Source of the DNA: Gammaproteobacteria bacterium
GTDB lineage: Bacteria; Pseudomonadota; Gammaproteobacteria; Eutrophobiales; Eutrophobiaceae
Assembly: GCA_030829955.1 (NCBI GenBank)
Contig: JAURNY010000018.1
Span: forward strand, 1-64,000
DNA length: 64,000 nucleotides
Direction of reading: 5' to 3'
Part shown: piece by piece, positions 1 through 64,000 of the stretch
How the letters are laid out: each line of letters begins with the position of its first letter
How positions within the stretch are numbered: the stretch's first letter is position 1
Program-made: the position numbers and the translations under genes
The notes under the pieces: generated by a model
Seen by the model: the letters and a program-made list of their open reading frames with translations, nothing else
Database searches by the model: none
Told to the model about the DNA's origin: nothing

Positions 1-21
1 GCGGGCTACCCCCGCCTTTTT
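1..21 (+). terminator. Rho-independent terminator (left edge)
   Basis: The window opens with a GCGGG stem, a short CTACC loop, the matching CCCGC and then a T-rich run. This is the layout of an intrinsic terminator for a plus-strand gene that lies to the left of the window. The stem may extend beyond the first base, so its full length is unknown. Confidence 0.6.
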
Positions 22-108
22 ATTGTTATATCAGGAACTTTTTTTGCTGTAATTATCCTAATATTTAATTAGTTTGTAATTTCAATAAACCCAATAAGAT
101 ATTGAGCG

Positions 109-1485
109 ATGAAAACAATAACAAAACTATATCTAATTCTTTTTGCTTTTATTACCCTAATTGCCAATGCGGCATTGCCTGACATAGTTGATGGTGAACC
201 ATTACCAAGTTTGGCGCCAATGGTAGATGAAGTTACTCCTGCAGTTGTTAATATTGCGACTGAAGGCAGTATTAAGCAAAACTTGAATCCATTGTTAGCC
301 GATCCATTCTATAGACGTTTTTTTAGAGCCCCTAAGCAACCGATGGAACGTAAGACTAGTAGTCTTGGGTCGGGTGTCATAGTCGATGCCAAACGAGGTC
401 TGATCATGACTAATAATCATGTCATCGCTAATGCAAATCAAATTACTGTCACAATGCGAGATGGAAGGAAATTGGATGCTGAACTTGTGGGTACAGATCC
501 AGAGACCGATGTTGCTGTGATTAAGGTTAAGGACGATAACCTTGTTGAAATTAAATTTGCCGATTCAGACAAGATGAATGTAGGTGATTTTGTTGTCGCA
601 ATCGGGAATCCGTTTGGCCTAGGACAAACAGTTACCTCAGGTATTGTCAGTGCATTAGGTCGCGGTGGATTGGGAATAGGTAGTTATGAAGATTTTATCC
701 AAACCGATGCATCAATTAATCCCGGTAACTCGGGTGGTGCGCTAGTGAATCTGCGTGGCGAATTAGTCGGTATTAATACCGCTATTTTCTCTCGAAGTGG
801 TGGCAATATCGGTATTGGTTTCGCAATTCCAATAAATCTGGCAACTCAAATAATGGAACAGTTGCTGGATACCGGCGAAGTCAAACGAGCTTACCTTGGC
901 GTGAGTATGCAAGACATTAGTCCTGAACTTGCAGAAGCATTTCAGCTTGAAAAAGAGACTGGTGCGATTATTAATCAGGTGTTTGAAGGTTCACCGGCAG
1001 CACAGGCGGGTATTGAAGTAGGTGATATCGTCTTGACTGTAAATGGTAAAAAGCTTCGTAATGCCAATGATCTTAGAAATCGTGTTGGACTATTGCCCGT
1101 TGGCGAAACAATTTCATTACTTTTGTTAAGAGATGGAAAGAAGAAAACTGTAAATGTTACGGTGACAGAAAATCAACTGGCAAACAATAAACCAGATGTT
1201 GAAAATACTTTATTAGCAGGTGTAACTGTTTCTGATCTAGAAGAGGACAATCCTTATTACGGTATATTGCATGGAATACAGGTTATTAATGTGGAGCATG
1301 ATAGTCTGGCATGGCGAAATGGCCTGAGGGTAAATGATATTATTACGTCAGCAAATAAACAAAAGGTTAGTAGCGTACTGGATTTTCAGCGAATCGTTGA
1401 TAAAGTAAATGATTCTTTGTCGTTAAGAATCGTTAGAGGTAACTACTCAGCATATCTGGAATTAAACAATAAAACATTAATGTAA
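109..1485 (+). CDS. degQ: Do-family periplasmic serine protease (DegQ/MucD-like)
   Basis: This is a trypsin-like protease and chaperone of the HtrA/Do family, which degrades misfolded envelope proteins in the periplasm. An N-terminal signal peptide covers about residues 1-21. The catalytic triad is visible as His104 (TNNHVI), Asp134 (PETDVAV) and Ser208 (NPGNSGGAL). Two PDZ domains follow, at about residues 255-350 and 370-455. The length of 458 residues fits DegQ (about 455). DegP and MucD are closely related, so the exact symbol is a judgement. No strong ribosome site precedes the ATG. The gene meets oxyR tail to tail with a 9 bp overlap. Confidence 0.93.
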   Translation: MKTITKLYLILFAFITLIANAALPDIVDGEPLPSLAPMVDEVTPAVVNIATEGSIKQNLNPLLADPFYRRFFRAPKQPMERKTSSLGSGVIVDAKRGLIMTNNHVIANANQITVTMRDGRKLDAELVGTDPETDVAVIKVKDDNLVEIKFADSDKMNVGDFVVAIGNPFGLGQTVTSGIVSALGRGGLGIGSYEDFIQTDASINPGNSGGALVNLRGELVGINTAIFSRSGGNIGIGFAIPINLATQIMEQLLDTGEVKRAYLGVSMQDISPELAEAFQLEKETGAIINQVFEGSPAAQAGIEVGDIVLTVNGKKLRNANDLRNRVGLLPVGETISLLLLRDGKKKTVNVTVTENQLANNKPDVENTLLAGVTVSDLEEDNPYYGILHGIQVINVEHDSLAWRNGLRVNDIITSANKQKVSSVLDFQRIVDKVNDSLSLRIVRGNYSAYLELNNKTLM

Positions 1486-2400
1486 TTGCTTGAATTCTTT
1501 CTTGCAGTTTTCAATGGCCTGCTTGATGAATTCAACAGCTTGTATCCTGGGATATGATTTGCGATAAGCGATAATTACTTCGCGATAAGGTACAGGTTTA
1601 TTAAAGGGTCTGAATTCAAGCATATTGTTTAAACCAGTTACATCTTCAATAGATAAACTGGGTAAAATAGTTATTCCAACACCTGCAGCAACCATTTGTC
1701 TAATGGTCTCTATAGAACTACTTTCCAAGGATTTTTGTATATCATGTTGTTCTTCTCTTGGTACGATGCAACTTGGGCATAATTGCAAGACCTGATCACG
1801 AAAACAGTTTCCAGTTCTTAATAACAACATAGTATCTTCAACTAAGTCCTGAGGATTCAATTTTTTCTTCTTTGCCAGAGCATGACCTTTAGGCAAGGCA
1901 ACGGTAAAAGGCTCTTTATATAAAACTTCAGTGGAAATGCCATTTTCCTCAAAAGGATAGGCCATAATAGCAATGTCAATCTCGCCGGATTTAAGTTTAA
2001 CAGTCAGATTCTTTGTATAATCTTCTTCTATCAGTAATGTCAGATCATTTTCAGAGGCATGAATATGAGGAATGAGCTTTGGTAATAAATAGGGGCCTAT
2101 AGTGTAAATAATACCGAGTTTTAAATCACCACTTAACTGGTTTTTATTTTGAATGGCCATCTCTTTCAGATTGTTGGCCTCGTTTAGTACCAGTTTAGCC
2201 TGTTCAACAATTCGTTTGCCTATTTCTGTGACACTGACTTCATGTTGATGGCGTTCAAATAAAGTTATGCCTAGTTCTTTTTCAAGTTTTTTTACCGCAA
2301 CACTGAGAGTTGGTTGGCTAACAAAGCAACGCTCTGCAGCTCTACCAAAATGTAATTCCTTTGCTACAGCAGTGATGTAACGTAACTCTGATAGTGTCAT
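1477..2400 (-). CDS. oxyR: Hydrogen peroxide-sensing LysR regulator OxyR
   Basis: This is a LysR-type transcription factor that activates peroxide defence genes when a disulfide forms between two cysteines. An N-terminal winged helix-turn-helix spans about residues 1-60 and a substrate-binding-like domain about 90-300. The redox pair falls exactly at Cys199 (GNCFRDQ) and Cys208, the same numbers and nine-residue spacing as in E. coli OxyR, which makes the assignment firm. The SSIETIRQMVAAGVGIT stretch is also characteristic. No catalase or peroxiredoxin gene is adjacent. Its last 9 bp overlap the protease gene on the opposite strand. Confidence 0.95.
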   Translation of the reverse strand: MTLSELRYITAVAKELHFGRAAERCFVSQPTLSVAVKKLEKELGITLFERHQHEVSVTEIGKRIVEQAKLVLNEANNLKEMAIQNKNQLSGDLKLGIIYTIGPYLLPKLIPHIHASENDLTLLIEEDYTKNLTVKLKSGEIDIAIMAYPFEENGISTEVLYKEPFTVALPKGHALAKKKKLNPQDLVEDTMLLLRTGNCFRDQVLQLCPSCIVPREEQHDIQKSLESSSIETIRQMVAAGVGITILPSLSIEDVTGLNNMLEFRPFNKPVPYREVIIAYRKSYPRIQAVEFIKQAIENCKKEFKQLH

Positions 2401-2479
2401 ATTGAGATTAATATAAAGTTAACGATTTTATGTAATTATCATACCTTATCTTGAAACAAGATGATGCGTTAAATAATGA

Positions 2480-3292
2480 CTATTTCGCAATGATAGCGTC
2501 CTCTGATTCATATGCTTTATGGTGATTACTCGCCTGTTTATCTGTGGTAATACTTTGTAATAATTCAATATCTATAAATGATTTGTCGCATTTATTATCA
2601 TTTAATATTTCAAAGGGCTGATCTTGTTCACCAAGGTGGTTAACAACAATCGCTGCACCATCAAAATTATTATCTATTGTATAGGTATGAGTAGTTATAA
2701 TCGTATTCAATCCGGCGTTAATGGCTGCCCGATTACCCGCTGCAGTATCTTCAATCGCAATACACTCTTCTGCGACCAGCCCCATGCCCGCTAATGCACA
2801 TTTATAAACCATAGGTGATGGTTTTTTATTGACTATTTGGTCGCTTGTAACAATGGGCTTAAATATTTCTTTTGGGTTTTGTTCAAATATTTGCTCAGCT
2901 AGAGTCAGGAAATTTGCTGTAGATGAGCTGGTGGCTATCGCAAGTTGAATACCGTGGTTAAGGGCTTCCGCGATTAGTCGCTTTATTCCCGGTCGTGCCT
3001 GTATGGCACCATTGTGAATAAAGTTTCGATAATGTTCTGATTTACATTTGTGCAGATCGAGTATGAATTGCTCTTCATCTTTAAGTGATGCTTTTAGTGC
3101 TATGTCCTGAGTCAGACAATAGCGGAAACGCTCCTTACCACCAGATATATACAACAGCTCATGATAATCTTTCGGTGTCCAGTACCAATCAAGTTTGAAT
3201 TCCTCAAATGCGAGATTAAATGCCAGACGATGATACTCCTCGGTATCGGCAATCGTACCGTCGACATCGAAAATAATACCCTTTAGTTTCAT
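2480..3292 (-). CDS. HAD-superfamily phosphatase, CbbY-like
   Basis: This is a haloacid dehalogenase-type sugar phosphatase of about 270 residues. The DVDGT motif near the start carries the nucleophile Asp, ATSSST is motif II, and the lysine and GIED-like motifs (KPSP, AIEDTAAG) follow. A cap domain lies between motifs I and II, as in CbbY and phosphoglycolate phosphatase. CbbY removes the inhibitor xylulose-1,5-bisphosphate in Calvin-cycle bacteria, but no Calvin gene is in the window, so the substrate is open. An upstream in-frame start at 3376 would add 28 residues that do not look like the family; the ATG at 3292 gives the normal N-terminus. Confidence 0.8.
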   Translation of the reverse strand: MKLKGIIFDVDGTIADTEEYHRLAFNLAFEEFKLDWYWTPKDYHELLYISGGKERFRYCLTQDIALKASLKDEEQFILDLHKCKSEHYRNFIHNGAIQARPGIKRLIAEALNHGIQLAIATSSSTANFLTLAEQIFEQNPKEIFKPIVTSDQIVNKKPSPMVYKCALAGMGLVAEECIAIEDTAAGNRAAINAGLNTIITTHTYTIDNNFDGAAIVVNHLGEQDQPFEILNDNKCDKSFIDIELLQSITTDKQASNHHKAYESEDAIIAK

Positions 3293-3438
3293 TTTTTTAG
3301 CATGAATAAATTGTAAGTCACAAATATTATAAAACAGCCTATTCGTGATGCAATGCAATATTTTATAGTTGTACACACTGTTACATCGTTAGTAAATTCA
3401 TTTAATATGTCATTTATCTCATACCAGAAGAATAACTC

Positions 3439-4818
3439 ATGTTACTAGAACATATCACTGAACAAACTTTCCTGTTTTTAATTATAGGCATCTTGATAGG
3501 GGCCTTTATTATTTGGTTGCTGATGCGTAGGCAGCTTCAACAACAGCAACAAGACAATGCAACAGTAAAGCAGGCACTTGCGGTTGAATCTGAGCGAGTT
3601 CAACAAAAAGATACTCGACTTGATGAATTAAAATGCGAGCTGGAAAGAAGTTTATCAAAAAATCAGTCACAACAATCTGATCTTGAGCAATACAAGATCA
3701 ATCTCGCAGAGTTAAACACAACTCTGCTGGAAGAACGCAAACAATCAGAAGAAAAATTGGCCATGCTGCAACAGGCAGAACAGAAGATGGCAGAGGCATT
3801 TGAAAATCTTTCAAATCGAATTTTGGAAGAAAAAAGTAAAAAATTTACTGATCAGAACAAACAGCATATCGGTGAAATACTTAATCCATTACGCGAACAG
3901 CTTGGCGACTTTCGTAAAAAAGTCGAGGACGTTTATGAAAAGGAAACCAAGGATAGACTATCCCTATTTCATGAAATAACACATTTGAAAAGCCTGAATG
4001 AAAAAATGAGCCAGGATGCAATTAATCTTACTAATGCATTAAAGGGGGAAAGCAAGACACGCGGAGATTGGGGTGAAGTAATATTAGAAAAAGTGCTGGA
4101 ACATTCGGGCTTAACAAAAGGTCGGGAGTATGAGATTCAAGCCCAATATCGTGATAATGAAAATAAGATACTTAAACCTGATGTTATAGTACACCTGCCG
4201 AATCAACGAGATGTAGTTATAGACTCCAAAGTTTCATTGGTTGATTATGAACATTACTATGCGTCTGAAGATGAGCACGAAAGGCAACAGGCATTAAAAC
4301 GACATGTGACGTCTATCAAAACGCATATAAATGGTTTATCAAAAAAGAATTATGAAGAGCTGGTTGGACTTAATTCCCTAGACATGGTTTTGATGTTTGT
4401 ACCGATTGAGCCTGCATTGATGCTGGCATTTGAAGCAGATGACAGTTTGTTTCAGGAAGCTTTCAAACAAGGTATCTTTTTGGTGAGTCCGTCTACATTA
4501 AGTATGAATCTGCAAATTATTCATAATATCTGGCGTTATGAGTATCAGAACCAGAATGCACAGGAGATCGCAAAAAGTGCAGGGGACTTGTACGACAAGT
4601 TTACCGGTTTTATTCAAGCATTAAATGACATAGGAGATAAGCTGGATAAAGCTAAAGGTGCTTATGATACTGCTTATGGACGATTAATAGATGGAAAAGG
4701 CAACCTCGTATCCAGAGTTGAAAAAATTCGCGAGCTTGGCAGTCTAAAAACGAAAAAGAATTTGCCCGATGATATACTGCTCAAAGCTTTACCGGATAAA
4801 GAGGAAGAAACTGATTAA
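3439..4818 (+). CDS. rmuC: DNA recombination protein RmuC
   Basis: RmuC-family proteins limit inversions at short inverted repeats in E. coli and have a nuclease-like fold. The protein has an N-terminal membrane segment at about residues 11-30, a long glutamine- and glutamate-rich coiled coil to about residue 190, and the conserved RmuC domain with TRGDWGEVILEKVLE and DVIVHLPNQRDVVIDSKV-type blocks. The length of 459 residues is normal. The radical SAM gene begins 6 bp after its stop, so the two are probably cotranscribed. Confidence 0.92.
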   Translation: MLLEHITEQTFLFLIIGILIGAFIIWLLMRRQLQQQQQDNATVKQALAVESERVQQKDTRLDELKCELERSLSKNQSQQSDLEQYKINLAELNTTLLEERKQSEEKLAMLQQAEQKMAEAFENLSNRILEEKSKKFTDQNKQHIGEILNPLREQLGDFRKKVEDVYEKETKDRLSLFHEITHLKSLNEKMSQDAINLTNALKGESKTRGDWGEVILEKVLEHSGLTKGREYEIQAQYRDNENKILKPDVIVHLPNQRDVVIDSKVSLVDYEHYYASEDEHERQQALKRHVTSIKTHINGLSKKNYEELVGLNSLDMVLMFVPIEPALMLAFEADDSLFQEAFKQGIFLVSPSTLSMNLQIIHNIWRYEYQNQNAQEIAKSAGDLYDKFTGFIQALNDIGDKLDKAKGAYDTAYGRLIDGKGNLVSRVEKIRELGSLKTKKNLPDDILLKALPDKEEETD

Positions 4819-4824
4819 TTTGTA

Positions 4825-5898
4825 ATGGCTGAGCAGAAGCAACGTATTAAGGGTAGAGGCACAGCAAGCAAACCTGTTGCACGTTATCTTTCAGAACAAC
4901 GCGAATCATTTGACGACGGCTGGGAACGGGAAGAAACAGAAACGAAATTGCTTACTACTATATTGCCCGAAAAAGCAAAATCGATCATATCCAGAAACCA
5001 GTCTCCTGATATCCCTTTTTCACAATCGATTAATCCGTATCGAGGTTGTGAACATGGTTGTGTTTACTGTTATGCGAGACCTGCCCATGCTTATATGGAT
5101 TTGTCACCAGGGCTGGATTTTGAAAGTAAGCTTTTCTACAAAGCCGATGCAGTTGAATTACTAGAAAAGGAATTATCAGGGAAAAACTATGAATGTAGTC
5201 CAATTGTATTGGGAAGTAATACGGATCCATATCAACCGATTGAACGTGAATATGAAGTCACGAGAAACATAATTAAATTACTCATGAAGTATAATCACCC
5301 TTTAACGATTATTACCAAGTCGTCTCTTATTGAGCGTGATACTGATTTACTGGCAGTAATGGCAGAAAAAAATCTGGTGAAAGTCTATTTATCGATCACG
5401 ACTCTAGACAATTCGTTAATGCAAAAAATGGAACCTCGATCAACTGCCCCTATCAGACGCTTAAAAACTATACATCGTTTACATGAGGCAGGTATTAGAA
5501 CCGGGATGATGTTTGCCCCGGTGATACCTTTCATTAATGATAGTGAAATGGAAGCAATACTAGAAAGAGGCGCAGCATCGGGCATAGAAAGTTCATCTTA
5601 TGTATTGTTACGACTACCATATGAAATAAAGGAATTATTTCGAGAATGGCTAGAGTTACATTATCCATTAAAGGCCAGTCATGTGATGAGTCTTATTCAA
5701 CAATCACGTGGTGGTAAAGATTATGATTCAGAATTCTCGCAACGTTTATTTGGTACAGGACAATTTGCCGAAATAATCAGGAGTCGTTTTAGCAAAATTT
5801 GCCAAAAACTTAATTTAAACATGGGTGAGAAAGATGAATTAAACTGTACAGACTTTATAAAACCTGTGCGTACTGGTCAGCAACACGCATTATTTTAA
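4825..5898 (+). CDS. PA0069-family radical SAM protein
   Basis: This is a radical S-adenosylmethionine protein of the PA0069/Rv2578c group, distantly like spore photoproduct lyase. The cluster-binding cysteines Cys75, Cys79 and Cys82 sit in NPYRGCEHGCVYCYARP, which has CX3CX2C spacing. The following GSNTDPYQPIE and ITKSSLIERD blocks are typical of the group. The reaction is not established for this family. It starts 6 bp after rmuC without a clear ribosome site, which points to translational coupling. Confidence 0.88.
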   Translation: MAEQKQRIKGRGTASKPVARYLSEQRESFDDGWEREETETKLLTTILPEKAKSIISRNQSPDIPFSQSINPYRGCEHGCVYCYARPAHAYMDLSPGLDFESKLFYKADAVELLEKELSGKNYECSPIVLGSNTDPYQPIEREYEVTRNIIKLLMKYNHPLTIITKSSLIERDTDLLAVMAEKNLVKVYLSITTLDNSLMQKMEPRSTAPIRRLKTIHRLHEAGIRTGMMFAPVIPFINDSEMEAILERGAASGIESSSYVLLRLPYEIKELFREWLELHYPLKASHVMSLIQQSRGGKDYDSEFSQRLFGTGQFAEIIRSRFSKICQKLNLNMGEKDELNCTDFIKPVRTGQQHALF

Positions 5899-5904
5899 TA
5901 ATAT

Positions 5905-6591
5905 TTAGCGACGTAAAATCGCAAACCATCGATAAACATTTAATAAACTTGCAAGAGAAGCTGCGACATAAGTTAATGCAGCAGCAGTTAATATCTTTTT
6001 TGCAATCGCTATATCGGCATCTGGTAAATAACCACCTTCTTTTAATATTGGTAAGGCTAGATTAAAACTTGCATCAAACTCAACAGGCAAGGTAACAAGA
6101 TGAAATAAAACAGGTAAAAGCATAAGGGTTATACCACTTAGCAAAATAACCAGATTGAGTATTGGCAGCTTGGTGATTAGAAAAATAAAAGGCAGACTGA
6201 CAAGCAGAAATGATGCATATTTTTCAGCAATCGCTGAAAATTTTGCTAGGCGGTTTCTCATTAATAATGGTTTGTATTGAATAGCATGTTGCATGGCATG
6301 ACCAAACTCATGTGCTGCTATCGTGATTGCTGTAAGTGATTTTCCCTGATAATGAGCTTCAGACAAACGGATTTTTTTAGCATTGAGATCGTAATGATCA
6401 CTTTCATACTCTATGGATTCTACCTGGACATCATTTAACTGAAACTTTTCTACCAGATGCCTTGCTAACTCACCACCATTGCCAGGCATGTCTTCAACAT
6501 GTTGATTATACTTTTTCATAACATGTTTCACCCATAATTGCGGTGAAAAAATTACAGCTAGAATTATTAAAATAATCAGTGCGTTTAACAT
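5905..6591 (-). CDS. Membrane zinc metallopeptidase (YugP-like)
   Basis: This is a small integral-membrane neutral zinc metallopeptidase of 228 residues. The zinc site HEFGH is at residues 94-98 inside AAHEFGHAMQHA, and EFD near residue 170 may provide the third ligand. Hydrophobic segments lie at about residues 1-20, 125-165 and at the C-terminus. It matches the putative neutral zinc metallopeptidase family typified by Bacillus YugP. Substrates are unknown. It converges on the radical SAM gene with 6 bp between them. Confidence 0.85.
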   Translation of the reverse strand: MLNALIILIILAVIFSPQLWVKHVMKKYNQHVEDMPGNGGELARHLVEKFQLNDVQVESIEYESDHYDLNAKKIRLSEAHYQGKSLTAITIAAHEFGHAMQHAIQYKPLLMRNRLAKFSAIAEKYASFLLVSLPFIFLITKLPILNLVILLSGITLMLLPVLFHLVTLPVEFDASFNLALPILKEGGYLPDADIAIAKKILTAAALTYVAASLASLLNVYRWFAILRR

Positions 6592-6645
6592 ATCTGCTCA
6601 TGTTAATATTCCGAAATAAACCAATCAAATAAAATTTATAAAAAC

Positions 6646-7743
6646 ATGCAGACACCCTGGGAAAAATATCAGCAGGATTTGAAGCGGGATGACTTCAGTG
6701 TTGATGAAGAACAAAAAAAAGCGGTTAAGAAACTGCAAGCGCTGTTTGAGCAGTTAACATCGGTATCAAATAATAAAACGTTAGTTGCTAAATTGTGTGC
6801 CGTAATGGGTTTGAAAAATTATAATACGATTAGAGGTATATATTTCTGGGGCGGCGTGGGTCGTGGCAAGACTTATCTGGTTGATACATTTTATGATTGT
6901 TTACCATTTGAAAACAAGATGCGTAGCCACTTCCATCGGTTTATGCAATCAGTTCATAAAGAACTCAAGACGCTAAAGAATGTGGAAAGTCCGTTAAACA
7001 TTGTTGCGGAAAGGCTGGCGAGCAAAACAAGGGTGTTATGTTTCGATGAGTTTCACGTTTCTGATATTACTGATGCCATGTTGCTTAGCGGATTACTAAG
7101 AGGGTTATTTGAACGAGGGGTCGTATTAGTTACTACATCTAATCTGCGGCCAGATGAATTGTATAAGGATGGTTTACAAAGAGAACAGTTTTTGCCAGCG
7201 ATTGAATTATTGAAAGAATACACTGAAGTGTGTAATTTGGATTCAGGTATTGATTACCGTTTTCGATATTTGAATCAGGCTGAAATTTATCATACCCCTC
7301 TTGATGATAAAGCGACGCCAATGCTGGATGAAAATTTTATCCATATGTGTCCGGATAAAGGAGAGCATCATGCGATTCTTGAGATTGAAAATCGTAATAT
7401 TCCAACAGTACGTTGTGGTGATGGGGTCGTCTGGTTTGAGTTTGATGCCTTGTGTGATGGTCCCAGAGGGCCAGCAGATTATATTGAAATTGCCCGCCAG
7501 TTTCAGACAGTGTTATTGGCAAATGTTCCCGTAATGGATGACATGAAAAATGATTTAGCTAAACGCTTCATCACTATGGTGGATGAATTTTATGATCGCC
7601 ACGTCAAATTGATAATTACTGCTGAAGAGGAACCGTCGGCGCTATATCAAGGCAAACGGTTTGCGATGGAGTTTCAGCGTACAGTTAGTCGTATTGAAGA
7701 GATGAGAACTCACGATTATCTGACAAAAGAGCATTTACCATAG
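6646..7743 (+). CDS. zapE: Cell division ATPase ZapE (AFG1-like)
   Basis: ZapE is a cytoplasmic AAA-type ATPase that affects Z-ring stability under stress in E. coli. The Walker A motif GGVGRGKT is at residues 69-76 and Walker B LCFDE at 131-135, followed by FHVSDITDAM. The N-terminal MQTPWEKYQQDL matches ZapE starts, and the length of 365 residues is normal. It stands alone, divergent from the metallopeptidase gene. In many gammaproteobacteria zapE precedes rplM-rpsI, but those genes are not downstream here. Confidence 0.93.
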   Translation: MQTPWEKYQQDLKRDDFSVDEEQKKAVKKLQALFEQLTSVSNNKTLVAKLCAVMGLKNYNTIRGIYFWGGVGRGKTYLVDTFYDCLPFENKMRSHFHRFMQSVHKELKTLKNVESPLNIVAERLASKTRVLCFDEFHVSDITDAMLLSGLLRGLFERGVVLVTTSNLRPDELYKDGLQREQFLPAIELLKEYTEVCNLDSGIDYRFRYLNQAEIYHTPLDDKATPMLDENFIHMCPDKGEHHAILEIENRNIPTVRCGDGVVWFEFDALCDGPRGPADYIEIARQFQTVLLANVPVMDDMKNDLAKRFITMVDEFYDRHVKLIITAEEEPSALYQGKRFAMEFQRTVSRIEEMRTHDYLTKEHLP

Positions 7744-7783
7744 AGCTGATACAACTATTTTATCATTAGCTTACACTAAATAT

Positions 7784-7812
7784 TTGACATTATATAATAA
7801 ATAACTTATATA
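7784..7812 (+). promoter_or_regulatory. Sigma-70-type promoter for the 70-residue ORF
   Basis: A perfect TTGACA -35 box (7784-7789) is followed by a 17 bp spacer and a TATATA -10 box (7807-7812). It lies about 60 bp before the GTG start at 7871. The region is very AT-rich, so a chance match is possible. Confidence 0.45.
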
Positions 7813-7870
7813 AGTATTTAATTAATATACGCTATTTTTTACGAAATTTGACATACAAACGGAAAAATCA

Positions 7871-8083
7871 GTGTTAAACACGGTCGATTCCAAATTCGAC
7901 CCGGATCTTGAGAGAGATATCGCCAATCTTCTTCAATTTCATTATGGTGATGGACTGGTTTACTTACCTTCAAATCAATCGGAATCTCTATTAAGAATGG
8001 CAAAGAATCTCGGGTTTATCGATAGCGAAGGATATTTGACCAAGAAAGGTCGTTTTCTGATCGCTAAATATCAGTTTTCCTGA
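7871..8083 (+). CDS. Small hypothetical protein (70 residues)
   Basis: I do not recognise this protein. It is a soluble, charged 70-residue product starting with GTG, and I see no signal peptide or membrane segment. The C-terminal half (LLRMAKNLGFID, then YLTKKGRFLIAKYQ) reads like a small winged-helix or helix-turn-helix end, but that is only an impression. A good promoter lies upstream and the gene stands between zapE and the sulfite reductase gene. The ribosome site is weak (GGAAAAA). Confidence 0.55.
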   Translation: MLNTVDSKFDPDLERDIANLLQFHYGDGLVYLPSNQSESLLRMAKNLGFIDSEGYLTKKGRFLIAKYQFS

Positions 8084-8247
8084 CTTTTACACTAATTAGA
8101 CTGCTTGTACTAAGCATCTCTATCACTTTATTGAGCCAAATTAATTACTAATAGCTAGAAATAATAAATTTATTATTATTTATTACTTTTCGACCAATAT
8201 AACTCTTGTTATCTTGCACTTCCTGAATTCGGGTATAACGGCAAACT

Positions 8248-9903
8248 ATGTATAAATACGATAATTTTGATCAAACTATTGTAAATGAACGCGTCGAACA
8301 GTTTCGCGGTCAGACTCAACGGTTTCTTTCTGGCGAATTAAGTGAAGAGGAATATAGACCACTACGATTAATGAATGGTCTTTATATTCAGCGTCATGCC
8401 CCAATGCTACGCGTGGCCATCCCTTATGGTTTACTGTCTTCAAAACAGATGCGCATGCTGGCGCAAATTGCCCGAGAGTATGACAAGAACTACGCGCATT
8501 TTAGCACCCGGCAAAATCTCCAATACAACTGGCCTGATTTAGAAAGAGTGCCAGATATTCTTGCTGATCTTGCATCAGTTGAAATGCATGCGGTACAAAC
8601 CAGTGGTAACTGTATTCGTAACACTACATCTGATCAGTTTGCCGGTATTGCACCTGATGAAATAGAAGATCCAAGACCTTACTGCGAAATCATTCGTCAG
8701 TGGTCAACCTTTCATCCTGAATTTTCATATTTACCACGTAAATTCAAGATTGCCGTTTCAGGCGCAACTCATGACCGAGCAGCAGTTCGAGTGCATGATA
8801 TTGGTTTGTATCTTGTTAAAAATGGTCAAGGTGAAACTGGTTTTGAAGTGATTGTTGGTGGTGGTTTAGGTAGAACTCCTTACATCGGTCCAACAATTCG
8901 ATCATTTCTGGAAAAGAAAGACCTGTTGTCCTATCTGGAAGCCATTCTTCGTGTTTATAACCGCTATGGTCGTCGTGATAATATTTACAAGGCACGAATC
9001 AAGATACTTGTTAATGAATTAGGTAAGGAAGAATTTACCAAACAGGTTGAAGAAGAATGGCAACATATTAAAAACTCGGTATTAATTCTAGATCAAAAAG
9101 AGATTGATCGTGTTAAGGCATATTTCACCGAACCAGACTATGATCAAAATGCTGGTGACGATACTGGTTTTGAATCAGCATTAAATGAAAATTCAGCATT
9201 TACTTCATGGGCATCACGCAATTTGGCAGACCATAAAGTAGCCGGCTATAAGGCAGTGGTTGTTTCACTGAAGGCCCCGGGTATTGCGCCGGGTGATGCT
9301 ACCGATGCGCAAATGGATTTTATTGCTGATATTGCTGATGAATATAGTCATGGTGAAATTGTAGTCACACATGATCAAAATCTGGTATTGCCACACGTTA
9401 AGCAAGCCGACCTGTTCACCCTCTGGAATAAATTATCTGAACAAGGTCTGGCAACACCTAATATTGGTTTATTAACCGATATGATTTGTTGTCCCGGGCT
9501 TGATTTCTGTTCTCTGGCAAACGCGGGTTCTATTCCTATTGCTAAACAGATTAATGAAAAATTCGATGATCTTGATTATTTGCATGACATTGGTGATATC
9601 AAGATAAAGATGTCCGGTTGTATGAATGCATGTGGTCATCACCATGTTGGTCATATTGGTATTCTTGGTGTGAATAAAAAAGGTGAAGAATATTATCAAT
9701 TAACGCTTGGCGGTTCTGCAGAAAATGATGCTGCATTAGGTGATCGTTTAGGTCCGGCCTTTGCCAAAGCTGAAGTTGCCAATGTGATCGAAAGCCTGAT
9801 TCAGGTTTATATCAATAATCGCGATGAAGATGAGCGTTTTTTGGATACCTATCGTCGTATTGGTATGGAGCCATTCAAGGAAAAAGTGTATGAGAATAAT
9901 TAA
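8248..9903 (+). CDS. cysI: Sulfite reductase hemoprotein (nitrite/sulfite reductase family)
   Basis: This is the siroheme and [4Fe-4S] enzyme that reduces sulfite to sulfide for cysteine synthesis. Duplicated ferredoxin-like and siroheme half-domains make up the 551 residues. The cluster and heme ligands are Cys415 and Cys421 (CPGLDFC) and Cys458 and Cys462 (CMNAC). The next gene is the DUF934 partner, the same pairing as in Pseudomonas (PA1838-PA1837), which favours assimilatory sulfite rather than nitrite reduction. No cysJ flavoprotein is present, so electrons may come from ferredoxin. cysG at 51.7 kb would supply siroheme. Confidence 0.88.
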   Translation: MYKYDNFDQTIVNERVEQFRGQTQRFLSGELSEEEYRPLRLMNGLYIQRHAPMLRVAIPYGLLSSKQMRMLAQIAREYDKNYAHFSTRQNLQYNWPDLERVPDILADLASVEMHAVQTSGNCIRNTTSDQFAGIAPDEIEDPRPYCEIIRQWSTFHPEFSYLPRKFKIAVSGATHDRAAVRVHDIGLYLVKNGQGETGFEVIVGGGLGRTPYIGPTIRSFLEKKDLLSYLEAILRVYNRYGRRDNIYKARIKILVNELGKEEFTKQVEEEWQHIKNSVLILDQKEIDRVKAYFTEPDYDQNAGDDTGFESALNENSAFTSWASRNLADHKVAGYKAVVVSLKAPGIAPGDATDAQMDFIADIADEYSHGEIVVTHDQNLVLPHVKQADLFTLWNKLSEQGLATPNIGLLTDMICCPGLDFCSLANAGSIPIAKQINEKFDDLDYLHDIGDIKIKMSGCMNACGHHHVGHIGILGVNKKGEEYYQLTLGGSAENDAALGDRLGPAFAKAEVANVIESLIQVYINNRDEDERFLDTYRRIGMEPFKEKVYENN

Positions 9904-10378
9904 AGATAGACAGATTGTATACGATGATTGGACGCTTGTTCGTGAAGTTGTCACAGATGATGAAGTGTCTTCAGGTAAGGTAATAGTTCCTCTGGCTTAT
10001 TGGCAGCAGCATCGTGATGTATTGCTTAAAACAAATGAAAAACATGCTATCTGGATTGATGGTGATAATGAAACAGAAGCATTGCTTGATGATTTATCAA
10101 ACTTTGATTTAATTGCATTAGATTTTCCTACATTCAAGGATGGGCGTTCCTATTCTCATGCGCGCTTGTTAAGACAACGTTATGGTTTTGAAAAAGAACT
10201 ACGTGCAATTGGTGATATATTACGTGACCAATTATTTTATTTAATGCGTTGCGGTTTTAATTCGTTTGAATTGCGTCAAGATAAAGATGCTGAAGATGCG
10301 TTAAAGGCATTTAATGATTTTACTGTTCGTTATCAGGCTGCTGCAGATGATGCGGTACCAGTTTATAAATTGAGATAA
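9890..10378 (+). CDS. DUF934 sulfite-reduction accessory protein
   Basis: This is a 162-residue member of DUF934, a family nearly always encoded directly after the cysI-type reductase and thought to take part in sulfite reduction. The start is the ATG at 9890, which overlaps the end of cysI by 14 bp and has AAGGA eight bases upstream. An earlier in-frame ATG at 9824 lies deep inside cysI and adds residues that do not belong. The conserved block YSHARLLRQRYGF is present. It contains only one cysteine, so it is probably not an iron-sulfur protein. Confidence 0.85.
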   Translation: MRIIKDRQIVYDDWTLVREVVTDDEVSSGKVIVPLAYWQQHRDVLLKTNEKHAIWIDGDNETEALLDDLSNFDLIALDFPTFKDGRSYSHARLLRQRYGFEKELRAIGDILRDQLFYLMRCGFNSFELRQDKDAEDALKAFNDFTVRYQAAADDAVPVYKLR

Positions 10379-10382
10379 ATAA

Positions 10383-11837
10383 TTAAACTGTCATAACTGT
10401 GATTGATGGTGTGTTATATTTCACGTCTTCATGAAATCCACGAACCAGTAATATTTTATCACCTTCATTAGCAAGACCATTGTCACATATGACTTTTCTG
10501 GCAAGTTCATTTGGATTCATTTTACCTGCTAGATCAGATTGAAGAGGGATGACACTCCACAATAATGCCATTTTCCTAGAAACTGCTGCACTGCCTGTGA
10601 TCGCTATAACTGGTGCTGCTGGTCTGGCAGAACTCATGGTTGCCGCAGACATGCCGCTACTTGATAACACGACAACTGCTCTGACTTTTAAATCCTGCGC
10701 GAGATGTACAACTGAATTTGCTATCCCATCCCAAATAGGTATGGAATGTTCATCATATTGTTTTAATGCTCTATCTCCATATGCGCCATGTTGCCATAAA
10801 TAGGATTCGGTTTGTCTGGCAATTCGCACCATCATTTTTACAGCATCAATGGCATAAGCACCGACAGCTGTTTCACCTGACAGCATAATTGCATCTGTTC
10901 CCAATGTGACAGCATTTGATACATCGGTAACTTCTGCACGGGTCGGACGTGCATTTTCTATCATTGATTCCAGCATCTGTGTAGCAACGATAACCGGTTT
11001 AAATTTCCTTCTTGCGAGATTAATCAATTGATGTTGTGCAATGGGCACTTGCTCAGGATTAAGTTCAACACCTAAATCACCACGAGCCACCATGATGCCA
11101 TCTGCTGCCTCAATAATCGCAACGGCATCGATCAATGCTTCTGGTTTTTCAATCTTAGCTATGATTGATGATTGATGAGCGTGCGCATCAATTAATTCTC
11201 TTAATGCATTAATATCTGATGCTGTTCGAACAAATGAGAGGGCAAGAAAATCAACGCCTAAATCCAGTGCTAGTTGTGCGTCAGTTTTATCTTTTTCAGT
11301 CAAGGAAGGTGCTGAAACATTTACCCCCGGAAGATTAATACCTTTATGATTGCCTAACTTGCCACCACTAATTACCGAGCAAGTGATTTCGGTATCATCA
11401 ATTTTGGTAACAGCAAGTTCCAGATTACCATCCGCTAACAAAATGCGATCGCCTGGCTCTACATCTTCAGCCAATGCTTTATATTGACAAGGGATGAGTC
11501 CCGATTTGCCAATGACATTTCTGGTCGTGACGATGACTGTTGAATCTGCTAGCAGATCAATGCTATCGTTCTCAAACTTACCTGTTCTAATCTTGGGGCC
11601 ACAAAGATCAGCAAGTATTGCCACAGTTTGATTTGATTCAGTAGCAAGCTTTCGGACTAAATGATAGGTTTGTTTATGATAGTCATGATTTCCATGCGAC
11701 ATATTTTGCCTAAATACATTCACACCAGCTTCAATCAACTTTCTGATTTGATCTGCGCTACTACTGGCTGGTCCGAGCGTAGCAATAATCTTAGTACGAC
11801 GATGCTTAAGTAAATGAACCTGTGTTGTAATAGTCAT
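10383..11837 (-). CDS. pyk: Pyruvate kinase
   Basis: Pyruvate kinase makes pyruvate and ATP from phosphoenolpyruvate and ADP in glycolysis. The protein has 484 residues with the TIM barrel at both ends of a small B domain. Visible motifs include TKIIATLGPASS near residue 15, KIEKPEALIDA with the catalytic lysine, MVARGDLGVEL and ATQMLESMI. The family block FRLNFSHG reads FRQNMSHG here (residues 42-49): Arg43, Asn45 and Ser47 are kept, but Leu and Phe are replaced. The gene converges on the DUF934 gene with a 4 bp gap and diverges from the YeeE pair. Confidence 0.93.
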   Translation of the reverse strand: MTITTQVHLLKHRRTKIIATLGPASSSADQIRKLIEAGVNVFRQNMSHGNHDYHKQTYHLVRKLATESNQTVAILADLCGPKIRTGKFENDSIDLLADSTVIVTTRNVIGKSGLIPCQYKALAEDVEPGDRILLADGNLELAVTKIDDTEITCSVISGGKLGNHKGINLPGVNVSAPSLTEKDKTDAQLALDLGVDFLALSFVRTASDINALRELIDAHAHQSSIIAKIEKPEALIDAVAIIEAADGIMVARGDLGVELNPEQVPIAQHQLINLARRKFKPVIVATQMLESMIENARPTRAEVTDVSNAVTLGTDAIMLSGETAVGAYAIDAVKMMVRIARQTESYLWQHGAYGDRALKQYDEHSIPIWDGIANSVVHLAQDLKVRAVVVLSSSGMSAATMSSARPAAPVIAITGSAAVSRKMALLWSVIPLQSDLAGKMNPNELARKVICDNGLANEGDKILLVRGFHEDVKYNTPSITVMTV

Positions 11838-11899
11838 GGTCGAGGAGCCTGAAAAATTATATCCTAACTACCCTAGCATATTAATTATCTGGAACAACT

Positions 11900-12316
11900 A
11901 TGGAAACAGATTTTACTCCTTATTTCTCAATCATTGGTGGCGCACTAATAGCGTTTTCTGTATTAATGATGCTCGCCTTTAATGGTCGCGTGACTGGCAT
12001 CAGCGGATTTATTCATAGTCTCGCAAGAGGAAAGAAGTCAGTTGATAATGGTTTGTTTATTGCGGGAATTATTTTAGGTGCATTTTTGTATATGTTATTT
12101 AATAGTGGTTCTGTCGTTGTGAGAGAAGACTATTCTATTTTGTTACTTATTCTTAGTGGTCTGTTTGTAGGCATTGGAACCCGATTGGGATCTGGTTGTA
12201 CGAGCGGTCATGGTATTTGCGGTATAAGTCGATTTTCACTTCGATCTATTATTGCGACTATGACGTTTATGTTGTTTGGTGGAATCTCTACTTATTTAAT
12301 TCGGCACATTTTCTAG
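11900..12316 (+). CDS. YeeE/YedE-family transporter subunit 1
   Basis: This is half of a two-gene transporter of the YeeE/YedE (Sulf_transp) family, whose members import thiosulfate or related sulfur compounds. The 138 residues form four or five membrane segments. The diagnostic block GSGCTSGHGICGISRFS near residue 95 carries the conserved cysteines. The partner follows 4 bp later. The substrate is inferred from the family and from the nearby sulfite reductase; it is not shown directly. Confidence 0.85.
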   Translation: METDFTPYFSIIGGALIAFSVLMMLAFNGRVTGISGFIHSLARGKKSVDNGLFIAGIILGAFLYMLFNSGSVVVREDYSILLLILSGLFVGIGTRLGSGCTSGHGICGISRFSLRSIIATMTFMLFGGISTYLIRHIF

Positions 12317-12320
12317 CTTT

Positions 12321-12743
12321 ATGAAGACTAAAATAATTACGTTAATTTCAGGTATTTTATTTGGTTTCGGTATAACCATCTCACAAATGTCAAACCCTTA
12401 TAAAGTATTAAATTTTCTGGATGTCACTGGAAGTTGGGACCCTAGTCTTGCACTTGTAATGGCTTCTGCATTATTGATAACCATACCCGGTTACTTATTG
12501 ATATTGAAGATGCAGCGGCCGATTCATATAGAATCGTTTGATTTGCCGACAACGAAGCAAATAGATTTAACATTGATCATTGGTGCAATTTGCTTTGGTA
12601 TTGGCTGGGGAATTGCGGGTTATTGTCCCGGTCCTGGTTTGGCTGCTTTGGCTTTCAACTGGAAAGAGGCGTTCCCATTTCTCATTGCGGTAATCGCTGG
12701 AGGATATATCAGTGATTTAGTAATGAGAGCAATGAATAAATAA
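12321..12743 (+). CDS. YeeE/YedE-family transporter subunit 2 (DUF6691)
   Basis: This is the second half of the split YeeE/YedE transporter, with 140 residues and about four membrane segments. It has the typical opening SGILFGFGITISQM and the block GWGIAGYCPGPGLAAL with the conserved cysteine. Paired genes of this kind are widespread in proteobacteria, and together they resemble one full-length YeeE. Its end is followed directly by a strong bidirectional terminator. Confidence 0.85.
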   Translation: MKTKIITLISGILFGFGITISQMSNPYKVLNFLDVTGSWDPSLALVMASALLITIPGYLLILKMQRPIHIESFDLPTTKQIDLTLIIGAICFGIGWGIAGYCPGPGLAALAFNWKEAFPFLIAVIAGGYISDLVMRAMNK

Positions 12744-12747
12744 TAAT

Positions 12748-12774
12748 AAAAATGCCTCGTAAAGAGGCATTTTT
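12748..12774. terminator. Bidirectional terminator between the YeeE pair and ssb
   Basis: ATGCCTC and GAGGCAT form a perfect stem with a 5-base loop, flanked by A-runs on the left and T-runs on the right. It can therefore stop transcription from the YeeE pair on the plus strand and from ssb on the minus strand. Confidence 0.85.
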
Positions 12775-12796
12775 ATTATGTTGTATAAGAAAATAG

Positions 12797-13258
12797 TTAA
12801 AACGGAATATCATCATCAAAATCATCAACTGGACCATTATCGCTTGCGTGTGCAGAATTTGATGTAGCAGGTTTATTTTCTATAGGAGGCGCAGATTCAT
12901 AATTACCACTTCCACCGCCACTTCTGCTACCTAACATTTGCATTTCATTGGCGACAATCTCGGTGGTGTAACGATCAGTACCTTCCTTGTCTTGCCACTT
13001 ACGAGTTTGTAGGCGGCCCTCGATATAAATTTGCGATCCTTTGCGCAGATATTCACCAACAATTTCAGCCAGACGACCAAAGAATACAATCCGGTGCCAC
13101 TCGGTTCGTTCCTGTTGTTCACCACTATCCTTGTCACGCCAGGATTCTGCTGTTGCCAGACTCACATTGGCAACGGCTGCACCACCAGCTGTATATCGGA
13201 TATCGGGGTCATTACCTAAATTACCTACAAGAATTACTTTATTTACACCGCGTGCCAT
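12797..13258 (-). CDS. ssb: Single-stranded DNA-binding protein
   Basis: SSB covers single-stranded DNA during replication, repair and recombination. The OB fold occupies residues 1 to about 110, with [29 protein letters not shown] and [16 protein letters not shown] flexible Gly/Ser/Asn linker follows, and the tail ends in DDDIPF, the partner-binding tip. The 153-residue length is normal. The order ssb, MFS carrier, uvrA is conserved in gammaproteobacteria. I found no LexA-like site between ssb and the MFS gene. Confidence 0.97.
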
Positions 13259-13343
13259 GCTGACTTTCTCCTGCTTACTTCGTCATTAACTTAAAATTAT
13301 CGTACATGTATATTAATTAGAATGATTGTCTAAGATTGTCGCT

Positions 13344-14558
13344 TTACGCGGACTCTTGTTCAAGCTCATTTTTTGCCGATGATTGATTGGTGGCGGGCAT
13401 CAGCAAAACAACCACAAGCCAGACTATGGCAAGACACAAATTGAGTAAATATACACCATTCATCGCGAATGTCTGATAAAGCATACCGCCGAGTGCGCCA
13501 CCGCAGAATATGCCAATGAATTGTGATGCCGAATAAACGCCGAGTGCGCTGCCTTTCTGGCCAGGATCGACCCGTTTTGAAATTTCTGAAGGAAGATAAG
13601 ATTCAAGATAATTAAAAGCGCCAAAATATAAGACGAGTAGGGCAATTATCAACCATTTTGAAGGTTCAATAAAATAAAGTCCGATTTGCGACAATAATAA
13701 TAGAAAAATACTAAAAACAAAGTACTGACTTGAACGTTTGCCTCTATCACCCGTTAAAATCAAAGGAACGGTAATCAATAAAGATAATACGAATACAGTG
13801 ATATAAATGCTGCTATGGTCACTTGTAGGAATATTAATTAAGTCACGTAAAACGATTGGAATGACGACAAAATTTGCCATCAGAATTAAATGTGATGCGA
13901 ATATGCTAATATCTAGTCTGATTAGCACAGGATTTTTAATAATTTTAATAAATTCCTTTAAGCCATGTTTATTGATAGTTTGAATACTTTCTGGCTTTGG
14001 CACGATAAAGAGTAGCACGATGATGGCCAATACGGCGCAGACAGCGCTAATGTAAAATAAGCCATTAAGTCCAATTTGACCGAACAATAATGGTCCAATA
14101 ATAAAGGCGATAGGAAATGAGATGCCGATGCTGCCACCTATTATAGCCATTACTTTCGTACGAGACTCTTCCGAGGATAAATCAGCCGCGAGAGCAATAC
14201 TGGCAGAAGAGACGGCTCCAGCGCCTTGTAATGCTCGACCGGCTATTAATCCAAATACACTGCTGGAAACCGCTGCTAATATGCTTCCCGCCATAAACAT
14301 GAGTAAACCAACTGCAATAACAGGTTTTCTTCCGAAGCGATCTGATAAGATACCCAATGGAATTTGCAGGCATGCTTGAGTCAAACCATTAATCCCCAAT
14401 GCTAACCCTAACAATTCAGGAGTAGCATCGCGATAACTGCTCTCACCTATGGTCAAGATGGGCATTACCATAAACAACGGCAGCATACGCAGTAAAAATA
14501 CTGCGGCGAGCGATAGCGCTGCTTTTATTTCAGCAGCTGACAAGGACGATTGAGTCAT
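13344..14558 (-). CDS. MFS transporter (YajR-like core)
   Basis: This is a major facilitator superfamily carrier with 12 predicted membrane segments in 404 residues. The loop 2-3 motif GILSDRFGRKPVI and the YajR-type block GRALQGAGAVSSASIAL are present. It lacks the extra C-terminal domain of E. coli YajR. Its place between ssb and uvrA is conserved in gammaproteobacteria, but the substrate is unknown. It is divergent from uvrA and upstream of ssb on the same strand. Confidence 0.9.
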   Translation of the reverse strand: MTQSSLSAAEIKAALSLAAVFLLRMLPLFMVMPILTIGESSYRDATPELLGLALGINGLTQACLQIPLGILSDRFGRKPVIAVGLLMFMAGSILAAVSSSVFGLIAGRALQGAGAVSSASIALAADLSSEESRTKVMAIIGGSIGISFPIAFIIGPLLFGQIGLNGLFYISAVCAVLAIIVLLFIVPKPESIQTINKHGLKEFIKIIKNPVLIRLDISIFASHLILMANFVVIPIVLRDLINIPTSDHSSIYITVFVLSLLITVPLILTGDRGKRSSQYFVFSIFLLLLSQIGLYFIEPSKWLIIALLVLYFGAFNYLESYLPSEISKRVDPGQKGSALGVYSASQFIGIFCGGALGGMLYQTFAMNGVYLLNLCLAIVWLVVVLLMPATNQSSAKNELEQESA

Positions 14559-14634
14559 TAATGAGATTAACTTGGATTGAAAGTCAAAAAGAAATTATAT
14601 TAACAGGTTGCCCGCTCATAAGCGAAATCTAATC

Positions 14635-17490
14635 ATGCAAAGAATACAAATCCGCGGCGCGCGGACGCACAATCTAAAAAATATCGATCTGGATATCCCA
14701 AGAGATAAGCTAATAGTCATTACCGGCATATCCGGTTCCGGCAAATCATCGCTCGCTTTTGATACAATCTATGCTGATGGTCAACGCCGTTATGTAGAAT
14801 CTTTGTCGGCTTATGCGCGCCAATTCCTGTCAATGATGGAAAAACCTGATGTGGATCATATTGAAGGTTTATCACCTGCAATCTCTATAGAGCAGAAAAC
14901 AACCTCTCATAATCCACGATCGACAGTCGGTACGATCACCGAAATTTATGATTATCTGCGTTTATTGTTTGCACGTGTTGGTCAGCCGCGTTGTCCCAAA
15001 CACAATGTCGTGCTCGAAGCTCAAACTATATCGCAAATGGTAGATCAGGTTATAGCCAGACCTGAGAATCAAAAATTAATGATGCTTGCGCCTGTAATTC
15101 AAGGCAGAAAAGGAGAGCATCTGCAATTAATCGAACGCATGCGCGCAGAGGGTTTTATACGTGCAAGAATCAATGGTGAGATTTATGAACTTGATGCTGT
15201 GCCACCATTAGATCTGCATAAGAAACATACTATAGAAATTGTCATTGATCGTTTCAAGGTCAGAGAAGATCTGCGTTTACGATTATCTGAATCATTTGAA
15301 ACTGCGATTCGTTTATCTGAAGGTGTGGCGCTGGTTGTGCCAATGGACGATGATAGTGGTTACGAACAATTATTTTCATCGCGTTATGCCTGTAGTCAGT
15401 GTGGCTATAGTTTGAACGAACTTGAGCCTAGGTTGTTTTCATTTAATAATCCTGCTGGTGCGTGTCATCGTTGTGATGGATTGGGTGTCATTCAATTTTT
15501 TGATCCTGACAGGGTAGTTCAGGATCCCAACCTTAGTTTGCCTGGAGGAGCTATTAAGGGTTGGGATAGGCGAAATGCTTATTACTATCAAATGATTCAA
15601 TGTCTGGCGAAGCATTATGCTTTTGATTTGGATACGCCTTTTAATGAATTAACAAAACAAATTCAGAACATTTTATTGAATGGTAGTGGCGATGAAGATA
15701 TTGAGTTCGAATATTTTCGTGATCGAAAACGCTCAATTATTAGAAGCCATCCTTTCGAAGGTATTATTCCAAATCTACAACGTCGTTATACCGAAACCGA
15801 TTCTATTATGGTCAGAGAGGAATTGGCAAAATATCAGATCAATAAACCTTGTCCATCTTGTAAAGGTACGCGCTTAAATGACGCGGCTCGTAATGTCTTT
15901 ATTAACAATTTAACCTTGCCTGAAGTGACAGCAATGCCGGTAGGTAAGGTGCAGGACCTGTTTGAGACGATGAAGCTTGAAGGCGCACGTGGCAAGATTG
16001 CTGTCAAAATATTAAAGGAAGTTAATGATCGTTTGCGCTTTTTGGTGAATGTTGGACTGGATTATTTAACATTGGAAAGAAGCGCAGAAACATTGTCCGG
16101 TGGTGAAGCGCAACGCATTCGCTTGGCAAGTCAGATTGGCGCGGGTCTGGTAGGTGTGATGTATGTTCTTGATGAGCCATCTATTGGTTTACATCAACGC
16201 GATAATCAGCGTTTGCTAAAGACATTGTTTCATCTTCGTGATCTGGGCAATACCGTTATTGTTGTCGAGCATGATGAAGAAGCTATCTATGCTGCTGATC
16301 ATGTGATTGATATCGGACCTGGTGCTGGCGTGCATGGCGGCAATATCGTAGCGCAAGGAACACCGAAACAAATCGCAGCAAATAACGTATCACTAACAGG
16401 ACAATATTTATCAGGTAGACAATCAATAAAAGTACCTGAAAAACGCACACCATTTAATCCCATGCAAATTCTGGAATTAAAAGGTGCTGCAGGTAATAAC
16501 CTGAATGAAGTTGATTTGATAATCTCGGCTGGTTTATTGACCTGTATTACCGGTGTATCGGGTTCAGGTAAATCAACTTTGATCAACGACACCTTGTATT
16601 TAATTGCGGCAAAGGAATTGAATCGAGCCAATACTAGTCCGGCGAAATATACCGAAGTTAAGGGTATGGATAACTTTGATAAGGTTGTTGATATTAATCA
16701 AAGTCCGATAGGCAGAACACCACGCTCCAATCCAGCAACTTATACCGGACTATTTACACCGATCCGAGAACTCTTTGCGGCAACACCTGAGGCTCGTTCT
16801 CGTGGTTATAAACCTGGTCGTTTTAGCTTTAATGTGAAAGGCGGACGTTGTGAAGCCTGTCAAGGTGATGGCTTGATTAAAGTTGAGATGCACTTCTTGC
16901 CAGATATCTATGTCCCTTGCGATGTATGTAAGGGAAAACGTTACAACCGAGAAACACTGGATATTCGTTACAAGGGTAAAAATATTCATGAAGCCCTGGA
17001 TATGAGTGTAGAAGAGGCTCGTGAGTTTTTTGACGCGGTACCGGTTATTGCCAGAAAATTGCAAACCTTAATGGACGTTGGTTTGTCTTATATCCGACTC
17101 GGGCAAAATGCCACTACGTTATCTGGTGGTGAGGCTCAACGTGTGAAGCTTTCAAAAGAACTTTCCAAACGTGATACAGGTAAAACACTATATATTCTTG
17201 ATGAGCCAACTACCGGGTTACATTTTCACGACATTCAACAATTACTTGATATATTGCATCGTTTACGTGATCACGGTAATACCGTAGTTGTGATTGAGCA
17301 TAATCTTGATGTGATAAAAACAGCAGACTGGATTGTTGATTTGGGACCGGAGGGCGGTGATGGTGGTGGTCAAATCATTGCAACGGGTACACCGGAAGAG
17401 ATTAGTCAGCACAAAACATCTTATACCGGTCAGTTCCTGAAACCATTACTTTTGAAGAAAGATTGTAAACGTATTAAAAAAACAGGCTAA
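14635..17490 (+). CDS. uvrA: Excinuclease ABC subunit A
   Basis: UvrA is the damage-recognising ATPase of nucleotide excision repair. The protein has 951 residues and two ABC modules: Walker A motifs GISGSGKSS (residues 31-39) and GVSGSGKST (near residue 640), and ABC signatures [14 protein letters not shown] and [14 protein letters not shown]. Zinc-finger CX2C pairs include CSQCG/CHRC and CEAC/CDVC. The start is the ATG at 14635, which matches E. coli UvrA; an in-frame TTG at 14608 would add nine residues without family support. I see neither a CTGT-N8-ACAG box nor a GTTC-N7-GTTC box upstream. Confidence 0.97.
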
Positions 17491-17727
17491 ATCAAGTAGT
17501 AATTGGTTACCAAGATAATGCCGGCAAATATAAATCAATGGGTTTTTCATGAGAGATTTCAATAAAAGGAGTGATATAAATAAATACAGGCAATATAGGA
17601 ATATTGCTAATATAGATGTTGAAAGTATCATCGATTTTAAGATTGCCATGTCACAATCTTAATCCCAATCCCAATCAATTATTGATAAATGCTATAGTCG
17701 AGTAAAAAGTTATTGAGGTTTTATTAA
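17491..17727. other. Gap between uvrA and the PfkB kinase gene
   Basis: I see no convincing gene in this 237 bp. A 67-codon hydrophobic reading frame runs on the minus strand (17446-17649) but overlaps the end of uvrA and resembles nothing I know. A short repeat (CCCAAT twice) lies near 17664. No clear terminator follows uvrA. Confidence 0.4.
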
Positions 17728-18663
17728 ATGAGTATTTTGATATGTGGTTCCATCGCCTATGACCATATTATGGTATTTCCAGATCAATTTAAAAATCATA
17801 TTCTGCCGGAAAAAGTTCATATTCTGAATGTGTCTTTTCTTGTTCCCGAAATGCGCCGCGAATATGGTGGTTGTGCAGGGAATATTGTTTACAACCTTAA
17901 TTTACTGGAGCCGAGTTTGGGTAAGCCGATGGCAACAGTTGGTAAAGATTTTGGCACTTATACCCTCTGGATGGAAAAACGTGGTATCGAACAAACCCAT
18001 ATTAAAATTATTGAAGATGCCTATACAGGTCAGGCATTCATCACCACTGATCTTGATGATAATCAAATAACCGCATTTCACCCGGGTGCGATGAATGAGT
18101 CACATCAGAATCATGTTGGCGATGCAGAAGGTATTGAGTTAGGAATTATTTCACCAGATGGACGTGCGGGCATGGTTCAACATGCAAAAGAATTCGTTGA
18201 TGCTGGTATCCCGTTTATATTTGATCCCGGTCAAGGTATGCCAATGTTTGATGGCGATGATCTAAAACAGTTTATCAATCAGGCGACCTGGGTCACAGTC
18301 AACGATTATGAATGGCAATTAATGCAAGATAGGACCGGTCTTTCGCCCGAAGAAGTAGCACAAAAAGTTGAGGCGCTTATTATTACGCGTGGTGGCGAAG
18401 GTTCTAATATTTATACTAATGGCGTAATGATTACTGTACCTGTTGTTCAGGCTAAACAAATTGCTGATCCAACTGGTTGCGGTGATGCCTATAGAGCAGG
18501 TCTATTATATGGTTTGCATCATAAATTCGATTGGCAAGTGACGGGCCAGATTGCTTCATTAATGGGTTCTATCAAGATTGAAACGGCCGGCACACAAAAT
18601 CATCGATTCACATTGGATGAATTTAAAGCCAGATATGAAAAAGAGTTTGGTAGTAGTTTTTAA
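17728..18663 (+). CDS. PfkB-family carbohydrate/adenosine kinase
   Basis: This is a ribokinase-fold kinase of 311 residues. The N-terminal GSIAYD and the GGCAGNIVYNL block match PfkB signature 1, and DPTGCGDAYRAG (residues 247-258) is signature 2 with Asp253 as the likely catalytic base. Close relatives in Pseudomonas and other gammaproteobacteria are annotated as adenosine kinase, but the substrate cannot be read from the sequence. It stands alone and ends at a terminator shared with glcB. Confidence 0.85.
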   Translation: MSILICGSIAYDHIMVFPDQFKNHILPEKVHILNVSFLVPEMRREYGGCAGNIVYNLNLLEPSLGKPMATVGKDFGTYTLWMEKRGIEQTHIKIIEDAYTGQAFITTDLDDNQITAFHPGAMNESHQNHVGDAEGIELGIISPDGRAGMVQHAKEFVDAGIPFIFDPGQGMPMFDGDDLKQFINQATWVTVNDYEWQLMQDRTGLSPEEVAQKVEALIITRGGEGSNIYTNGVMITVPVVQAKQIADPTGCGDAYRAGLLYGLHHKFDWQVTGQIASLMGSIKIETAGTQNHRFTLDEFKARYEKEFGSSF

Positions 18664-18665
18664 TT

Positions 18666-18694
18666 AAAAAAGGGGATGTAATCATCCTTTTTTT
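18666..18694. terminator. Bidirectional terminator between the PfkB gene and glcB
   Basis: A GGATG/CATCC stem with a TAAT loop sits inside an A-run on the left and a T-run on the right. It overlaps the stop codon of glcB on the minus strand and follows the kinase stop by 2 bp. Confidence 0.75.
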
Positions 18695-20873
18695 AGTCAC
18701 CAAGATTTTTTTGTTCACGACGACGTTTATATAAAATAAATTCTGTATAACCATTTGCCTGTTTTCTACCTTTAAATATCAGATCTATAGCAGCCAGAAA
18801 TGGAACACTGGTGCTAAAATCTTTCGACATTGGTTCATAGGCAGGATCATCTCGGTTCTGACGATCAACGATGACAGCCATGCGTTTCATAGCTTCGCGA
18901 ACTTCTTCTTTACTGACTACACCATGATGTAACCAGTTAGCAATATGCTGACTGGAAATGCGGAGGGTTGCACAGTCTTCCATTAAGGCAACATCGTTTA
19001 TATCAGGAACTTTCGAACAGCCAACGCCCTGCCCAACCCAGCGTGAGACATAACCCAATATACCTTGGGCATTGTTTTCTAGTTCATGCCTGATTTCTAG
19101 TTTGGATAGTTTGCGTTTTGGATCAATTACCGGAATATCGAGTATATCGTCGGTATTGACATTTAATTCCGTCATTAAATCATTCTGACGAGACTTTACA
19201 TTCAAGCGATGATAGTGATAGGCATGTAAAGTTGCCGCAGTAGGTGAGGGCACCCAGGAAGTACTAGCACCACATTTAAGATGCTGAATTTTGGTTTTCA
19301 TCATCTTGCTCATCTCTTCCGGCATCGCCCACATACCTTTACCGATTTGTGCTTGATCAAATAAACCGCAATCAAGACCGGTTTTCACATTGGAATCTTC
19401 ATAGGCTTTTAACCAGGTTGCACCTTTTATTTCTTCTTTAGGAATAATAGCTCCCGCCTCCATATTGGTATGAATATCATCACCGGTACGATCTAAAAAG
19501 CCGGTGTTAATAAACACAACGCGTTCTTTAGCAGCATGAATACAGGCTTTGAGATTGACTGAAGTGCGACGTTCTTCATCCATAATTCCCATTTTTAATG
19601 TATTAGGTTTTAGCTTAAGAATTTTTTCAGCCTGAGCAAACAAGCTATTGTTGAAAGCAACTTCTTCAGGGCCATGCATTTTTGGTTTAACAATATAAAC
19701 AGAGCCAGTGCGACTGTTTTTAATTTTCTGTTTGCCTTTTAGATCATGAATTGCACAAAGTGAGGTTACTAACAGATCGACAAATGTTTCTGGCACATGC
19801 TTGTCATTAAATAACACTATATCAGTATCGAGATGGTTGCCGACATTTCTTACCAGCATCAGGCTTCTACCATGAATGGTTAATTTATTTCCCTGTGGAT
19901 CCTTGTAAATACGATCCGTTTCCATTGTACGTTCAATAGTTTTGTCATCTTTTTTAACTTTGCGGGTCAATGTGCCTTTCATTAAACCGAGCCAGTTACT
20001 GTAAACCCGCACTTTATCTTCGATATCTACAGAAGCGACCGAGTCTTCACAGTCCATGATGGTAGTGACTGCCGACTCGAGTTGAATATCATATATCTTG
20101 GCATGGTCGCGACGTCCGATATAAAAACCGTCACCAAATTTAACTTCAATATGAAGGTGATGATGACACATCAGGATTGAATCAGGATTATCAGGAGTAC
20201 CGGTATACCCCCTGAATTGTTGAGGTTTCAACATGGTGGTTTCTGTGCCATCACCAAAACGGGCAACCAGCTTGCCATTTACAATAAAGTACTGAGTGAC
20301 ATGTTTATGTGTATCACGTTCAAGTGGAAAATGACGATCAAGTAAATTACGGCCACGCTCAATAACACGTTCACCTCGAATAGGATTATATTGTCTGATT
20401 TTTTTACAGCCGTTTGCTTCAGAGATTGTATCGGTTGTATATAAGGCGTCATATAGGCTACCCCAACGCGCATTAACTGCATTCAGAACATATCGTGCAT
20501 TATCCAAAGGCACAACTAATTGGGGACCAGGAATTTTTGCGATTTCATCGTCAACATTTTCAGTATTAATATTAAAGTCTGATACGTTATTGGCCAAATA
20601 ACCAATTTCGGTTAAAAACTTTTTATATGCTAATAAGTTATGTTTTTTACCTTTGCGAGCGATATGCCATTCATCTATTTGTTTTTGTAATTTATCTCGT
20701 TTTTTCATTAACGAGCTATTCTTTTTAATATTATTTGCAATTAAATCAGACATGCCTTGCCAGAAATCGGCAGGCTTGATACCAGTATTTGGAATAATTT
20801 CCTGTTCAACCAGTTTTTGTAGGTTTTTTTTGACTTTTAAATGGCCAAATTTGATGTATTTATCAGAGTTCAT
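18693..20873 (-). CDS. glcB: Malate synthase G
   Basis: Malate synthase G condenses glyoxylate with acetyl-CoA to give malate in the glyoxylate shunt or glycolate use. The 726 residues match the G isoform (about 723 in E. coli; isoform A is about 530). Recognisable blocks are ARWGSLYDALY, TIMDCEDSVASVD, and GRSLMLVRNVG with the catalytic arginine. Isocitrate lyase and glycolate oxidase genes are not in the window. Two adjacent palindromes lie about 65-95 bp upstream of the ATG. Confidence 0.96.
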   Translation of the reverse strand: MNSDKYIKFGHLKVKKNLQKLVEQEIIPNTGIKPADFWQGMSDLIANNIKKNSSLMKKRDKLQKQIDEWHIARKGKKHNLLAYKKFLTEIGYLANNVSDFNINTENVDDEIAKIPGPQLVVPLDNARYVLNAVNARWGSLYDALYTTDTISEANGCKKIRQYNPIRGERVIERGRNLLDRHFPLERDTHKHVTQYFIVNGKLVARFGDGTETTMLKPQQFRGYTGTPDNPDSILMCHHHLHIEVKFGDGFYIGRRDHAKIYDIQLESAVTTIMDCEDSVASVDIEDKVRVYSNWLGLMKGTLTRKVKKDDKTIERTMETDRIYKDPQGNKLTIHGRSLMLVRNVGNHLDTDIVLFNDKHVPETFVDLLVTSLCAIHDLKGKQKIKNSRTGSVYIVKPKMHGPEEVAFNNSLFAQAEKILKLKPNTLKMGIMDEERRTSVNLKACIHAAKERVVFINTGFLDRTGDDIHTNMEAGAIIPKEEIKGATWLKAYEDSNVKTGLDCGLFDQAQIGKGMWAMPEEMSKMMKTKIQHLKCGASTSWVPSPTAATLHAYHYHRLNVKSRQNDLMTELNVNTDDILDIPVIDPKRKLSKLEIRHELENNAQGILGYVSRWVGQGVGCSKVPDINDVALMEDCATLRISSQHIANWLHHGVVSKEEVREAMKRMAVIVDRQNRDDPAYEPMSKDFSTSVPFLAAIDLIFKGRKQANGYTEFILYKRRREQKNLGD

Positions 20874-20938
20874 ATCACTTTCACTTTTAATATTGTTTAA
20901 TTTGTGGATTTATCAGATTGCGTGAAACACATTATGAA

Positions 20939-20967
20939 AACAATTGAGAATTGTTGCTGTGTCACAG
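20939..20967. promoter_or_regulatory. Twin palindromes upstream of glcB (candidate operator)
   Basis: AACAATT-GAG-AATTGTT (20939-20955) is a perfect 17 bp inverted repeat. CTGTG-T-CACAG (20957-20967) is a second perfect inverted repeat one base further on. Both sit in the likely promoter zone of the minus-strand gene glcB. The binding protein is unknown. Confidence 0.45.
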
Positions 20968-21093
20968 TAGTTCAAATGTATGACTATCGCAATAAAAAAT
21001 CATCAAGTCGCAATGACATGCAATTTAATCATGAGGGACTTGCACAAGTACCACGCTAGCTTTTGTACAGATTTTATGTTCCTCTGGGTAAAG

Positions 21094-21120
21094 TCCGCCC
21101 ATTAAAATTAAATGGGCGGG
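21094..21120. terminator. Hairpin downstream of pckG
   Basis: CCGCCCATT and AATGGGCGG form a 9 bp GC-rich stem with a 7-base loop, 25 bp after the pckG stop. There is no good T-run on the minus strand, so it may stabilise the 3' end rather than stop transcription by itself. Confidence 0.5.
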
Positions 21121-21144
21121 CGTTCACTACAAAATAATTGTTTG

Positions 21145-22950
21145 TCAGGCGACAGCTTTTTTCTCAGCTATAAGGCGTTGTTTTAGGGCTTCAACTTGCT
21201 CTCTCAATTTATTCGGTAGACGATCGCCGAATTGATAGTAGTAAGACTCGATATCCGGTAACTCCTGTAGCCAACCATCAATATCAACGCCCAGCAACAT
21301 GGCCTTGTCTGAGGCAGATAATTGAAGTCCATCAATATCTAGTGCGTCTTGCGTAGGCATGTTGCCAATCGGTGTATTTACTGCATCAGCCTTACCATCG
21401 CAGCGCTCAAAAATCCATTTCAGAACCCTACTGTTTTCGCCAAAGCCTGGCCAGACAAATTTGCCATGTTCATTTTTACGAAACCAATTTACGTAAAAAA
21501 TGCCGGGTAATTTTGCACCGTCAGTTTGACCAATGTTTAACCAGTGTCCCCAGTAATCAGCCATGTTGTATCCACAGAAAGGTAACATTGCCATGGGATC
21601 GCGACGTAATTGACCAATATTGCCAAAAGCTGCCGCTGTCATTTCAGAAGAGATAATAGTGCCGATAAAAGTACCGTGTTCCCAATCCAATGCTTCAGTT
21701 ACTAGAGGTACAACAGAAGCGCGGCGACCACCAAACAGGATGGCACTAATCGGAACGCCTTTAGGGTCTTCCCATTCGTCCGCAATAACAGGACATTGGG
21801 AAGCTGGTGCAGTGAATCTTGCATTCGCATGTGAGGCTGTGCCTTCAGAATCTGGTTTCCAACTATTACCTTTCCAGTCAGTCAGGTGTTCAGGTAATTC
21901 ATCGGTCATATCTTCCCACCAGACATCTCCATCATCAGTTTCGGCAACATTGGTAAAGATAGTGTTTTCCTTCATGGATAACATTGCGTTGGCATTTGAT
22001 GACATACTTGTGCCGGGAGCGACACCAAAGAATCCGGCTTCAGGATTGATGGCATAAAGTTGACCATCATTGCCAAACTTCATCCAGCAAATATCATCGC
22101 CAATCGTTTCCACTTTCCATCCAGGGATGGTTGGAGTCAGCATTGCAAGATTGGTTTTACCACAGGCGCTAGGAAACGCACCGGCAATATATTTAACTTC
22201 ACCCTCAGGGTTGGTTAATTTCAGGATTAACATATGTTCAGCCAACCAACCTTCATCTCTTGCCATCGTTGACGCAATTCGTAAGGCAAAGCATTTTTTA
22301 CCTAATAAAGCATTACCACCATATCCGGAACCGAACGACCAAATCTCTCTAGTTTCCGGATAGTGAACGATATAACGATTTTCAGGATTACATGGCCATG
22401 AAACATCTTGTTCTGCCGGATCAAGTGGCGCACCTACAGAATGTATACAAGGGACAAAGTTGCCATCGTTACCAAGTTGATCAAGTACTGCATTACCTAC
22501 ACGCGCCATGGTATGCATGTTGACTACAACATAGGGTGAGTCGGTAATTTCCACCCCAATTTGTGAAATCTCAGAACCTAAAGGACCCATACAAAAAGGA
22601 ATAACATACATGGTACGACCACGCATACAACCTTCAAACAGACCATTGAGTGTTTCGCGCATTTCTGCGGGCTCACACCAATTATTGGTAGGGCCAGCAT
22701 CGATTTCATTTTCACTACATATGAAAGTGCGGTCTTCTACACGTGCAACATCTTCAGGCACTGAACGTACGTAATAACTATTCGGGCGTTTATTTTCATC
22801 GAGCTTTTTGGCCGTGCCCGAGGCGACCAATAACGCCCACATATTTTCCCATTCCTGTTTAGAACCATCACACCAGATAATATTATCTGGTTGGCAGAGC
22901 ACCGCCATCGCTTCTACCCAGGACAGAAGTTTTTCATTTTCTGTTTTCAA
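21145..22950 (-). CDS. pckG: GTP-dependent phosphoenolpyruvate carboxykinase
   Basis: This enzyme converts oxaloacetate and GTP to phosphoenolpyruvate, the first step of gluconeogenesis from acetate or TCA intermediates. The 601 residues match the GTP class (about 600) rather than the ATP class (about 540). The kinase loop FPSACGKTN is at residues 259-267, and the block [15 protein letters not shown] is diagnostic. The start is a TTG with GAGGT eight bases upstream. Upstream, a leader hairpin with a T-run may attenuate the gene. It lies upstream of glcB on the same strand, which fits a role in acetate growth. Confidence 0.96.
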
Positions 22951-23417
22951 GATTATTTACCTCAATGATTTAAATCAATTTTAGGTTTTCCCTGATAGGG
23001 TAGGTGTCAAACCTTAAACTAAAAAAATGCGGACTAAAATCCGCGTGTAACGTACTATTAATTTATGAATAAAGAAATGATCTATATTTCCACAAAAACT
23101 AATCATTAAATGTTTGAGTCATTAAAGCAAGCTAAAAAACTCTAGTTTTTTATGTCATGTTGCATTATGCAAATATCATTTTGAAATAAGCATACCCCTT
23201 TTTCTTGATAGCGAATAATGAAGCAAATTTGTTCATTTATAATAAATAATAAGACAGTTTTTGCAGGATAATTGATATATTTTTATTTCCTGGGTCGCGT
23301 TTCATTCATAAATAATCGCCATCTCGTTAGCGGCATGATTTCACTAAACTTTATCAAATTGAGACTGAATCTTTTACATATATTGAGTAGATGTTCACTC
23401 ATGATAGACTGCTTTCC
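22951..23417. other. Long gap between pckG and lgt
   Basis: This 467 bp AT-rich divergent region holds the promoters of pckG and lgt. I see no gene relic in it. Besides the minus-strand terminator at 23021-23044 there is an A-T hairpin near 23136-23151 (AAAAAAC/GTTTTTT). The distance between that terminator and lgt leaves room for a short RNA on the minus strand. Confidence 0.45.
23021..23044 (-). terminator. Intrinsic terminator in the pckG leader
   Basis: On the minus strand GCGGA-TTTTAG-TCCGC is followed by A and seven Ts, a clean Rho-independent terminator. It lies about 70 bp before the pckG start, and no minus-strand gene ends upstream of it. It could therefore be an attenuator in the pckG leader or the end of a small RNA. 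Confidence 0.65.
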
Positions 23418-24203
23418 ATGCTTAGTTACCCGAATATTGACCCCATTGCGCTTGATCTTGGTGTCATTCAGATACATTGGTATGGCTTGAGCTATGTCGC
23501 CGGAATATTGATTGCTTGGTGGCTGCTTAAAAAGCGAGCCATGCAGGATTATTGGCCGTTCAATCAGGAACAAGTAGGTGATTTAATATTTTATGCTATG
23601 TTGGGCATCATTCTAGGTGGTCGCGTCGGCTCGGTATTTATATACAACCTTGATTATTATCTCCAACATCCCATTGAAATATTCTATATCCATCAGGGAG
23701 GAATGGCCTTTCACGGTGGCTTGATTGGTGTACTGGTGTCGATGATACTTTTTGCCAGAAAACATCAATTACATTTCTTTAAGATTACTGATTTTATTGC
23801 ACCTGTTGTGCCGGTAGGCTTATTTACCGGCAGGATTGCCAACTTTATTAATGGCGAACTCTGGGGAGCGCCAAGTGACGTCCCTTGGGCAATGGTCTTT
23901 CCAGCGATGAACGCAGGTGGTGTGCCTCGACATCCGTCACAACTTTATGAAGCCATGCTGGAGGGCATCGTGTTGTTTATTATTTTATGGGTGTTCTCCA
24001 GTAAGCCACGCTCACATGCAAGTATCTCCGGACTATTTTTGCTGGGTTATGGAACATTTCGCTTTCTGGTAGAGTTTGTCCGTGAGCCGGATGCGCATTT
24101 AGGTTATCTTGCATTTGACTGGCTAACGATGGGGCAGGTATTAAGTATGCCGATGATCATTGGCGGCATCGTATTAATTGCAATAGCGTACAGGAAACAA
24201 TAA
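23418..24203 (+). CDS. lgt: Prolipoprotein diacylglyceryl transferase
   Basis: Lgt moves a diacylglyceryl group from phosphatidylglycerol to the lipobox cysteine of prolipoproteins in the inner membrane. The protein is polytopic with about seven segments. The essential His99 sits in MAFHGGLIG and the signature [13 protein letters not shown] follows. The ATG at 23418 gives the family N-terminus ([15 protein letters not shown]); an in-frame ATG at 23391 adds nine residues. thyA follows 2 bp after the stop and folA soon after, an order common in gammaproteobacteria. Confidence 0.95.
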
Positions 24204-24205
24204 AC

Positions 24206-25000
24206 GTGCAGCAGTATCTCGATTTACTTCAACATATAAAAAACACTGGTAAGAAAAAAGAAGATCGTACCGGTACTGGCACAATCAGTGTGTTTGGTTA
24301 CCAAATGCGTTTTGATTTAAGCGCTGGTTTTCCTCTAGTGACAACCAAACAGTGTCATCTCAAATCCATAATTTATGAGTTACTTTGGTTTCTGCAAGGT
24401 AATACCAATATAAAATATTTAAACGATCATAAAGTCACCATCTGGAATGAATGGGCTGATGAAAATGGTGATTTGGGGCCAGTGTATGGTGCGCAATGGA
24501 GAACATGGCAAGCAGCGGATGGTCGCGTCATTGATCAAATCACTCAGGTGATTGATCAAATCAAAAACAATCCGGACTCAAGACGTTTAATCGTCAGCGC
24601 ATGGAATGTTGGTGAAATAGATAAAATGGCATTGGCTCCCTGCCATGCTTTCTTCCAGTTTTATGTAAACGACGGACAGTTATCCTGTCAGTTATATCAA
24701 CGCAGTGCCGATGTGTTTCTGGGCGTACCATTTAATATTGCATCCTATGCCTTATTAACCATGATGATTACACAAGTGTGTGGATTAAAGCCGGGCGAAT
24801 TTGTACATACGCTTGGCGATGCACATTTATATGTTAATCATCTGGAGCAAGTGGATACACAACTGTCTCGCAAACCCTATCGATTACCTGAAATGAAGAT
24901 TAATTCGGATGTAAACGATATTCTTTCATTTCAATATGAAGATTTTGAATTAAGTAATTATAAATCGCACCCGAAGATAGTTGCCCCAATTGCTGTTTAA
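24206..25000 (+). CDS. thyA: Thymidylate synthase
   Basis: ThyA makes dTMP from dUMP using methylene-tetrahydrofolate and produces dihydrofolate. The 264-residue protein is collinear with E. coli ThyA. The nucleophile Cys146 is in [12 protein letters not shown], and RTGTGT and the QRSADVFLG block bind dUMP. The E. coli block QRSCDVFLG reads QRSADVFLG here, which is a common variant. The start is GTG, two bases after lgt, with AGGAAA as ribosome site. folA, 12 bp downstream, regenerates the folate cofactor. Confidence 0.97.
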
Positions 25001-25012
25001 TTAATTATTAAT

Positions 25013-25498
25013 ATGAATTATTCCATCATTGTTGCTATGGATAAGCACCGTGTCATCGGTGCGAATAATGATTTGCCGTGGCATCTTTCTGCTGATTTAC
25101 AAAAATTCAAAGCGATTACCATGGGCAAACCTATTGTCATGGGACGTAAGACACATGAATCAATCGGTCGTCCATTACCCGGCAGGGAAAATGTCATCCT
25201 GACGCGAAATAATGCCTATCAAAGTGAAGGTTGCACGATTGTTTATTCAGTAGATGAACTGGATCAGTTTGCAGCTAATCATGATGAAGTCATGATTACC
25301 GGTGGTGCTGAGATTTATAATATGTTGTTAGCAAAAACCAATCGTATTTATTTGACCGAAGTCGATGCAAAAGTAGATGGTGATACTTATTTTCCCGAAA
25401 TTCACCAGGATCTATGGCAGGAATCTTCGAGGGAAAATTTTTTTGCTGATGAGAAGAATGATTTTGATTTTAGTTTTGTGGTGTTAGATAAAATTTAG
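25013..25498 (+). CDS. folA: Dihydrofolate reductase
   Basis: FolA reduces dihydrofolate to tetrahydrofolate with NADPH, which is needed after each ThyA turnover. The 161 residues include IGANNDLPWHL with the substrate Asp, VMGRKTHESIG and VILTRN for NADPH, and MITGGAEIY near residue 95. It is the last gene of the lgt-thyA-folA cluster and has only a weak ribosome site, so it is probably translated from a shared transcript. Confidence 0.96.
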   Translation: MNYSIIVAMDKHRVIGANNDLPWHLSADLQKFKAITMGKPIVMGRKTHESIGRPLPGRENVILTRNNAYQSEGCTIVYSVDELDQFAANHDEVMITGGAEIYNMLLAKTNRIYLTEVDAKVDGDTYFPEIHQDLWQESSRENFFADEKNDFDFSFVVLDKI

Positions 25499-25597
25499 AT
25501 CAGTTTTCACTCGGTTCATCCATATGCCTTGTCTTTGGCAACTTACGCTATCAGGTGAAACGAAATTTACAAAGAAATAATTTAATTAAAAAAAGAA

Positions 25598-26431
25598 TTA
25601 ACTCTTAACCTGCCTCGATGGCACACTAAACAACTTCTGATCTTCTAATCTCAATGCAGTCAATTCACCACCCCAGATACATCCTGTATCCAACGGATAC
25701 ACATTGAGTTCATCAAAGTTTTTAAAATTACCTAATGTCACTGTAGACCAATGACCAAAAATAATTTTAGTATCTTTTGTTTTTCTATCTGGATGACTAA
25801 ACCAGGGAATTAATGTTTCCCCCTGTGATCCGGGTGCGCCTTTTTCACTAAAATTCATAGCGCAGTTATTGTCAATATAGCGCATACGGGTGAACGCATT
25901 AATAACAAAGCGATGTCGTGATATATCTTGTAAATTATCAGACCATGACTCTGGTTCATTGCCATACATTTCCGGTAAGAAGTCTTCAAACTCATCACTA
26001 TTAATCATTGCTCGAGTTTCCCGAGCAAGTTCTAACGCTTGCCCTAAAGACCATTGCGGAGGTAAACCTGCATGCACCATGGCAAAACCGGTTTCCTTAT
26101 CATGTACCATTAAATGTTGTCGTCTTAACCAGCTATATATCTGATCAGCATGTTCGCTTTTTATGATTTCTTCAAAGGTGTCTTTTCTGTGTTGCGGACG
26201 CATACCTGCAACAACTGCAAGCATATGCAAATCATGATTGCCTAAAACAGTGGTTGCATTTTTGCCAAGTGACATTGCAAATTCAATGCAATCAAGTGAC
26301 ATGGCACCACGATTGATAATATCGCCGGCAAACCAAAGTTGATCATTACGCTCATCGAAATTGATTTCATTCAGTAGCTCGAGCAGTTCTATATAGCATC
26401 CCTGAATATCGCCAATCGCATAAATACTCAT
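25598..26431 (-). CDS. apaH: Symmetrical bis(5'-nucleosyl)-tetraphosphatase
   Basis: ApaH hydrolyses Ap4A to two ADP and also removes Np4 caps from RNA. It is a metallophosphatase of 277 residues with GDIQG (7-11), GDIINR (36-41) and GNHD (64-67) metal motifs, and a later FGHWST block. It begins 5 bp after apaG. In many gammaproteobacteria these two follow rsmA in one operon, but here rsmA is about 9 kb away. Confidence 0.95.
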   Translation of the reverse strand: MSIYAIGDIQGCYIELLELLNEINFDERNDQLWFAGDIINRGAMSLDCIEFAMSLGKNATTVLGNHDLHMLAVVAGMRPQHRKDTFEEIIKSEHADQIYSWLRRQHLMVHDKETGFAMVHAGLPPQWSLGQALELARETRAMINSDEFEDFLPEMYGNEPESWSDNLQDISRHRFVINAFTRMRYIDNNCAMNFSEKGAPGSQGETLIPWFSHPDRKTKDTKIIFGHWSTVTLGNFKNFDELNVYPLDTGCIWGGELTALRLEDQKLFSVPSRQVKS

Positions 26432-26436
26432 TTACT

Positions 26437-26817
26437 TTAATGCAAAGCGTTAGGCATGGATAAATTAAAAACAGGAATTGGGGCATCAAATTCAACACCA
26501 TCATCAGAGATCATTTCATAGCTACCCTGCATGCAGCCTACAGGTGTTTCCAGTATAGCTGCACTGGTATATTTAAAAGATTCGCCGGGCATGATTCTGG
26601 GTTGTTTCCCGATTACACCATCACCCTGAACTTCTTGCATCTTGCAATTCGCATCTGTAATCAACCATCGACGGCGTAATAATGTAACAGGATGTTTTCC
26701 ATCATTTGCAATCGATATGTTATAGGCAAACACAAAACGTTTTTTCTCAGGTATGGATTGTGACTTGACATAAGTCGTTTTGGCCGTAACGTTAACAATA
26801 TAATCATTCTCACTCAT
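26437..26817 (-). CDS. apaG: ApaG (Co2+/Mg2+ efflux-associated protein)
   Basis: ApaG is a small single-domain beta-sandwich protein of 126 residues whose molecular role is unsettled. Family blocks are NDGKHPVTLLRRRWLITDAN, GVIGKQPRIMPGESFKYTS and GCMQGSYEM. It lies directly upstream of apaH. The ATG lies inside the tail of the decayed yifB reading frame, so the deletion in yifB ended right at the apaG leader. Confidence 0.95.
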   Translation of the reverse strand: MSENDYIVNVTAKTTYVKSQSIPEKKRFVFAYNISIANDGKHPVTLLRRRWLITDANCKMQEVQGDGVIGKQPRIMPGESFKYTSAAILETPVGCMQGSYEMISDDGVEFDAPIPVFNLSMPNALH

Positions 26818-26889
26818 AAGAATATTTCAACCTAAACTGACCGGCTCTGCAAGTGGCTATATTGTTCATTATGAGGCGGTAACTGTAAG

Positions 26890-27078
26890 TGATTTTTCGA
26901 TAATTAATAGCTTCAGATAGATGATTGACATTGTCCTGATTGGTATGGTTGATCTCCTTTTCGATCCATTTTATGGAGTCACTTCAGCGGGTAAGCCTCT
27001 TAACAAGTGAACTTCAACAGTGACTAGCAGTAATTGAATGCCATCACGGACGAGAGAAAATATCTTCGCAATACTCAG
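26890..27078 (-). pseudogene. Relic of yifB/comM with its middle deleted
   Basis: Minus-strand codons from 27078 read SIAKIFSLVRDGIQ, then VTVEVHLLRGLP, which is the N-terminus of the Mg-chelatase-like ATPase YifB/ComM; a TAA follows at 26971-26973. The expected start is CTG with AAGGGAG upstream, as if ATG had mutated. In another frame just below, DNVNHLSEAINYRK (about 26895-26935) matches the YifB C-terminus. The roughly 440 residues between are gone. In Pseudomonas the yifB homologue is close to ubiK and amtB. ComM is a branch-migration helicase used in natural transformation. Confidence 0.72.
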
Positions 27079-27165
27079 TTTGTCTCCCTTGATAAACATT
27101 TGAAACATGAATTTAAAATCTAATTAATACATACTCAACTAATCTTTAATGGTAATAACGTTTTA

Positions 27166-27408
27166 TTATTTTAATTTCTCTTCTAATTCCTGAACACGTT
27201 TGTGTAATGCGTCTAACTGAGTTCTGGTACGCTGCAACATGATCGTCTGTACATCAAACTCCTCTCGAGTAACTAGTTCCAGTTTAGCTAGTGAGGCAGT
27301 AAGTGCGGCTCTCAGGTTTGATTCGAGTTCGCTTTTTGCTTGTTGCATATCACTCGGTAATATTTTTCCTATATCACTAAGCAGTGCTTCTACTTGTTGT
27401 TTTAACAT
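27166..27408 (-). CDS. ubiK: Ubiquinone biosynthesis accessory factor UbiK
   Basis: UbiK (YqiC/BMFP family) is a small coiled-coil protein that helps the aerobic ubiquinone enzymes with lipid access. The 80 residues have an N-terminal amphipathic helix and a C-terminal coiled coil, with the signature LVTREEFDVQ followed by a heptad pattern to the end. I chose the ATG at 27408 because AGGA stands about 9 bases upstream and matches the family start; an in-frame ATG at 27441 adds 11 residues. It is divergent from the torF-glnK-amt block, as in Pseudomonas. Confidence 0.88.
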   Translation of the reverse strand: MLKQQVEALLSDIGKILPSDMQQAKSELESNLRAALTASLAKLELVTREEFDVQTIMLQRTRTQLDALHKRVQELEEKLK

Positions 27409-27520
27409 CACTCTATTCCTGATTTGTTGTACTACGATCATATCATGATCTGTATTGACCCACTTTGATGCGTTAATGATGAATAATTTTGAATCGTTTT
27501 AGCGCGAATAAGCAAAGTTA

Positions 27521-27537
27521 TGCACGTTAATGGTGCA
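27521..27537. promoter_or_regulatory. NtrC-type enhancer site
   Basis: TGCACGTTAATGGTGCA is a 17 bp near-palindrome matching the NtrC site pattern TGCAC-N7-GTGCA (as in TGCACCA-N3-TGGTGCA). It lies about 118 bp upstream of the predicted sigma-54 start point, a usual enhancer distance. A weaker copy (TGCAAA-N6-TTTGCA, 27534-27551) abuts it. Confidence 0.75.
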
Positions 27538-27619
27538 AATATGATTTTGCATAAATATAAATTAAAAAAAATAAGCAGAAAAAAAACGTAACTATTTCTT
27601 TTTATTAGTTAATCAAAGA

Positions 27620-27637
27620 TTGGCACAGTCTATGCAT
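27620..27637 (+). promoter_or_regulatory. Sigma-54 promoter for torF and the glnK-amt block
   Basis: TTGGCACAGTCTATGCAT matches the -24/-12 consensus TTGGCACG-N4-TTGCA, with GG and GC exactly 12 bp apart. The expected start point is near 27647, leaving a leader of about 50 bases before the torF ATG. Confidence 0.8.
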
Positions 27638-27699
27638 TAGCTTTTATTGATTTTAAATTTATAAAATTTTTTTACATTCGTTGAGAGGCTAAGTTAATA

Positions 27700-28437
27700 A
27701 TGAAAAAACTAATAAGCAGTTTAGGTACTGCAATAGTATTAATGACATCATCAAATGTTGTGGTAGCTGAATCTGATTTTGAATACAGTGCCAACGTCGC
27801 ATTAACCACTAACTATATGTACCGTGGTTTTACTCAAACGAGCGAAGGTCCAGCGATACAAGGCGGTTTTGATGTTGGACATTCATCAGGTTTATATGCA
27901 GGTACTTGGGCGTCAAGTCTTGAATTTGGTGCGGGTGATGATGATACGAACTTGGAAATAGATTTCTATGGTGGTTATGCCAGCGAATTTTCTAATGGCT
28001 TCTCTTTCGATATTGGTGGTTTGTATTACTTTTACCCAAACACTGATGCAGATAGCGGAGGCGATTTTGACTTTTTTGAAGTTTACAGTAGCCTCGATTA
28101 CACTTTCGCTGATGCCATGCTCGAACCTACTATTGGTGTAAGCGTTGCGTTCTCTCCTGATTATTTCGGTGAAGACGGGGATTCAATCTATGTTAATCCA
28201 ACACTTGGATTATCATTGCCATATGGCATGAGCTTCACTCTTGGTTATGGTCATCTGGATGTTGACGGTGACAAAACTTCGGGTCCTGCAGGATTTGATT
28301 ATGACCATTACTACGTAGGTATAAGCAAAGACTGGAATATTTTCACATTAGATGCAACTTACTATGATGCTGATAGTGATTGTGGTACTGATGATCAATG
28401 TGAATCACTGGTATTTACCGTTTCAGCAAGCTTCTAA
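27700..28437 (+). CDS. TorF-family putative outer-membrane porin
   Basis: This is a predicted outer-membrane beta-barrel of 245 residues in the TorF family (TIGR02001). A signal peptide ends near VVVA-ES (about residue 24). Alternating aromatic strands follow, and the chain ends in Phe (VSASF), as usual for Bam-inserted barrels. The opening block ALTTNYMYRGFTQT is typical. The gene is often next to glnK-amtB, which suggests passage of nitrogen sources. A sigma-54 promoter and an NtrC-type site lie upstream. Confidence 0.85.
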   Translation: MKKLISSLGTAIVLMTSSNVVVAESDFEYSANVALTTNYMYRGFTQTSEGPAIQGGFDVGHSSGLYAGTWASSLEFGAGDDDTNLEIDFYGGYASEFSNGFSFDIGGLYYFYPNTDADSGGDFDFFEVYSSLDYTFADAMLEPTIGVSVAFSPDYFGEDGDSIYVNPTLGLSLPYGMSFTLGYGHLDVDGDKTSGPAGFDYDHYYVGISKDWNIFTLDATYYDADSDCGTDDQCESLVFTVSASF

Positions 28438-28444
28438 TTTTTAA

Positions 28445-28855
<411 letters not shown>

Positions 28856-28910
28856 GGGTGTGTTCACTGTTTCCTGTTAACACAAATATTATTTTTCGGA
28901 GGAAATAAAC

Positions 28911-30155
28911 GTGGAAGCTACATTTGAATTAGCATATGCGTTAGATACCTTTTACTTCTTGGTATGTGGTGCATTAGTTATGTGGATGGCTGCCGGTTTT
29001 GCCATGCTCGAAGCTGGATTGGTTCGAGCTAAAAACACGGCTGAAATTTTAACTAAAAATATTACTCTTTACGCAATTGCCTGCATTATGTACATGGTAT
29101 GTGGTTACTCTATCATGTACGGCGGTGGTGACTTTGAGATGTTTCTGCCCGGCATTGTTGGTGATGGTGCTACAGGCGTTTCGGAAAATCCTGCAACCTA
29201 TGCTCCTTCTGCTGATTTTTACTTTCAGGTAGTGTTCGTTGCAACGGCAATGTCTATTGTTTCAGGTGCTGTTGCTGAACGTATGAAACTTTGGTCATTT
29301 TTGGTCTTTGCAGTAGTAATGACCGGTATTATCTACCCAATGGAAGGTAGTTGGACCTGGGGCGGTATGCCAGTCTTTGGTATGTATACTCTGGGTGACC
29401 TTGGGTTCTCTGACTTTGCGGGTTCAGGTATTGTTCATATGGCAGGTGCTGCTGCTGCATTAGCTGGTGTTATTGTTCTCGGTGCTCGTAAAGGCAAGTA
29501 TGCTAATGACGGCACTATAAGGCCAATACCAGGTTGTAATTTACCGCTGGCTACATTAGGTACCTTTGTCCTTTGGTTAGGTTGGTTCGGTTTCAACGGT
29601 GGTTCGGTATTAGCAACAGCAACTGTAGAAAGCGCTAACGCTGTGGCTGTGGTATTTATGAATACTAATACTGCTGCTGCTGGTGGTGCAGTTGCCGCAT
29701 TGATTCTGTCAAGAATCATGTTTGGCAAGGCGGATTTAACTATGATTCTGAACGGTGCATTGGCTGGATTGGTTGCAATTACTGCTGAACCATCAACGCC
29801 TACTGCTCTTCAGGCAACAATTTTTGGTGCCTTAGGTGGTGTTCTGGTTGTCTTTTCAATCGTCTTTATGGACAAATTGAAGATTGATGACCCTGTGGGT
29901 GCGATTTCCGTTCATGGTACCGTTGGCTTGCTCGGTCTATTACTCGTACCAGTTACCAATCAAGGTGCTAATTACTCAGGTCAGTTGATTGGCGCTTTAA
30001 CTATCTTCATCTGGGTTTTTGTGGCTTCACTTGTGACCTGGTTGATTATCAAAGCCATTATGGGTGTGAGAATCAGCGAAGAAGAAGAAGTTGAAGGTGT
30101 AGATATTAGTGAATGTGGTCTGGAAGCATATCCAGAATTCACTAAAGGCAGCTAA
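28911..30155 (+). CDS. Ammonium transporter Amt, copy 1 (no signal peptide)
   Basis: This is an 11-segment ammonium channel of 414 residues. The pore twin histidines are in SGIVHMAG and VHGTVG. Unlike E. coli AmtB it starts directly with the first membrane segment and has no cleavable signal peptide. The C-terminal tail with VRISEEEEVEGVDISECG is the P-II-responsive switch. The start is GTG with a strong GGAGG site. An intrinsic terminator follows 20 bp after the stop. The partner P-II gene is directly upstream. Confidence 0.94.
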   Translation: MEATFELAYALDTFYFLVCGALVMWMAAGFAMLEAGLVRAKNTAEILTKNITLYAIACIMYMVCGYSIMYGGGDFEMFLPGIVGDGATGVSENPATYAPSADFYFQVVFVATAMSIVSGAVAERMKLWSFLVFAVVMTGIIYPMEGSWTWGGMPVFGMYTLGDLGFSDFAGSGIVHMAGAAAALAGVIVLGARKGKYANDGTIRPIPGCNLPLATLGTFVLWLGWFGFNGGSVLATATVESANAVAVVFMNTNTAAAGGAVAALILSRIMFGKADLTMILNGALAGLVAITAEPSTPTALQATIFGALGGVLVVFSIVFMDKLKIDDPVGAISVHGTVGLLGLLLVPVTNQGANYSGQLIGALTIFIWVFVASLVTWLIIKAIMGVRISEEEEVEGVDISECGLEAYPEFTKGS

Positions 30156-30174
30156 ATTCAATTAAAGCTGAAAC

Positions 30175-30206
30175 AAAAACGGGCGCTAAACTCGCCCGTT
30201 TTTTAT
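30175..30206 (+). terminator. Rho-independent terminator after amt copy 1
   Basis: ACGGGCG-CTAAACT-CGCCCGT followed by a run of Ts is a strong intrinsic terminator. It separates the two glnK-amt pairs into different transcripts, unless readthrough occurs. Confidence 0.9.
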
Positions 30207-30321
30207 TTCATCTCTCCATAAAGTCTCTTACAATAAATTCATATTCAGATTGTTTTTTTTGAGACTAGTCTGTAATTTTTCGTTAAGAGCAAAATAGACG
30301 ACTGAAGAGTCGCAATAATAG

Positions 30322-30669
<348 letters not shown>

Positions 30670-30732
30670 TTTAATCACTTTATTTAAATATAAAAAATTG
30701 TAATAAAAATTAATTATTAGAGGTTAGTTGCA

Positions 30733-32007
30733 ATGAGGTTTTTAGTAACAATCATATGTTTATTTCCATTTAGTGTTCTTGCCGATGAATTGGATAAAGG
30801 TGATACCGCCTGGATCATTACTTCTACGGCATTAGTGTTATTCATGACTTTACCAGGACTGGCCTTGTTTTATTCAGGATTGGTTCGTGTCAAAAATGTC
30901 TTATCTGTTTTGATGCAATGTTTTGCTATCGCCTGCATGGTATCGATGATGTGGATGATTGGTGTATATGGGTTAAGTTTTGGTGATGGTGGTGAAGGTT
31001 TAAATAAGATCATAGGTCTTGGTAACTTCATGATGTTAGATATGAAACTGGAATCCATGAGTGGCAGTATTCCAGAAGTCGTCTTTTTTATGTTTCAGAT
31101 GACATTCGCAATTATTACACCGGCTCTGATCGTTGGCGGTTTCGCTGAAAGAATGCGCTTTTCTTCAGTGTTGTTATTCAGTGCAATCTGGCTGGTAGTC
31201 GTTTATGCACCGGTTTGTCACTGGGTATGGGGCGGTGGTTGGCTTGCTGATATTGGCTTTATGGATTTTGCCGGTGGCGCAGTTGTTCATATTAATGCCG
31301 GTATTGCAGCTCTTGTGGCCGCTATGATGCTGGGAAATCGACGCGGATTCCCAGAAACACCGATGATGCCACACAATATGACCTTAACTGTTACCGGTGC
31401 GTCAATGTTATGGGTAGGTTGGTTCGGTTTTAATGCCGGTAGCGCGCTGGCAGCAGATAATAATGCAGGTATGGCTATGGCGGTGACGCATATTTCTGCT
31501 GCAGCTGGTTCATTGGCGTGGATGGCTTGTGAGTGGATTAAATATGGCAAACCCAGTGTCTTGGGTATTGTTACAGGTATGGTTGCTGGTTTAGGCACGA
31601 TAACGCCTGCATCCGGATTTGTAGGCCCTATGGGTGGACTTTTTATCGGCTTAATTGCAGGTGTGGTTTGCTATATCTGTACCCATTACATTAAGCGGGT
31701 ATTGAAGATAGATGACTCACTGGATGTCTTTCCCGTACATGGTGTCGGAGGAATCCTAGGTACTTTATTGACAGCGGTATTCTATGCTAAATCATTTGGT
31801 GGATTACAAACTGGTGATGATTACTCAATCATTTCTCAATTTGGCGTGCAGATGGTTGGTGTTGTAGCGACTATCGCCTGGTGCGGTGTTTCAAGTTTCA
31901 TCATTTTAAAACTGGTAGATAAAATTACTGGTTTACGTGTTGATGAAGAGCAGGAGACTGAAGGTCTGGACATCGTTTTACACAATGAGAAGGGCTACAA
32001 TATCTGA
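30733..32007 (+). CDS. amtB: Ammonium transporter AmtB, copy 2
   Basis: This is a 424-residue ammonium channel of the classical AmtB type, with a cleavable signal peptide (about residues 1-17, ending VLA-DE) before 11 membrane segments. The pore histidines lie in GAVVHINAG and FPVHGVGG, and GLALFYSGLVRVKN is typical of the first segment. The C-terminal tail (LRVDEEQETEGLD) fits P-II control. AGAGG precedes the ATG. A terminator follows the stop. Confidence 0.95.
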   Translation: MRFLVTIICLFPFSVLADELDKGDTAWIITSTALVLFMTLPGLALFYSGLVRVKNVLSVLMQCFAIACMVSMMWMIGVYGLSFGDGGEGLNKIIGLGNFMMLDMKLESMSGSIPEVVFFMFQMTFAIITPALIVGGFAERMRFSSVLLFSAIWLVVVYAPVCHWVWGGGWLADIGFMDFAGGAVVHINAGIAALVAAMMLGNRRGFPETPMMPHNMTLTVTGASMLWVGWFGFNAGSALAADNNAGMAMAVTHISAAAGSLAWMACEWIKYGKPSVLGIVTGMVAGLGTITPASGFVGPMGGLFIGLIAGVVCYICTHYIKRVLKIDDSLDVFPVHGVGGILGTLLTAVFYAKSFGGLQTGDDYSIISQFGVQMVGVVATIAWCGVSSFIILKLVDKITGLRVDEEQETEGLDIVLHNEKGYNI

Positions 32008-32031
32008 TTTGTTCGGGTTAGTATGAAAATT

Positions 32032-32078
32032 GCCGCGGTATGATAAGCAGGTGTAGACTAATACCGTGGTATTTTTTT
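32032..32078 (+). terminator. Terminator after amtB copy 2
   Basis: CCGCGGTAT and ATACCGTGG form a 9 bp stem with one G-T pair and a 19-base loop, followed by a seven-T run. The loop is long, but the T-run and position support termination. Confidence 0.7.
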
Positions 32079-32211
32079 GTTTAACAATAATTAAATCAAT
32101 GGTTTAATAAACTATAAACTAAACTCTTTTTATTTAATTTGAGTGTTTAACTCTTCAAGCTCAACGCTTACAATTTGCTGCTTGATAAGTTCAATTGAGA
32201 TTAACTAAAAC

Positions 32212-33279
32212 ATGTCTGAATTAGTAGATAAAACGATATTGAAATCATTAGTGCCTTCCAGTGCGTTAAGTTCTGAAAATTTTCAGGAATTGGCTTGTAA
32301 AACGTATCTTGAAGAAGTACCTACCGGAAAAACTATATTTAAAGTAGGTGATACAGATAGACAGTCTATTTATGTCGTTGAAGGTCAGATCGAAGTGACT
32401 TCTGAACAGGGCACTAAGTTAATCGCAGCTGGTACTGATGCAGCCAAACATGCACTCTCTAACCAACACCCCAGAAAAGACAATGCGATAGCAAAAGTAG
32501 ATTCCAAAATTATCCGCGTTGATAGTGATCTGCTTGATATCTTGCTAACCTGGGATCAAATCTCAGGGATTGAAGTGGATGAGATTCAGGTGGAAGAAGG
32601 AGATGAAGAAGGAGATGAAGCAGGAGATGAAGATGGTGATTGGATGACCCGCATTTTGCAATCAAAGGCCTTTCTGCAGATTCCTCCTGCCAATATTCAG
32701 GCAATGTTTATGCGTATGCAGGAAAAACCTGTAAGAGCCGGTGATGTGATTATCAAACAGGGTGATGATGGCGATTATTATTACATTATCAAAAATGGTA
32801 AATGTAAGGTCACCAGAAGTTCTAAAACAGGGACTGAATTAACCCTGGCTACATTAGGTGGTGGCGATGCATTTGGTGAAGAAGCTTTATTGTCTGAAGC
32901 CAAACGAAATGCAAATATTATAATGACTACTGATGGTTCATTAATGAAATTATCAAAAGAAGATTTCAATGAACTATTAAAAGAACCCATCTTGAGTTGG
33001 GTCACTAATGAGGAGGCGGATGCCATGGTCGCCAATGAAGGCGCAGTTTGGATAGATGTACGTCTGGAAAGTGAACATGAAAACTCAGGTATTGAAGGAA
33101 GCATTAACATTCCATTGTTCATGCTCAGGTTAAAGGCGCAATCACTCGACCCATCAAAAAAATATATTTTATATTGTGATACTGGTCGTCGTAGTTCGGC
33201 ATGTGCATTTTTGCTAAGTGAACGTGGCCTTAGCGTCTATTGTTTGAAAGACGGTTTAGTAGCCAGACCGGTCAGCTAA
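32212..33279 (+). CDS. Double cyclic-nucleotide-binding domain protein fused to rhodanese
   Basis: The 355-residue protein joins a degenerate CNB-like domain (about 15-118), an acidic Glu-Gly-Asp linker (122-143), a good CNB domain (about 150-255, with FGEEALLSEAKRNAN carrying Glu223 and Arg232), and a C-terminal rhodanese domain (about 262-352, active-site Cys322 in CDTGRRSS). No membrane or DNA-binding part is visible. It could be a cyclic-nucleotide-gated sulfur carrier or sensor, but that is inference. The linker is encoded by four 12 bp repeats. It stands between amtB and aroE. Confidence 0.82.
   Translation: MSELVDKTILKSLVPSSALSSENFQELACKTYLEEVPTGKTIFKVGDTDRQSIYVVEGQIEVTSEQGTKLIAAGTDAAKHALSNQHPRKDNAIAKVDSKIIRVDSDLLDILLTWDQISGIEVDEIQVEEGDEEGDEAGDEDGDWMTRILQSKAFLQIPPANIQAMFMRMQEKPVRAGDVIIKQGDDGDYYYIIKNGKCKVTRSSKTGTELTLATLGGGDAFGEEALLSEAKRNANIIMTTDGSLMKLSKEDFNELLKEPILSWVTNEEADAMVANEGAVWIDVRLESEHENSGIEGSINIPLFMLRLKAQSLDPSKKYILYCDTGRRSSACAFLLSERGLSVYCLKDGLVARPVS
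32593..32640 (+). repeat. 12 bp tandem repeat (4 copies) in the CNB-rhodanese linker
   Basis: Four units of the pattern GAA-NNN-GGN-GAT lie head to tail; the first two are identical (GAAGAAGGAGAT). They encode the acidic linker Glu-x-Gly-Asp repeated four times. The unit length keeps the frame, so copy number could vary between strains. Confidence 0.85.
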
Positions 33280-33316
33280 TTACCTTATCTTTTCTTTCTA
33301 ACTCACTATTTATTTC

Positions 33317-34171
33317 GTGGCTAACAGTTTTCCACTCGATAATACTGTTGAAAACTTTGCCGTGTTTGGTAATCCTGTTAAACATAGTCGTTCTCCATCT
33401 ATTCATAATTTGTTCGCAAAACAATTTGCAATACAACTTCATTACGACGCTATCGATGTTCAACCAGAACAATTTGAAAAGACTGTTAAAGCCTTTGCTG
33501 TTGCTGGCGGTAAAGGTTTAAATATTACCGTTCCACACAAGGAATTGGCTTTTAAACTATGCGATATCCTGACGCCGCTTGCTAAAACCTGTCATTCTGT
33601 AAATACAATATGGTTTGATGATGAGCTAAATATTTATGGTGATACAACAGATGGTGAAGGTCTGGTTAGAGACTTGCAAAATAATCATGAAATTAAACTT
33701 GTTAATAAGCGAATATTGATTTTAGGGGCGGGAGGTACAGTACCACCAGTTTTATTGTCTTTGTTACAGCAAAAACCGGAAAGTATTACGATCGTTAATC
33801 GTACTCTAGCGAAGGCCGAAGTGTTGGTAGAACGATATAAAGGTTATGGAACATTAATGGCATGTGGTTATGATCAATTAGAACAGCAATACTTCGAAAT
33901 AATTATTAATGCGACATCAGCCAGTTTGCAGGGAGATGTTCCGCCATTAAGTGCAGATATTGTCCGACATAGTGAATGTTGTTATGACCTGATGTATAGC
34001 AAAGAGGCGACCCCTTTTCTCAAATGGGCAGATAATAATGGTTCATCTCTGTGTATTGATGGGCTGGGTATGCTGGTAGAACAGGCTGCATGTGGTTTTA
34101 ATATCTGGCATGGAAAAATGCCTGAGACTAGTTCGGTGATTAGTGCAATAAAAGCAAATAATTCGTTATAA
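33317..34171 (+). CDS. aroE: Shikimate dehydrogenase
   Basis: AroE reduces 3-dehydroshikimate to shikimate with NADPH in aromatic amino acid synthesis. In 284 residues it shows the shikimate-binding SRSP (HSRSPSIHN), the catalytic Lys in NITVPHKE and Asp in TTDGEG, then the Rossmann motif LGAGGTVPP and NRTLAKAE for NADP. The start is GTG, 38 bp after the CNB-rhodanese stop, with no clear ribosome site. It converges on the TRAP genes with a 6 bp overlap. Confidence 0.93.
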   Translation: MANSFPLDNTVENFAVFGNPVKHSRSPSIHNLFAKQFAIQLHYDAIDVQPEQFEKTVKAFAVAGGKGLNITVPHKELAFKLCDILTPLAKTCHSVNTIWFDDELNIYGDTTDGEGLVRDLQNNHEIKLVNKRILILGAGGTVPPVLLSLLQQKPESITIVNRTLAKAEVLVERYKGYGTLMACGYDQLEQQYFEIIINATSASLQGDVPPLSADIVRHSECCYDLMYSKEATPFLKWADNNGSSLCIDGLGMLVEQAACGFNIWHGKMPETSSVISAIKANNSL

Positions 34172-35479
34172 GCCCTGATAGTGGTCCATTAAATCTGGTA
34201 ACCAAGTTATAAGTTTTGGAAAAAAGATTAATACAATGAGTGTCATTATCTGAATTAATACAAACGGGATCACACCCTGGTAAATATCCTGCAGTCTGAT
34301 GTTGTCCGGTGTAACGGCCTTCAAATAAAATAAAGAAAAACCAAATGGTGGCGTCAGAAATGAGGTTTGTAAATTAATTGCAATTAATACTGCAAACCAA
34401 AGTAAATCAATTCCATATTGATTTGCAATTGGTGCGAGAATTGGAATTACAATAAAGCAGATTTGTAGAAAGTCTAGAAAGAATCCAAGAAAGAAGATCA
34501 GCAGCATACTTACTATCAGGAACCCCCAGACACCACCCGGCAGACTATTCATTGCTTCCAGCACAAGTTGATCACCACCCAATCCACGAAAAACCAATCC
34601 AAATGCAGTAGCGCCAATCAGGATCATAAATACCATACTGGTAAGTTTTATTGTTTTTTGCATGGCATCTTTGAGGTTCGACATGGTTAGCTTGTTATGT
34701 AGCATGGCAAGAATTAATGAGCCCATCGCACCGACAGCGGCAGACTCGGTTGGCGAAGCTATACCGAAAAAGATCGAACCTAAAACAGCAACGATGAGTA
34801 ATAAAGCTGGAAACAGGGTTAAGAGAATCGTTTTAAGTGGTAGATGTCGTTCGCATTTATGAATACTAGGCGCGGCTTCAGGTTTGATGATGCTGTATAA
34901 AACAATCATTAAAATGAATAATAAAACTAATAATGTGCCAGGAATTACTGCACCCATAAATAAACGTCCAATAGGAACCCCCATAACATCACCCAGCAGA
35001 ATCAGAATAATACTTGGTGGTATGATTTGTCCTAGCGTTCCAGATGCCGCAATAGTTCCGGTTGCAAGTGACGGCGAATATTTATGTTTTAACATCGTGG
35101 GTAGTGCAATGATTCCCATGGTGCAAACAGTTGCACCGACAACGCCAGTGGTTGCAGCAAGCATGGCGCCAACGATCACAACACCGATAGCCAGTCCACC
35201 ACCCAGTCTGCCCAAGAGTTTGCTCATGGTTTCAAGTAATTCTTCGGCCAGTCCGGAACGGTCAAGAATAATACCCATGAATATAAACAATGGTACGGCG
35301 AGCAACGTAAAGTTATTCATAATGCCCCAGATTCTGAGTGGTAATAGCGAGAAGAAATCCAGACCAAGAAATAACACGCCAAATAATAGAGAAACCGAAC
35401 CTAAAGTGAAGCCAACCGGATAGCCAAGCAATAGCAATAAGAACAGCGCAACAAATAACAGAATCACGATAATTGTCAT
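34166..35479 (-). CDS. TRAP transporter large permease (DctM)
   Basis: This is the large membrane subunit of a TRAP transporter, which uses ion gradients to import organic acids delivered by a periplasmic binding protein. The 437 residues have about 12 membrane segments and the DctM blocks VPLFIFMGIILDRSGLAEE and SGTLGQIIPPSIILI. The gene overlaps dctQ by 4 bp (ATGA type). No dctP is adjacent, so the ligand cannot be guessed. Confidence 0.92.
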   Translation of the reverse strand: MTIIVILLFVALFLLLLLGYPVGFTLGSVSLLFGVLFLGLDFFSLLPLRIWGIMNNFTLLAVPLFIFMGIILDRSGLAEELLETMSKLLGRLGGGLAIGVVIVGAMLAATTGVVGATVCTMGIIALPTMLKHKYSPSLATGTIAASGTLGQIIPPSIILILLGDVMGVPIGRLFMGAVIPGTLLVLLFILMIVLYSIIKPEAAPSIHKCERHLPLKTILLTLFPALLLIVAVLGSIFFGIASPTESAAVGAMGSLILAMLHNKLTMSNLKDAMQKTIKLTSMVFMILIGATAFGLVFRGLGGDQLVLEAMNSLPGGVWGFLIVSMLLIFFLGFFLDFLQICFIVIPILAPIANQYGIDLLWFAVLIAINLQTSFLTPPFGFSLFYLKAVTPDNIRLQDIYQGVIPFVLIQIMTLIVLIFFPKLITWLPDLMDHYQGL

Positions 35480-35997
35480 TTATCGTTCCTGATAGCGAAT
35501 AATAGTTTTTTAATGAATTCAGAAATAGCTTGTAACATTAATAAGCCAAAGCCGACCGGGATCATTGTCTTGATGATCCATCTGTAAGACAGACCACCAG
35601 GATCAGGAGAACCTTCATTAAAAATATATGATTGTTCGACGAATGATTTGGAGCAATAAATGATTAGCCAGCAAAATGGTATAAGAATAATTAATGCGCC
35701 AATAGCATCGATCCATGCACGATGCCTATCGGTTAAAAATCTGCATTTATAGATTAAGTCCATACGTACGTGTTCATCATCTTTCAGTGTGTATGCAGCA
35801 CCTAATAGAAACAGAACTGAAAACAAATGCCATTGCATTTCCTGAATGGCTATCGAGCCACTTTGCAATAGATAGCGCATTGCTACGTCATAAATTATTA
35901 GCAGAACCAATACTAAAACAAGCCATGCAACAAAACGACCTATCCAATCAATGGTTTGATCAATAAGTCTAGCAGTTTGTAACAATAGATTTGTCAT
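35476..35997 (-). CDS. TRAP transporter small permease (DctQ)
   Basis: This is the four-segment small subunit of a TRAP transporter, 173 residues. The central block IAIQEMQWHLFSVLFLLGA followed by DDEHVRMDL is typical of DctQ. The next gene upstream on this strand is the unrelated rsmA, so the usual dctP gene is missing from this operon and must be elsewhere or lost. Confidence 0.88.
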   Translation of the reverse strand: MTNLLLQTARLIDQTIDWIGRFVAWLVLVLVLLIIYDVAMRYLLQSGSIAIQEMQWHLFSVLFLLGAAYTLKDDEHVRMDLIYKCRFLTDRHRAWIDAIGALIILIPFCWLIIYCSKSFVEQSYIFNEGSPDPGGLSYRWIIKTMIPVGFGLLMLQAISEFIKKLLFAIRNDK

Positions 35998-36164
35998 AAA
36001 GGTTTATTTTATGCTTTGGTCATTATGCAATATAATTTCATGATTAAGACATCCTGACTTGTGCTGAAAAATTTGTTCTTATGTTAATATATGATATCTA
36101 TTTAGATGTAATTAATAAAATCAAAAAAAATTTTTCAAACTTAAGCGTTAATTTAGCTGAACAT

Positions 36165-36983
36165 CTAGTTTACAGAGTTGATAATATTTTTTTGAGCGAC
36201 AAAATTTGTCAAATCAACAAATTGTGATACAGACAAATTCTCTGCTCTAATTGATGGCTGAATACCTAAAGACATAATTTCATTATCAGAAAGATGAGAT
36301 TTTAAAGTATTTCGTAAGGTTTTTCTGCGTTGATTAAAGGCATCTGCAATGATCTTTTCAAAGAGTATTTCATCATTAACTGTATGTTTTATATTGGTTA
36401 TGGGGCTAAGTTTTATAATGGCAGAATCAACTTTGGGAGCAGGGTTAAACGCGCCAGCTTTCACGGTAAATATGGAATCTACCTCACAATAATATTGCAG
36501 TATTACTGAGAGACGTCCATATTGTTTATTTCCTGGTGAGGCACAAATACGATCAACCACCTCTTTTTGTAGCATGAATGTCATGTTGTGGATATATTGT
36601 TTAAATTTAATTAAATGAAATAACAGTGCGGTGCTGATGTTATAGGGCAGGTTCCCAATGACTTTAATCGGCTTATCTGAGAAAGTGCTATAATCAATAT
36701 TTAACGCATCGTTTTCATGGATTGTTAGGTTTGATTGCGAAGGAAACGTGGTTTTTAATAATTGGACAAGCTCGCGATCAATTTCAATGACGTCAAGCTT
36801 AATATCATAATTCAATAATGGTTTTGTTAATGCTGACTGACCAGGACCTATTTCTACAATATGCTCTCCAGTTATTGGATTGATAGCATTTATTATTTTT
36901 TTAATAACATTCTGATCATGAAGAAAGTTTTGGCCAAATCGTTTTTTGGCATGGTGTTTATAAGGCGTTTGATTATTATCCAT
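36165..36983 (-). CDS. rsmA: 16S rRNA dimethyladenosine transferase
   Basis: RsmA (KsgA) dimethylates A1518 and A1519 of 16S rRNA as a late checkpoint of small-subunit assembly. The protein has 272 residues, with KKRFGQNFLHD near the start, the SAM site VEIGPGQSALT (43-53), and the catalytic GNLPYNIS. The ATG at 36983 is preferred over an in-frame TTG at 37007; it overlaps pdxA by 8 bp, so the two are coupled. apaG-apaH, its usual companions, are elsewhere. Confidence 0.95.
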   Translation of the reverse strand: MDNNQTPYKHHAKKRFGQNFLHDQNVIKKIINAINPITGEHIVEIGPGQSALTKPLLNYDIKLDVIEIDRELVQLLKTTFPSQSNLTIHENDALNIDYSTFSDKPIKVIGNLPYNISTALLFHLIKFKQYIHNMTFMLQKEVVDRICASPGNKQYGRLSVILQYYCEVDSIFTVKAGAFNPAPKVDSAIIKLSPITNIKHTVNDEILFEKIIADAFNQRRKTLRNTLKSHLSDNEIMSLGIQPSIRAENLSVSQFVDLTNFVAQKNIINSVN

Positions 36984-37983
36984 TAGAAGTAAAGTAATTA
37001 TTTGCAAGATGCTCGGCCATCGTTATAGCTGCTTGAAGACTACGAAAGTCTGCTTTGCCACTACCAGCTAATTCAAGCGCCGTACCATGATCAACTGATG
37101 TCCGGATGATCGGTAGACCGAGAGTTATATTAACTGCTTCGCCAAAACCCAATGTTTTTAATACAGGCAGTCCCTGATCATGATACATCGCTAGATAAAC
37201 ATCATTTTTATCACGTAATTCCTTACGAAAAGCAGTATCAGCAGGTAAAGGCCCGACAATATGTTCACCACGTGAACGAAACATATCTACTACTGGTTGA
37301 ATAATATTCATTTCTTCTTTACCTAGATGGCCTGATTCTCCCGCATGTGGGTTTAAGCCACAAACAATCATGCGAGGCTCTTTGATTCCAAAACGATTAC
37401 GCATATCGTTAAAAATAATTTCTATTGTTTGCTGTAAACGATTTTTTGTTATTGCATCGGCTACATCACGTAATTGTAAATGCGTTGTTGCTAATGCAAT
37501 ATTTAATTCGGGTGTGCTTAACAACATGACAGGTAATACGTTTCCTCCTGATAACTCTGCAAAATATTCTGTATGTCCACTAAATAAATGACCTGCATCA
37601 TTAATAATCGACTTTTGTAATGGTCCGGTCACTATTGCCTGATGCGATTTGTTTTTACAAAATGCAAATGCAGTTTTTAACATCTCCAGTAAATATTCTG
37701 CATTGGCAATATCCAGCTTGCCAGCAATAACATTAGTTTTTAGTTTGATGGGGTAAATAACTGTTTTGTTATTTATCTCTTCAAAATTATAGATGCAGGG
37801 AGGAAGTTTTACATCTAAACCGAGTTGCTTAACACGAGCTGAAAAAAGATCAGGATCGATTAATAATGTGAGATTGTTGTAGTCAGGGTAATGATGAAGT
37901 AATTGGATAATTATATCTGGTCCAATACCTGCAGGCTCGCCAGTGCTTATGACTAGACGTGGTTTATTCGAATTAATAGTCAT
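36976..37983 (-). CDS. pdxA: 4-hydroxythreonine-4-phosphate dehydrogenase
   Basis: PdxA oxidises 4-phosphohydroxy-L-threonine in the DXP-dependent route to pyridoxal phosphate. The 335 residues include STGEPAGIGPDI at the start, the metal-site histidines in SGHTEY and MYHDQGLPVLK, and a C-terminal RTSVDHGTA block. It overlaps surA by 11 bp and rsmA by 8 bp, so the lptD-surA-pdxA-rsmA order is tightly packed and likely one transcript. Confidence 0.95.
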   Translation of the reverse strand: MTINSNKPRLVISTGEPAGIGPDIIIQLLHHYPDYNNLTLLIDPDLFSARVKQLGLDVKLPPCIYNFEEINNKTVIYPIKLKTNVIAGKLDIANAEYLLEMLKTAFAFCKNKSHQAIVTGPLQKSIINDAGHLFSGHTEYFAELSGGNVLPVMLLSTPELNIALATTHLQLRDVADAITKNRLQQTIEIIFNDMRNRFGIKEPRMIVCGLNPHAGESGHLGKEEMNIIQPVVDMFRSRGEHIVGPLPADTAFRKELRDKNDVYLAMYHDQGLPVLKTLGFGEAVNITLGLPIIRTSVDHGTALELAGSGKADFRSLQAAITMAEHLANNYFTSNG

Positions 37984-39283
37984 CTAGACGATATTCAACA
38001 TAGGCCTCATCGCGTAGTTCCCGTGCCCAGCTTTGAACTGCCTCGTCCAGTTTGCGTTTATAAATTGCTTCTCTTGCCTTGGATCGCTTTATTGATTCAG
38101 TGTTGTCATGTTCCCTTCGTTCAAGTACCTGAACAATATGCCAGCCAAACTGAGTGCGAAAAGGTTCGCTGATTTCATTAGGCTGTAATCGGTCTATCTC
38201 GCGTTGAAATTCAGCAACCAATTCGCCGGGACTCATCCAGCCCAGGCTACCACCATCAATCGCGCTCATACTGTCATCTGAATTACCTTTAGCAAGCATG
38301 GCAAAGTCATCGCCACGTTTTATACGATTTTTTAGTTTGATTAGTTTATCTCTTGCCTGTTTATCACTAACAAATTGATCGGTTTTTACCAATATATGTC
38401 TAGAGAGTGTTTGCATGATAACAATCTTTTTTTCACTTTTTACATCAGTAATTTGTATTAAATGAAAACCACTCGAACTTTGAATAGGTTCACTGACATC
38501 GCCCTTTTTCATATTTGGTATGTATTCAGCAAATAAACTTGGTATATCCGCCGGTTTTCGCCAACCAAGATCACCTCCATTTTTAGCGTTTTGACCATCT
38601 GAAACGGTATTGGCTATTTCAGCAAAATCGGCACCGGCAATTATCTCTTGACGAATATTTTCAGCCAACTTTTTCACTTCTGCAGTTTCTTCCTCTGTGG
38701 CACTATCAGGAAGAGCTAATAGAATATGTGACAATCTTATTTCCGATTCTTCATCACCTTGAAACTTTTTATTTGCGAGAAAATTATCGATCTCCTTTTC
38801 GGTTACATTGATTGTATTTTCTACAAACCGTTTACGAAGTTGACTAAGTTTGATTTCATTTCTCAATTCTTCACGAAATTTTTCATAGCTATAGCCATCT
38901 TCTTCGAGAATCTCCCTGAATTGTGAAAGAGAGACATTATTATTTGCCGCGATATTATTGATAGCGCTATTTAGTGATTCGTCATTAACGCGAATTCCGG
39001 CGCGGTCAGCAAGTTGTAGCTGAATTCGACTCTGGATAAGTCCATCCAATACCTGTCTTTCCAGAACATTACCAGGCGGTATTTGTCCGCCACGCTGTTG
39101 AATCTGGTTACGAGCGGATTCAACCTTATTGATCAGTTCACTTTCCATAATGACATCTTCATTTACTACAGCGACAATCATGTCTAATGGCACGTTCGCC
39201 ATTACACTGTTTGATAATAACAATAGAAAAAATGACCCTGACAAGAACTGCCAGAGTCCAGATATCACAAGCTTAAAATTCAC
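37973..39283 (-). CDS. surA: Periplasmic chaperone and prolyl isomerase SurA
   Basis: SurA escorts outer-membrane proteins such as LptD through the periplasm. A signal peptide (residues 1 to about 29, ending VMA-NV) precedes the SurA N-domain, two parvulin domains at about residues 175-285 and 290-390 (ILLALPDS and HILVKTDQ starts), and a short C-terminal helix. The length of 436 residues is normal. It overlaps both lptD (11 bp) and pdxA (11 bp). Confidence 0.95.
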   Translation of the reverse strand: MNFKLVISGLWQFLSGSFFLLLLSNSVMANVPLDMIVAVVNEDVIMESELINKVESARNQIQQRGGQIPPGNVLERQVLDGLIQSRIQLQLADRAGIRVNDESLNSAINNIAANNNVSLSQFREILEEDGYSYEKFREELRNEIKLSQLRKRFVENTINVTEKEIDNFLANKKFQGDEESEIRLSHILLALPDSATEEETAEVKKLAENIRQEIIAGADFAEIANTVSDGQNAKNGGDLGWRKPADIPSLFAEYIPNMKKGDVSEPIQSSSGFHLIQITDVKSEKKIVIMQTLSRHILVKTDQFVSDKQARDKLIKLKNRIKRGDDFAMLAKGNSDDSMSAIDGGSLGWMSPGELVAEFQREIDRLQPNEISEPFRTQFGWHIVQVLERREHDNTESIKRSKAREAIYKRKLDEAVQSWARELRDEAYVEYRLDDY

Positions 39284-41537
39284 TTTGATAACCAGGGATT
39301 TGTTGTTTTAGAAATTCAGCAGTTTTCTTTCCGATTCCAGCAAGACCTTTGAGTTCAATCTGGAAAAAGATACCAGTTTGAAAATCGCCATCAATGTCAG
39401 TTAAGTATCGTCTGCCAACAGCACGAGCCGCCCAGCAACAACTCTCATATTCAACACCGGCAAAAGTTTCCAGAGAACGACCTTCAGGAACGGCATAATT
39501 CCAGCGACCGACCATGCTCCATTTTTTCGATAATGGCCAACGGAATGAAATATCACTTTGTTCAATATCAGTTACGTCACGACGAACGCGGTACGCCATA
39601 TTGACGACTTTGCCAGGTTCTGGGTTGTAAATAGCATGTAGACCAATTTTTTCTGTGCTGTTGCCAACATTTGGATCCCAAATAATGTCGCCACCAAATT
39701 CCCAGTGTTTAACTATTTTGGCATTTACTTCGGCAACCAGTGCCGAACCATCTTCATCGCGTATGTTATTAGTAGGTAATGTAACTTTTCGATCTGAAAA
39801 GTAGAGTATTTGTCCAACACTGAAGTTGCCCAGATTACGACCGGTTTCTTGATCGATAAAATGTGACGACACGGCCAGTGTAATCTGATTGGCATCTCCC
39901 TGACGGTCATAGCCACTGAAACGGTTATCACGGAATAGTGAGCCAAAATCAAAACTATATAAACCAGTATCAAATACAGGTAAATCAGACTGATCTTCAC
40001 GTGGCACATATAAGTAATAAATCTTGGGTTCCAATGTCTGGATCAGACTTCTATTTAGCAGCGAGGTTTCTCTTTCAAAAAATACACCACCGTCGAGACT
40101 AAATTTTGGCAATACTCTGGAAGGGCTTTTTCTAAACTGGCTGGAGTTATCAAGTTGATATTGTGTGTAATCAAGACTTAGCTTTGGTTCAAGATAGGTC
40201 GCAAAAGTGCGCACCGGATAGCTGATGTAGGGTTCCAGATGTGACCGGAACCCATTTACATTGTCATTATTATTCGCGAAGATGATATTATCACCTCGTT
40301 CAAAAAAAACATTTTCGGTTTCAATACCATAATTGATCATGCCATACCGGCGAGGTGATCTGATATTTAACAGTACTTGCGGTAAACGTTTGTAGGGTCT
40401 AGACGTTACGGAAATACTTCTATCAACGGTTTGATAATTCTGTATCCGGGTAATGAAGTTCCAGTTATGACCAAAACTGTTATTACTGTAACTAACATCT
40501 GCCCGTTGATCCAAAAAACGGGTACTCGTTATACCGATCTGACCACCAAAATCTTCAAAATAAAATTTATCGGATACCCGGGTGTAATCGATATCAATTT
40601 GACCGCCCTGAAAAAATTGTTGTCTGTGGTCGAAGTGTAAATAATTGCGATGGTTATCATTACGCTTGCTATCGCTTGGCAGATATTCAGCATTTATCTG
40701 TCCCTGAGAATTAGCGAGCAAATAGCGAAACTCGCCTACTGCCATGACGCCACTTCCTGTATAGAGCCTGGGTGCAATCGTAGCGTCAAAATTGGGTGCA
40801 ATATTCCAGTAATAGGGTGTTTCTAGCTGAAAACCATGCAGATTGGTATTACCGTAAGTGGGTGCCAGAAAACCGCTTTTTCGCTCATTGCTCAAGGGGA
40901 ATGACATATAGGGAGTATAAAAGACCGGAAAGTCTTTAACTCGTAATACAAAGTTACGTGCTGTACCCCAGTTATTTTCATGATCGAGTTCCAGACGGCT
41001 TGCGGTGAAATGCCAAAACTCATCTTCAGGATCGCAGGTGGTATAACGTACATTATCCATTTCCGTACGGGTGCCGACATCCAGTAGTAAATGATCGGCC
41101 TGACCACGGCCACGACTATCCACCAGAATATAGTCAGCATGTTCAAATTCGCCGACACCATTATCAAAGGTTAAAAAAGCATCATTACTATTCAGGTATA
41201 CTGCGTCATCCCAGTAATTGACGTCACCTTCCAAATCAGCCGTATTAGCTGGATCGTCAAAGACTATCTTATCCGCCCGAACTTGCTGGGTATTTCTGGT
41301 AATTTCGGCATTTCCTCTCAGTACAGATACGCCTTTGTCAACCAAATCGGCTTCATCAGCAGTGATATAGGTGTCATCCAGCTCCAATTCGGCCTCGATT
41401 TCTGGTAGAGAGGGTATATTTAATCCATTTGGACAGAGTTTCGTTGTGTAATCACCACCCAATTCTGCAGCTTGAGATGTGGTGAGACTAAGGAAAATCC
41501 CGATAAATATTAAAAGAAGTCTTATTGAACGCTTCAT
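39273..41537 (-). CDS. lptD: LPS-assembly protein LptD
   Basis: LptD is the outer-membrane barrel that inserts lipopolysaccharide with LptE. The ATG at 41537 gives a clean signal peptide (MKRSIRLLLIF to about residue 24); an in-frame ATG 20 codons earlier would bury it. The OstA/LptA-like jellyroll follows, then the barrel. All four cysteines for the two essential disulfides are present: Cys35 (KLCPNG), one in TTCDPED, and the neighbouring pair in ESCCWA. The length is 754 residues. It heads the lptD-surA-pdxA-rsmA operon. Confidence 0.95.
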   Translation of the reverse strand: MKRSIRLLLIFIGIFLSLTTSQAAELGGDYTTKLCPNGLNIPSLPEIEAELELDDTYITADEADLVDKGVSVLRGNAEITRNTQQVRADKIVFDDPANTADLEGDVNYWDDAVYLNSNDAFLTFDNGVGEFEHADYILVDSRGRGQADHLLLDVGTRTEMDNVRYTTCDPEDEFWHFTASRLELDHENNWGTARNFVLRVKDFPVFYTPYMSFPLSNERKSGFLAPTYGNTNLHGFQLETPYYWNIAPNFDATIAPRLYTGSGVMAVGEFRYLLANSQGQINAEYLPSDSKRNDNHRNYLHFDHRQQFFQGGQIDIDYTRVSDKFYFEDFGGQIGITSTRFLDQRADVSYSNNSFGHNWNFITRIQNYQTVDRSISVTSRPYKRLPQVLLNIRSPRRYGMINYGIETENVFFERGDNIIFANNNDNVNGFRSHLEPYISYPVRTFATYLEPKLSLDYTQYQLDNSSQFRKSPSRVLPKFSLDGGVFFERETSLLNRSLIQTLEPKIYYLYVPREDQSDLPVFDTGLYSFDFGSLFRDNRFSGYDRQGDANQITLAVSSHFIDQETGRNLGNFSVGQILYFSDRKVTLPTNNIRDEDGSALVAEVNAKIVKHWEFGGDIIWDPNVGNSTEKIGLHAIYNPEPGKVVNMAYRVRRDVTDIEQSDISFRWPLSKKWSMVGRWNYAVPEGRSLETFAGVEYESCCWAARAVGRRYLTDIDGDFQTGIFFQIELKGLAGIGKKTAEFLKQQIPGYQSEF

Positions 41538-41686
41538 GTCGCCTGTTTTTATGATATTTGGATTATTTAGAGATGGGTAAAATCGCATAGAATTCAAATA
41601 TCTTCAAATTTTTATGCGTTATTATTGTCTCTATCAATAAGCTACAAATAATTGGCTTCAAAAGACCAGGTAGGTTTATACAAATA

Positions 41687-42823
41687 ATGAGAATTATCCT
41701 CACAATCACTTTCACTGCAGTCGTAGTGTTTACCTTGTTACTGACACGATCGGATAGCTATTCAGAGCTAAAGGAATTACCGCCACCGGCTGTCGCTGTT
41801 GAAGCCGTTGCCAAACTAAGTGTGCAACCTGTTAATAAGGTGACGGGTAAGTTGAAACCTTCCAGAGCAGCAACGATACAGTTTCAGGTCTCTGGCCAGA
41901 TTATTTCCAAAGATGTGGAGGCCGGGGAGAATGTGACTACCGGAATGGTTTTACTCAGTATTGAAGATGGTGATTATGCCGATGCTGTGCAGGAATCATG
42001 GGCTTTAGTTAAAATAGAACAAAATGCGATTGAGCGCGATTCGAGATTACTGACCTTGATGGCTCAGGAAGCAGAACTTCAACAGCAGGAAGTCGATCGT
42101 TTGGAAAAGCTTGGCAAGGATTCACTGGCATCACGATCTTTATATGATCAATCCTTGCAGGAGTTATATAGTTTGCAAAGTGAAGAAGCCAGATTGAAAC
42201 ATAGTCTGGAATCATCGCGTGTCCAACTGATGATTGAAGAGGCACGTTTAAATAAAGCTGAAAGAAATCTGCAACGTGCATCACTGATCGCGCCATTTGA
42301 TGGTGTTGTGAATAATATAAGTGTCGATGTGGGCGATTATGTTTCACCCGGCCAGCCAGTATTGGAGCTGATTCAGGTCGATAGTCTTGATTTAAATATA
42401 GAGGTTACCGGTCGTGTTGCAACGGAACTGTATTTAGGACAATCAATTAAGGTAGAAACAAGCGAAGATGAACGTCAGGGTGAGATAATTGCTTTGGCAG
42501 TTGATCCTGATCCTTCAACTAATACCCATACATTAAAAATAAGAATTCCTTCTGAGGGGTTATTTCCCGGCGAACTAGCTGTTGCATTTTTACCGGGTCA
42601 ACAATATGAGAATGTAAATGTATTGCCTTTAAGTTCGATTCTTTATGAAGAAGGGAAAACCTATGTCTTTCAGGTACAAAATGAAACGCTAAAAAGAATA
42701 CCTATCAAACTCGTCGAACGTTATCACGATCTGCAAATTATTGAAGGTGTAGATGCTGGTACTCAAATCGTTAGCCGAGATGTTTCGAGTCTGGCAGACG
42801 GTCAAACTGTGAATATCCATTAA
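41687..42823 (+). CDS. RND efflux periplasmic adaptor subunit
   Basis: This is a membrane fusion protein of an RND pump with 378 residues. It has an N-terminal membrane anchor (about 1-20), a lipoyl/barrel-sandwich part with SGQIISKDVEAGENV, an alpha-helical hairpin (about 105-200), and the second lipoyl half LIAPFDGVVNNISVDVGDYV. No outer-membrane channel gene is adjacent, so a shared TolC is likely. The permease gene follows 7 bp after the stop. Confidence 0.9.
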   Translation: MRIILTITFTAVVVFTLLLTRSDSYSELKELPPPAVAVEAVAKLSVQPVNKVTGKLKPSRAATIQFQVSGQIISKDVEAGENVTTGMVLLSIEDGDYADAVQESWALVKIEQNAIERDSRLLTLMAQEAELQQQEVDRLEKLGKDSLASRSLYDQSLQELYSLQSEEARLKHSLESSRVQLMIEEARLNKAERNLQRASLIAPFDGVVNNISVDVGDYVSPGQPVLELIQVDSLDLNIEVTGRVATELYLGQSIKVETSEDERQGEIIALAVDPDPSTNTHTLKIRIPSEGLFPGELAVAFLPGQQYENVNVLPLSSILYEEGKTYVFQVQNETLKRIPIKLVERYHDLQIIEGVDAGTQIVSRDVSSLADGQTVNIH

Positions 42824-42830
42824 TTAAGTC

Positions 42831-45800
42831 ATGCCTATTATTCAATTTTCAATCAGAAATCCGTTACTGGTTAATCTGAGTTTAATCTTGCTATGTATTA
42901 CCGGTGTGATGGCTTGGTATAAATTACCGCAAGAGATCTTTCCTGTCGTTGATATTGATATGGTCAGCGTTATCACTGAGTTTGAAGGTGCATCACCTGC
43001 AGAGGTTGAACAACAAGTCACAATACCAATCGAAGAAAAATTTGAAGATAGTCAGGATATTGACTACATCTCATCTATAAACAAGGAAGGGTTATCGACT
43101 ATCTATATCAAATTAAAACCGGGCTCCAATGTCGATGATTTTATGCGTGATACCTCAACCATTCTAGATCGAGTTGATGATTTACCTGACACCGCTAAAG
43201 AACCTGAATTAAACCGTATTCGAACGCGTTTTCCGGTAATAACACTAACCTTGTATGGTAATTTGTCAAAAGCAGATTTGTACGACTATGCCGAAAAGGC
43301 AAGACGCAGAATGCAAAAGGTTGATGGCGTTGCCAGTGTCGGTATGGCTGGTGAACAGGAATGGGAAATATGGGTAGAAGTTGATCCGCATGAATTAGCT
43401 GCTTTAAATATTCCATTAAAACAAATTAATGCAGCATTAATTAATAATCTCGTCGATCAACCTGGTGGTTCGATTAAATCGAATGAAGGTGATATTCGCT
43501 TGCGTGGTAAAGGTGTTACGCCTGAACCCGATTCAATCGATTCGATCGTCTTGCGTACAAATGCGAATGGTGGTGAATTACGTTTGGGAGAAGTCGCCCG
43601 AGTTATCAGGCGTTTTGAGGAGCCTGGAACCTATGCTCGTTTTAATGGTAAACCCTCGGTCAATCTCACAGTAACTAAAACAGCAGATGCATCAACAATA
43701 GCAATATCGGAAGAAATCAGAAAGATGTCACTTGAACTGGATAAAGAGTTTCCGGCAAGTATCAATGTGGGTTATCACTCCGATACGTCTATCTATGTCG
43801 AGACACGTTTAAACCTCGTGAAATCCTCCGGTTTAATTGGTTTAGTCCTTGTTTTAATATCACTGTACTTTTTACTTAACTTACGTGCAGCAGCGATTAC
43901 TGCTTTTGGTATTCCGATTTCGTTTTTATTCGCCGTACTGTGCCTATATTTCTTTAATTACACAATTAATATGGTGTCTCTCTTTGCCTTCTTGATCGTG
44001 CTAGGCATGATTGTCGATGATGCGATTATTGTGACGGAAAATATCTATCGACATATAGAAGAAGGAATGAAACCAGCAGAAGCGGCGGTGCTTGGCGCAA
44101 GGGAAGTAGTTGGCCCTGTCGTCGTGTCTACCTTTACAACGATTGCGGCCTTTATTCCCATGTTTGCCATCGGTGGTGTCCTAGGTGAATTTATTAAAGT
44201 TATTCCGATCGTTGTTTGTTGTGCCTTGATTGGATCATTAATTGAAGCCTTTTCGGTCTTGCCGTCACATGCAGGTGAAATATTAAGAGTCGATAAAAAG
44301 AAATCAGTTATTGATTGGAAAACAATACTTGATAAGTATGGGCAAGTTTTACAATGGTCTGCATTGAATCGATACTTTTTTGCCCTGTTAAGTATTTGTG
44401 CGATGTTGGTTAGTTTGACTTATGCCAATACACGTTTGCCGTTTCAATTATTTGGTGATGTCGAAATAGGGCAGTTCTTTGTCAATATTGAAACACCAAA
44501 CACCTATAGCCTTGAAGATAGTCTGGCGCTCGCAGAAGAACTGGAAATTAAAATAACCGACTTGATGGATGATACTGAGTTAAAAACATTATTAACTAAT
44601 GTTGGAGTCAGTATTGTCGATCCAAATAGAAATAAAACCGGTAGTAATATTTTTCAATTTACCGTTGATTTACATAAACCTGTTCCCGAGGGTTTTATAG
44701 AGCGTTGGATAACGCCTTTCGTTAGTCTGGAATTTAATAATAATGGTATGCGTGAACGTAGCGCTGATGAAATCATCAATCAAATACGCTATGAGTTTGC
44801 CAAGGTTCCCGGTGTTGATCGTTTAAGTATTGTAAAACCGAATGCAGGTCCGGCCGGTGATGACATTGAAATCGGTATTATTAGTGATGAACTTAAATTA
44901 TTAAGAGACAAGGCAAACGAGATCAGTTTATACATGAAACGTATGCCGGGTGTGAATGATGTAGTAAATGATCAGGAACCAGGCAAGCTTGAATATAAAT
45001 ATCAATTAAATGAACGAGGCAAACAATTGGGTTTAACGCAAAATCAATTAGCTAGTGCTGTACGCAGTGGTTATCTAGGAAATGAGGTTGTGCATGTCAC
45101 TTGGAAAGATGAACGAGTACCGGTAAGGGTTATTTATCCTGAAAGTATGCGTGAACAATCAACCAGTCTTGAAAATTTGCCAATCATAATTGAGTCAGGT
45201 GAAACAGTATATCTGGGTGATGTGGCAGATCTTATGGTTGGTCGTGGTTTGAATCAAATCAGGCGGCGCGATGGTCAACGTATGGCAAAGATTACTGCCG
45301 ATGTTAATTCCAACATTACTACACCGTCACAAGTAATCAATCAGATAGCAAAAGAGTTTGGTAATCCTGTTGCCAATGATTATTCATTATTATTTTTGGG
45401 TGAAAAGAAACGTGCTGAAGATTCATTCAGTGGTATGAAACAGGCATTGGTGATTTCTTTGGTAGTAATATTTTTTATGTTGACCGCTTTATTTAAGTCA
45501 TTGCTAGATCCTTTGGTTGTGATGTTTGCTATCCCATTCGGTGCGATTGGTATTGTCATTGGTCATGCCTTTTTCGGTTATAACCTGCAGTTCTTATCCA
45601 TGGTAGGGATGCTCGCCTTGTCTGGTATTATTGTGAATGACTCATTAATACTGGTGGATTTTATCAAACGCTTACGTCACGAAGGGAAAGATAGAATTAC
45701 GGCTGTTGTAGAGGCCGGCAAGATTCGTGCTCGACCAATAATATTAACTACTATCACCACTTTTCTGGGTGTGTCACCATTGATCTTTTTTGCAACCGGC

Positions 45801-45968
45801 CAAACAGCATTTCTTTCTCCAATGGCGGTCAGTTTGGGATTTGGCTTAGTATTTGCAACAGCATTAATATTATTAACTTTACCTTGTTTTTATTTGATCG
45901 CGGATGATTTCCGTGAAAAGGTAACTACATTGCTTCATTCACAAAATGAAATGGAAACCTCAAAATGA
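42831..45968 (+). CDS. RND efflux permease (AcrB family)
   Basis: This is an inner-membrane proton/drug antiporter subunit of 1045 residues with 12 membrane segments and two large periplasmic loops. The proton-relay aspartates are in GMIVDDAIIVTENIYRH of segment 4, and the lipid-facing start IQFSIRNPLLVNLSL is typical. A second-half block SGIIVNDSLILVDFI matches segment 10. The substrate range is unknown. An SDR gene overlaps its end by 4 bp. Confidence 0.92.
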   Translation: MPIIQFSIRNPLLVNLSLILLCITGVMAWYKLPQEIFPVVDIDMVSVITEFEGASPAEVEQQVTIPIEEKFEDSQDIDYISSINKEGLSTIYIKLKPGSNVDDFMRDTSTILDRVDDLPDTAKEPELNRIRTRFPVITLTLYGNLSKADLYDYAEKARRRMQKVDGVASVGMAGEQEWEIWVEVDPHELAALNIPLKQINAALINNLVDQPGGSIKSNEGDIRLRGKGVTPEPDSIDSIVLRTNANGGELRLGEVARVIRRFEEPGTYARFNGKPSVNLTVTKTADASTIAISEEIRKMSLELDKEFPASINVGYHSDTSIYVETRLNLVKSSGLIGLVLVLISLYFLLNLRAAAITAFGIPISFLFAVLCLYFFNYTINMVSLFAFLIVLGMIVDDAIIVTENIYRHIEEGMKPAEAAVLGAREVVGPVVVSTFTTIAAFIPMFAIGGVLGEFIKVIPIVVCCALIGSLIEAFSVLPSHAGEILRVDKKKSVIDWKTILDKYGQVLQWSALNRYFFALLSICAMLVSLTYANTRLPFQLFGDVEIGQFFVNIETPNTYSLEDSLALAEELEIKITDLMDDTELKTLLTNVGVSIVDPNRNKTGSNIFQFTVDLHKPVPEGFIERWITPFVSLEFNNNGMRERSADEIINQIRYEFAKVPGVDRLSIVKPNAGPAGDDIEIGIISDELKLLRDKANEISLYMKRMPGVNDVVNDQEPGKLEYKYQLNERGKQLGLTQNQLASAVRSGYLGNEVVHVTWKDERVPVRVIYPESMREQSTSLENLPIIIESGETVYLGDVADLMVGRGLNQIRRRDGQRMAKITADVNSNITTPSQVINQIAKEFGNPVANDYSLLFLGEKKRAEDSFSGMKQALVISLVVIFFMLTALFKSLLDPLVVMFAIPFGAIGIVIGHAFFGYNLQFLSMVGMLALSGIIVNDSLILVDFIKRLRHEGKDRITAVVEAGKIRARPIILTTITTFLGVSPLIFFATGQTAFLSPMAVSLGFGLVFATALILLTLPCFYLIADDFREKVTTLLHSQNEMETSK

Positions 45969-46786
45969 AATCAGTATTAGTTACTGGATGCTCTTCTGGT
46001 ATTGGTCTTTGTATTGCCGATGGTTTACAGACAAGAGGTTATAATGTTATTACCACTGCCCGAAAACATGAAGACATCGATGCACTTATAAAATCAGGCT
46101 TTGAATGTATCATGCTGGATCTGAATGATTCTAATTCAATTCAACAGGCAGCCGCTACTGTTTTAGATAAAACAAATGGTAAGTTATATGGATTAGTTAA
46201 TAACGCAGCCTATGGTGTTTCCGGTGCAGTTGAAGATTTATCTAGAGACGTATTAACAAAACAATTTGATACCAATGTATTTGGAACTCATGAACTCACC
46301 AGCCTGTTATTATCCGCTATGCGAAAAAATAATGAAGGCAGAATCATTCAAATCAGTTCTGTATTGGGTTTTGTGACAATGAAATATAGGGGTGCGTATT
46401 GTGCTTCAAAGCATGCATTGGAATCATTAAGTGACGCCATGCGTTATGAAATTGCCGATACCAATATCAAAATATCGTTAATTGAGCCGGGGCCAATAAA
46501 AAGTGAATTTCGAAATAACGCGTTGGCGAATTTCCATGGCAATATTGATAAAGAAAAGAGTGTGCATAAATATGCTTATGCGAAAATAGAAAGGGATATG
46601 GACGGAAAAAACTATAAAGTACCGTTTACGCTTGGCCCAGAAGCAGTGTATGCAAAAGTGATTCATGCATTGGAAAGTAATCGCCCCAGAGCTAGATATT
46701 GTGTGACGTTTCCAACCTATTTATTTGCAGTATTAAAGCGGATATTGCCAAATAGTTTGTTGGATAAAATTCTTTGCAGGGTTTAG
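45965..46786 (+). CDS. Short-chain dehydrogenase/reductase
   Basis: This is a classical SDR oxidoreductase of 273 residues. It has the cofactor motif TGCSSGIG, NNAAYG, the catalytic Ser in QISSVLG, and YCASK with the active Tyr and Lys. The substrate is unknown. The 4 bp overlap with the RND permease suggests shared transcription; such RND-SDR pairs could modify a lipid or a pump ligand, but that is a guess. It converges on yhbY with a 4 bp overlap. Confidence 0.88.
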   Translation: MKSVLVTGCSSGIGLCIADGLQTRGYNVITTARKHEDIDALIKSGFECIMLDLNDSNSIQQAAATVLDKTNGKLYGLVNNAAYGVSGAVEDLSRDVLTKQFDTNVFGTHELTSLLLSAMRKNNEGRIIQISSVLGFVTMKYRGAYCASKHALESLSDAMRYEIADTNIKISLIEPGPIKSEFRNNALANFHGNIDKEKSVHKYAYAKIERDMDGKNYKVPFTLGPEAVYAKVIHALESNRPRARYCVTFPTYLFAVLKRILPNSLLDKILCRV

Positions 46787-47076
46787 AGCAGTTTAATTAC
46801 AGGCTTTTCATTATTCCGTCTATAAAGCGTTATAATATTACCTACTCGTTGAATCATCTCTGCTTCCGTTTTTTCACAAATATCTTTTATACCGGCATCA
46901 CGCTCTTCTCGTTCGCCTAGACGAACTTTGATTTTGATCAATTCATGATGATCTAATGCCTGTTCAATCTCACTGATTAAACTATCGGTAATACCATGCT
47001 GACCTGCCCAGACCACAGGTTTCAGATGATGTGCTGCCTGACGCAGATATTTCTTTTGATTGTTGTTTAAAGACAT
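46783..47076 (-). CDS. yhbY: Ribosome assembly RNA-binding protein YhbY
   Basis: YhbY is a CRM-domain protein that binds pre-50S ribosomal particles. The 97 residues form one CRM fold: KKYLRQAAHHLKPVVWAGQ, then HELIKIKVRL, and a C-terminal GNIITLYRRN with the usual RNA-binding pattern. It normally sits near greA or ftsH, but here it follows the RnfB-like gene on the minus strand and converges on the SDR gene. Confidence 0.92.
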   Translation of the reverse strand: MSLNNNQKKYLRQAAHHLKPVVWAGQHGITDSLISEIEQALDHHELIKIKVRLGEREERDAGIKDICEKTEAEMIQRVGNIITLYRRNNEKPVIKLL

Positions 47077-47142
47077 TTAATTTCCAAAGGGTCTAAAGTG
47101 CGCGCATATTAATATATAGCTATTTCTAAATACCATCATTAA

Positions 47143-47547
47143 TTACATCTCGACCATGTCAATACAATCGACAGGGCAGGGCACAATACATAATTCACAC
47201 CCTGTACAGTATTGATTAATTACACTATGCATCTGTTTGGTAGCACCAATAATCGCATCGACAGGGCAGGCACGAATACATTTCACACAGCCAATACATG
47301 TCATTTCATCTATGATAGCAATTCTTTGAATGTGACTTTTATCAGAATCAATATATAGTGGTTTAAACGTTTTGCCAGTTATATTTGCTAGCTGATGTAC
47401 TATGATTTCACCGCCGGGCAGGCAACGATTGATATCGGCTTCATTATTAACAATGGCTTTTGCATAAGGTTCGCAGCCATCAAAACCACAATCCCTGCAT
47501 TGTGTTTGGGGTAAGAGGTTATTTATTTGTTCGGTGGTCGAAGTTAT
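47143..47547 (-). CDS. Short RnfB-like ferredoxin, no canonical start codon
   Basis: The minus strand encodes a clear C-terminal RnfB/RsxB sequence: the four-cysteine FeS domain (CRDCGFDGC with YAKAIVNNEADINRCLPGG), then two 4Fe-4S ferredoxin motifs, CIGCVKCIRACP and CTGCELCIVPCP. It lacks the N-terminal membrane anchor of E. coli RsxB. The frame opens directly after the metG stop, in the same frame, and contains no ATG, GTG or TTG before the first cysteines. An ATA at 47547 has AAAGG eight bases upstream and is my working start (134 residues). No other rnf gene is in the window. Confidence 0.75.
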   Translation of the reverse strand: MTSTTEQINNLLPQTQCRDCGFDGCEPYAKAIVNNEADINRCLPGGEIIVHQLANITGKTFKPLYIDSDKSHIQRIAIIDEMTCIGCVKCIRACPVDAIIGATKQMHSVINQYCTGCELCIVPCPVDCIDMVEM

Positions 47548-47559
47548 AGTGAATACCTT

Positions 47560-49590
47560 TTATTTTACCTTCATGCCAGGTTGCGCTCCTTCATCAGGAT
47601 TAAGAATAAATAAATCTTTCCCACCTGGCCCCGCTGCCAGCACCATGCCTTCAGATAAACCAAAACGCATTTTACGTGGCGCAAGGTTAGCGACCATTAC
47701 GGTCAATTTACCTTCAAGGTCTTTAGGGTTATATGCCGACCTTATGCCGGCAAATACATTTTTAGTCACGCCACCAATATCCAAAGTGAGTTGTAATAGT
47801 TTATCTGCACCTTCAACATGTTCAGCTTTCAATATTTTGGCGATTCGTAGATCAACCTTGGAAAAATCATCAAACTGAATTTCATCAGCAATCGGATTAT
47901 CTGCAAGTGGTCCGCTAGTGGGTGATGAATTAGCAGGCGCAAGGTTTTCTTTACTTTCTTCTATCATGGCTTCGATAGGCTCCTTCTCGACACGCGTCAT
48001 TAACGGTTTGAATTGATTAATCGTGTGTTTCAACAATGGCTGATTGAGATCACTCCATCGCAGCGAATTAATATTTAAAAAGGCTTCTGCCTGTTCTGCC
48101 ATCTTTGGCACAACCGGTTTTAAATAAAGTAGTAAGATTCGAAAACAATTTATACCCATGGTACAAATAGCTTGTAACTCATTATCCTTGCCTTCTTCTT
48201 TGGCGATTATCCAAGGTTTATTTTCATCAATGTATTGATTGGCTTTATCTGCTAGTGCCATTATGTCACGCATCGCGCGCGAGTAATCACGCTTTTCGTA
48301 GTATGTTGCGATCTGTTCACCGCAATTGATCATTTTTTGAAATAATTCCTCGTTATGTAAGGTGTCTGCTAATTGGCCATCAAAACGCTTCTTAATAAAT
48401 CCTGCGCAACGGCTCGCTATATTCACTACCTTACCGACCAGATCAGAATTCACCCTAAAGACAAAGTCATCCAGATTCAGATCAATATCATCAACACCAC
48501 CACTCAATTTGGCAGCAAAGTAATAACGTAAGTATTCCGGATTTAAATGGTTTAAATAAGTACGTGCGGTGACGAATGTGCCGCGTGACTTCGACATCTT
48601 CTGTCCATCAACAGTGAGGAAGCCATGTGCAAAAATGGCAGACGGTGTGCGATAACCGCTGCCATGCAAAATCGCTGGCCAGAAAAGCGCATGGAAATAA
48701 ATAATGTCTTTACCAATAAAGTGATACATTTCGGTATCACTGTCGGCTTTCGCCCAGTCATCAAAGTTAAGGTTGTTCTTTTCGCAATAGTTTTTAAAAC
48801 TGGCGAGATAACCCATTGGTGCATCCAGCCAGACATAGAAATATTTACCTTCAGCTTCAGGGATGGCAAAACCAAAATAGGGTGCATCACGCGAGATATC
48901 CCATTCCTGCAAACCGGATTCAAACCATTCATCGAGTTTGTTGGTAACTTCATTCTGTAAATAGCCGGCGCGAGTCCACTTATGTAGGTATTTATTAAAG
49001 TCGTTTAATTTGAAGAAATGATGTTCTGATTCTTTTTCTATCGGGGTTGTGCCGGATATAGCTGAGATAGGATTCTTTAAATCAGTGGGTGCATAGGTTG
49101 CACCACATACTTCACAACTGTCGCCATATTGATCTTTGGCACCACACTTTGGACATTCGCCACGAATGAAGCGATCCGGCAGGAACATGTTCTTTTCAGG
49201 ATCATAAGCCTGCTTGATGGTACGTCGGTTAATATGACCTTTTTCTTTTAAGGTCAGATAAATTGAAGTCGCCAGTTCCTTATTCTCTTCTGAATGCGTG
49301 CTGTGATAATTATCAAAATCGACTGCAAAATCTCGAAAATCCGCCTGATGATCCTCGCTGGTCTTTGCAATCAGTTGCTCTGGCGTAATACCTTCTTTCT
49401 CGGCTCGCAGCATGATCGGCGTGCCATGCGCATCATCTGCACAGACGTAATAGCAAGTTTGACCACGCATCTTATGGAAACGCACCCAGATATCGGTCTG
49501 GATATATTCCACCATATGGCCAATATGAATCGGGCCATTGGCATATGGCAGGGCGCTGGTGACGAGAATTTTTCTTGGAGAGACCGACAT
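47560..49590 (-). CDS. metG: Methionyl-tRNA synthetase
   Basis: MetG charges initiator and elongator tRNA-Met. The 676 residues contain the HIGH motif (22-25), a zinc knuckle with [17 protein letters not shown] near residue 145, the KMSKSRGT loop, an anticodon-binding domain, and a C-terminal tRNA-binding (EMAP-like) domain (about 575-676) as in E. coli. Its TAA stop is followed in the same frame by the RnfB-like gene. It is divergent from apbC. Confidence 0.97.
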
Positions 49591-49705
49591 ACTTAATTTA
49601 ATCTGCTAAATTGGGGCGATAAAGTAGCATTAATCATCATCAGCGTGAAGTGAAGCCAATTAATTTGTAGAATACCCACCCTCATTCATAGTTAGGTTTA
49701 TATAG

Positions 49706-50794
49706 ATGTCGTCAATAACACAGGAAGAAGTCAAATCCATCCTACAAACTGTCCATGACCCGAATAACGGGCAGGACCTAATCGCAGCCAAAGCCGTATC
49801 AGATATTCGTATTGATGGAGATTCAGTCTCTGCAGATATTGAATTGGGTTACCCAGCGGCCGGTTCGTTTGAGTCACTCAGAAGTCATATTATTGATGCA
49901 TTAAATTCGAAAAATATCAAAGTGGGCCGCATTGAGATTTCATCAAAGATAGTTGCTCATACCGTTCAGCAAGGTGTTTCACTGTTACCTAATATTAAAA
50001 ATACGATTGCCGTGGCTTCAGGCAAAGGCGGTGTGGGCAAATCAACTACTTCCATTAATCTGGCATTAGCGCTGCAGGCTGAAGGTGCAAATGTGGGTAT
50101 TCTGGATGCGGATATATATGGTCCCAGTCAGCCGCGCATGTTGGGTTTGACCGGTAAACCGGATACCAAAGATGGCAAATCAGTTGAGCCCAAAATCAGT
50201 TATCAACTGCAATCAATGTCGATTGGTTATTTAATTGAAGAAGATACGCCGATGATTTGGCGAGGGCCGATGGTCACGGGGGCTCTTGAACAATTACTTA
50301 ATGAAACTAACTGGGTTGATCTCGATTACTTGGTAATTGATCTTCCGCCGGGCACAGGTGATATTCAACTTACTCTGTGTCAGAAAATTCCGGTCAGTGG
50401 TGCAGTGATTGTAACCACACCACAGGACATCGCCTTGATGGATGCTAAGAAGGCGCTGAAGATGTTTGAAAAAGTAAACGTGCCTGTTCTAGGTGTAATT
50501 GAAAACATGAGTACTCATATATGCAGCCAGTGTGGCCATGAAGAACATATCTTTGGTCGAGGTGGGGGTGAACAGATGGCGAAACAATATAATGTTGACT
50601 TGTTAGGTTCGTTGCCATTGGATATTACGATTCGTGAAGGTGTTGATAGTGGTAAGCCTACGGTTGCGCTTCAACCTGAATCAGAAATTACTCAACGTTA
50701 TCGTGAAATCGCACGGAAGTCTTCATCAAAACTGGCGTTAAAAGCGAGAGACTATACGTCTAGATTTCCCAAGATCGTAGTTGAAAATAACTAA
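49706..50794 (+). CDS. apbC: Iron-sulfur cluster carrier ApbC/Mrp
   Basis: ApbC is a P-loop ATPase of the Mrp/NBP35 family that carries 4Fe-4S clusters. An N-terminal MIP18-like (DUF59) domain spans about residues 5-80. The deviant Walker A SGKGGVGKST is at 105-114, and the cluster CX2C sits in ICSQCGHEEHIF. The length of 362 residues is normal. Placement divergent from metG is conserved in many gammaproteobacteria. Confidence 0.94.
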   Translation: MSSITQEEVKSILQTVHDPNNGQDLIAAKAVSDIRIDGDSVSADIELGYPAAGSFESLRSHIIDALNSKNIKVGRIEISSKIVAHTVQQGVSLLPNIKNTIAVASGKGGVGKSTTSINLALALQAEGANVGILDADIYGPSQPRMLGLTGKPDTKDGKSVEPKISYQLQSMSIGYLIEEDTPMIWRGPMVTGALEQLLNETNWVDLDYLVIDLPPGTGDIQLTLCQKIPVSGAVIVTTPQDIALMDAKKALKMFEKVNVPVLGVIENMSTHICSQCGHEEHIFGRGGGEQMAKQYNVDLLGSLPLDITIREGVDSGKPTVALQPESEITQRYREIARKSSSKLALKARDYTSRFPKIVVENN

Positions 50795-50927
50795 AAATGC
50801 ACTTATTCGCGATTACATCGTCAGCTCCATGCTCGAATACTAATGTATTTATCTATACACTCCGTTTCTGCATGTGGTGCTTCCACGTGCTCACAAAAAT
50901 ATACTATTTTTTAAGGGTGAATAATAA

Positions 50928-51494
50928 ATGAGTGTTAAATCGGATAAATGGATCAGAAGAATGGCAGAAGAGAAGAAAATGATCGAGCCATTCGAAGCGG
51001 AACAGGTAAAAATCCGAGGTAATAACAAACTTATTTCTTACGGCACTTCTAGTTATGGTTATGATGTGCGTTGTTCTAATGAATTTAAAATTTTTACTAA
51101 TGTTCATTCTGCGACAGTTGATCCAAAATATTTTGATCCGAAAAGTTTTGTCGATGTAAAAAGTGATTATTGCATTATTCCCCCCAATGCTTTTGCATTA
51201 GCCAGAACAGTTGAATATTTTAGAATTCCAAGAAATGTATTAACGATTTGTTTAGGCAAATCGACTTACGCGCGTTGCGGTATTATTGTGAATGTCACGC
51301 CTCTGGAGCCGGAATGGGAAGGGCATGTGACGCTGGAATTTTCTAATACGACAAATCTGCCTGCAAAAATATATGCAAACGAAGGTGTTGCACAGATGAT
51401 CTTTCTGGAATCAGATGAAGTGTGTGAAACCTCGTATAAAGATCGTGCCGGCAAATATCAGGGACAGACAGGGGTTACCTTACCTAAAACCTGA
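50928..51494 (+). CDS. dcd: dCTP deaminase
   Basis: Dcd deaminates dCTP to dUTP, which feeds dUMP to thymidylate synthase (thyA is at 24 kb). The 188 residues show [27 protein letters not shown], and the catalytic glutamate in [15 protein letters not shown]. Ribosome site AAGGGTG precedes the ATG. The apbC-dcd order is common in gammaproteobacteria. Confidence 0.96.
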
Positions 51495-51737
51495 TCTAAC
51501 CATTTATTGCTGCATAAAACCGATTAGTGTTGCCAGACACACTAAATATTCCTTATTCCAATTCTGAATTGTTGATGTAATGTCATACAGAATGACTAGT
51601 GTTGAATCACATGTGTGCCGTAATTACTGATCAATTTATTGGTAGTTCAGGCATAATCTTTACTAGCCAAATTTAATGGCAAACACTGTTTATCTGGCAA
51701 CGTAAACCCAATTAGGAATTTTAAAAAAATAAAAATT

Positions 51738-53132
51738 ATGAAAACCTACCCACTATTTTTTTTGCTAGAAGGACAAAACTGTCTAGTCATAGGCGGCGGT
51801 CCAGTTGCTGCTCGAAAAGTAGAGCGATTGTGTCAAGCGGGTGGGAATGTCTTGGTGTTGACCAAAGATATATCTCAGGAACTTATTGATTTAAAAAAAA
51901 AATATGAATTTAAGTTAGAACAAAGAGCATATAAGCAAACAGATTTGCAAGCACAAAGCATTGTCATTGCTGCCAGTGATGACAAAATATTAAATGTAGA
52001 GATAGCCAATATTGCCAAGGCAAATAATATTCTGGTGAATGTCGTGAACCAACCGAATGCAGGCAATTTTATTGTGCCTTCGATGATTGAACGTCAACCA
52101 ATAAGCATTGCTATCTCGACTGGGGGCGCATCGCCTGTTCTTGCTAGATTATTACGAGCGCGATTGGAAACCCTGATTCCATCACATTACGGTAAATTAG
52201 CTGAGTTAATGGCAAAGTTTCGTGAAAACGCCAAGCAGAAGTTTCCAGATTTACATAAGCGCCGACAGTTCTGGGAAAAGGCGTTAAGTGGCAAGATTTC
52301 AGAATTATTATTTAGTGGACAGGTTCAACTAGCTGAACATTATCTCGAAACTATGTTCAATAGGACTTATGCCGAGGAAGATCATAAGGGTGAGGTTTAT
52401 CTTGTAGGTGGCGGACCAGGCGAGCCTGATTTATTAACCTTTCGAGCATTGCGATTGATGCAGCAGGCTGATGTCGTACTTTTTGATCGTCTAGTATCGC
52501 CGTCGATAGTCGATCTGGTTAATCAAGATGCTGAGCGGATTTACGTTGGTAAACAACGTAGTAATCATAGTTTACCACAACAGGAGATTAATCAATTACT
52601 GGTTGATTTAGCAAAACAGGGTAAACATGTATTGAGGTTAAAAGGTGGTGACCCGTTTATCTTTGGTCGAGGTGGTGAGGAGATTGAATTACTGACCGAG
52701 AACCACATTCCGTTTCAGATTGTGCCGGGTATTACAGCGGCGAGTGGTTGTTCTACTTACGCAGGCATTCCATTAACGCATCGGGATTATGCTCAATCCT
52801 GTTTATTTATTACCGGTCATTTGAAAGACGGCTCAATGAATCTAAATTGGCAGGCATTGGTGCAACCACAACAAACACTGGCGGTTTATATGGGGACACA
52901 TGGTCTGGATATTTTAAGTCGTGAATTAATCAGTCATGGTATGGCAAGTGATACGCCTGCTGCGATTATTCAACAGGGTACTACCGAGCAACAGAATGTT
53001 TATACTTCTACATTGGCAATTTTACCGGACATGCCAAAGCAGTTTGATATTAAACCGCCAAGCATGATCATTATTGGCGAAGTTGTAAAACTAAGAGAAA
53101 AACTTGCCTGGTTTGAATTAACTAAAAATTGA
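51738..53132 (+). CDS. cysG: Siroheme synthase CysG
   Basis: CysG is the three-activity enzyme that makes siroheme from uroporphyrinogen III. The N-terminal half (about 1-210) has the NAD site IGGGPVAARKVERL and the dehydrogenase/ferrochelatase fold; the C-terminal half (about 215-460) is the SAM-dependent methyltransferase with VYLVGGGPGEPDLLT and LKGGDPFIFGRGGEE. The length of 464 residues matches the full fusion. Its product serves the sulfite reductase at 8.2 kb. Confidence 0.95.
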   Translation: MKTYPLFFLLEGQNCLVIGGGPVAARKVERLCQAGGNVLVLTKDISQELIDLKKKYEFKLEQRAYKQTDLQAQSIVIAASDDKILNVEIANIAKANNILVNVVNQPNAGNFIVPSMIERQPISIAISTGGASPVLARLLRARLETLIPSHYGKLAELMAKFRENAKQKFPDLHKRRQFWEKALSGKISELLFSGQVQLAEHYLETMFNRTYAEEDHKGEVYLVGGGPGEPDLLTFRALRLMQQADVVLFDRLVSPSIVDLVNQDAERIYVGKQRSNHSLPQQEINQLLVDLAKQGKHVLRLKGGDPFIFGRGGEEIELLTENHIPFQIVPGITAASGCSTYAGIPLTHRDYAQSCLFITGHLKDGSMNLNWQALVQPQQTLAVYMGTHGLDILSRELISHGMASDTPAAIIQQGTTEQQNVYTSTLAILPDMPKQFDIKPPSMIIIGEVVKLREKLAWFELTKN

Positions 53133-53206
53133 ATTTCATTGATGGTCAATAACAGGCATTGTCAACATTTAAAAATGTTTATATCCGCACTTTCCTCTTC
53201 TATAAA

Positions 53207-53593
53207 TTATTTTTTGTTTAATTTTAATGATACTGAATTAATACAATAACGTAGCCCAGTTGGTTGGGGCCCATCCTCAAAAACGTGGCCAAGGTGAGCA
53301 TCACACTGTTGACACAAGACTTCTGTTCTTCTCATACCAAGACTATTATCAGATTCAGTAGTAACTGCATCTGGCATGGGTTCCCAAAAGCTTGGCCAAC
53401 CAGAGCCAGAATCATATTTAGTATCAGAGTTGAATAATGATGCACCACAGCAAGTACAGTGATAGATACCTTCATCTTTGCAATCGTAGTATTTCCCGGT
53501 AAACGCACGCTCTGTACCTTTCTCGCGGCAGACTCGATATTCTTCCGCCGACAATTTTTCCCGCCAGTTTTTATCAGTTTTATTAGTAGTCAT
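53207..53593 (-). CDS. msrB: Peptide methionine (R)-S-oxide reductase
   Basis: MsrB reduces methionine-R-sulfoxide in proteins. With the ATG at 53593 it has 128 residues, zinc cysteines 46, 49, 94 and 97, the GWPSFWEP substrate block and the catalytic Cys117 in RYCINSVSL. An in-frame ATG at 53629 adds 12 residues without family support. It stands alone before the decayed region. Confidence 0.94.
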
Positions 53594-53698
53594 GAGTTTA
53601 ATTATTGAATACAGCATTGATAATATCAAAAACTTTACTTGTCGCTTTTTCGATTAATATGACCGAATTATCTAATATTTATCTTTTCCGTGTATCTT

Positions 53699-54044
53699 TT
53701 ATTTTAGGTAATTTGTCTTATAAGTCACCAGGCAGATCACTTTATCTAACTTCGGCGGTAATGTACCGTTTTTTCTAGTTATATTTGTAAGCTGGGAGGG
53801 ATTCTTTATTTGTGAGCCCCTTGGGCATCTTTTTCGATTTATCTTTCGCTTGTTTATCATGCTCGGATTCTGAGTCTTTATCTTTGTTCTTGAATTATTT
53901 CTCCATGATATGCTTTTCAAATTCAGAAAAAACGACATCAGAAATGGAGTCATCATGACTTTCTTTGCCCGCCTTATCGGATTTATGATTTTCAAAATGT
54001 TTGTTTTTCTCTTTTTCAGCAAATGAGACTTGAGGTGCTCCCAT
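53699..54044 (-). pseudogene. Decayed gene for a lysine-rich secreted protein
   Basis: Reading leftward from 54044, one frame gives the end of a signal peptide (FMGAPQVSFA, then EKEKN), a Lys/Asp/Ser-rich stretch, a TAA at 53895-53897, and then DKSKKMPKGLTNKESLPAY before another stop. The adjacent frame continues RKNGTLPPKLDKV to a stop at 53699. The doubled K-(P)-P-x-(G)-L pattern resembles the PPG(L/I)-K tails of secreted proteins such as the CigR family. At least one nonsense change and one frameshift are needed to join it. Confidence 0.5.
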
Positions 54045-54168
54045 AAATACTATTGTGATAGAGCATTGCCCAAACCGACGTCAGATAAATCAGGCTAACT
54101 TATGATTAATCCTCAACATAAATCAAAATAGTTATAGTAATTAGATAGTAAAACTTGCTAATTCGCTA

Positions 54169-54210
54169 AATGTTCTCTAAGCTACAAAAAAGAGAACATT
54201 AGGAGAACAT
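54169..54210. promoter_or_regulatory. Triple half-site operator in front of the LexA gene
   Basis: AATGTTCTCT (54169-54178) and AGAGAACATT (54191-54200) are a perfect inverted repeat. A second GAGAAC copy (54203-54208) follows 11 bp after the first direct copy. The three half-site centres are 22 and 11 bp apart, so all face the same side of the helix. On the minus strand the two close copies read GTTC-N7-GTTC. The last one ends 5 bases before the ATG and would block ribosome-site or promoter use. Confidence 0.75.
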
Positions 54211-54212
54211 AA

Positions 54213-54809
54213 ATGTTGACTGGCCTTGAAGAGAAAGTACTAGAGTTTATTACTCGTTACATCACCCAAAATGGGCATTCGCCAACATTAATAGAAATTG
54301 GTGATGCTTTGGAAATTAATTCCAAGGGCACGATACATCGCTACGTCGATTCGTTAATAAAAAAGGGTCATTTACATCGTGACGGTCGCAGTTGGCGTGG
54401 ACTGCGTTTAACTGGAGAACAAAATAAACGACTTATTATTTTACCTTTTGTCGGTCGTATTGCTGCGGGTAAGCCGATAGAAGCCATTCCTGAGCAGCTG
54501 GAAATAAATTTTTCCGATATGTTAATGGGAAGTGATCGTTACGCGCTGGAAGTTAGAGGTGACTCGATGATCGAAGCGGGTATTTTTGATGGTGATTATG
54601 TTGTCGTTAGACAAACAGATACTGCCAATAATGGTGATATTGTTATCGCATTAATTGATAATGGTGAAGCGACATTAAAGAGATTACGTAAACACGGTGA
54701 CCGCGTAGAATTGATTCCTGCTAATCAATCAATGGCGCCGATGATCTATCCTGCTGATCGTGTATATATTCAAGGTGTCGTTGTTGGACAAGTTCGATCC
54801 TATCGTTAG
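54213..54809 (+). CDS. lexA: LexA-family SOS repressor (divergent DNA-binding domain)
   Basis: LexA represses DNA-damage genes and cuts itself when bound to RecA filaments. The 198 residues have a winged helix (about 1-68) and an S24 peptidase domain. Cleavage would be at Ala85-Gly86 in GRIAAGKP, with Ser118 (GDSM) and Lys156 (ATLKRL) as catalytic pair. The recognition region (INSKGTIHRYVDSL) differs strongly from E. coli LexA (RSPNAAEEHLKAL), and the upstream repeats are not CTGT-N8-ACAG. Both points suggest a different operator. It sits between two pseudogenes. Confidence 0.88.
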   Translation: MLTGLEEKVLEFITRYITQNGHSPTLIEIGDALEINSKGTIHRYVDSLIKKGHLHRDGRSWRGLRLTGEQNKRLIILPFVGRIAAGKPIEAIPEQLEINFSDMLMGSDRYALEVRGDSMIEAGIFDGDYVVVRQTDTANNGDIVIALIDNGEATLKRLRKHGDRVELIPANQSMAPMIYPADRVYIQGVVVGQVRSYR

Positions 54810-55068
54810 ATACTCATATTGCTAAGCGTGGCCATAATGTCATTCAGGATCAAGGTTGCATGCGGATGATCTATTTCAAACTGTTCAACTGAACGCTTGA
54901 TCTAATCGAATAAGGAATCATCATCAGTATTATCGCCATGTAATGTTTCAAGTTCACAGATTAATTTATATATTTCTGCCTTGTCTTCAGGCGTTTCAAA
55001 CTCAACTTCACTTAATTCTTTTTTAATTCTGCAAGTTTCTTGTTAATGTCTGTTATATGATTTCTCAA
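54806..55068 (-). pseudogene. DUF4404-family pseudogene
   Basis: From a TTG at 55068 the minus strand reads RNHITDINKKLAELKK, then, after a one-base loss in the T6 run at 55019-55024, ELSEVEFETPEDKAEI, ELETLHGDNTDDDSLFD, a TAG at 54902-54904, and IKRSVEQFEIDHPHATLIL to the end. This matches the small helical DUF4404 family (about 85 residues) over its whole length. One frameshift and one nonsense change disable it. Its stop overlaps that of lexA. Confidence 0.75.
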
Positions 55069-55111
55069 TTATAATTTTCATTCTAATCGTAGCAGTTTAT
55101 GAGCATATTGG

Positions 55112-55519
55112 ATGTTTATTAATAAACAATTTGTATTGTGGTTAATTTTATTTTGGTTTGTTTATCACCAGAATGCAATTGCAGATCAGTGTCCGACTGT
55201 GGATATGATTAAGGAAAGAAAAATATCGCGTAAATATGAGTGGTGGATTGATGAACGAAGAGATTTGGATGATCTACTGACTGTGGAAAAACTCTATTCA
55301 GTTAGAATAAAGGAACAAGATAAGTATGTTGCCTGTTATTACAGTGCAAGAGGTTTAATCATCCAAATGGATGCTGCACCTGCAGAATCCGAATGCGGTG
55401 TAATCGAATTCAAGGGACAATGGGATGCAGTAAATGATGCTGAAAGAGTATGTAATGAAGAAGATCCGTTTGCCTGCCAGTTTGCTATTTATTGTGATGA
55501 AACTACAAAAGAAGAGTAA
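55112..55519 (+). CDS. Cysteine-containing secreted protein of unknown function
   Basis: A 135-residue protein with an N-terminal signal peptide (about 1-24, ending AIA-DQ). The mature part has six cysteines (QCPTV, VACYY, SECGV, RVCNE, FACQF, IYCDE), compatible with three disulfides, and is rich in Glu and Asp. The layout of Cys, Trp and Gly (IEFKGQWDAV) recalls small periplasmic DUF3757-like proteins, but I cannot confirm it. The ribosome site is weak. ppnP follows 35 bp later. Confidence 0.65.
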   Translation: MFINKQFVLWLILFWFVYHQNAIADQCPTVDMIKERKISRKYEWWIDERRDLDDLLTVEKLYSVRIKEQDKYVACYYSARGLIIQMDAAPAESECGVIEFKGQWDAVNDAERVCNEEDPFACQFAIYCDETTKEE

Positions 55520-55554
55520 TAATATATTTTAAGCCCGATGGGAGAAATCTTAAT

Positions 55555-55863
55555 ATGTCAGAATTTAACAATGTAACAATAATCAAAGAGGCAAATATCT
55601 ACTTTGATGGTCGGGTAACAAGCAGAACTGTCGTATTTGAGAATGGCGCTAAAAAGACACTTGGCATCATGTTGCCAGGCGATTATGAATTTAATACAGA
55701 TGCGCCTGAATTAATGGAAATTAATTCAGGAGAACTAGAGATACAACTATCTGGAGAGAGCTGGAAGAAAATAACAGGTGGAGAGTCTTTCGAAGTATCG
55801 GGTAATTCCAGTTTTAAACTAAAAATTCAGAAGTTGACTGATTATTGTTGCAGTTACTTGTAA
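55555..55863 (+). CDS. ppnP: Pyrimidine/purine nucleoside phosphorylase PpnP
   Basis: PpnP (YaiE, formerly DUF1255) is a small cupin that splits several nucleosides with phosphate. The 102 residues align along their length with E. coli PpnP: NIYFDGRVTSRTVVF, LGIMLPGDYEFNTDAPELM, SGELEIQL, and the terminal YCCSYL (E. coli YLCRYL). GGGAG precedes the ATG. It borders an eroded antiporter relic on its right. Confidence 0.9.
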   Translation: MSEFNNVTIIKEANIYFDGRVTSRTVVFENGAKKTLGIMLPGDYEFNTDAPELMEINSGELEIQLSGESWKKITGGESFEVSGNSSFKLKIQKLTDYCCSYL

Positions 55864-55966
55864 TGTCTATCTGAAGCGAACTATATTTCGAGCTAATATG
55901 TAGAATTAAAATGACCCGAAATCGACGTTAACTAGAGGAGGTGTTACTTATCGACTTTGGGTCAGC

Positions 55967-56317
55967 TCATAAGTATTAGGTAGTATAAAAGGCGATGATT
56001 AACTAGGTAATTAATGAACCTATTGTAATGAGATTACGAACTGTTGGTCCTAGTTATTAAATATCTTCAAACTTGAGAGTCAGGGCACCCTCAAAAAGAA
56101 TTACAGTAATAGTCAGCTATACGATTAGGAATAAAATATCACCAAATAACCCATCAGGATTAATAAAATTTAATACCGGCCCAACCAATAAACCAATTAA
56201 TAAGAGAAATAAAATAGCTGGTAAGCGAGCCTAGGAAGCCAACTATTGGCTGATAATGCCAAGTATTCCTATGCCTGCGAGTGATAATAAAACGCCAGTA
56301 TCCAATATGATGCCTTT
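55967..56317 (-). pseudogene. Relic of a CPA1-type cation:proton antiporter (N-terminal part)
   Basis: One minus-strand frame with no frameshift reads VLLSLAGIGILGIISQ, then ARLPAILFLLLIGLLVGP, VLNFINPDGLFGDILFLIV, ITVILFEGALTLKFEDI, LGPTVRNLITIGSLIT and LIIAFYTT. This is the N-terminal third of an NhaP/CPA1 antiporter. About eight stop codons interrupt it; three TAGs stand where the family has Trp. The remaining two thirds are missing, because ppnP begins about 100 bp further on. Confidence 0.75.
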
Positions 56318-56320
56318 AAA

Positions 56321-56919
56321 CTAAATATCTTTTCGGTTTATATGATAAGCAGTATTAAGAGAGTTTAACATGGCCTCTCTTAATATACCTTTCTCGTCAT
56401 TGCTAAATAATGAGAATACAAGTAGTACCTCATTTACCGAAACAGCACCCTGCGTTAAATATTTAAATTCATTTTGTTTTGCATTGCTGTCAGTTAAATC
56501 AAAAAAATAACCATTACCTTGTTTGCTTTCGACAGTTTGTAATATTAGTTTCGTTTGATCAGAATATGCGATTATTTTGTTGCCTGCTTCAGTCACTATA
56601 TTTTTTACATATTCTTCGCTAGTTATGTTTTTATGGTATCCGGTGTTTGTAAACACCGACATGTTTAATTGAAAAATTTCTTTTTTGTATTTGTCGAGTA
56701 TATAGAAGGTAATAAGCGGCGGTATGTTTTCATCGGTTTTTGTGAAGTTGTAATTCCAGATACGGGGAACTTGCATAATAAGTTCACCATGACCCGGAAT
56801 AGAAAAGGTTTCTGTGTCGGCTAAATAACTATTTTCTGCCGATAAAGTAGTATTTGTCAGGGCAAGAGACAGTGAAAAAAAACAATAGCTGTAATTTTTG
56901 TCTGAATTATTCGACGCAT
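56321..56919 (-). pseudogene. Secreted protein gene broken at a T8 run
   Basis: An ATG at 56919, overlapping the upstream gene by 13 bp, opens MRRIIQTKITAIVFF, but a run of eight Ts (plus-strand As at 56875-56882) shifts the frame. Adding one T would continue SLSLALTNTTLSA (a good signal peptide end), then ENSYLADTETFSIPGHGEL and on through an intact 151-codon part to 56321. The family is unknown to me. It is a recent frameshift, a slippage-controlled gene, or a sequencing error. Translation from the internal ATG at 56776 would give a cytosolic fragment. Confidence 0.65.
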
Positions 56920-57311
56920 GGAGGGAAATTCATATATATCGCAGTAAAGCGACCGGCTATTGTATTTAAATATTGTTTTTGAATTGAATAAGCTTCACGT
57001 TCTCGTTTTGCATGTAGATCACAGTTCATAGTGTGATACTCACCACTAATATCCTGTAGATAATGTGCAAGCTCATGGACGATAACACTGCGGGTGTAGG
57101 CATCGGTGTGACCATCCAGACGCTCATCTATGTAAATTGTGCCTTTATCGTTGTACCAAGCAACAACATCACATTTTTCATAGCCCGCACATGCATTTTC
57201 TATAAAAAATGAATATGGTTTGTAATCAATCTCGGGAGGGATACCCGGATGAGAATAACTCGATAATTTAACAGTCCAACTTAACAAGACTGCAAGTAAT
57301 TTTGCTTCCAT
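56907..57311 (-). CDS. Putative HExxH metallopeptidase (DUF6647-like)
   Basis: A 134-residue protein with a hydrophobic N-terminal segment (about 1-17) that may be a signal peptide. HELAH at residues 79-83, in VIVHELAHYLQ, is a zinc-metallopeptidase motif, followed by a conserved-looking CDLHAKREREAY that could give the third ligand (Glu). Four cysteines lie in the mature part. It fits the small secreted HExxH group DUF6647, but activity is unproven. The next gene overlaps it by 13 bp, so the two form a pair. Confidence 0.7.
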   Translation of the reverse strand: MEAKLLAVLLSWTVKLSSYSHPGIPPEIDYKPYSFFIENACAGYEKCDVVAWYNDKGTIYIDERLDGHTDAYTRSVIVHELAHYLQDISGEYHTMNCDLHAKREREAYSIQKQYLNTIAGRFTAIYMNFPPCVE

Positions 57312-57335
57312 AAGGATGCCTAGTGTAATAAATGG

Positions 57336-58547
57336 TCATATTTTTTGAAACACCAGGCAGGCATTGGTTCCACCAAAGCCAAAACTGTTAGACATGATGA
57401 CCGACATGTCTACATTATCCATTTTACTAGTGACTATTGGCATACCCTCAGCGTCAGCATCAACAGTTTCAATATTTAATGATGCGCCGATAAAACCATG
57501 CTCCTGCATTATCAAACTATAAATAGCTTCGTTAGCACCTGCAGCCCCTAATCCATGTCCGGTTTGTGATTTGGTTGCACTAATATGTGGAATGTTATCT
57601 TTAAATACTTCTTTAACTGCTTTTAATTCTGTGACGTCACCAGCTGGCGTGCTGGTTGCGTGTGCATTAATATAATTAACAGGGGCATTTATATCCTTCA
57701 TCGCAATTTGCATACAACGAGTTGCACCTTCACCAGATGGTTTTACCATATCAAATCCATCAGATGTCGCACCATAGCCTATGACTTCAGCATAAATACG
57801 CGCATTTCTGGATTTGGCATGTTCCAGTTCTTCGAGCACCAGTACACCTCCACCACCTGATATAACAAAGCCGTCTCGATTTGCATCATAAGGGCGGGAG
57901 GCTTTTTCGGGAGTGTCGTTGTACTTAGATGAGAGTGCGCCCATGCTGTCGAATAATAATGTTGAAGTCCAATGGAGTTCGTCACTACCGCCAGCAAAGA
58001 TCATTTTTTGTTTGCCTGCCTGAATAAGTTCATAGGCATTTCCAATACAATGCGCGCTGGTAGCACAGGCAGAGCTAATTGAATAATTTACGCCTTTGAT
58101 TTGATAAGCAACAGATAAACAGGCGCTATTGGTGCTTGCCATAATTCTGGGCACCATAGTCGGACCAACCTTGCGTGCACCGCGTTCTCGCATGGTATCG
58201 ATAGCTGCTTGCATATTGGCATTAGAACCACCACCGGAACCCACGATTAAACCAATCTCCGGATCAATAATTTCTTCTTCACTTAATGAAGCATCAGTCA
58301 TAGCTTCTTTCATGGCGAGATAAGCATAAGCTGCACTATCACCCATGAAGCGTTTTAGTTTGCGATCGATCAATGTATCAAGATCAATATTAATTGCACC
58401 ATGCACATGTGAACGAAAACCCAATTCTTCGTAGGTAGCAGAATGTTCAATACCCGATGTACCATTCTGTAATGAATTAAGTACTTCCGCTTTGTTATTG
58501 CCGATACTGGATATAATACCCAATCCAGTTACAACTACTCTTCTCAA
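57336..58547 (-). CDS. fabB: 3-oxoacyl-ACP synthase I (FabB)
   Basis: FabB elongates unsaturated acyl-ACP intermediates made by FabA. The Cys of the Cys-His-His triad is Cys161 in SISSACATSAHC, with histidines in NAHATSTPAGD and GHGLGAAG. I start it at the TTG at 58547, because AGGGAG stands seven bases upstream and MRRVVVTGLGIISSIG then matches E. coli; another TTG lies two codons earlier. It follows fabA by 11 bp, the classical unsaturated fatty acid operon. Confidence 0.95.
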   Translation of the reverse strand: MRRVVVTGLGIISSIGNNKAEVLNSLQNGTSGIEHSATYEELGFRSHVHGAINIDLDTLIDRKLKRFMGDSAAYAYLAMKEAMTDASLSEEEIIDPEIGLIVGSGGGSNANMQAAIDTMRERGARKVGPTMVPRIMASTNSACLSVAYQIKGVNYSISSACATSAHCIGNAYELIQAGKQKMIFAGGSDELHWTSTLLFDSMGALSSKYNDTPEKASRPYDANRDGFVISGGGGVLVLEELEHAKSRNARIYAEVIGYGATSDGFDMVKPSGEGATRCMQIAMKDINAPVNYINAHATSTPAGDVTELKAVKEVFKDNIPHISATKSQTGHGLGAAGANEAIYSLIMQEHGFIGASLNIETVDADAEGMPIVTSKMDNVDMSVIMSNSFGFGGTNACLVFQKI

Positions 58548-58558
58548 GATCAATCTCC

Positions 58559-59074
58559 CTAAAAATCCTCTGTTGAGGTAAATAGACCGACTCGTAAGTC
58601 TTCGGCATTATATATTTCTCTGCCATCAGCAAACATGGCGGCATCAGCTACTCCCATAACCAGTTTGCGTAACATAACTCGCCTCATATTGATTTCATAT
58701 CGAACCATTTTAATATCTGGAGTCACCTGACCTGTAAATTTAACATTACCTGCACCTAGAGCTCGACCTTTTCCTGGTGCACCAGACCAGGCGAGAAAAA
58801 AGCCGACCAGTTGCCACATAGCATCTAGTCCAAGACAGCCTGGCATCACAGGGTCACCCTCAAAATGACAGTCAAAAAACCAGAGATCAGAGTTAATGTC
58901 CAATTCGGCGATGATATGTCCTTTCCTGGCACTACCGCCGTTATCGTTAATTTCGACGATACGATCAAACATTAACATGGGGGGTAAAGGTAGCTGCGCA
59001 TTTCCTACCCCAAACATTTCTCCAAGCCCGCAGGCAAGCAATTCTTCTTTGGTAAAACTATTTTTCTTATTCAT
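58559..59074 (-). CDS. fabA: 3-hydroxydecanoyl-ACP dehydratase/isomerase (FabA)
   Basis: FabA dehydrates 3-hydroxydecanoyl-ACP and isomerises trans-2 to cis-3-decenoyl-ACP, the branch point to unsaturated fatty acids. The 171 residues put His70 and Asp84 at the same positions as in E. coli, within [17 protein letters not shown]. The fabA stop codon lies inside the fabB ribosome site (TAGGGAG). The FabA-FabB pair is typical of gammaproteobacteria. Confidence 0.96.
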
Positions 59075-59207
59075 TCTTGCAAGTATCTCATGCTAAGAGA
59101 CTTTTTTCCTGATCATTATTATGGATTGTTATTCTCAAGCGACGACGCTTGACAGTCAGTTGATGCCGATTAGACTTCACGCTTAGTTAATCATAAGGCT
59201 ATTTAGT

Positions 59208-60446
59208 ATGTCATCAAAATTTGGATCTCTCCCAAGAAAACAAACCGTTGCAGTCAAGGTTGGCTCAGTGATTGTCGGAGGTGGTCATCCTGTGGTTGTG
59301 CAATCCATGACTAATACCGATACAGCTGATGCTGATGCTACTGCAAAACAGGTACAGCATCTGGCGGCAGCTGGTTCTGAAATTGTCAGAATTACCGTGA
59401 ATACGCCTGAAGCAGCTGCCCAGGTTGCCAATATCCGGGAAAAACTGGATGCCGTTGGTTGTAGTGTGCCGTTAGTGGGTGATTTTCATTACAACGGACA
59501 TAAATTACTGACTGAGTATCCTGAATGCGCCGAAGTATTGGCAAAATACCGTATTAATCCGGGTAATGTAGGCTTTGGCCGTAAGAAAGATGATCAATTT
59601 GCGACGATGATTGAAAAGGCTATTGAATACAATAAACCCGTCAGGATAGGAGTGAACTGGGGTAGTCTGGATCAGGAACTCCTAACCGGAATGATGGATG
59701 ACAATGCTAAGCTGGCCGAGCCTTTAGATACAGAAGATGTGATGCGTGAGGCCTTGATTGTATCGGCGCTAAATAGTGCGGCTAAAGCAGAAGAGATTGG
59801 TTTAGGCAGAGACAAGATAATTTTGTCCTGCAAGGTTAGTGGAGTACAAAAATTAATAGCTGTCTATCGAGATTTATCAAATCGATGCGATTATGCCGTG
59901 CACCTGGGTTTAACTGAGGCTGGTATGGGATCAAAAGGTATAGTTGCTTCTACTGCGGCGATGGGAATGTTGTTGCAGGAGGGGATAGGCGATACGATTC
60001 GTGTGTCATTAACCCCTGAACCCAATGGTGATCGTGCAAAAGAAGTCATCGTTGCACAGGAGATTTTGCAAACTATGGGGTTACGTTCATTTAATCCACT
60101 TGTCACAGCTTGCCCCGGGTGTGGCCGTACTACCAGTACCGTATTTCAGGAGTTGGCAAATAATATTCAGGCCTATGTACGTAGTCAGATGCCGATCTGG
60201 CGTGAGAAATACAACGGCGTGGAAGAAATGAAGCTTGCTGTAATGGGATGCGTTGTAAATGGCCCGGGTGAAAGTAAACATGCCGATATCGGAATTAGCC
60301 TGCCTGGCACAGGTGAAGCACCATCTGCTCCCGTATTTATCGATGGAAAAAAAGTAATGACATTAAAAGGCGATAATATTGCAAATGATTTTCGTCAGAT
60401 TGTCGATGAGTATGTTGAAAAGCGTTATGCCAAGCATATCTGTTAA
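59208..60446 (+). CDS. ispG: 4-hydroxy-3-methylbut-2-enyl diphosphate synthase
   Basis: IspG is the 4Fe-4S enzyme of the MEP isoprenoid pathway that forms HMBPP from cyclic diphosphate. The 412 residues have the TIM-barrel part ([26 protein letters not shown]) and the C-terminal cluster part with ACPGCGRTT and [10 protein letters not shown]. It is longer than E. coli IspG (372), matching the 410-residue form found in several gammaproteobacteria. It stands alone after the fabA promoter region. Confidence 0.95.
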
Positions 60447-61058
60447 TTATAGGATGTTTTCTATATTTAAATATCAATCAATCCTAGTGCTTACAATTTT
60501 CTATTTCAGCTTTTACCCATGCGGGTTAGGGTGATCTCATAAAAAACTATTTACAGAAGATGTAATAATACCGGCGCTGAAATACAAAGTTTATGACATA
60601 AAGAAGTTATCTATCGATAAAAATAAGCAGCTAACAAAACAGGCTTGACGCGCCATTATAATTACATGTGTGACAAACTTGGCATGGTGTATTTGTTTAT
60701 CGATGTGGATTCTCTGGATATTGAAAAATATTTATATTATCAGTTAGTTATGAAATTTTTCAACTAGTTGAAGAGCAGGAAAAATTGATTCTAAAAAGAT
60801 CCTATAGCCAGAACCACTAATTTGCTAAAATGGATTTTTGCAAGCAATGGCATCATATTTCACTATTTTAAAAGTGTGGTGTATTGCAATATTAGTTTTT
60901 ACTAGCCGATTTATAGAGTTACTAAATCATTGCAGTAGCGTTATTATATAGTTATAAAAAGACAAAATGTCTTAATTACAGAGTCAAACCAAGTCAAATA
61001 CTACTAATAATTAAATTGACCGGGAATTCATTAAATCAAATTAGAGAGATAAAAGTTT
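60447..61058. other. 612 bp gap between ispG and acs
   Basis: I find no gene relic here. A TATAAT box at about 60656 stands a few bases before an ATG opening a 33-codon frame (60665-60766) that resembles nothing. A direct repeat AGTCAAA (twice, near 60980-60997) and a weak AAGACA/TGTCTT hairpin (about 60960) lie closer to acs. The acs promoter must be in this stretch, but I cannot place it. Confidence 0.4.
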
Positions 61059-62996
61059 ATGTCAGTCGATAAATTATATTCAGTACCCGCAGACATCGCC
61101 GCAAATGCACATATTGATAAAACTAAATACGATGAGATGTATGAACGTTCAATTAACGATTCTGATGCGTTCTGGGCGGAACAAGCAGAAACATTTCTGG
61201 ATTGGGATAAAAAATGGGACAAGGTGCAGGAATGGGATTTCAAAACTGCCAATGTGAAATGGTTTGAAGGAGGCAAGCTGAACGTCAGTGCAAACTGTCT
61301 CGACCGTCATCTTGAGAAGCGAGGCGATCAGGTTGCGATTATCTGGGAAGGTGATGATCCACAAGAAGACAAACAAATTACTTATAGTGAATTACATGAG
61401 CAAGTTTGTCGTTTTGCCAATGCATTAAAAGCGGATGGTGTAAAAAAAGGCGATCGTGTGTGCTTATATATGCCCATGATTCCGGAAGCAGCCGTGGCAA
61501 TGCTTGCTTGTACACGTATTGGTGCTGTTCACTCAATCGTGTTTGGTGGTTTTTCACCTGATGCATTAAGTGATCGTGTTAATGACTCCGATTGTCAGGT
61601 GGTCATTACCGCTGACTATAGTTTACGAGGTAAAAAACAGATTCCACTTAAAGCTAACGCAGATAAAGCTTTGGCAAACTGCCCAAATGTTAGAACCTGT
61701 GTCGTTGTTAAGCGTACCGGTGGAGATATTGAATGGAACGAAGGACGTGATCGTTGGTATCACGAATTAGTAGATGCAGCTTCAACTGATTGTCCGGCTG
61801 AACAAATGGATGCAGAAGATCCATTGTTCATTCTTTATACATCAGGTTCGACCGGTAAACCTAAAGGCGTGCTTCATACAACTGGTGGTTACTTACTTTA
61901 CGCAGCGATTACGCATAAATATGTATTTGATTATCAGGAAGGGGATATTTACTGGTGTACAGCCGACGTTGGTTGGGTAACAGGTCACTCCTATATCGTT
62001 TATGGTCCTCTTGCGAATGGCGCTACCTCTGTCATGTTTGAGGGAGTTCCTACTTTTCCTGATGCCAGTCGTTTTTGGCAAGTTGTCGACAAATGGAAAG
62101 TAAACTCTTTTTACACTGCGCCAACGGCGATTCGTATGTTGATGGGCCAAGGTGATGACTTTGTTAAGAAAACTGATCGCAGTACGTTACGGATTCTTGG
62201 TTCTGTAGGTGAACCAATTAATCCTGAGGCCTGGGAGTGGTATCACAAGGTAGTGGGTAATGAAAAATGCCCAATCGTTGATACCTGGTGGCAAACAGAA
62301 ACGGGTGGCCATTTGATAACGCCTTTTCCAGGGGCAACTGTATTGAAACCTGGTTCAGCAACGAAACCATTTTTCGGTATTGAACCGTGTTTAGTTGATG
62401 ATCAAGGTAAAGAACTTGACGGCGCGACGGAAGGAGCTTTATGTATTAAGCGACCATGGCCGGGCATGATGCGAACTGTCTATGGTGATCATGATCGCTT
62501 TATCGAAACCTATTTCAAAATGTTTTCTGGTAAATATTTTAGTGGTGATGGTGCGCGTCGTGATAAAGATGGTTATTACTGGATCACTGGTCGTGTTGAT
62601 GACGTTATCAATGTTTCTGGTCATCGTATGGGAACAGCAGAAGTGGAAAGTGCACTGGTTCTTCACCCGGCAGTGGCTGAAGCAGCAGTAGTTGGTTATC
62701 CACATGATATTAAAGGTCAGGGAATCTATGCCTATGTCACTTTAATGAGTGGTCATGAATCTTCTGATGATTTGAAAAAAGAATTGGTTCAGCATGTACG
62801 TAAAGAGATTGGTCCAATTGCATCTCCTGATGTAATTCAATGGGCACCGGGCTTGCCAAAAACTCGTTCAGGTAAAATTATGCGCCGTATTTTGAGAAAG
62901 GTTGCGGCGAATGAGCTCGATAATCTTGGAGATACCAGTACGTTAGCAGAACCAGCTGTTGTTGACGATCTAATTGAAAATCGCGCAATTAGATAA
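61059..62996 (+). CDS. acs: Acetyl-CoA synthetase
   Basis: Acs activates acetate to acetyl-CoA via acetyl-AMP, releasing pyrophosphate. The 645 residues include the adenylate loop [15 protein letters not shown], the block [11 protein letters not shown], and the C-terminal [11 protein letters not shown] whose lysine is the site of regulatory acetylation in this family. GAGAGAT precedes the ATG. ppa follows 17 bp later and removes the pyrophosphate product. Confidence 0.96.
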
Positions 62997-63013
62997 TCAG
63001 GAATAATCATTAT

Positions 63014-63562
63014 ATGAATCTAGATAGGGTTACGGCTGGCAAGAATCCACCAGAAGAAGTCAATGTCATAATAGAAATTCCTATTCATGGGCCACCGGTC
63101 AAATATGAATTGGATAAGGAAACAGGTGCAATGTTTGTTGATCGTTTTCTTAATACTTCTATGCATTACCCATGTAATTATGGCTATATTCCAAAGACGT
63201 TGGCAAAAGATGGTGATCCAGTTGATGTAATCGTTATGACACCTGTCCCCATTATTCATGGTGCTGTTATAACTTGTCGTCCTATCGGTGTTTTGAAAAT
63301 GACTGATGAGGCAGGTGATGATAGTAAAGTGATGGTGGTGCCTATGGACAAGGTGTCTAAGTTTAGTCGTAATGTAGAATCCTACAATGATATTCAATTT
63401 GCGCTATTAAATCAGATTACTCATTTCTTTGAGCATTACAAAGATCTAGAGCCCAACAAATGGGTGAAGGTAGATGGTTGGTATGAGGCGGATGAAGCCA
63501 AGAAAGAAATTGTTGATGCCATGAATGCTTTTCAAAACTCTAAAGAGCAATTACATTACTAA
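63014..63562 (+). CDS. ppa: Inorganic pyrophosphatase (family I)
   Basis: Ppa hydrolyses pyrophosphate to phosphate and so pulls the Acs and biosynthetic reactions forward. The 182 residues have the soluble family I signature DGDPVDVIV with its metal aspartates, plus the EIP-x-K-type start (IIEIPIHGPPVKYEL, where the usual GS is changed) and HYPCNYGYIP. It is placed right after acs and is probably cotranscribed. Confidence 0.95.
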   Translation: MNLDRVTAGKNPPEEVNVIIEIPIHGPPVKYELDKETGAMFVDRFLNTSMHYPCNYGYIPKTLAKDGDPVDVIVMTPVPIIHGAVITCRPIGVLKMTDEAGDDSKVMVVPMDKVSKFSRNVESYNDIQFALLNQITHFFEHYKDLEPNKWVKVDGWYEADEAKKEIVDAMNAFQNSKEQLHY

Positions 63563-63653
63563 GTATTTAATTAATAAATGTTTTTTTTGCAAGTCTGGCT
63601 CTAGAGCTACTACGAGCAATTGTGGAATTTTTTTGCTAAAAAAATAATGTTGC

Positions 63654-63693
63654 ATTGCAGTATATTGCAGTGCATCATATGCACTTGTATTAT
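63654..63693 (+). promoter_or_regulatory. Phasin promoter with ATTGCAGT direct repeats
   Basis: TTGCAG (63665-63670), a 17 bp spacer and TATTAT (63688-63693) form a good -35/-10 pair. ATTGCAGT occurs twice, at 63654-63661 and 63664-63671, exactly 10 bp apart, and further TGCA tetramers flank it. PhaR-type repressors of phasin genes bind TGC/GCA-rich sites, so this is a candidate operator over the -35 box. Confidence 0.6.
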
Positions 63694-63727
63694 ATTTTTT
63701 GAATTTAGCAAAACGGAGATTACAGAA

Positions 63728-64000
63728 ATGCAAAACGAATTTTTCGAAAAAATGACTGAAGCTGGCAAGTCATCTTTCGCAACCATGCAAGCCTTTGGTG
63801 AAATCAATACCAAAGTGTTGAAAGAATTATCTGAGTTACAAATCAGTCTAGCCTCATACAGTATAGAGTCTGGTGTTGAATTGACCAAAACCTTAAGCAG
63901 CACTAAAGACTATAAGGGTTTTTTGTCAACCGAAGCTGAATTTGCCAGCGAATATGGTAACAAAATGATGGAATACGGTCGTAAAGCAGCTGACGTTATA
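63728..64000 (+). CDS. Phasin family protein (cut by the window end)
   Basis: The ATG at 63728, with CGGAG about 10 bases upstream, opens a helical, glutamate-rich protein still open after 91 codons at the window edge. FEKMTEAGKSSFATMQAFGE and the repeated helices with SYSIESGVELTK and EYGNKMMEYGRKAADV match the phasin (PhaP) family, which coats polyhydroxyalkanoate granules. acs and ppa upstream fit acetate flow into storage polymer. Confidence 0.82.
   Translation, partial: MQNEFFEKMTEAGKSSFATMQAFGEINTKVLKELSELQISLASYSIESGVELTKTLSSTKDYKGFLSTEAEFASEYGNKMMEYGRKAADVI

Follow-up and report, generated by a model that had tools for sequence, protein, structure and literature searches.

The window analyzed here, a 64-kb stretch of DNA, belongs to an assembly of 1.885 Mb in 32 contigs with an estimated completeness of 100% (G000), and a relative of the same genus (G001, 3.1 Mb) was used for comparison. 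Between ubiK and apaG, the window carries on its minus strand an interval of 348 bp (26818–27165) without any open frame of at least 50 codons. Further along, at 28499–32007, lie what we take to be two successive gene pairs, each with a PII-like gene first and an ammonium-transporter-like gene second. The features of the ubiK–apaG region are listed in Table 1.

Table 1. Genes and comM-derived segments of the ubiK–apaG region (window positions).
Feature	Position	Strand	Remarks
apaG (PF04379)	26437–26817	-	open neighbor, downstream
comM–apaG spacer	26818–26887	-	partly similar to G001 and G019
comM C-terminal remnant	26888–26953	-	profile positions 473–494, 6.7 bits; frame differs from that of the N-terminal piece
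Stretch between the pieces	26954–26985	-	comM sequence unrecognizable; profile positions 27–472 missing
comM N-terminal remnant	26986–27063	-	profile positions 1–26, 14.1 bits; frame continues to a stop at 26971–26973
CTG where intact relatives start with ATG	27076–27078	-	codon read and alignment with relatives
Leader	27079–27108	-	partly similar to three intact relatives; in-frame ATG at 27106–27108
ubiK (BMFP, PF04380)	27166–27441	-	open neighbor, upstream

The first-pass annotation had placed the N- and C-terminal ends of comM (yifB) between ubiK and apaG in the expected orientation, and this assignment was borne out by profile scores, shuffling, ranking across the window and gene order. 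The ComM profile of 500 positions was built from the proteins of 29 relatives (30 loci, one excluded for an early frame break) and detected both pieces with the filters off. In 2000 dinucleotide-shuffled versions of the 348-bp interval, neither 14.1 nor 6.7 bits was reached, the highest score being 6.2. When the same profile was run against 2202 six-frame chunks of the 64-kb window, the two pieces were the top two distinct places (14.1 and 6.6 bits) and the next unrelated place scored 3.2 bits. Taken alone, the C-terminal piece is weak. The expectation that the fragments would align to YifB held only in part, as the profile made from relatives aligned both of them, whereas NCBIfam and Pfam recognized neither fragment on its own (35 and 28 aa). 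Pieces as short as these seldom pass the thresholds of general libraries.

The order ubiK–comM–apaG on one strand is common to G007, G019 and G029; in G001, only comM–apaG was seen, with no upstream ubiK match within the loci read. Full-length comM occupies the interval in G007 and G019, where the distance from the last aligned ubiK residue to apaG is approximately 1.62 kb and 1.65 kb, respectively, versus 348 bp in G000. The net loss compared with these two relatives is approximately 1.3 kb, one deletion and several being indistinguishable. As had been proposed, both ends are retained while the AAA+ core (Mg_chelatase domain, PF01078) is absent from the locus; hence, the stretch is a pseudogene and no working member of ComM/YifB (TIGR00368). 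The suspected change of the start codon was also found, the CTG aligning with the ATG of G001, G007 and G019 and the leader upstream of it being similar.

That the remnant has been put to a new use, either as a peptide of the 45-codon frame that the in-frame ATG would open (27108–26971, core absent) or as an RNA or a regulatory element acting on apaG, is in our estimation highly improbable. The existence of this frame, and the fact that both ends and parts of the leader and spacer are still recognizable, would agree with such a use. However, a known structured RNA was rejected, as no Rfam match was obtained at E ≤ 1, and so was a promoter or terminator signal, with one promoter-like site found, versus 2.0 on average in shuffles, and terminator-like sites absent. 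Moreover, ubiK stands beside apaG in three genomes of g17 (G017, G027 and G034), with apaG 14–67 bp past the last aligned ubiK residue, and the stretch is thus dispensable in those genomes.

The search for comM elsewhere in the G000 assembly revealed no second copy. The sole TIGR00368 match (3.9e-7) scored 28.5 bits, the cut-off being 362, PF13541 gave two matches above its curated cut-off (9.4e-10 and 1.9e-6), and PF01078 gave two matches on other contigs, covering 25 and 39 of its 207 positions. All of these candidates were rejected since they fall in frames of RadA, Lon, ClpX and an AAA ATPase according to NCBIfam, those of PF01078 sitting in ClpX and another AAA ATPase. The naming of the AAA ATPase of the PRK13341/RarA kind in G000 is below the curated NCBIfam cut-offs.

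ComEC is the inner-membrane DNA channel, DprA the ssDNA-binding loader and ComM the helicase. Matches for comM, dprA, comEC and comEA were all present in G001. Since rpoB is missing from G000 too, the absence of a gene alone proves little, and the loci were therefore inspected for comM, comEC and dprA. At the comEC locus, G000 retains the order lolC-lolD-DUF2062-exbB-exbD-lpxK-kdsB, and approximately 300 bp take the place of the 767-codon gene of G001. A comEC profile built from ten proteins recognized only the C-terminal tip, in two frames (profile positions 698–734 and 732–760), and 0 and 1 of 2000 shuffles reached the respective scores; the second piece (7.0 bits), matched by the one shuffle, is weak. 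The place of dprA, predicted from synteny, is at the start of contig C29, where the order topA-smg-LysM-def-fmt-rsmB is kept and approximately 620 bp are found versus 1110 bp in G001. Another stretch read alongside this locus held nothing matching these genes. Remnants corresponding to positions 6–73 and 270–369 of the G001 protein lie there in two frames with the core missing, and neither score was reached by any of 2000 shuffles (the profile being the single G001 protein). No dprA match was obtained when G000 was searched with PF02481.

The C-terminal part of dprA, 100 codons free of stops, matches DprA_WH (Pfam) at 4.7e-13. Over this stretch, identity to seven intact relatives is 38–50% for G000 versus 46–57% for G001, being lower than that of G001 with each of the seven (46% between G000 and G001), and the motif LIKQGAKL, shared by the eight intact rows, is LIKQSVKL in G000. 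As the part is stop-free, dprA may have been inactivated late, or this piece may still be produced. The longer remnant hints that dprA died last; chance deletions would fit equally. comEA gave no match in G000 at E ≤ 1e-4, and its locus was not located in this gapped assembly, so its absence could be a gap. The earlier suggestion of a partial loss of the DNA-uptake system thus understated the damage: comEC and dprA are also reduced to wrecks where they once stood, and comEA is unmatched. Altogether, the interval very probably holds a dead comM, with its core deleted, its start changed and its ends out of frame, and this gene is one of several decayed transformation genes in the lineage.

Could the genes be whole in the organism and only appear broken through faulty assembly or binning? 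The fragmentation into 32 contigs and the missing rpoB, despite the estimated completeness of 100%, speak for such an artefact; we nevertheless regard it as very unlikely, because the comM remnant lies inside a contig of 198,882 bp and is flanked by open genes, the comEC and dprA remnants are also found between neighbors in the usual order, and all three remnants carry frame changes and substitutions, more than gaps.

The examined pilus genes of G000 stay while the genes for DNA import and integration decay. The PilQ secretin scored above its cut-off (511 bits versus 284), the frames of PilO, PilP and PilQ are whole, and PilN was matched, its frame running to the edge of the stretch fetched. 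RadA is also full-length (TIGR00416, 627 bits, cut-off 403), which would suit the reading that the recombination helicase alone had been lost and transformation continued via RadA and RecA with a partial defect as in Acinetobacter. According to the part of the report available to us, inactivation of comM in A. baumannii indeed lowers transformation without abolishing it (PMC11472951). With comEC and dprA wrecked too, however, there is very little chance that G000 is such a case, and in the same portion of that report, inactivation of comEC drops strains under the transformability threshold (PMC11472951). The decay of several transformation genes remains the preferred reading. ComM had been regarded as a part of the uptake system; its loss stands, while its role, from general knowledge and the available part of the same source (PMC11472951), is in integration and not in uptake. 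It is the loss of comEC, rather than that of comM, that speaks for the loss of uptake. Judged from these genes, G000 cells would be unable to import free DNA or to integrate DNA via this route.

The four genes were then surveyed in 53 genomes of the family, with a partial or broken match counted as present. comM was present in 42 genomes (E ≤ 1e-10), in 39 of them above the cut-off, dprA in 41, comEC in 41 (E ≤ 1e-5) and comEA in 39 (E ≤ 1e-4). All four were matched in 34 genomes, ten others were without one or two (several of these being incomplete), and nine had none, namely G000, all six g17 genomes, and G066 and G070 of g4. The completeness-corrected sizes of these nine (1.43–1.98 Mb) are the nine smallest in the survey, the other 44 genomes measuring at least 2.03 Mb, a thin margin, with the sizes of relatives given to the nearest 0.1 Mb. 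The association of loss with size gave a Mann–Whitney p of 2.9e-6 with kinship ignored; three independent pairs agreed in direction (p = 0.25, three pairs being unable to reach significance).

A tree of 51 genomes was made by a quick method. As rpoB is unmatched in G000, the tree was based on genes from the lpxK locus; lpxK, the marker of the comEC locus, was found in 51 of the 53 genomes, and G064 and G067, which are without it, were omitted, leaving eight of the nine genomes devoid of the four genes. Starred support was given to 33 of 48 inner branches, 9 were open, and the position of g17 among its neighbors was open. On this tree, the absence of all four genes requires three changes: in G000, in the five g17 rows, and in G066 with G070. 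The tree cannot separate gain from loss, but the remnants and the gene place shared by relatives point to loss. Among the 33 well-rated genomes of the family, 10 gave no rpoB match, perhaps since the contig carrying this gene often escapes binning.

The comEC locus was readable in seven of the nine genomes (in G070 the contig stops short of it, and lpxK is unmatched in G064), and each of the seven had lost the gene, with the neighbors in the usual order (tblastn, E ≤ 1e-3). Among those read, the comEC tip was visible to the profile in G000 only; no comEC remnant was detected under E 0.2 in the corresponding gaps of five g17 genomes and G066. In G066 (L148, 3869–4771), approximately 900 bp separate exbB from the DUF2062 gene at the former comEC place, any remnant being unrecognizable. 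A gap of 378 bp between ubiK and apaG was also seen in L062 (UBA7357; 4623–5000). comM remnants were looked for in the gaps of L062, L058, L038, L039 and L042, and none was recognizable. PilQ was above the cut-off in seven of the nine genomes, partial in G070, and not so in G064 (66% complete) or G066.

Defects also occur in larger genomes. All five genomes of genus g11 (G011, G023, G032, G036 and G058; loci L150–L154; 2.2–3.6 Mb) have at least one transformation-gene defect, in differing states, and hence decay is not limited to genomes below 2 Mb. In G011, comM contains a stop and comEC is broken; comEC is broken in G032; G058 has comM in pieces; and in G036, comM is in pieces and dprA is unmatched. 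G023 lost comM and most of comEC, of which a weak N-terminal piece (6.4 bits) and a clear C-terminal piece (87.8 bits) were detected, and its dprA is broken. On G036:C17, the N-terminal part of comM lies at 11998–13023, and separate C-terminal parts occur twice on the same contig, at 51277 and at 74920, which suggests rearrangement or duplication.

A putative course of events can be outlined. Once comEC fails, no DNA would reach the cytoplasm, and the ComM helicase and the DprA loader would lose their main use and erode. Deletions inside a dead gene would be tolerated, and those reaching ubiK, apaG, smg, the LysM gene or exbB would be purged by selection, so gene ends may outlast cores because deletions into neighbors are selected against. 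Such a pattern fits comM and dprA of G000 and comEC of G023; it is not matched by comEC of G000, of which only the C-terminal tip was seen, or by dprA of G023, where the damage extends into the LysM gene.

Our verdict is that the comM stretch is an ordinary pseudogene and one instance of transformation genes being lost convergently as genomes were reduced. A broader proposal, which we advance only tentatively and hold to be possible rather than probable, is that comEC, dprA, comM and comEA are lost as a block whenever a lineage of the family shrinks to approximately 2 Mb or less, at least three independent times, with the secretin mostly kept. If this is true, the end of transformation would be tied to shrinkage of the genome, and the family would offer near-replicate stages of one process, from intact through half-broken (g11) and remnants (G000) to clean (g17). 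The remnants at three loci of G000 show a loss under way; G001 of the same genus still has the genes, and related small genomes have undergone the loss as well. A larger set of genomes would make it possible to test whether transformation is lost before the genome shrinks, after it has done so, or as the driver of that shrinkage.

That small genomes lose transformation genes is already known, and decay of a gene is an ordinary event; of moderate note here are the joint decay of the module, the legible remnants and the recurrence in related small genomes. The available part of one report describes comM of A. baumannii as inactivated in part of the strains, often by insertion of a mobile element, other transformation genes rarely accounting for the variation (PMC11472951). 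The same helicase gene is thus lost in a gammaproteobacterium in both cases, but through mobile elements there and through deletion and substitution in G000, where comEC and dprA are wrecked too. In Piscirickettsia salmonis, another gammaproteobacterium that lost the DNA channel, comEC is interrupted by transposable elements, and comEA, comM and dprA are intact as far as the accessible portion of the report goes (PMC12955456), whereas G000 has remnants of comM and dprA and an unmatched comEA. ComEC was also lost in endosymbionts and intracellular bacteria, e.g., Buchnera and Wigglesworthia, in the section of the source at hand (PMC6299819). A transformation gene is lost from reduced genomes in these cases as well, but the remnants of G000 are legible, its genome is 1.9 Mb, and a relative of the same genus in which the genes are retained is available for comparison. 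The literature search found no paper on the transformation genes of this family; such papers may exist.

Finally, the loss of the genes in part accompanies low G+C. The G+C content of the lpxK locus is 33–38% in eight of the nine genomes without any of the four genes and 46% in G001, and some gene-bearing relatives are at 37–39%.
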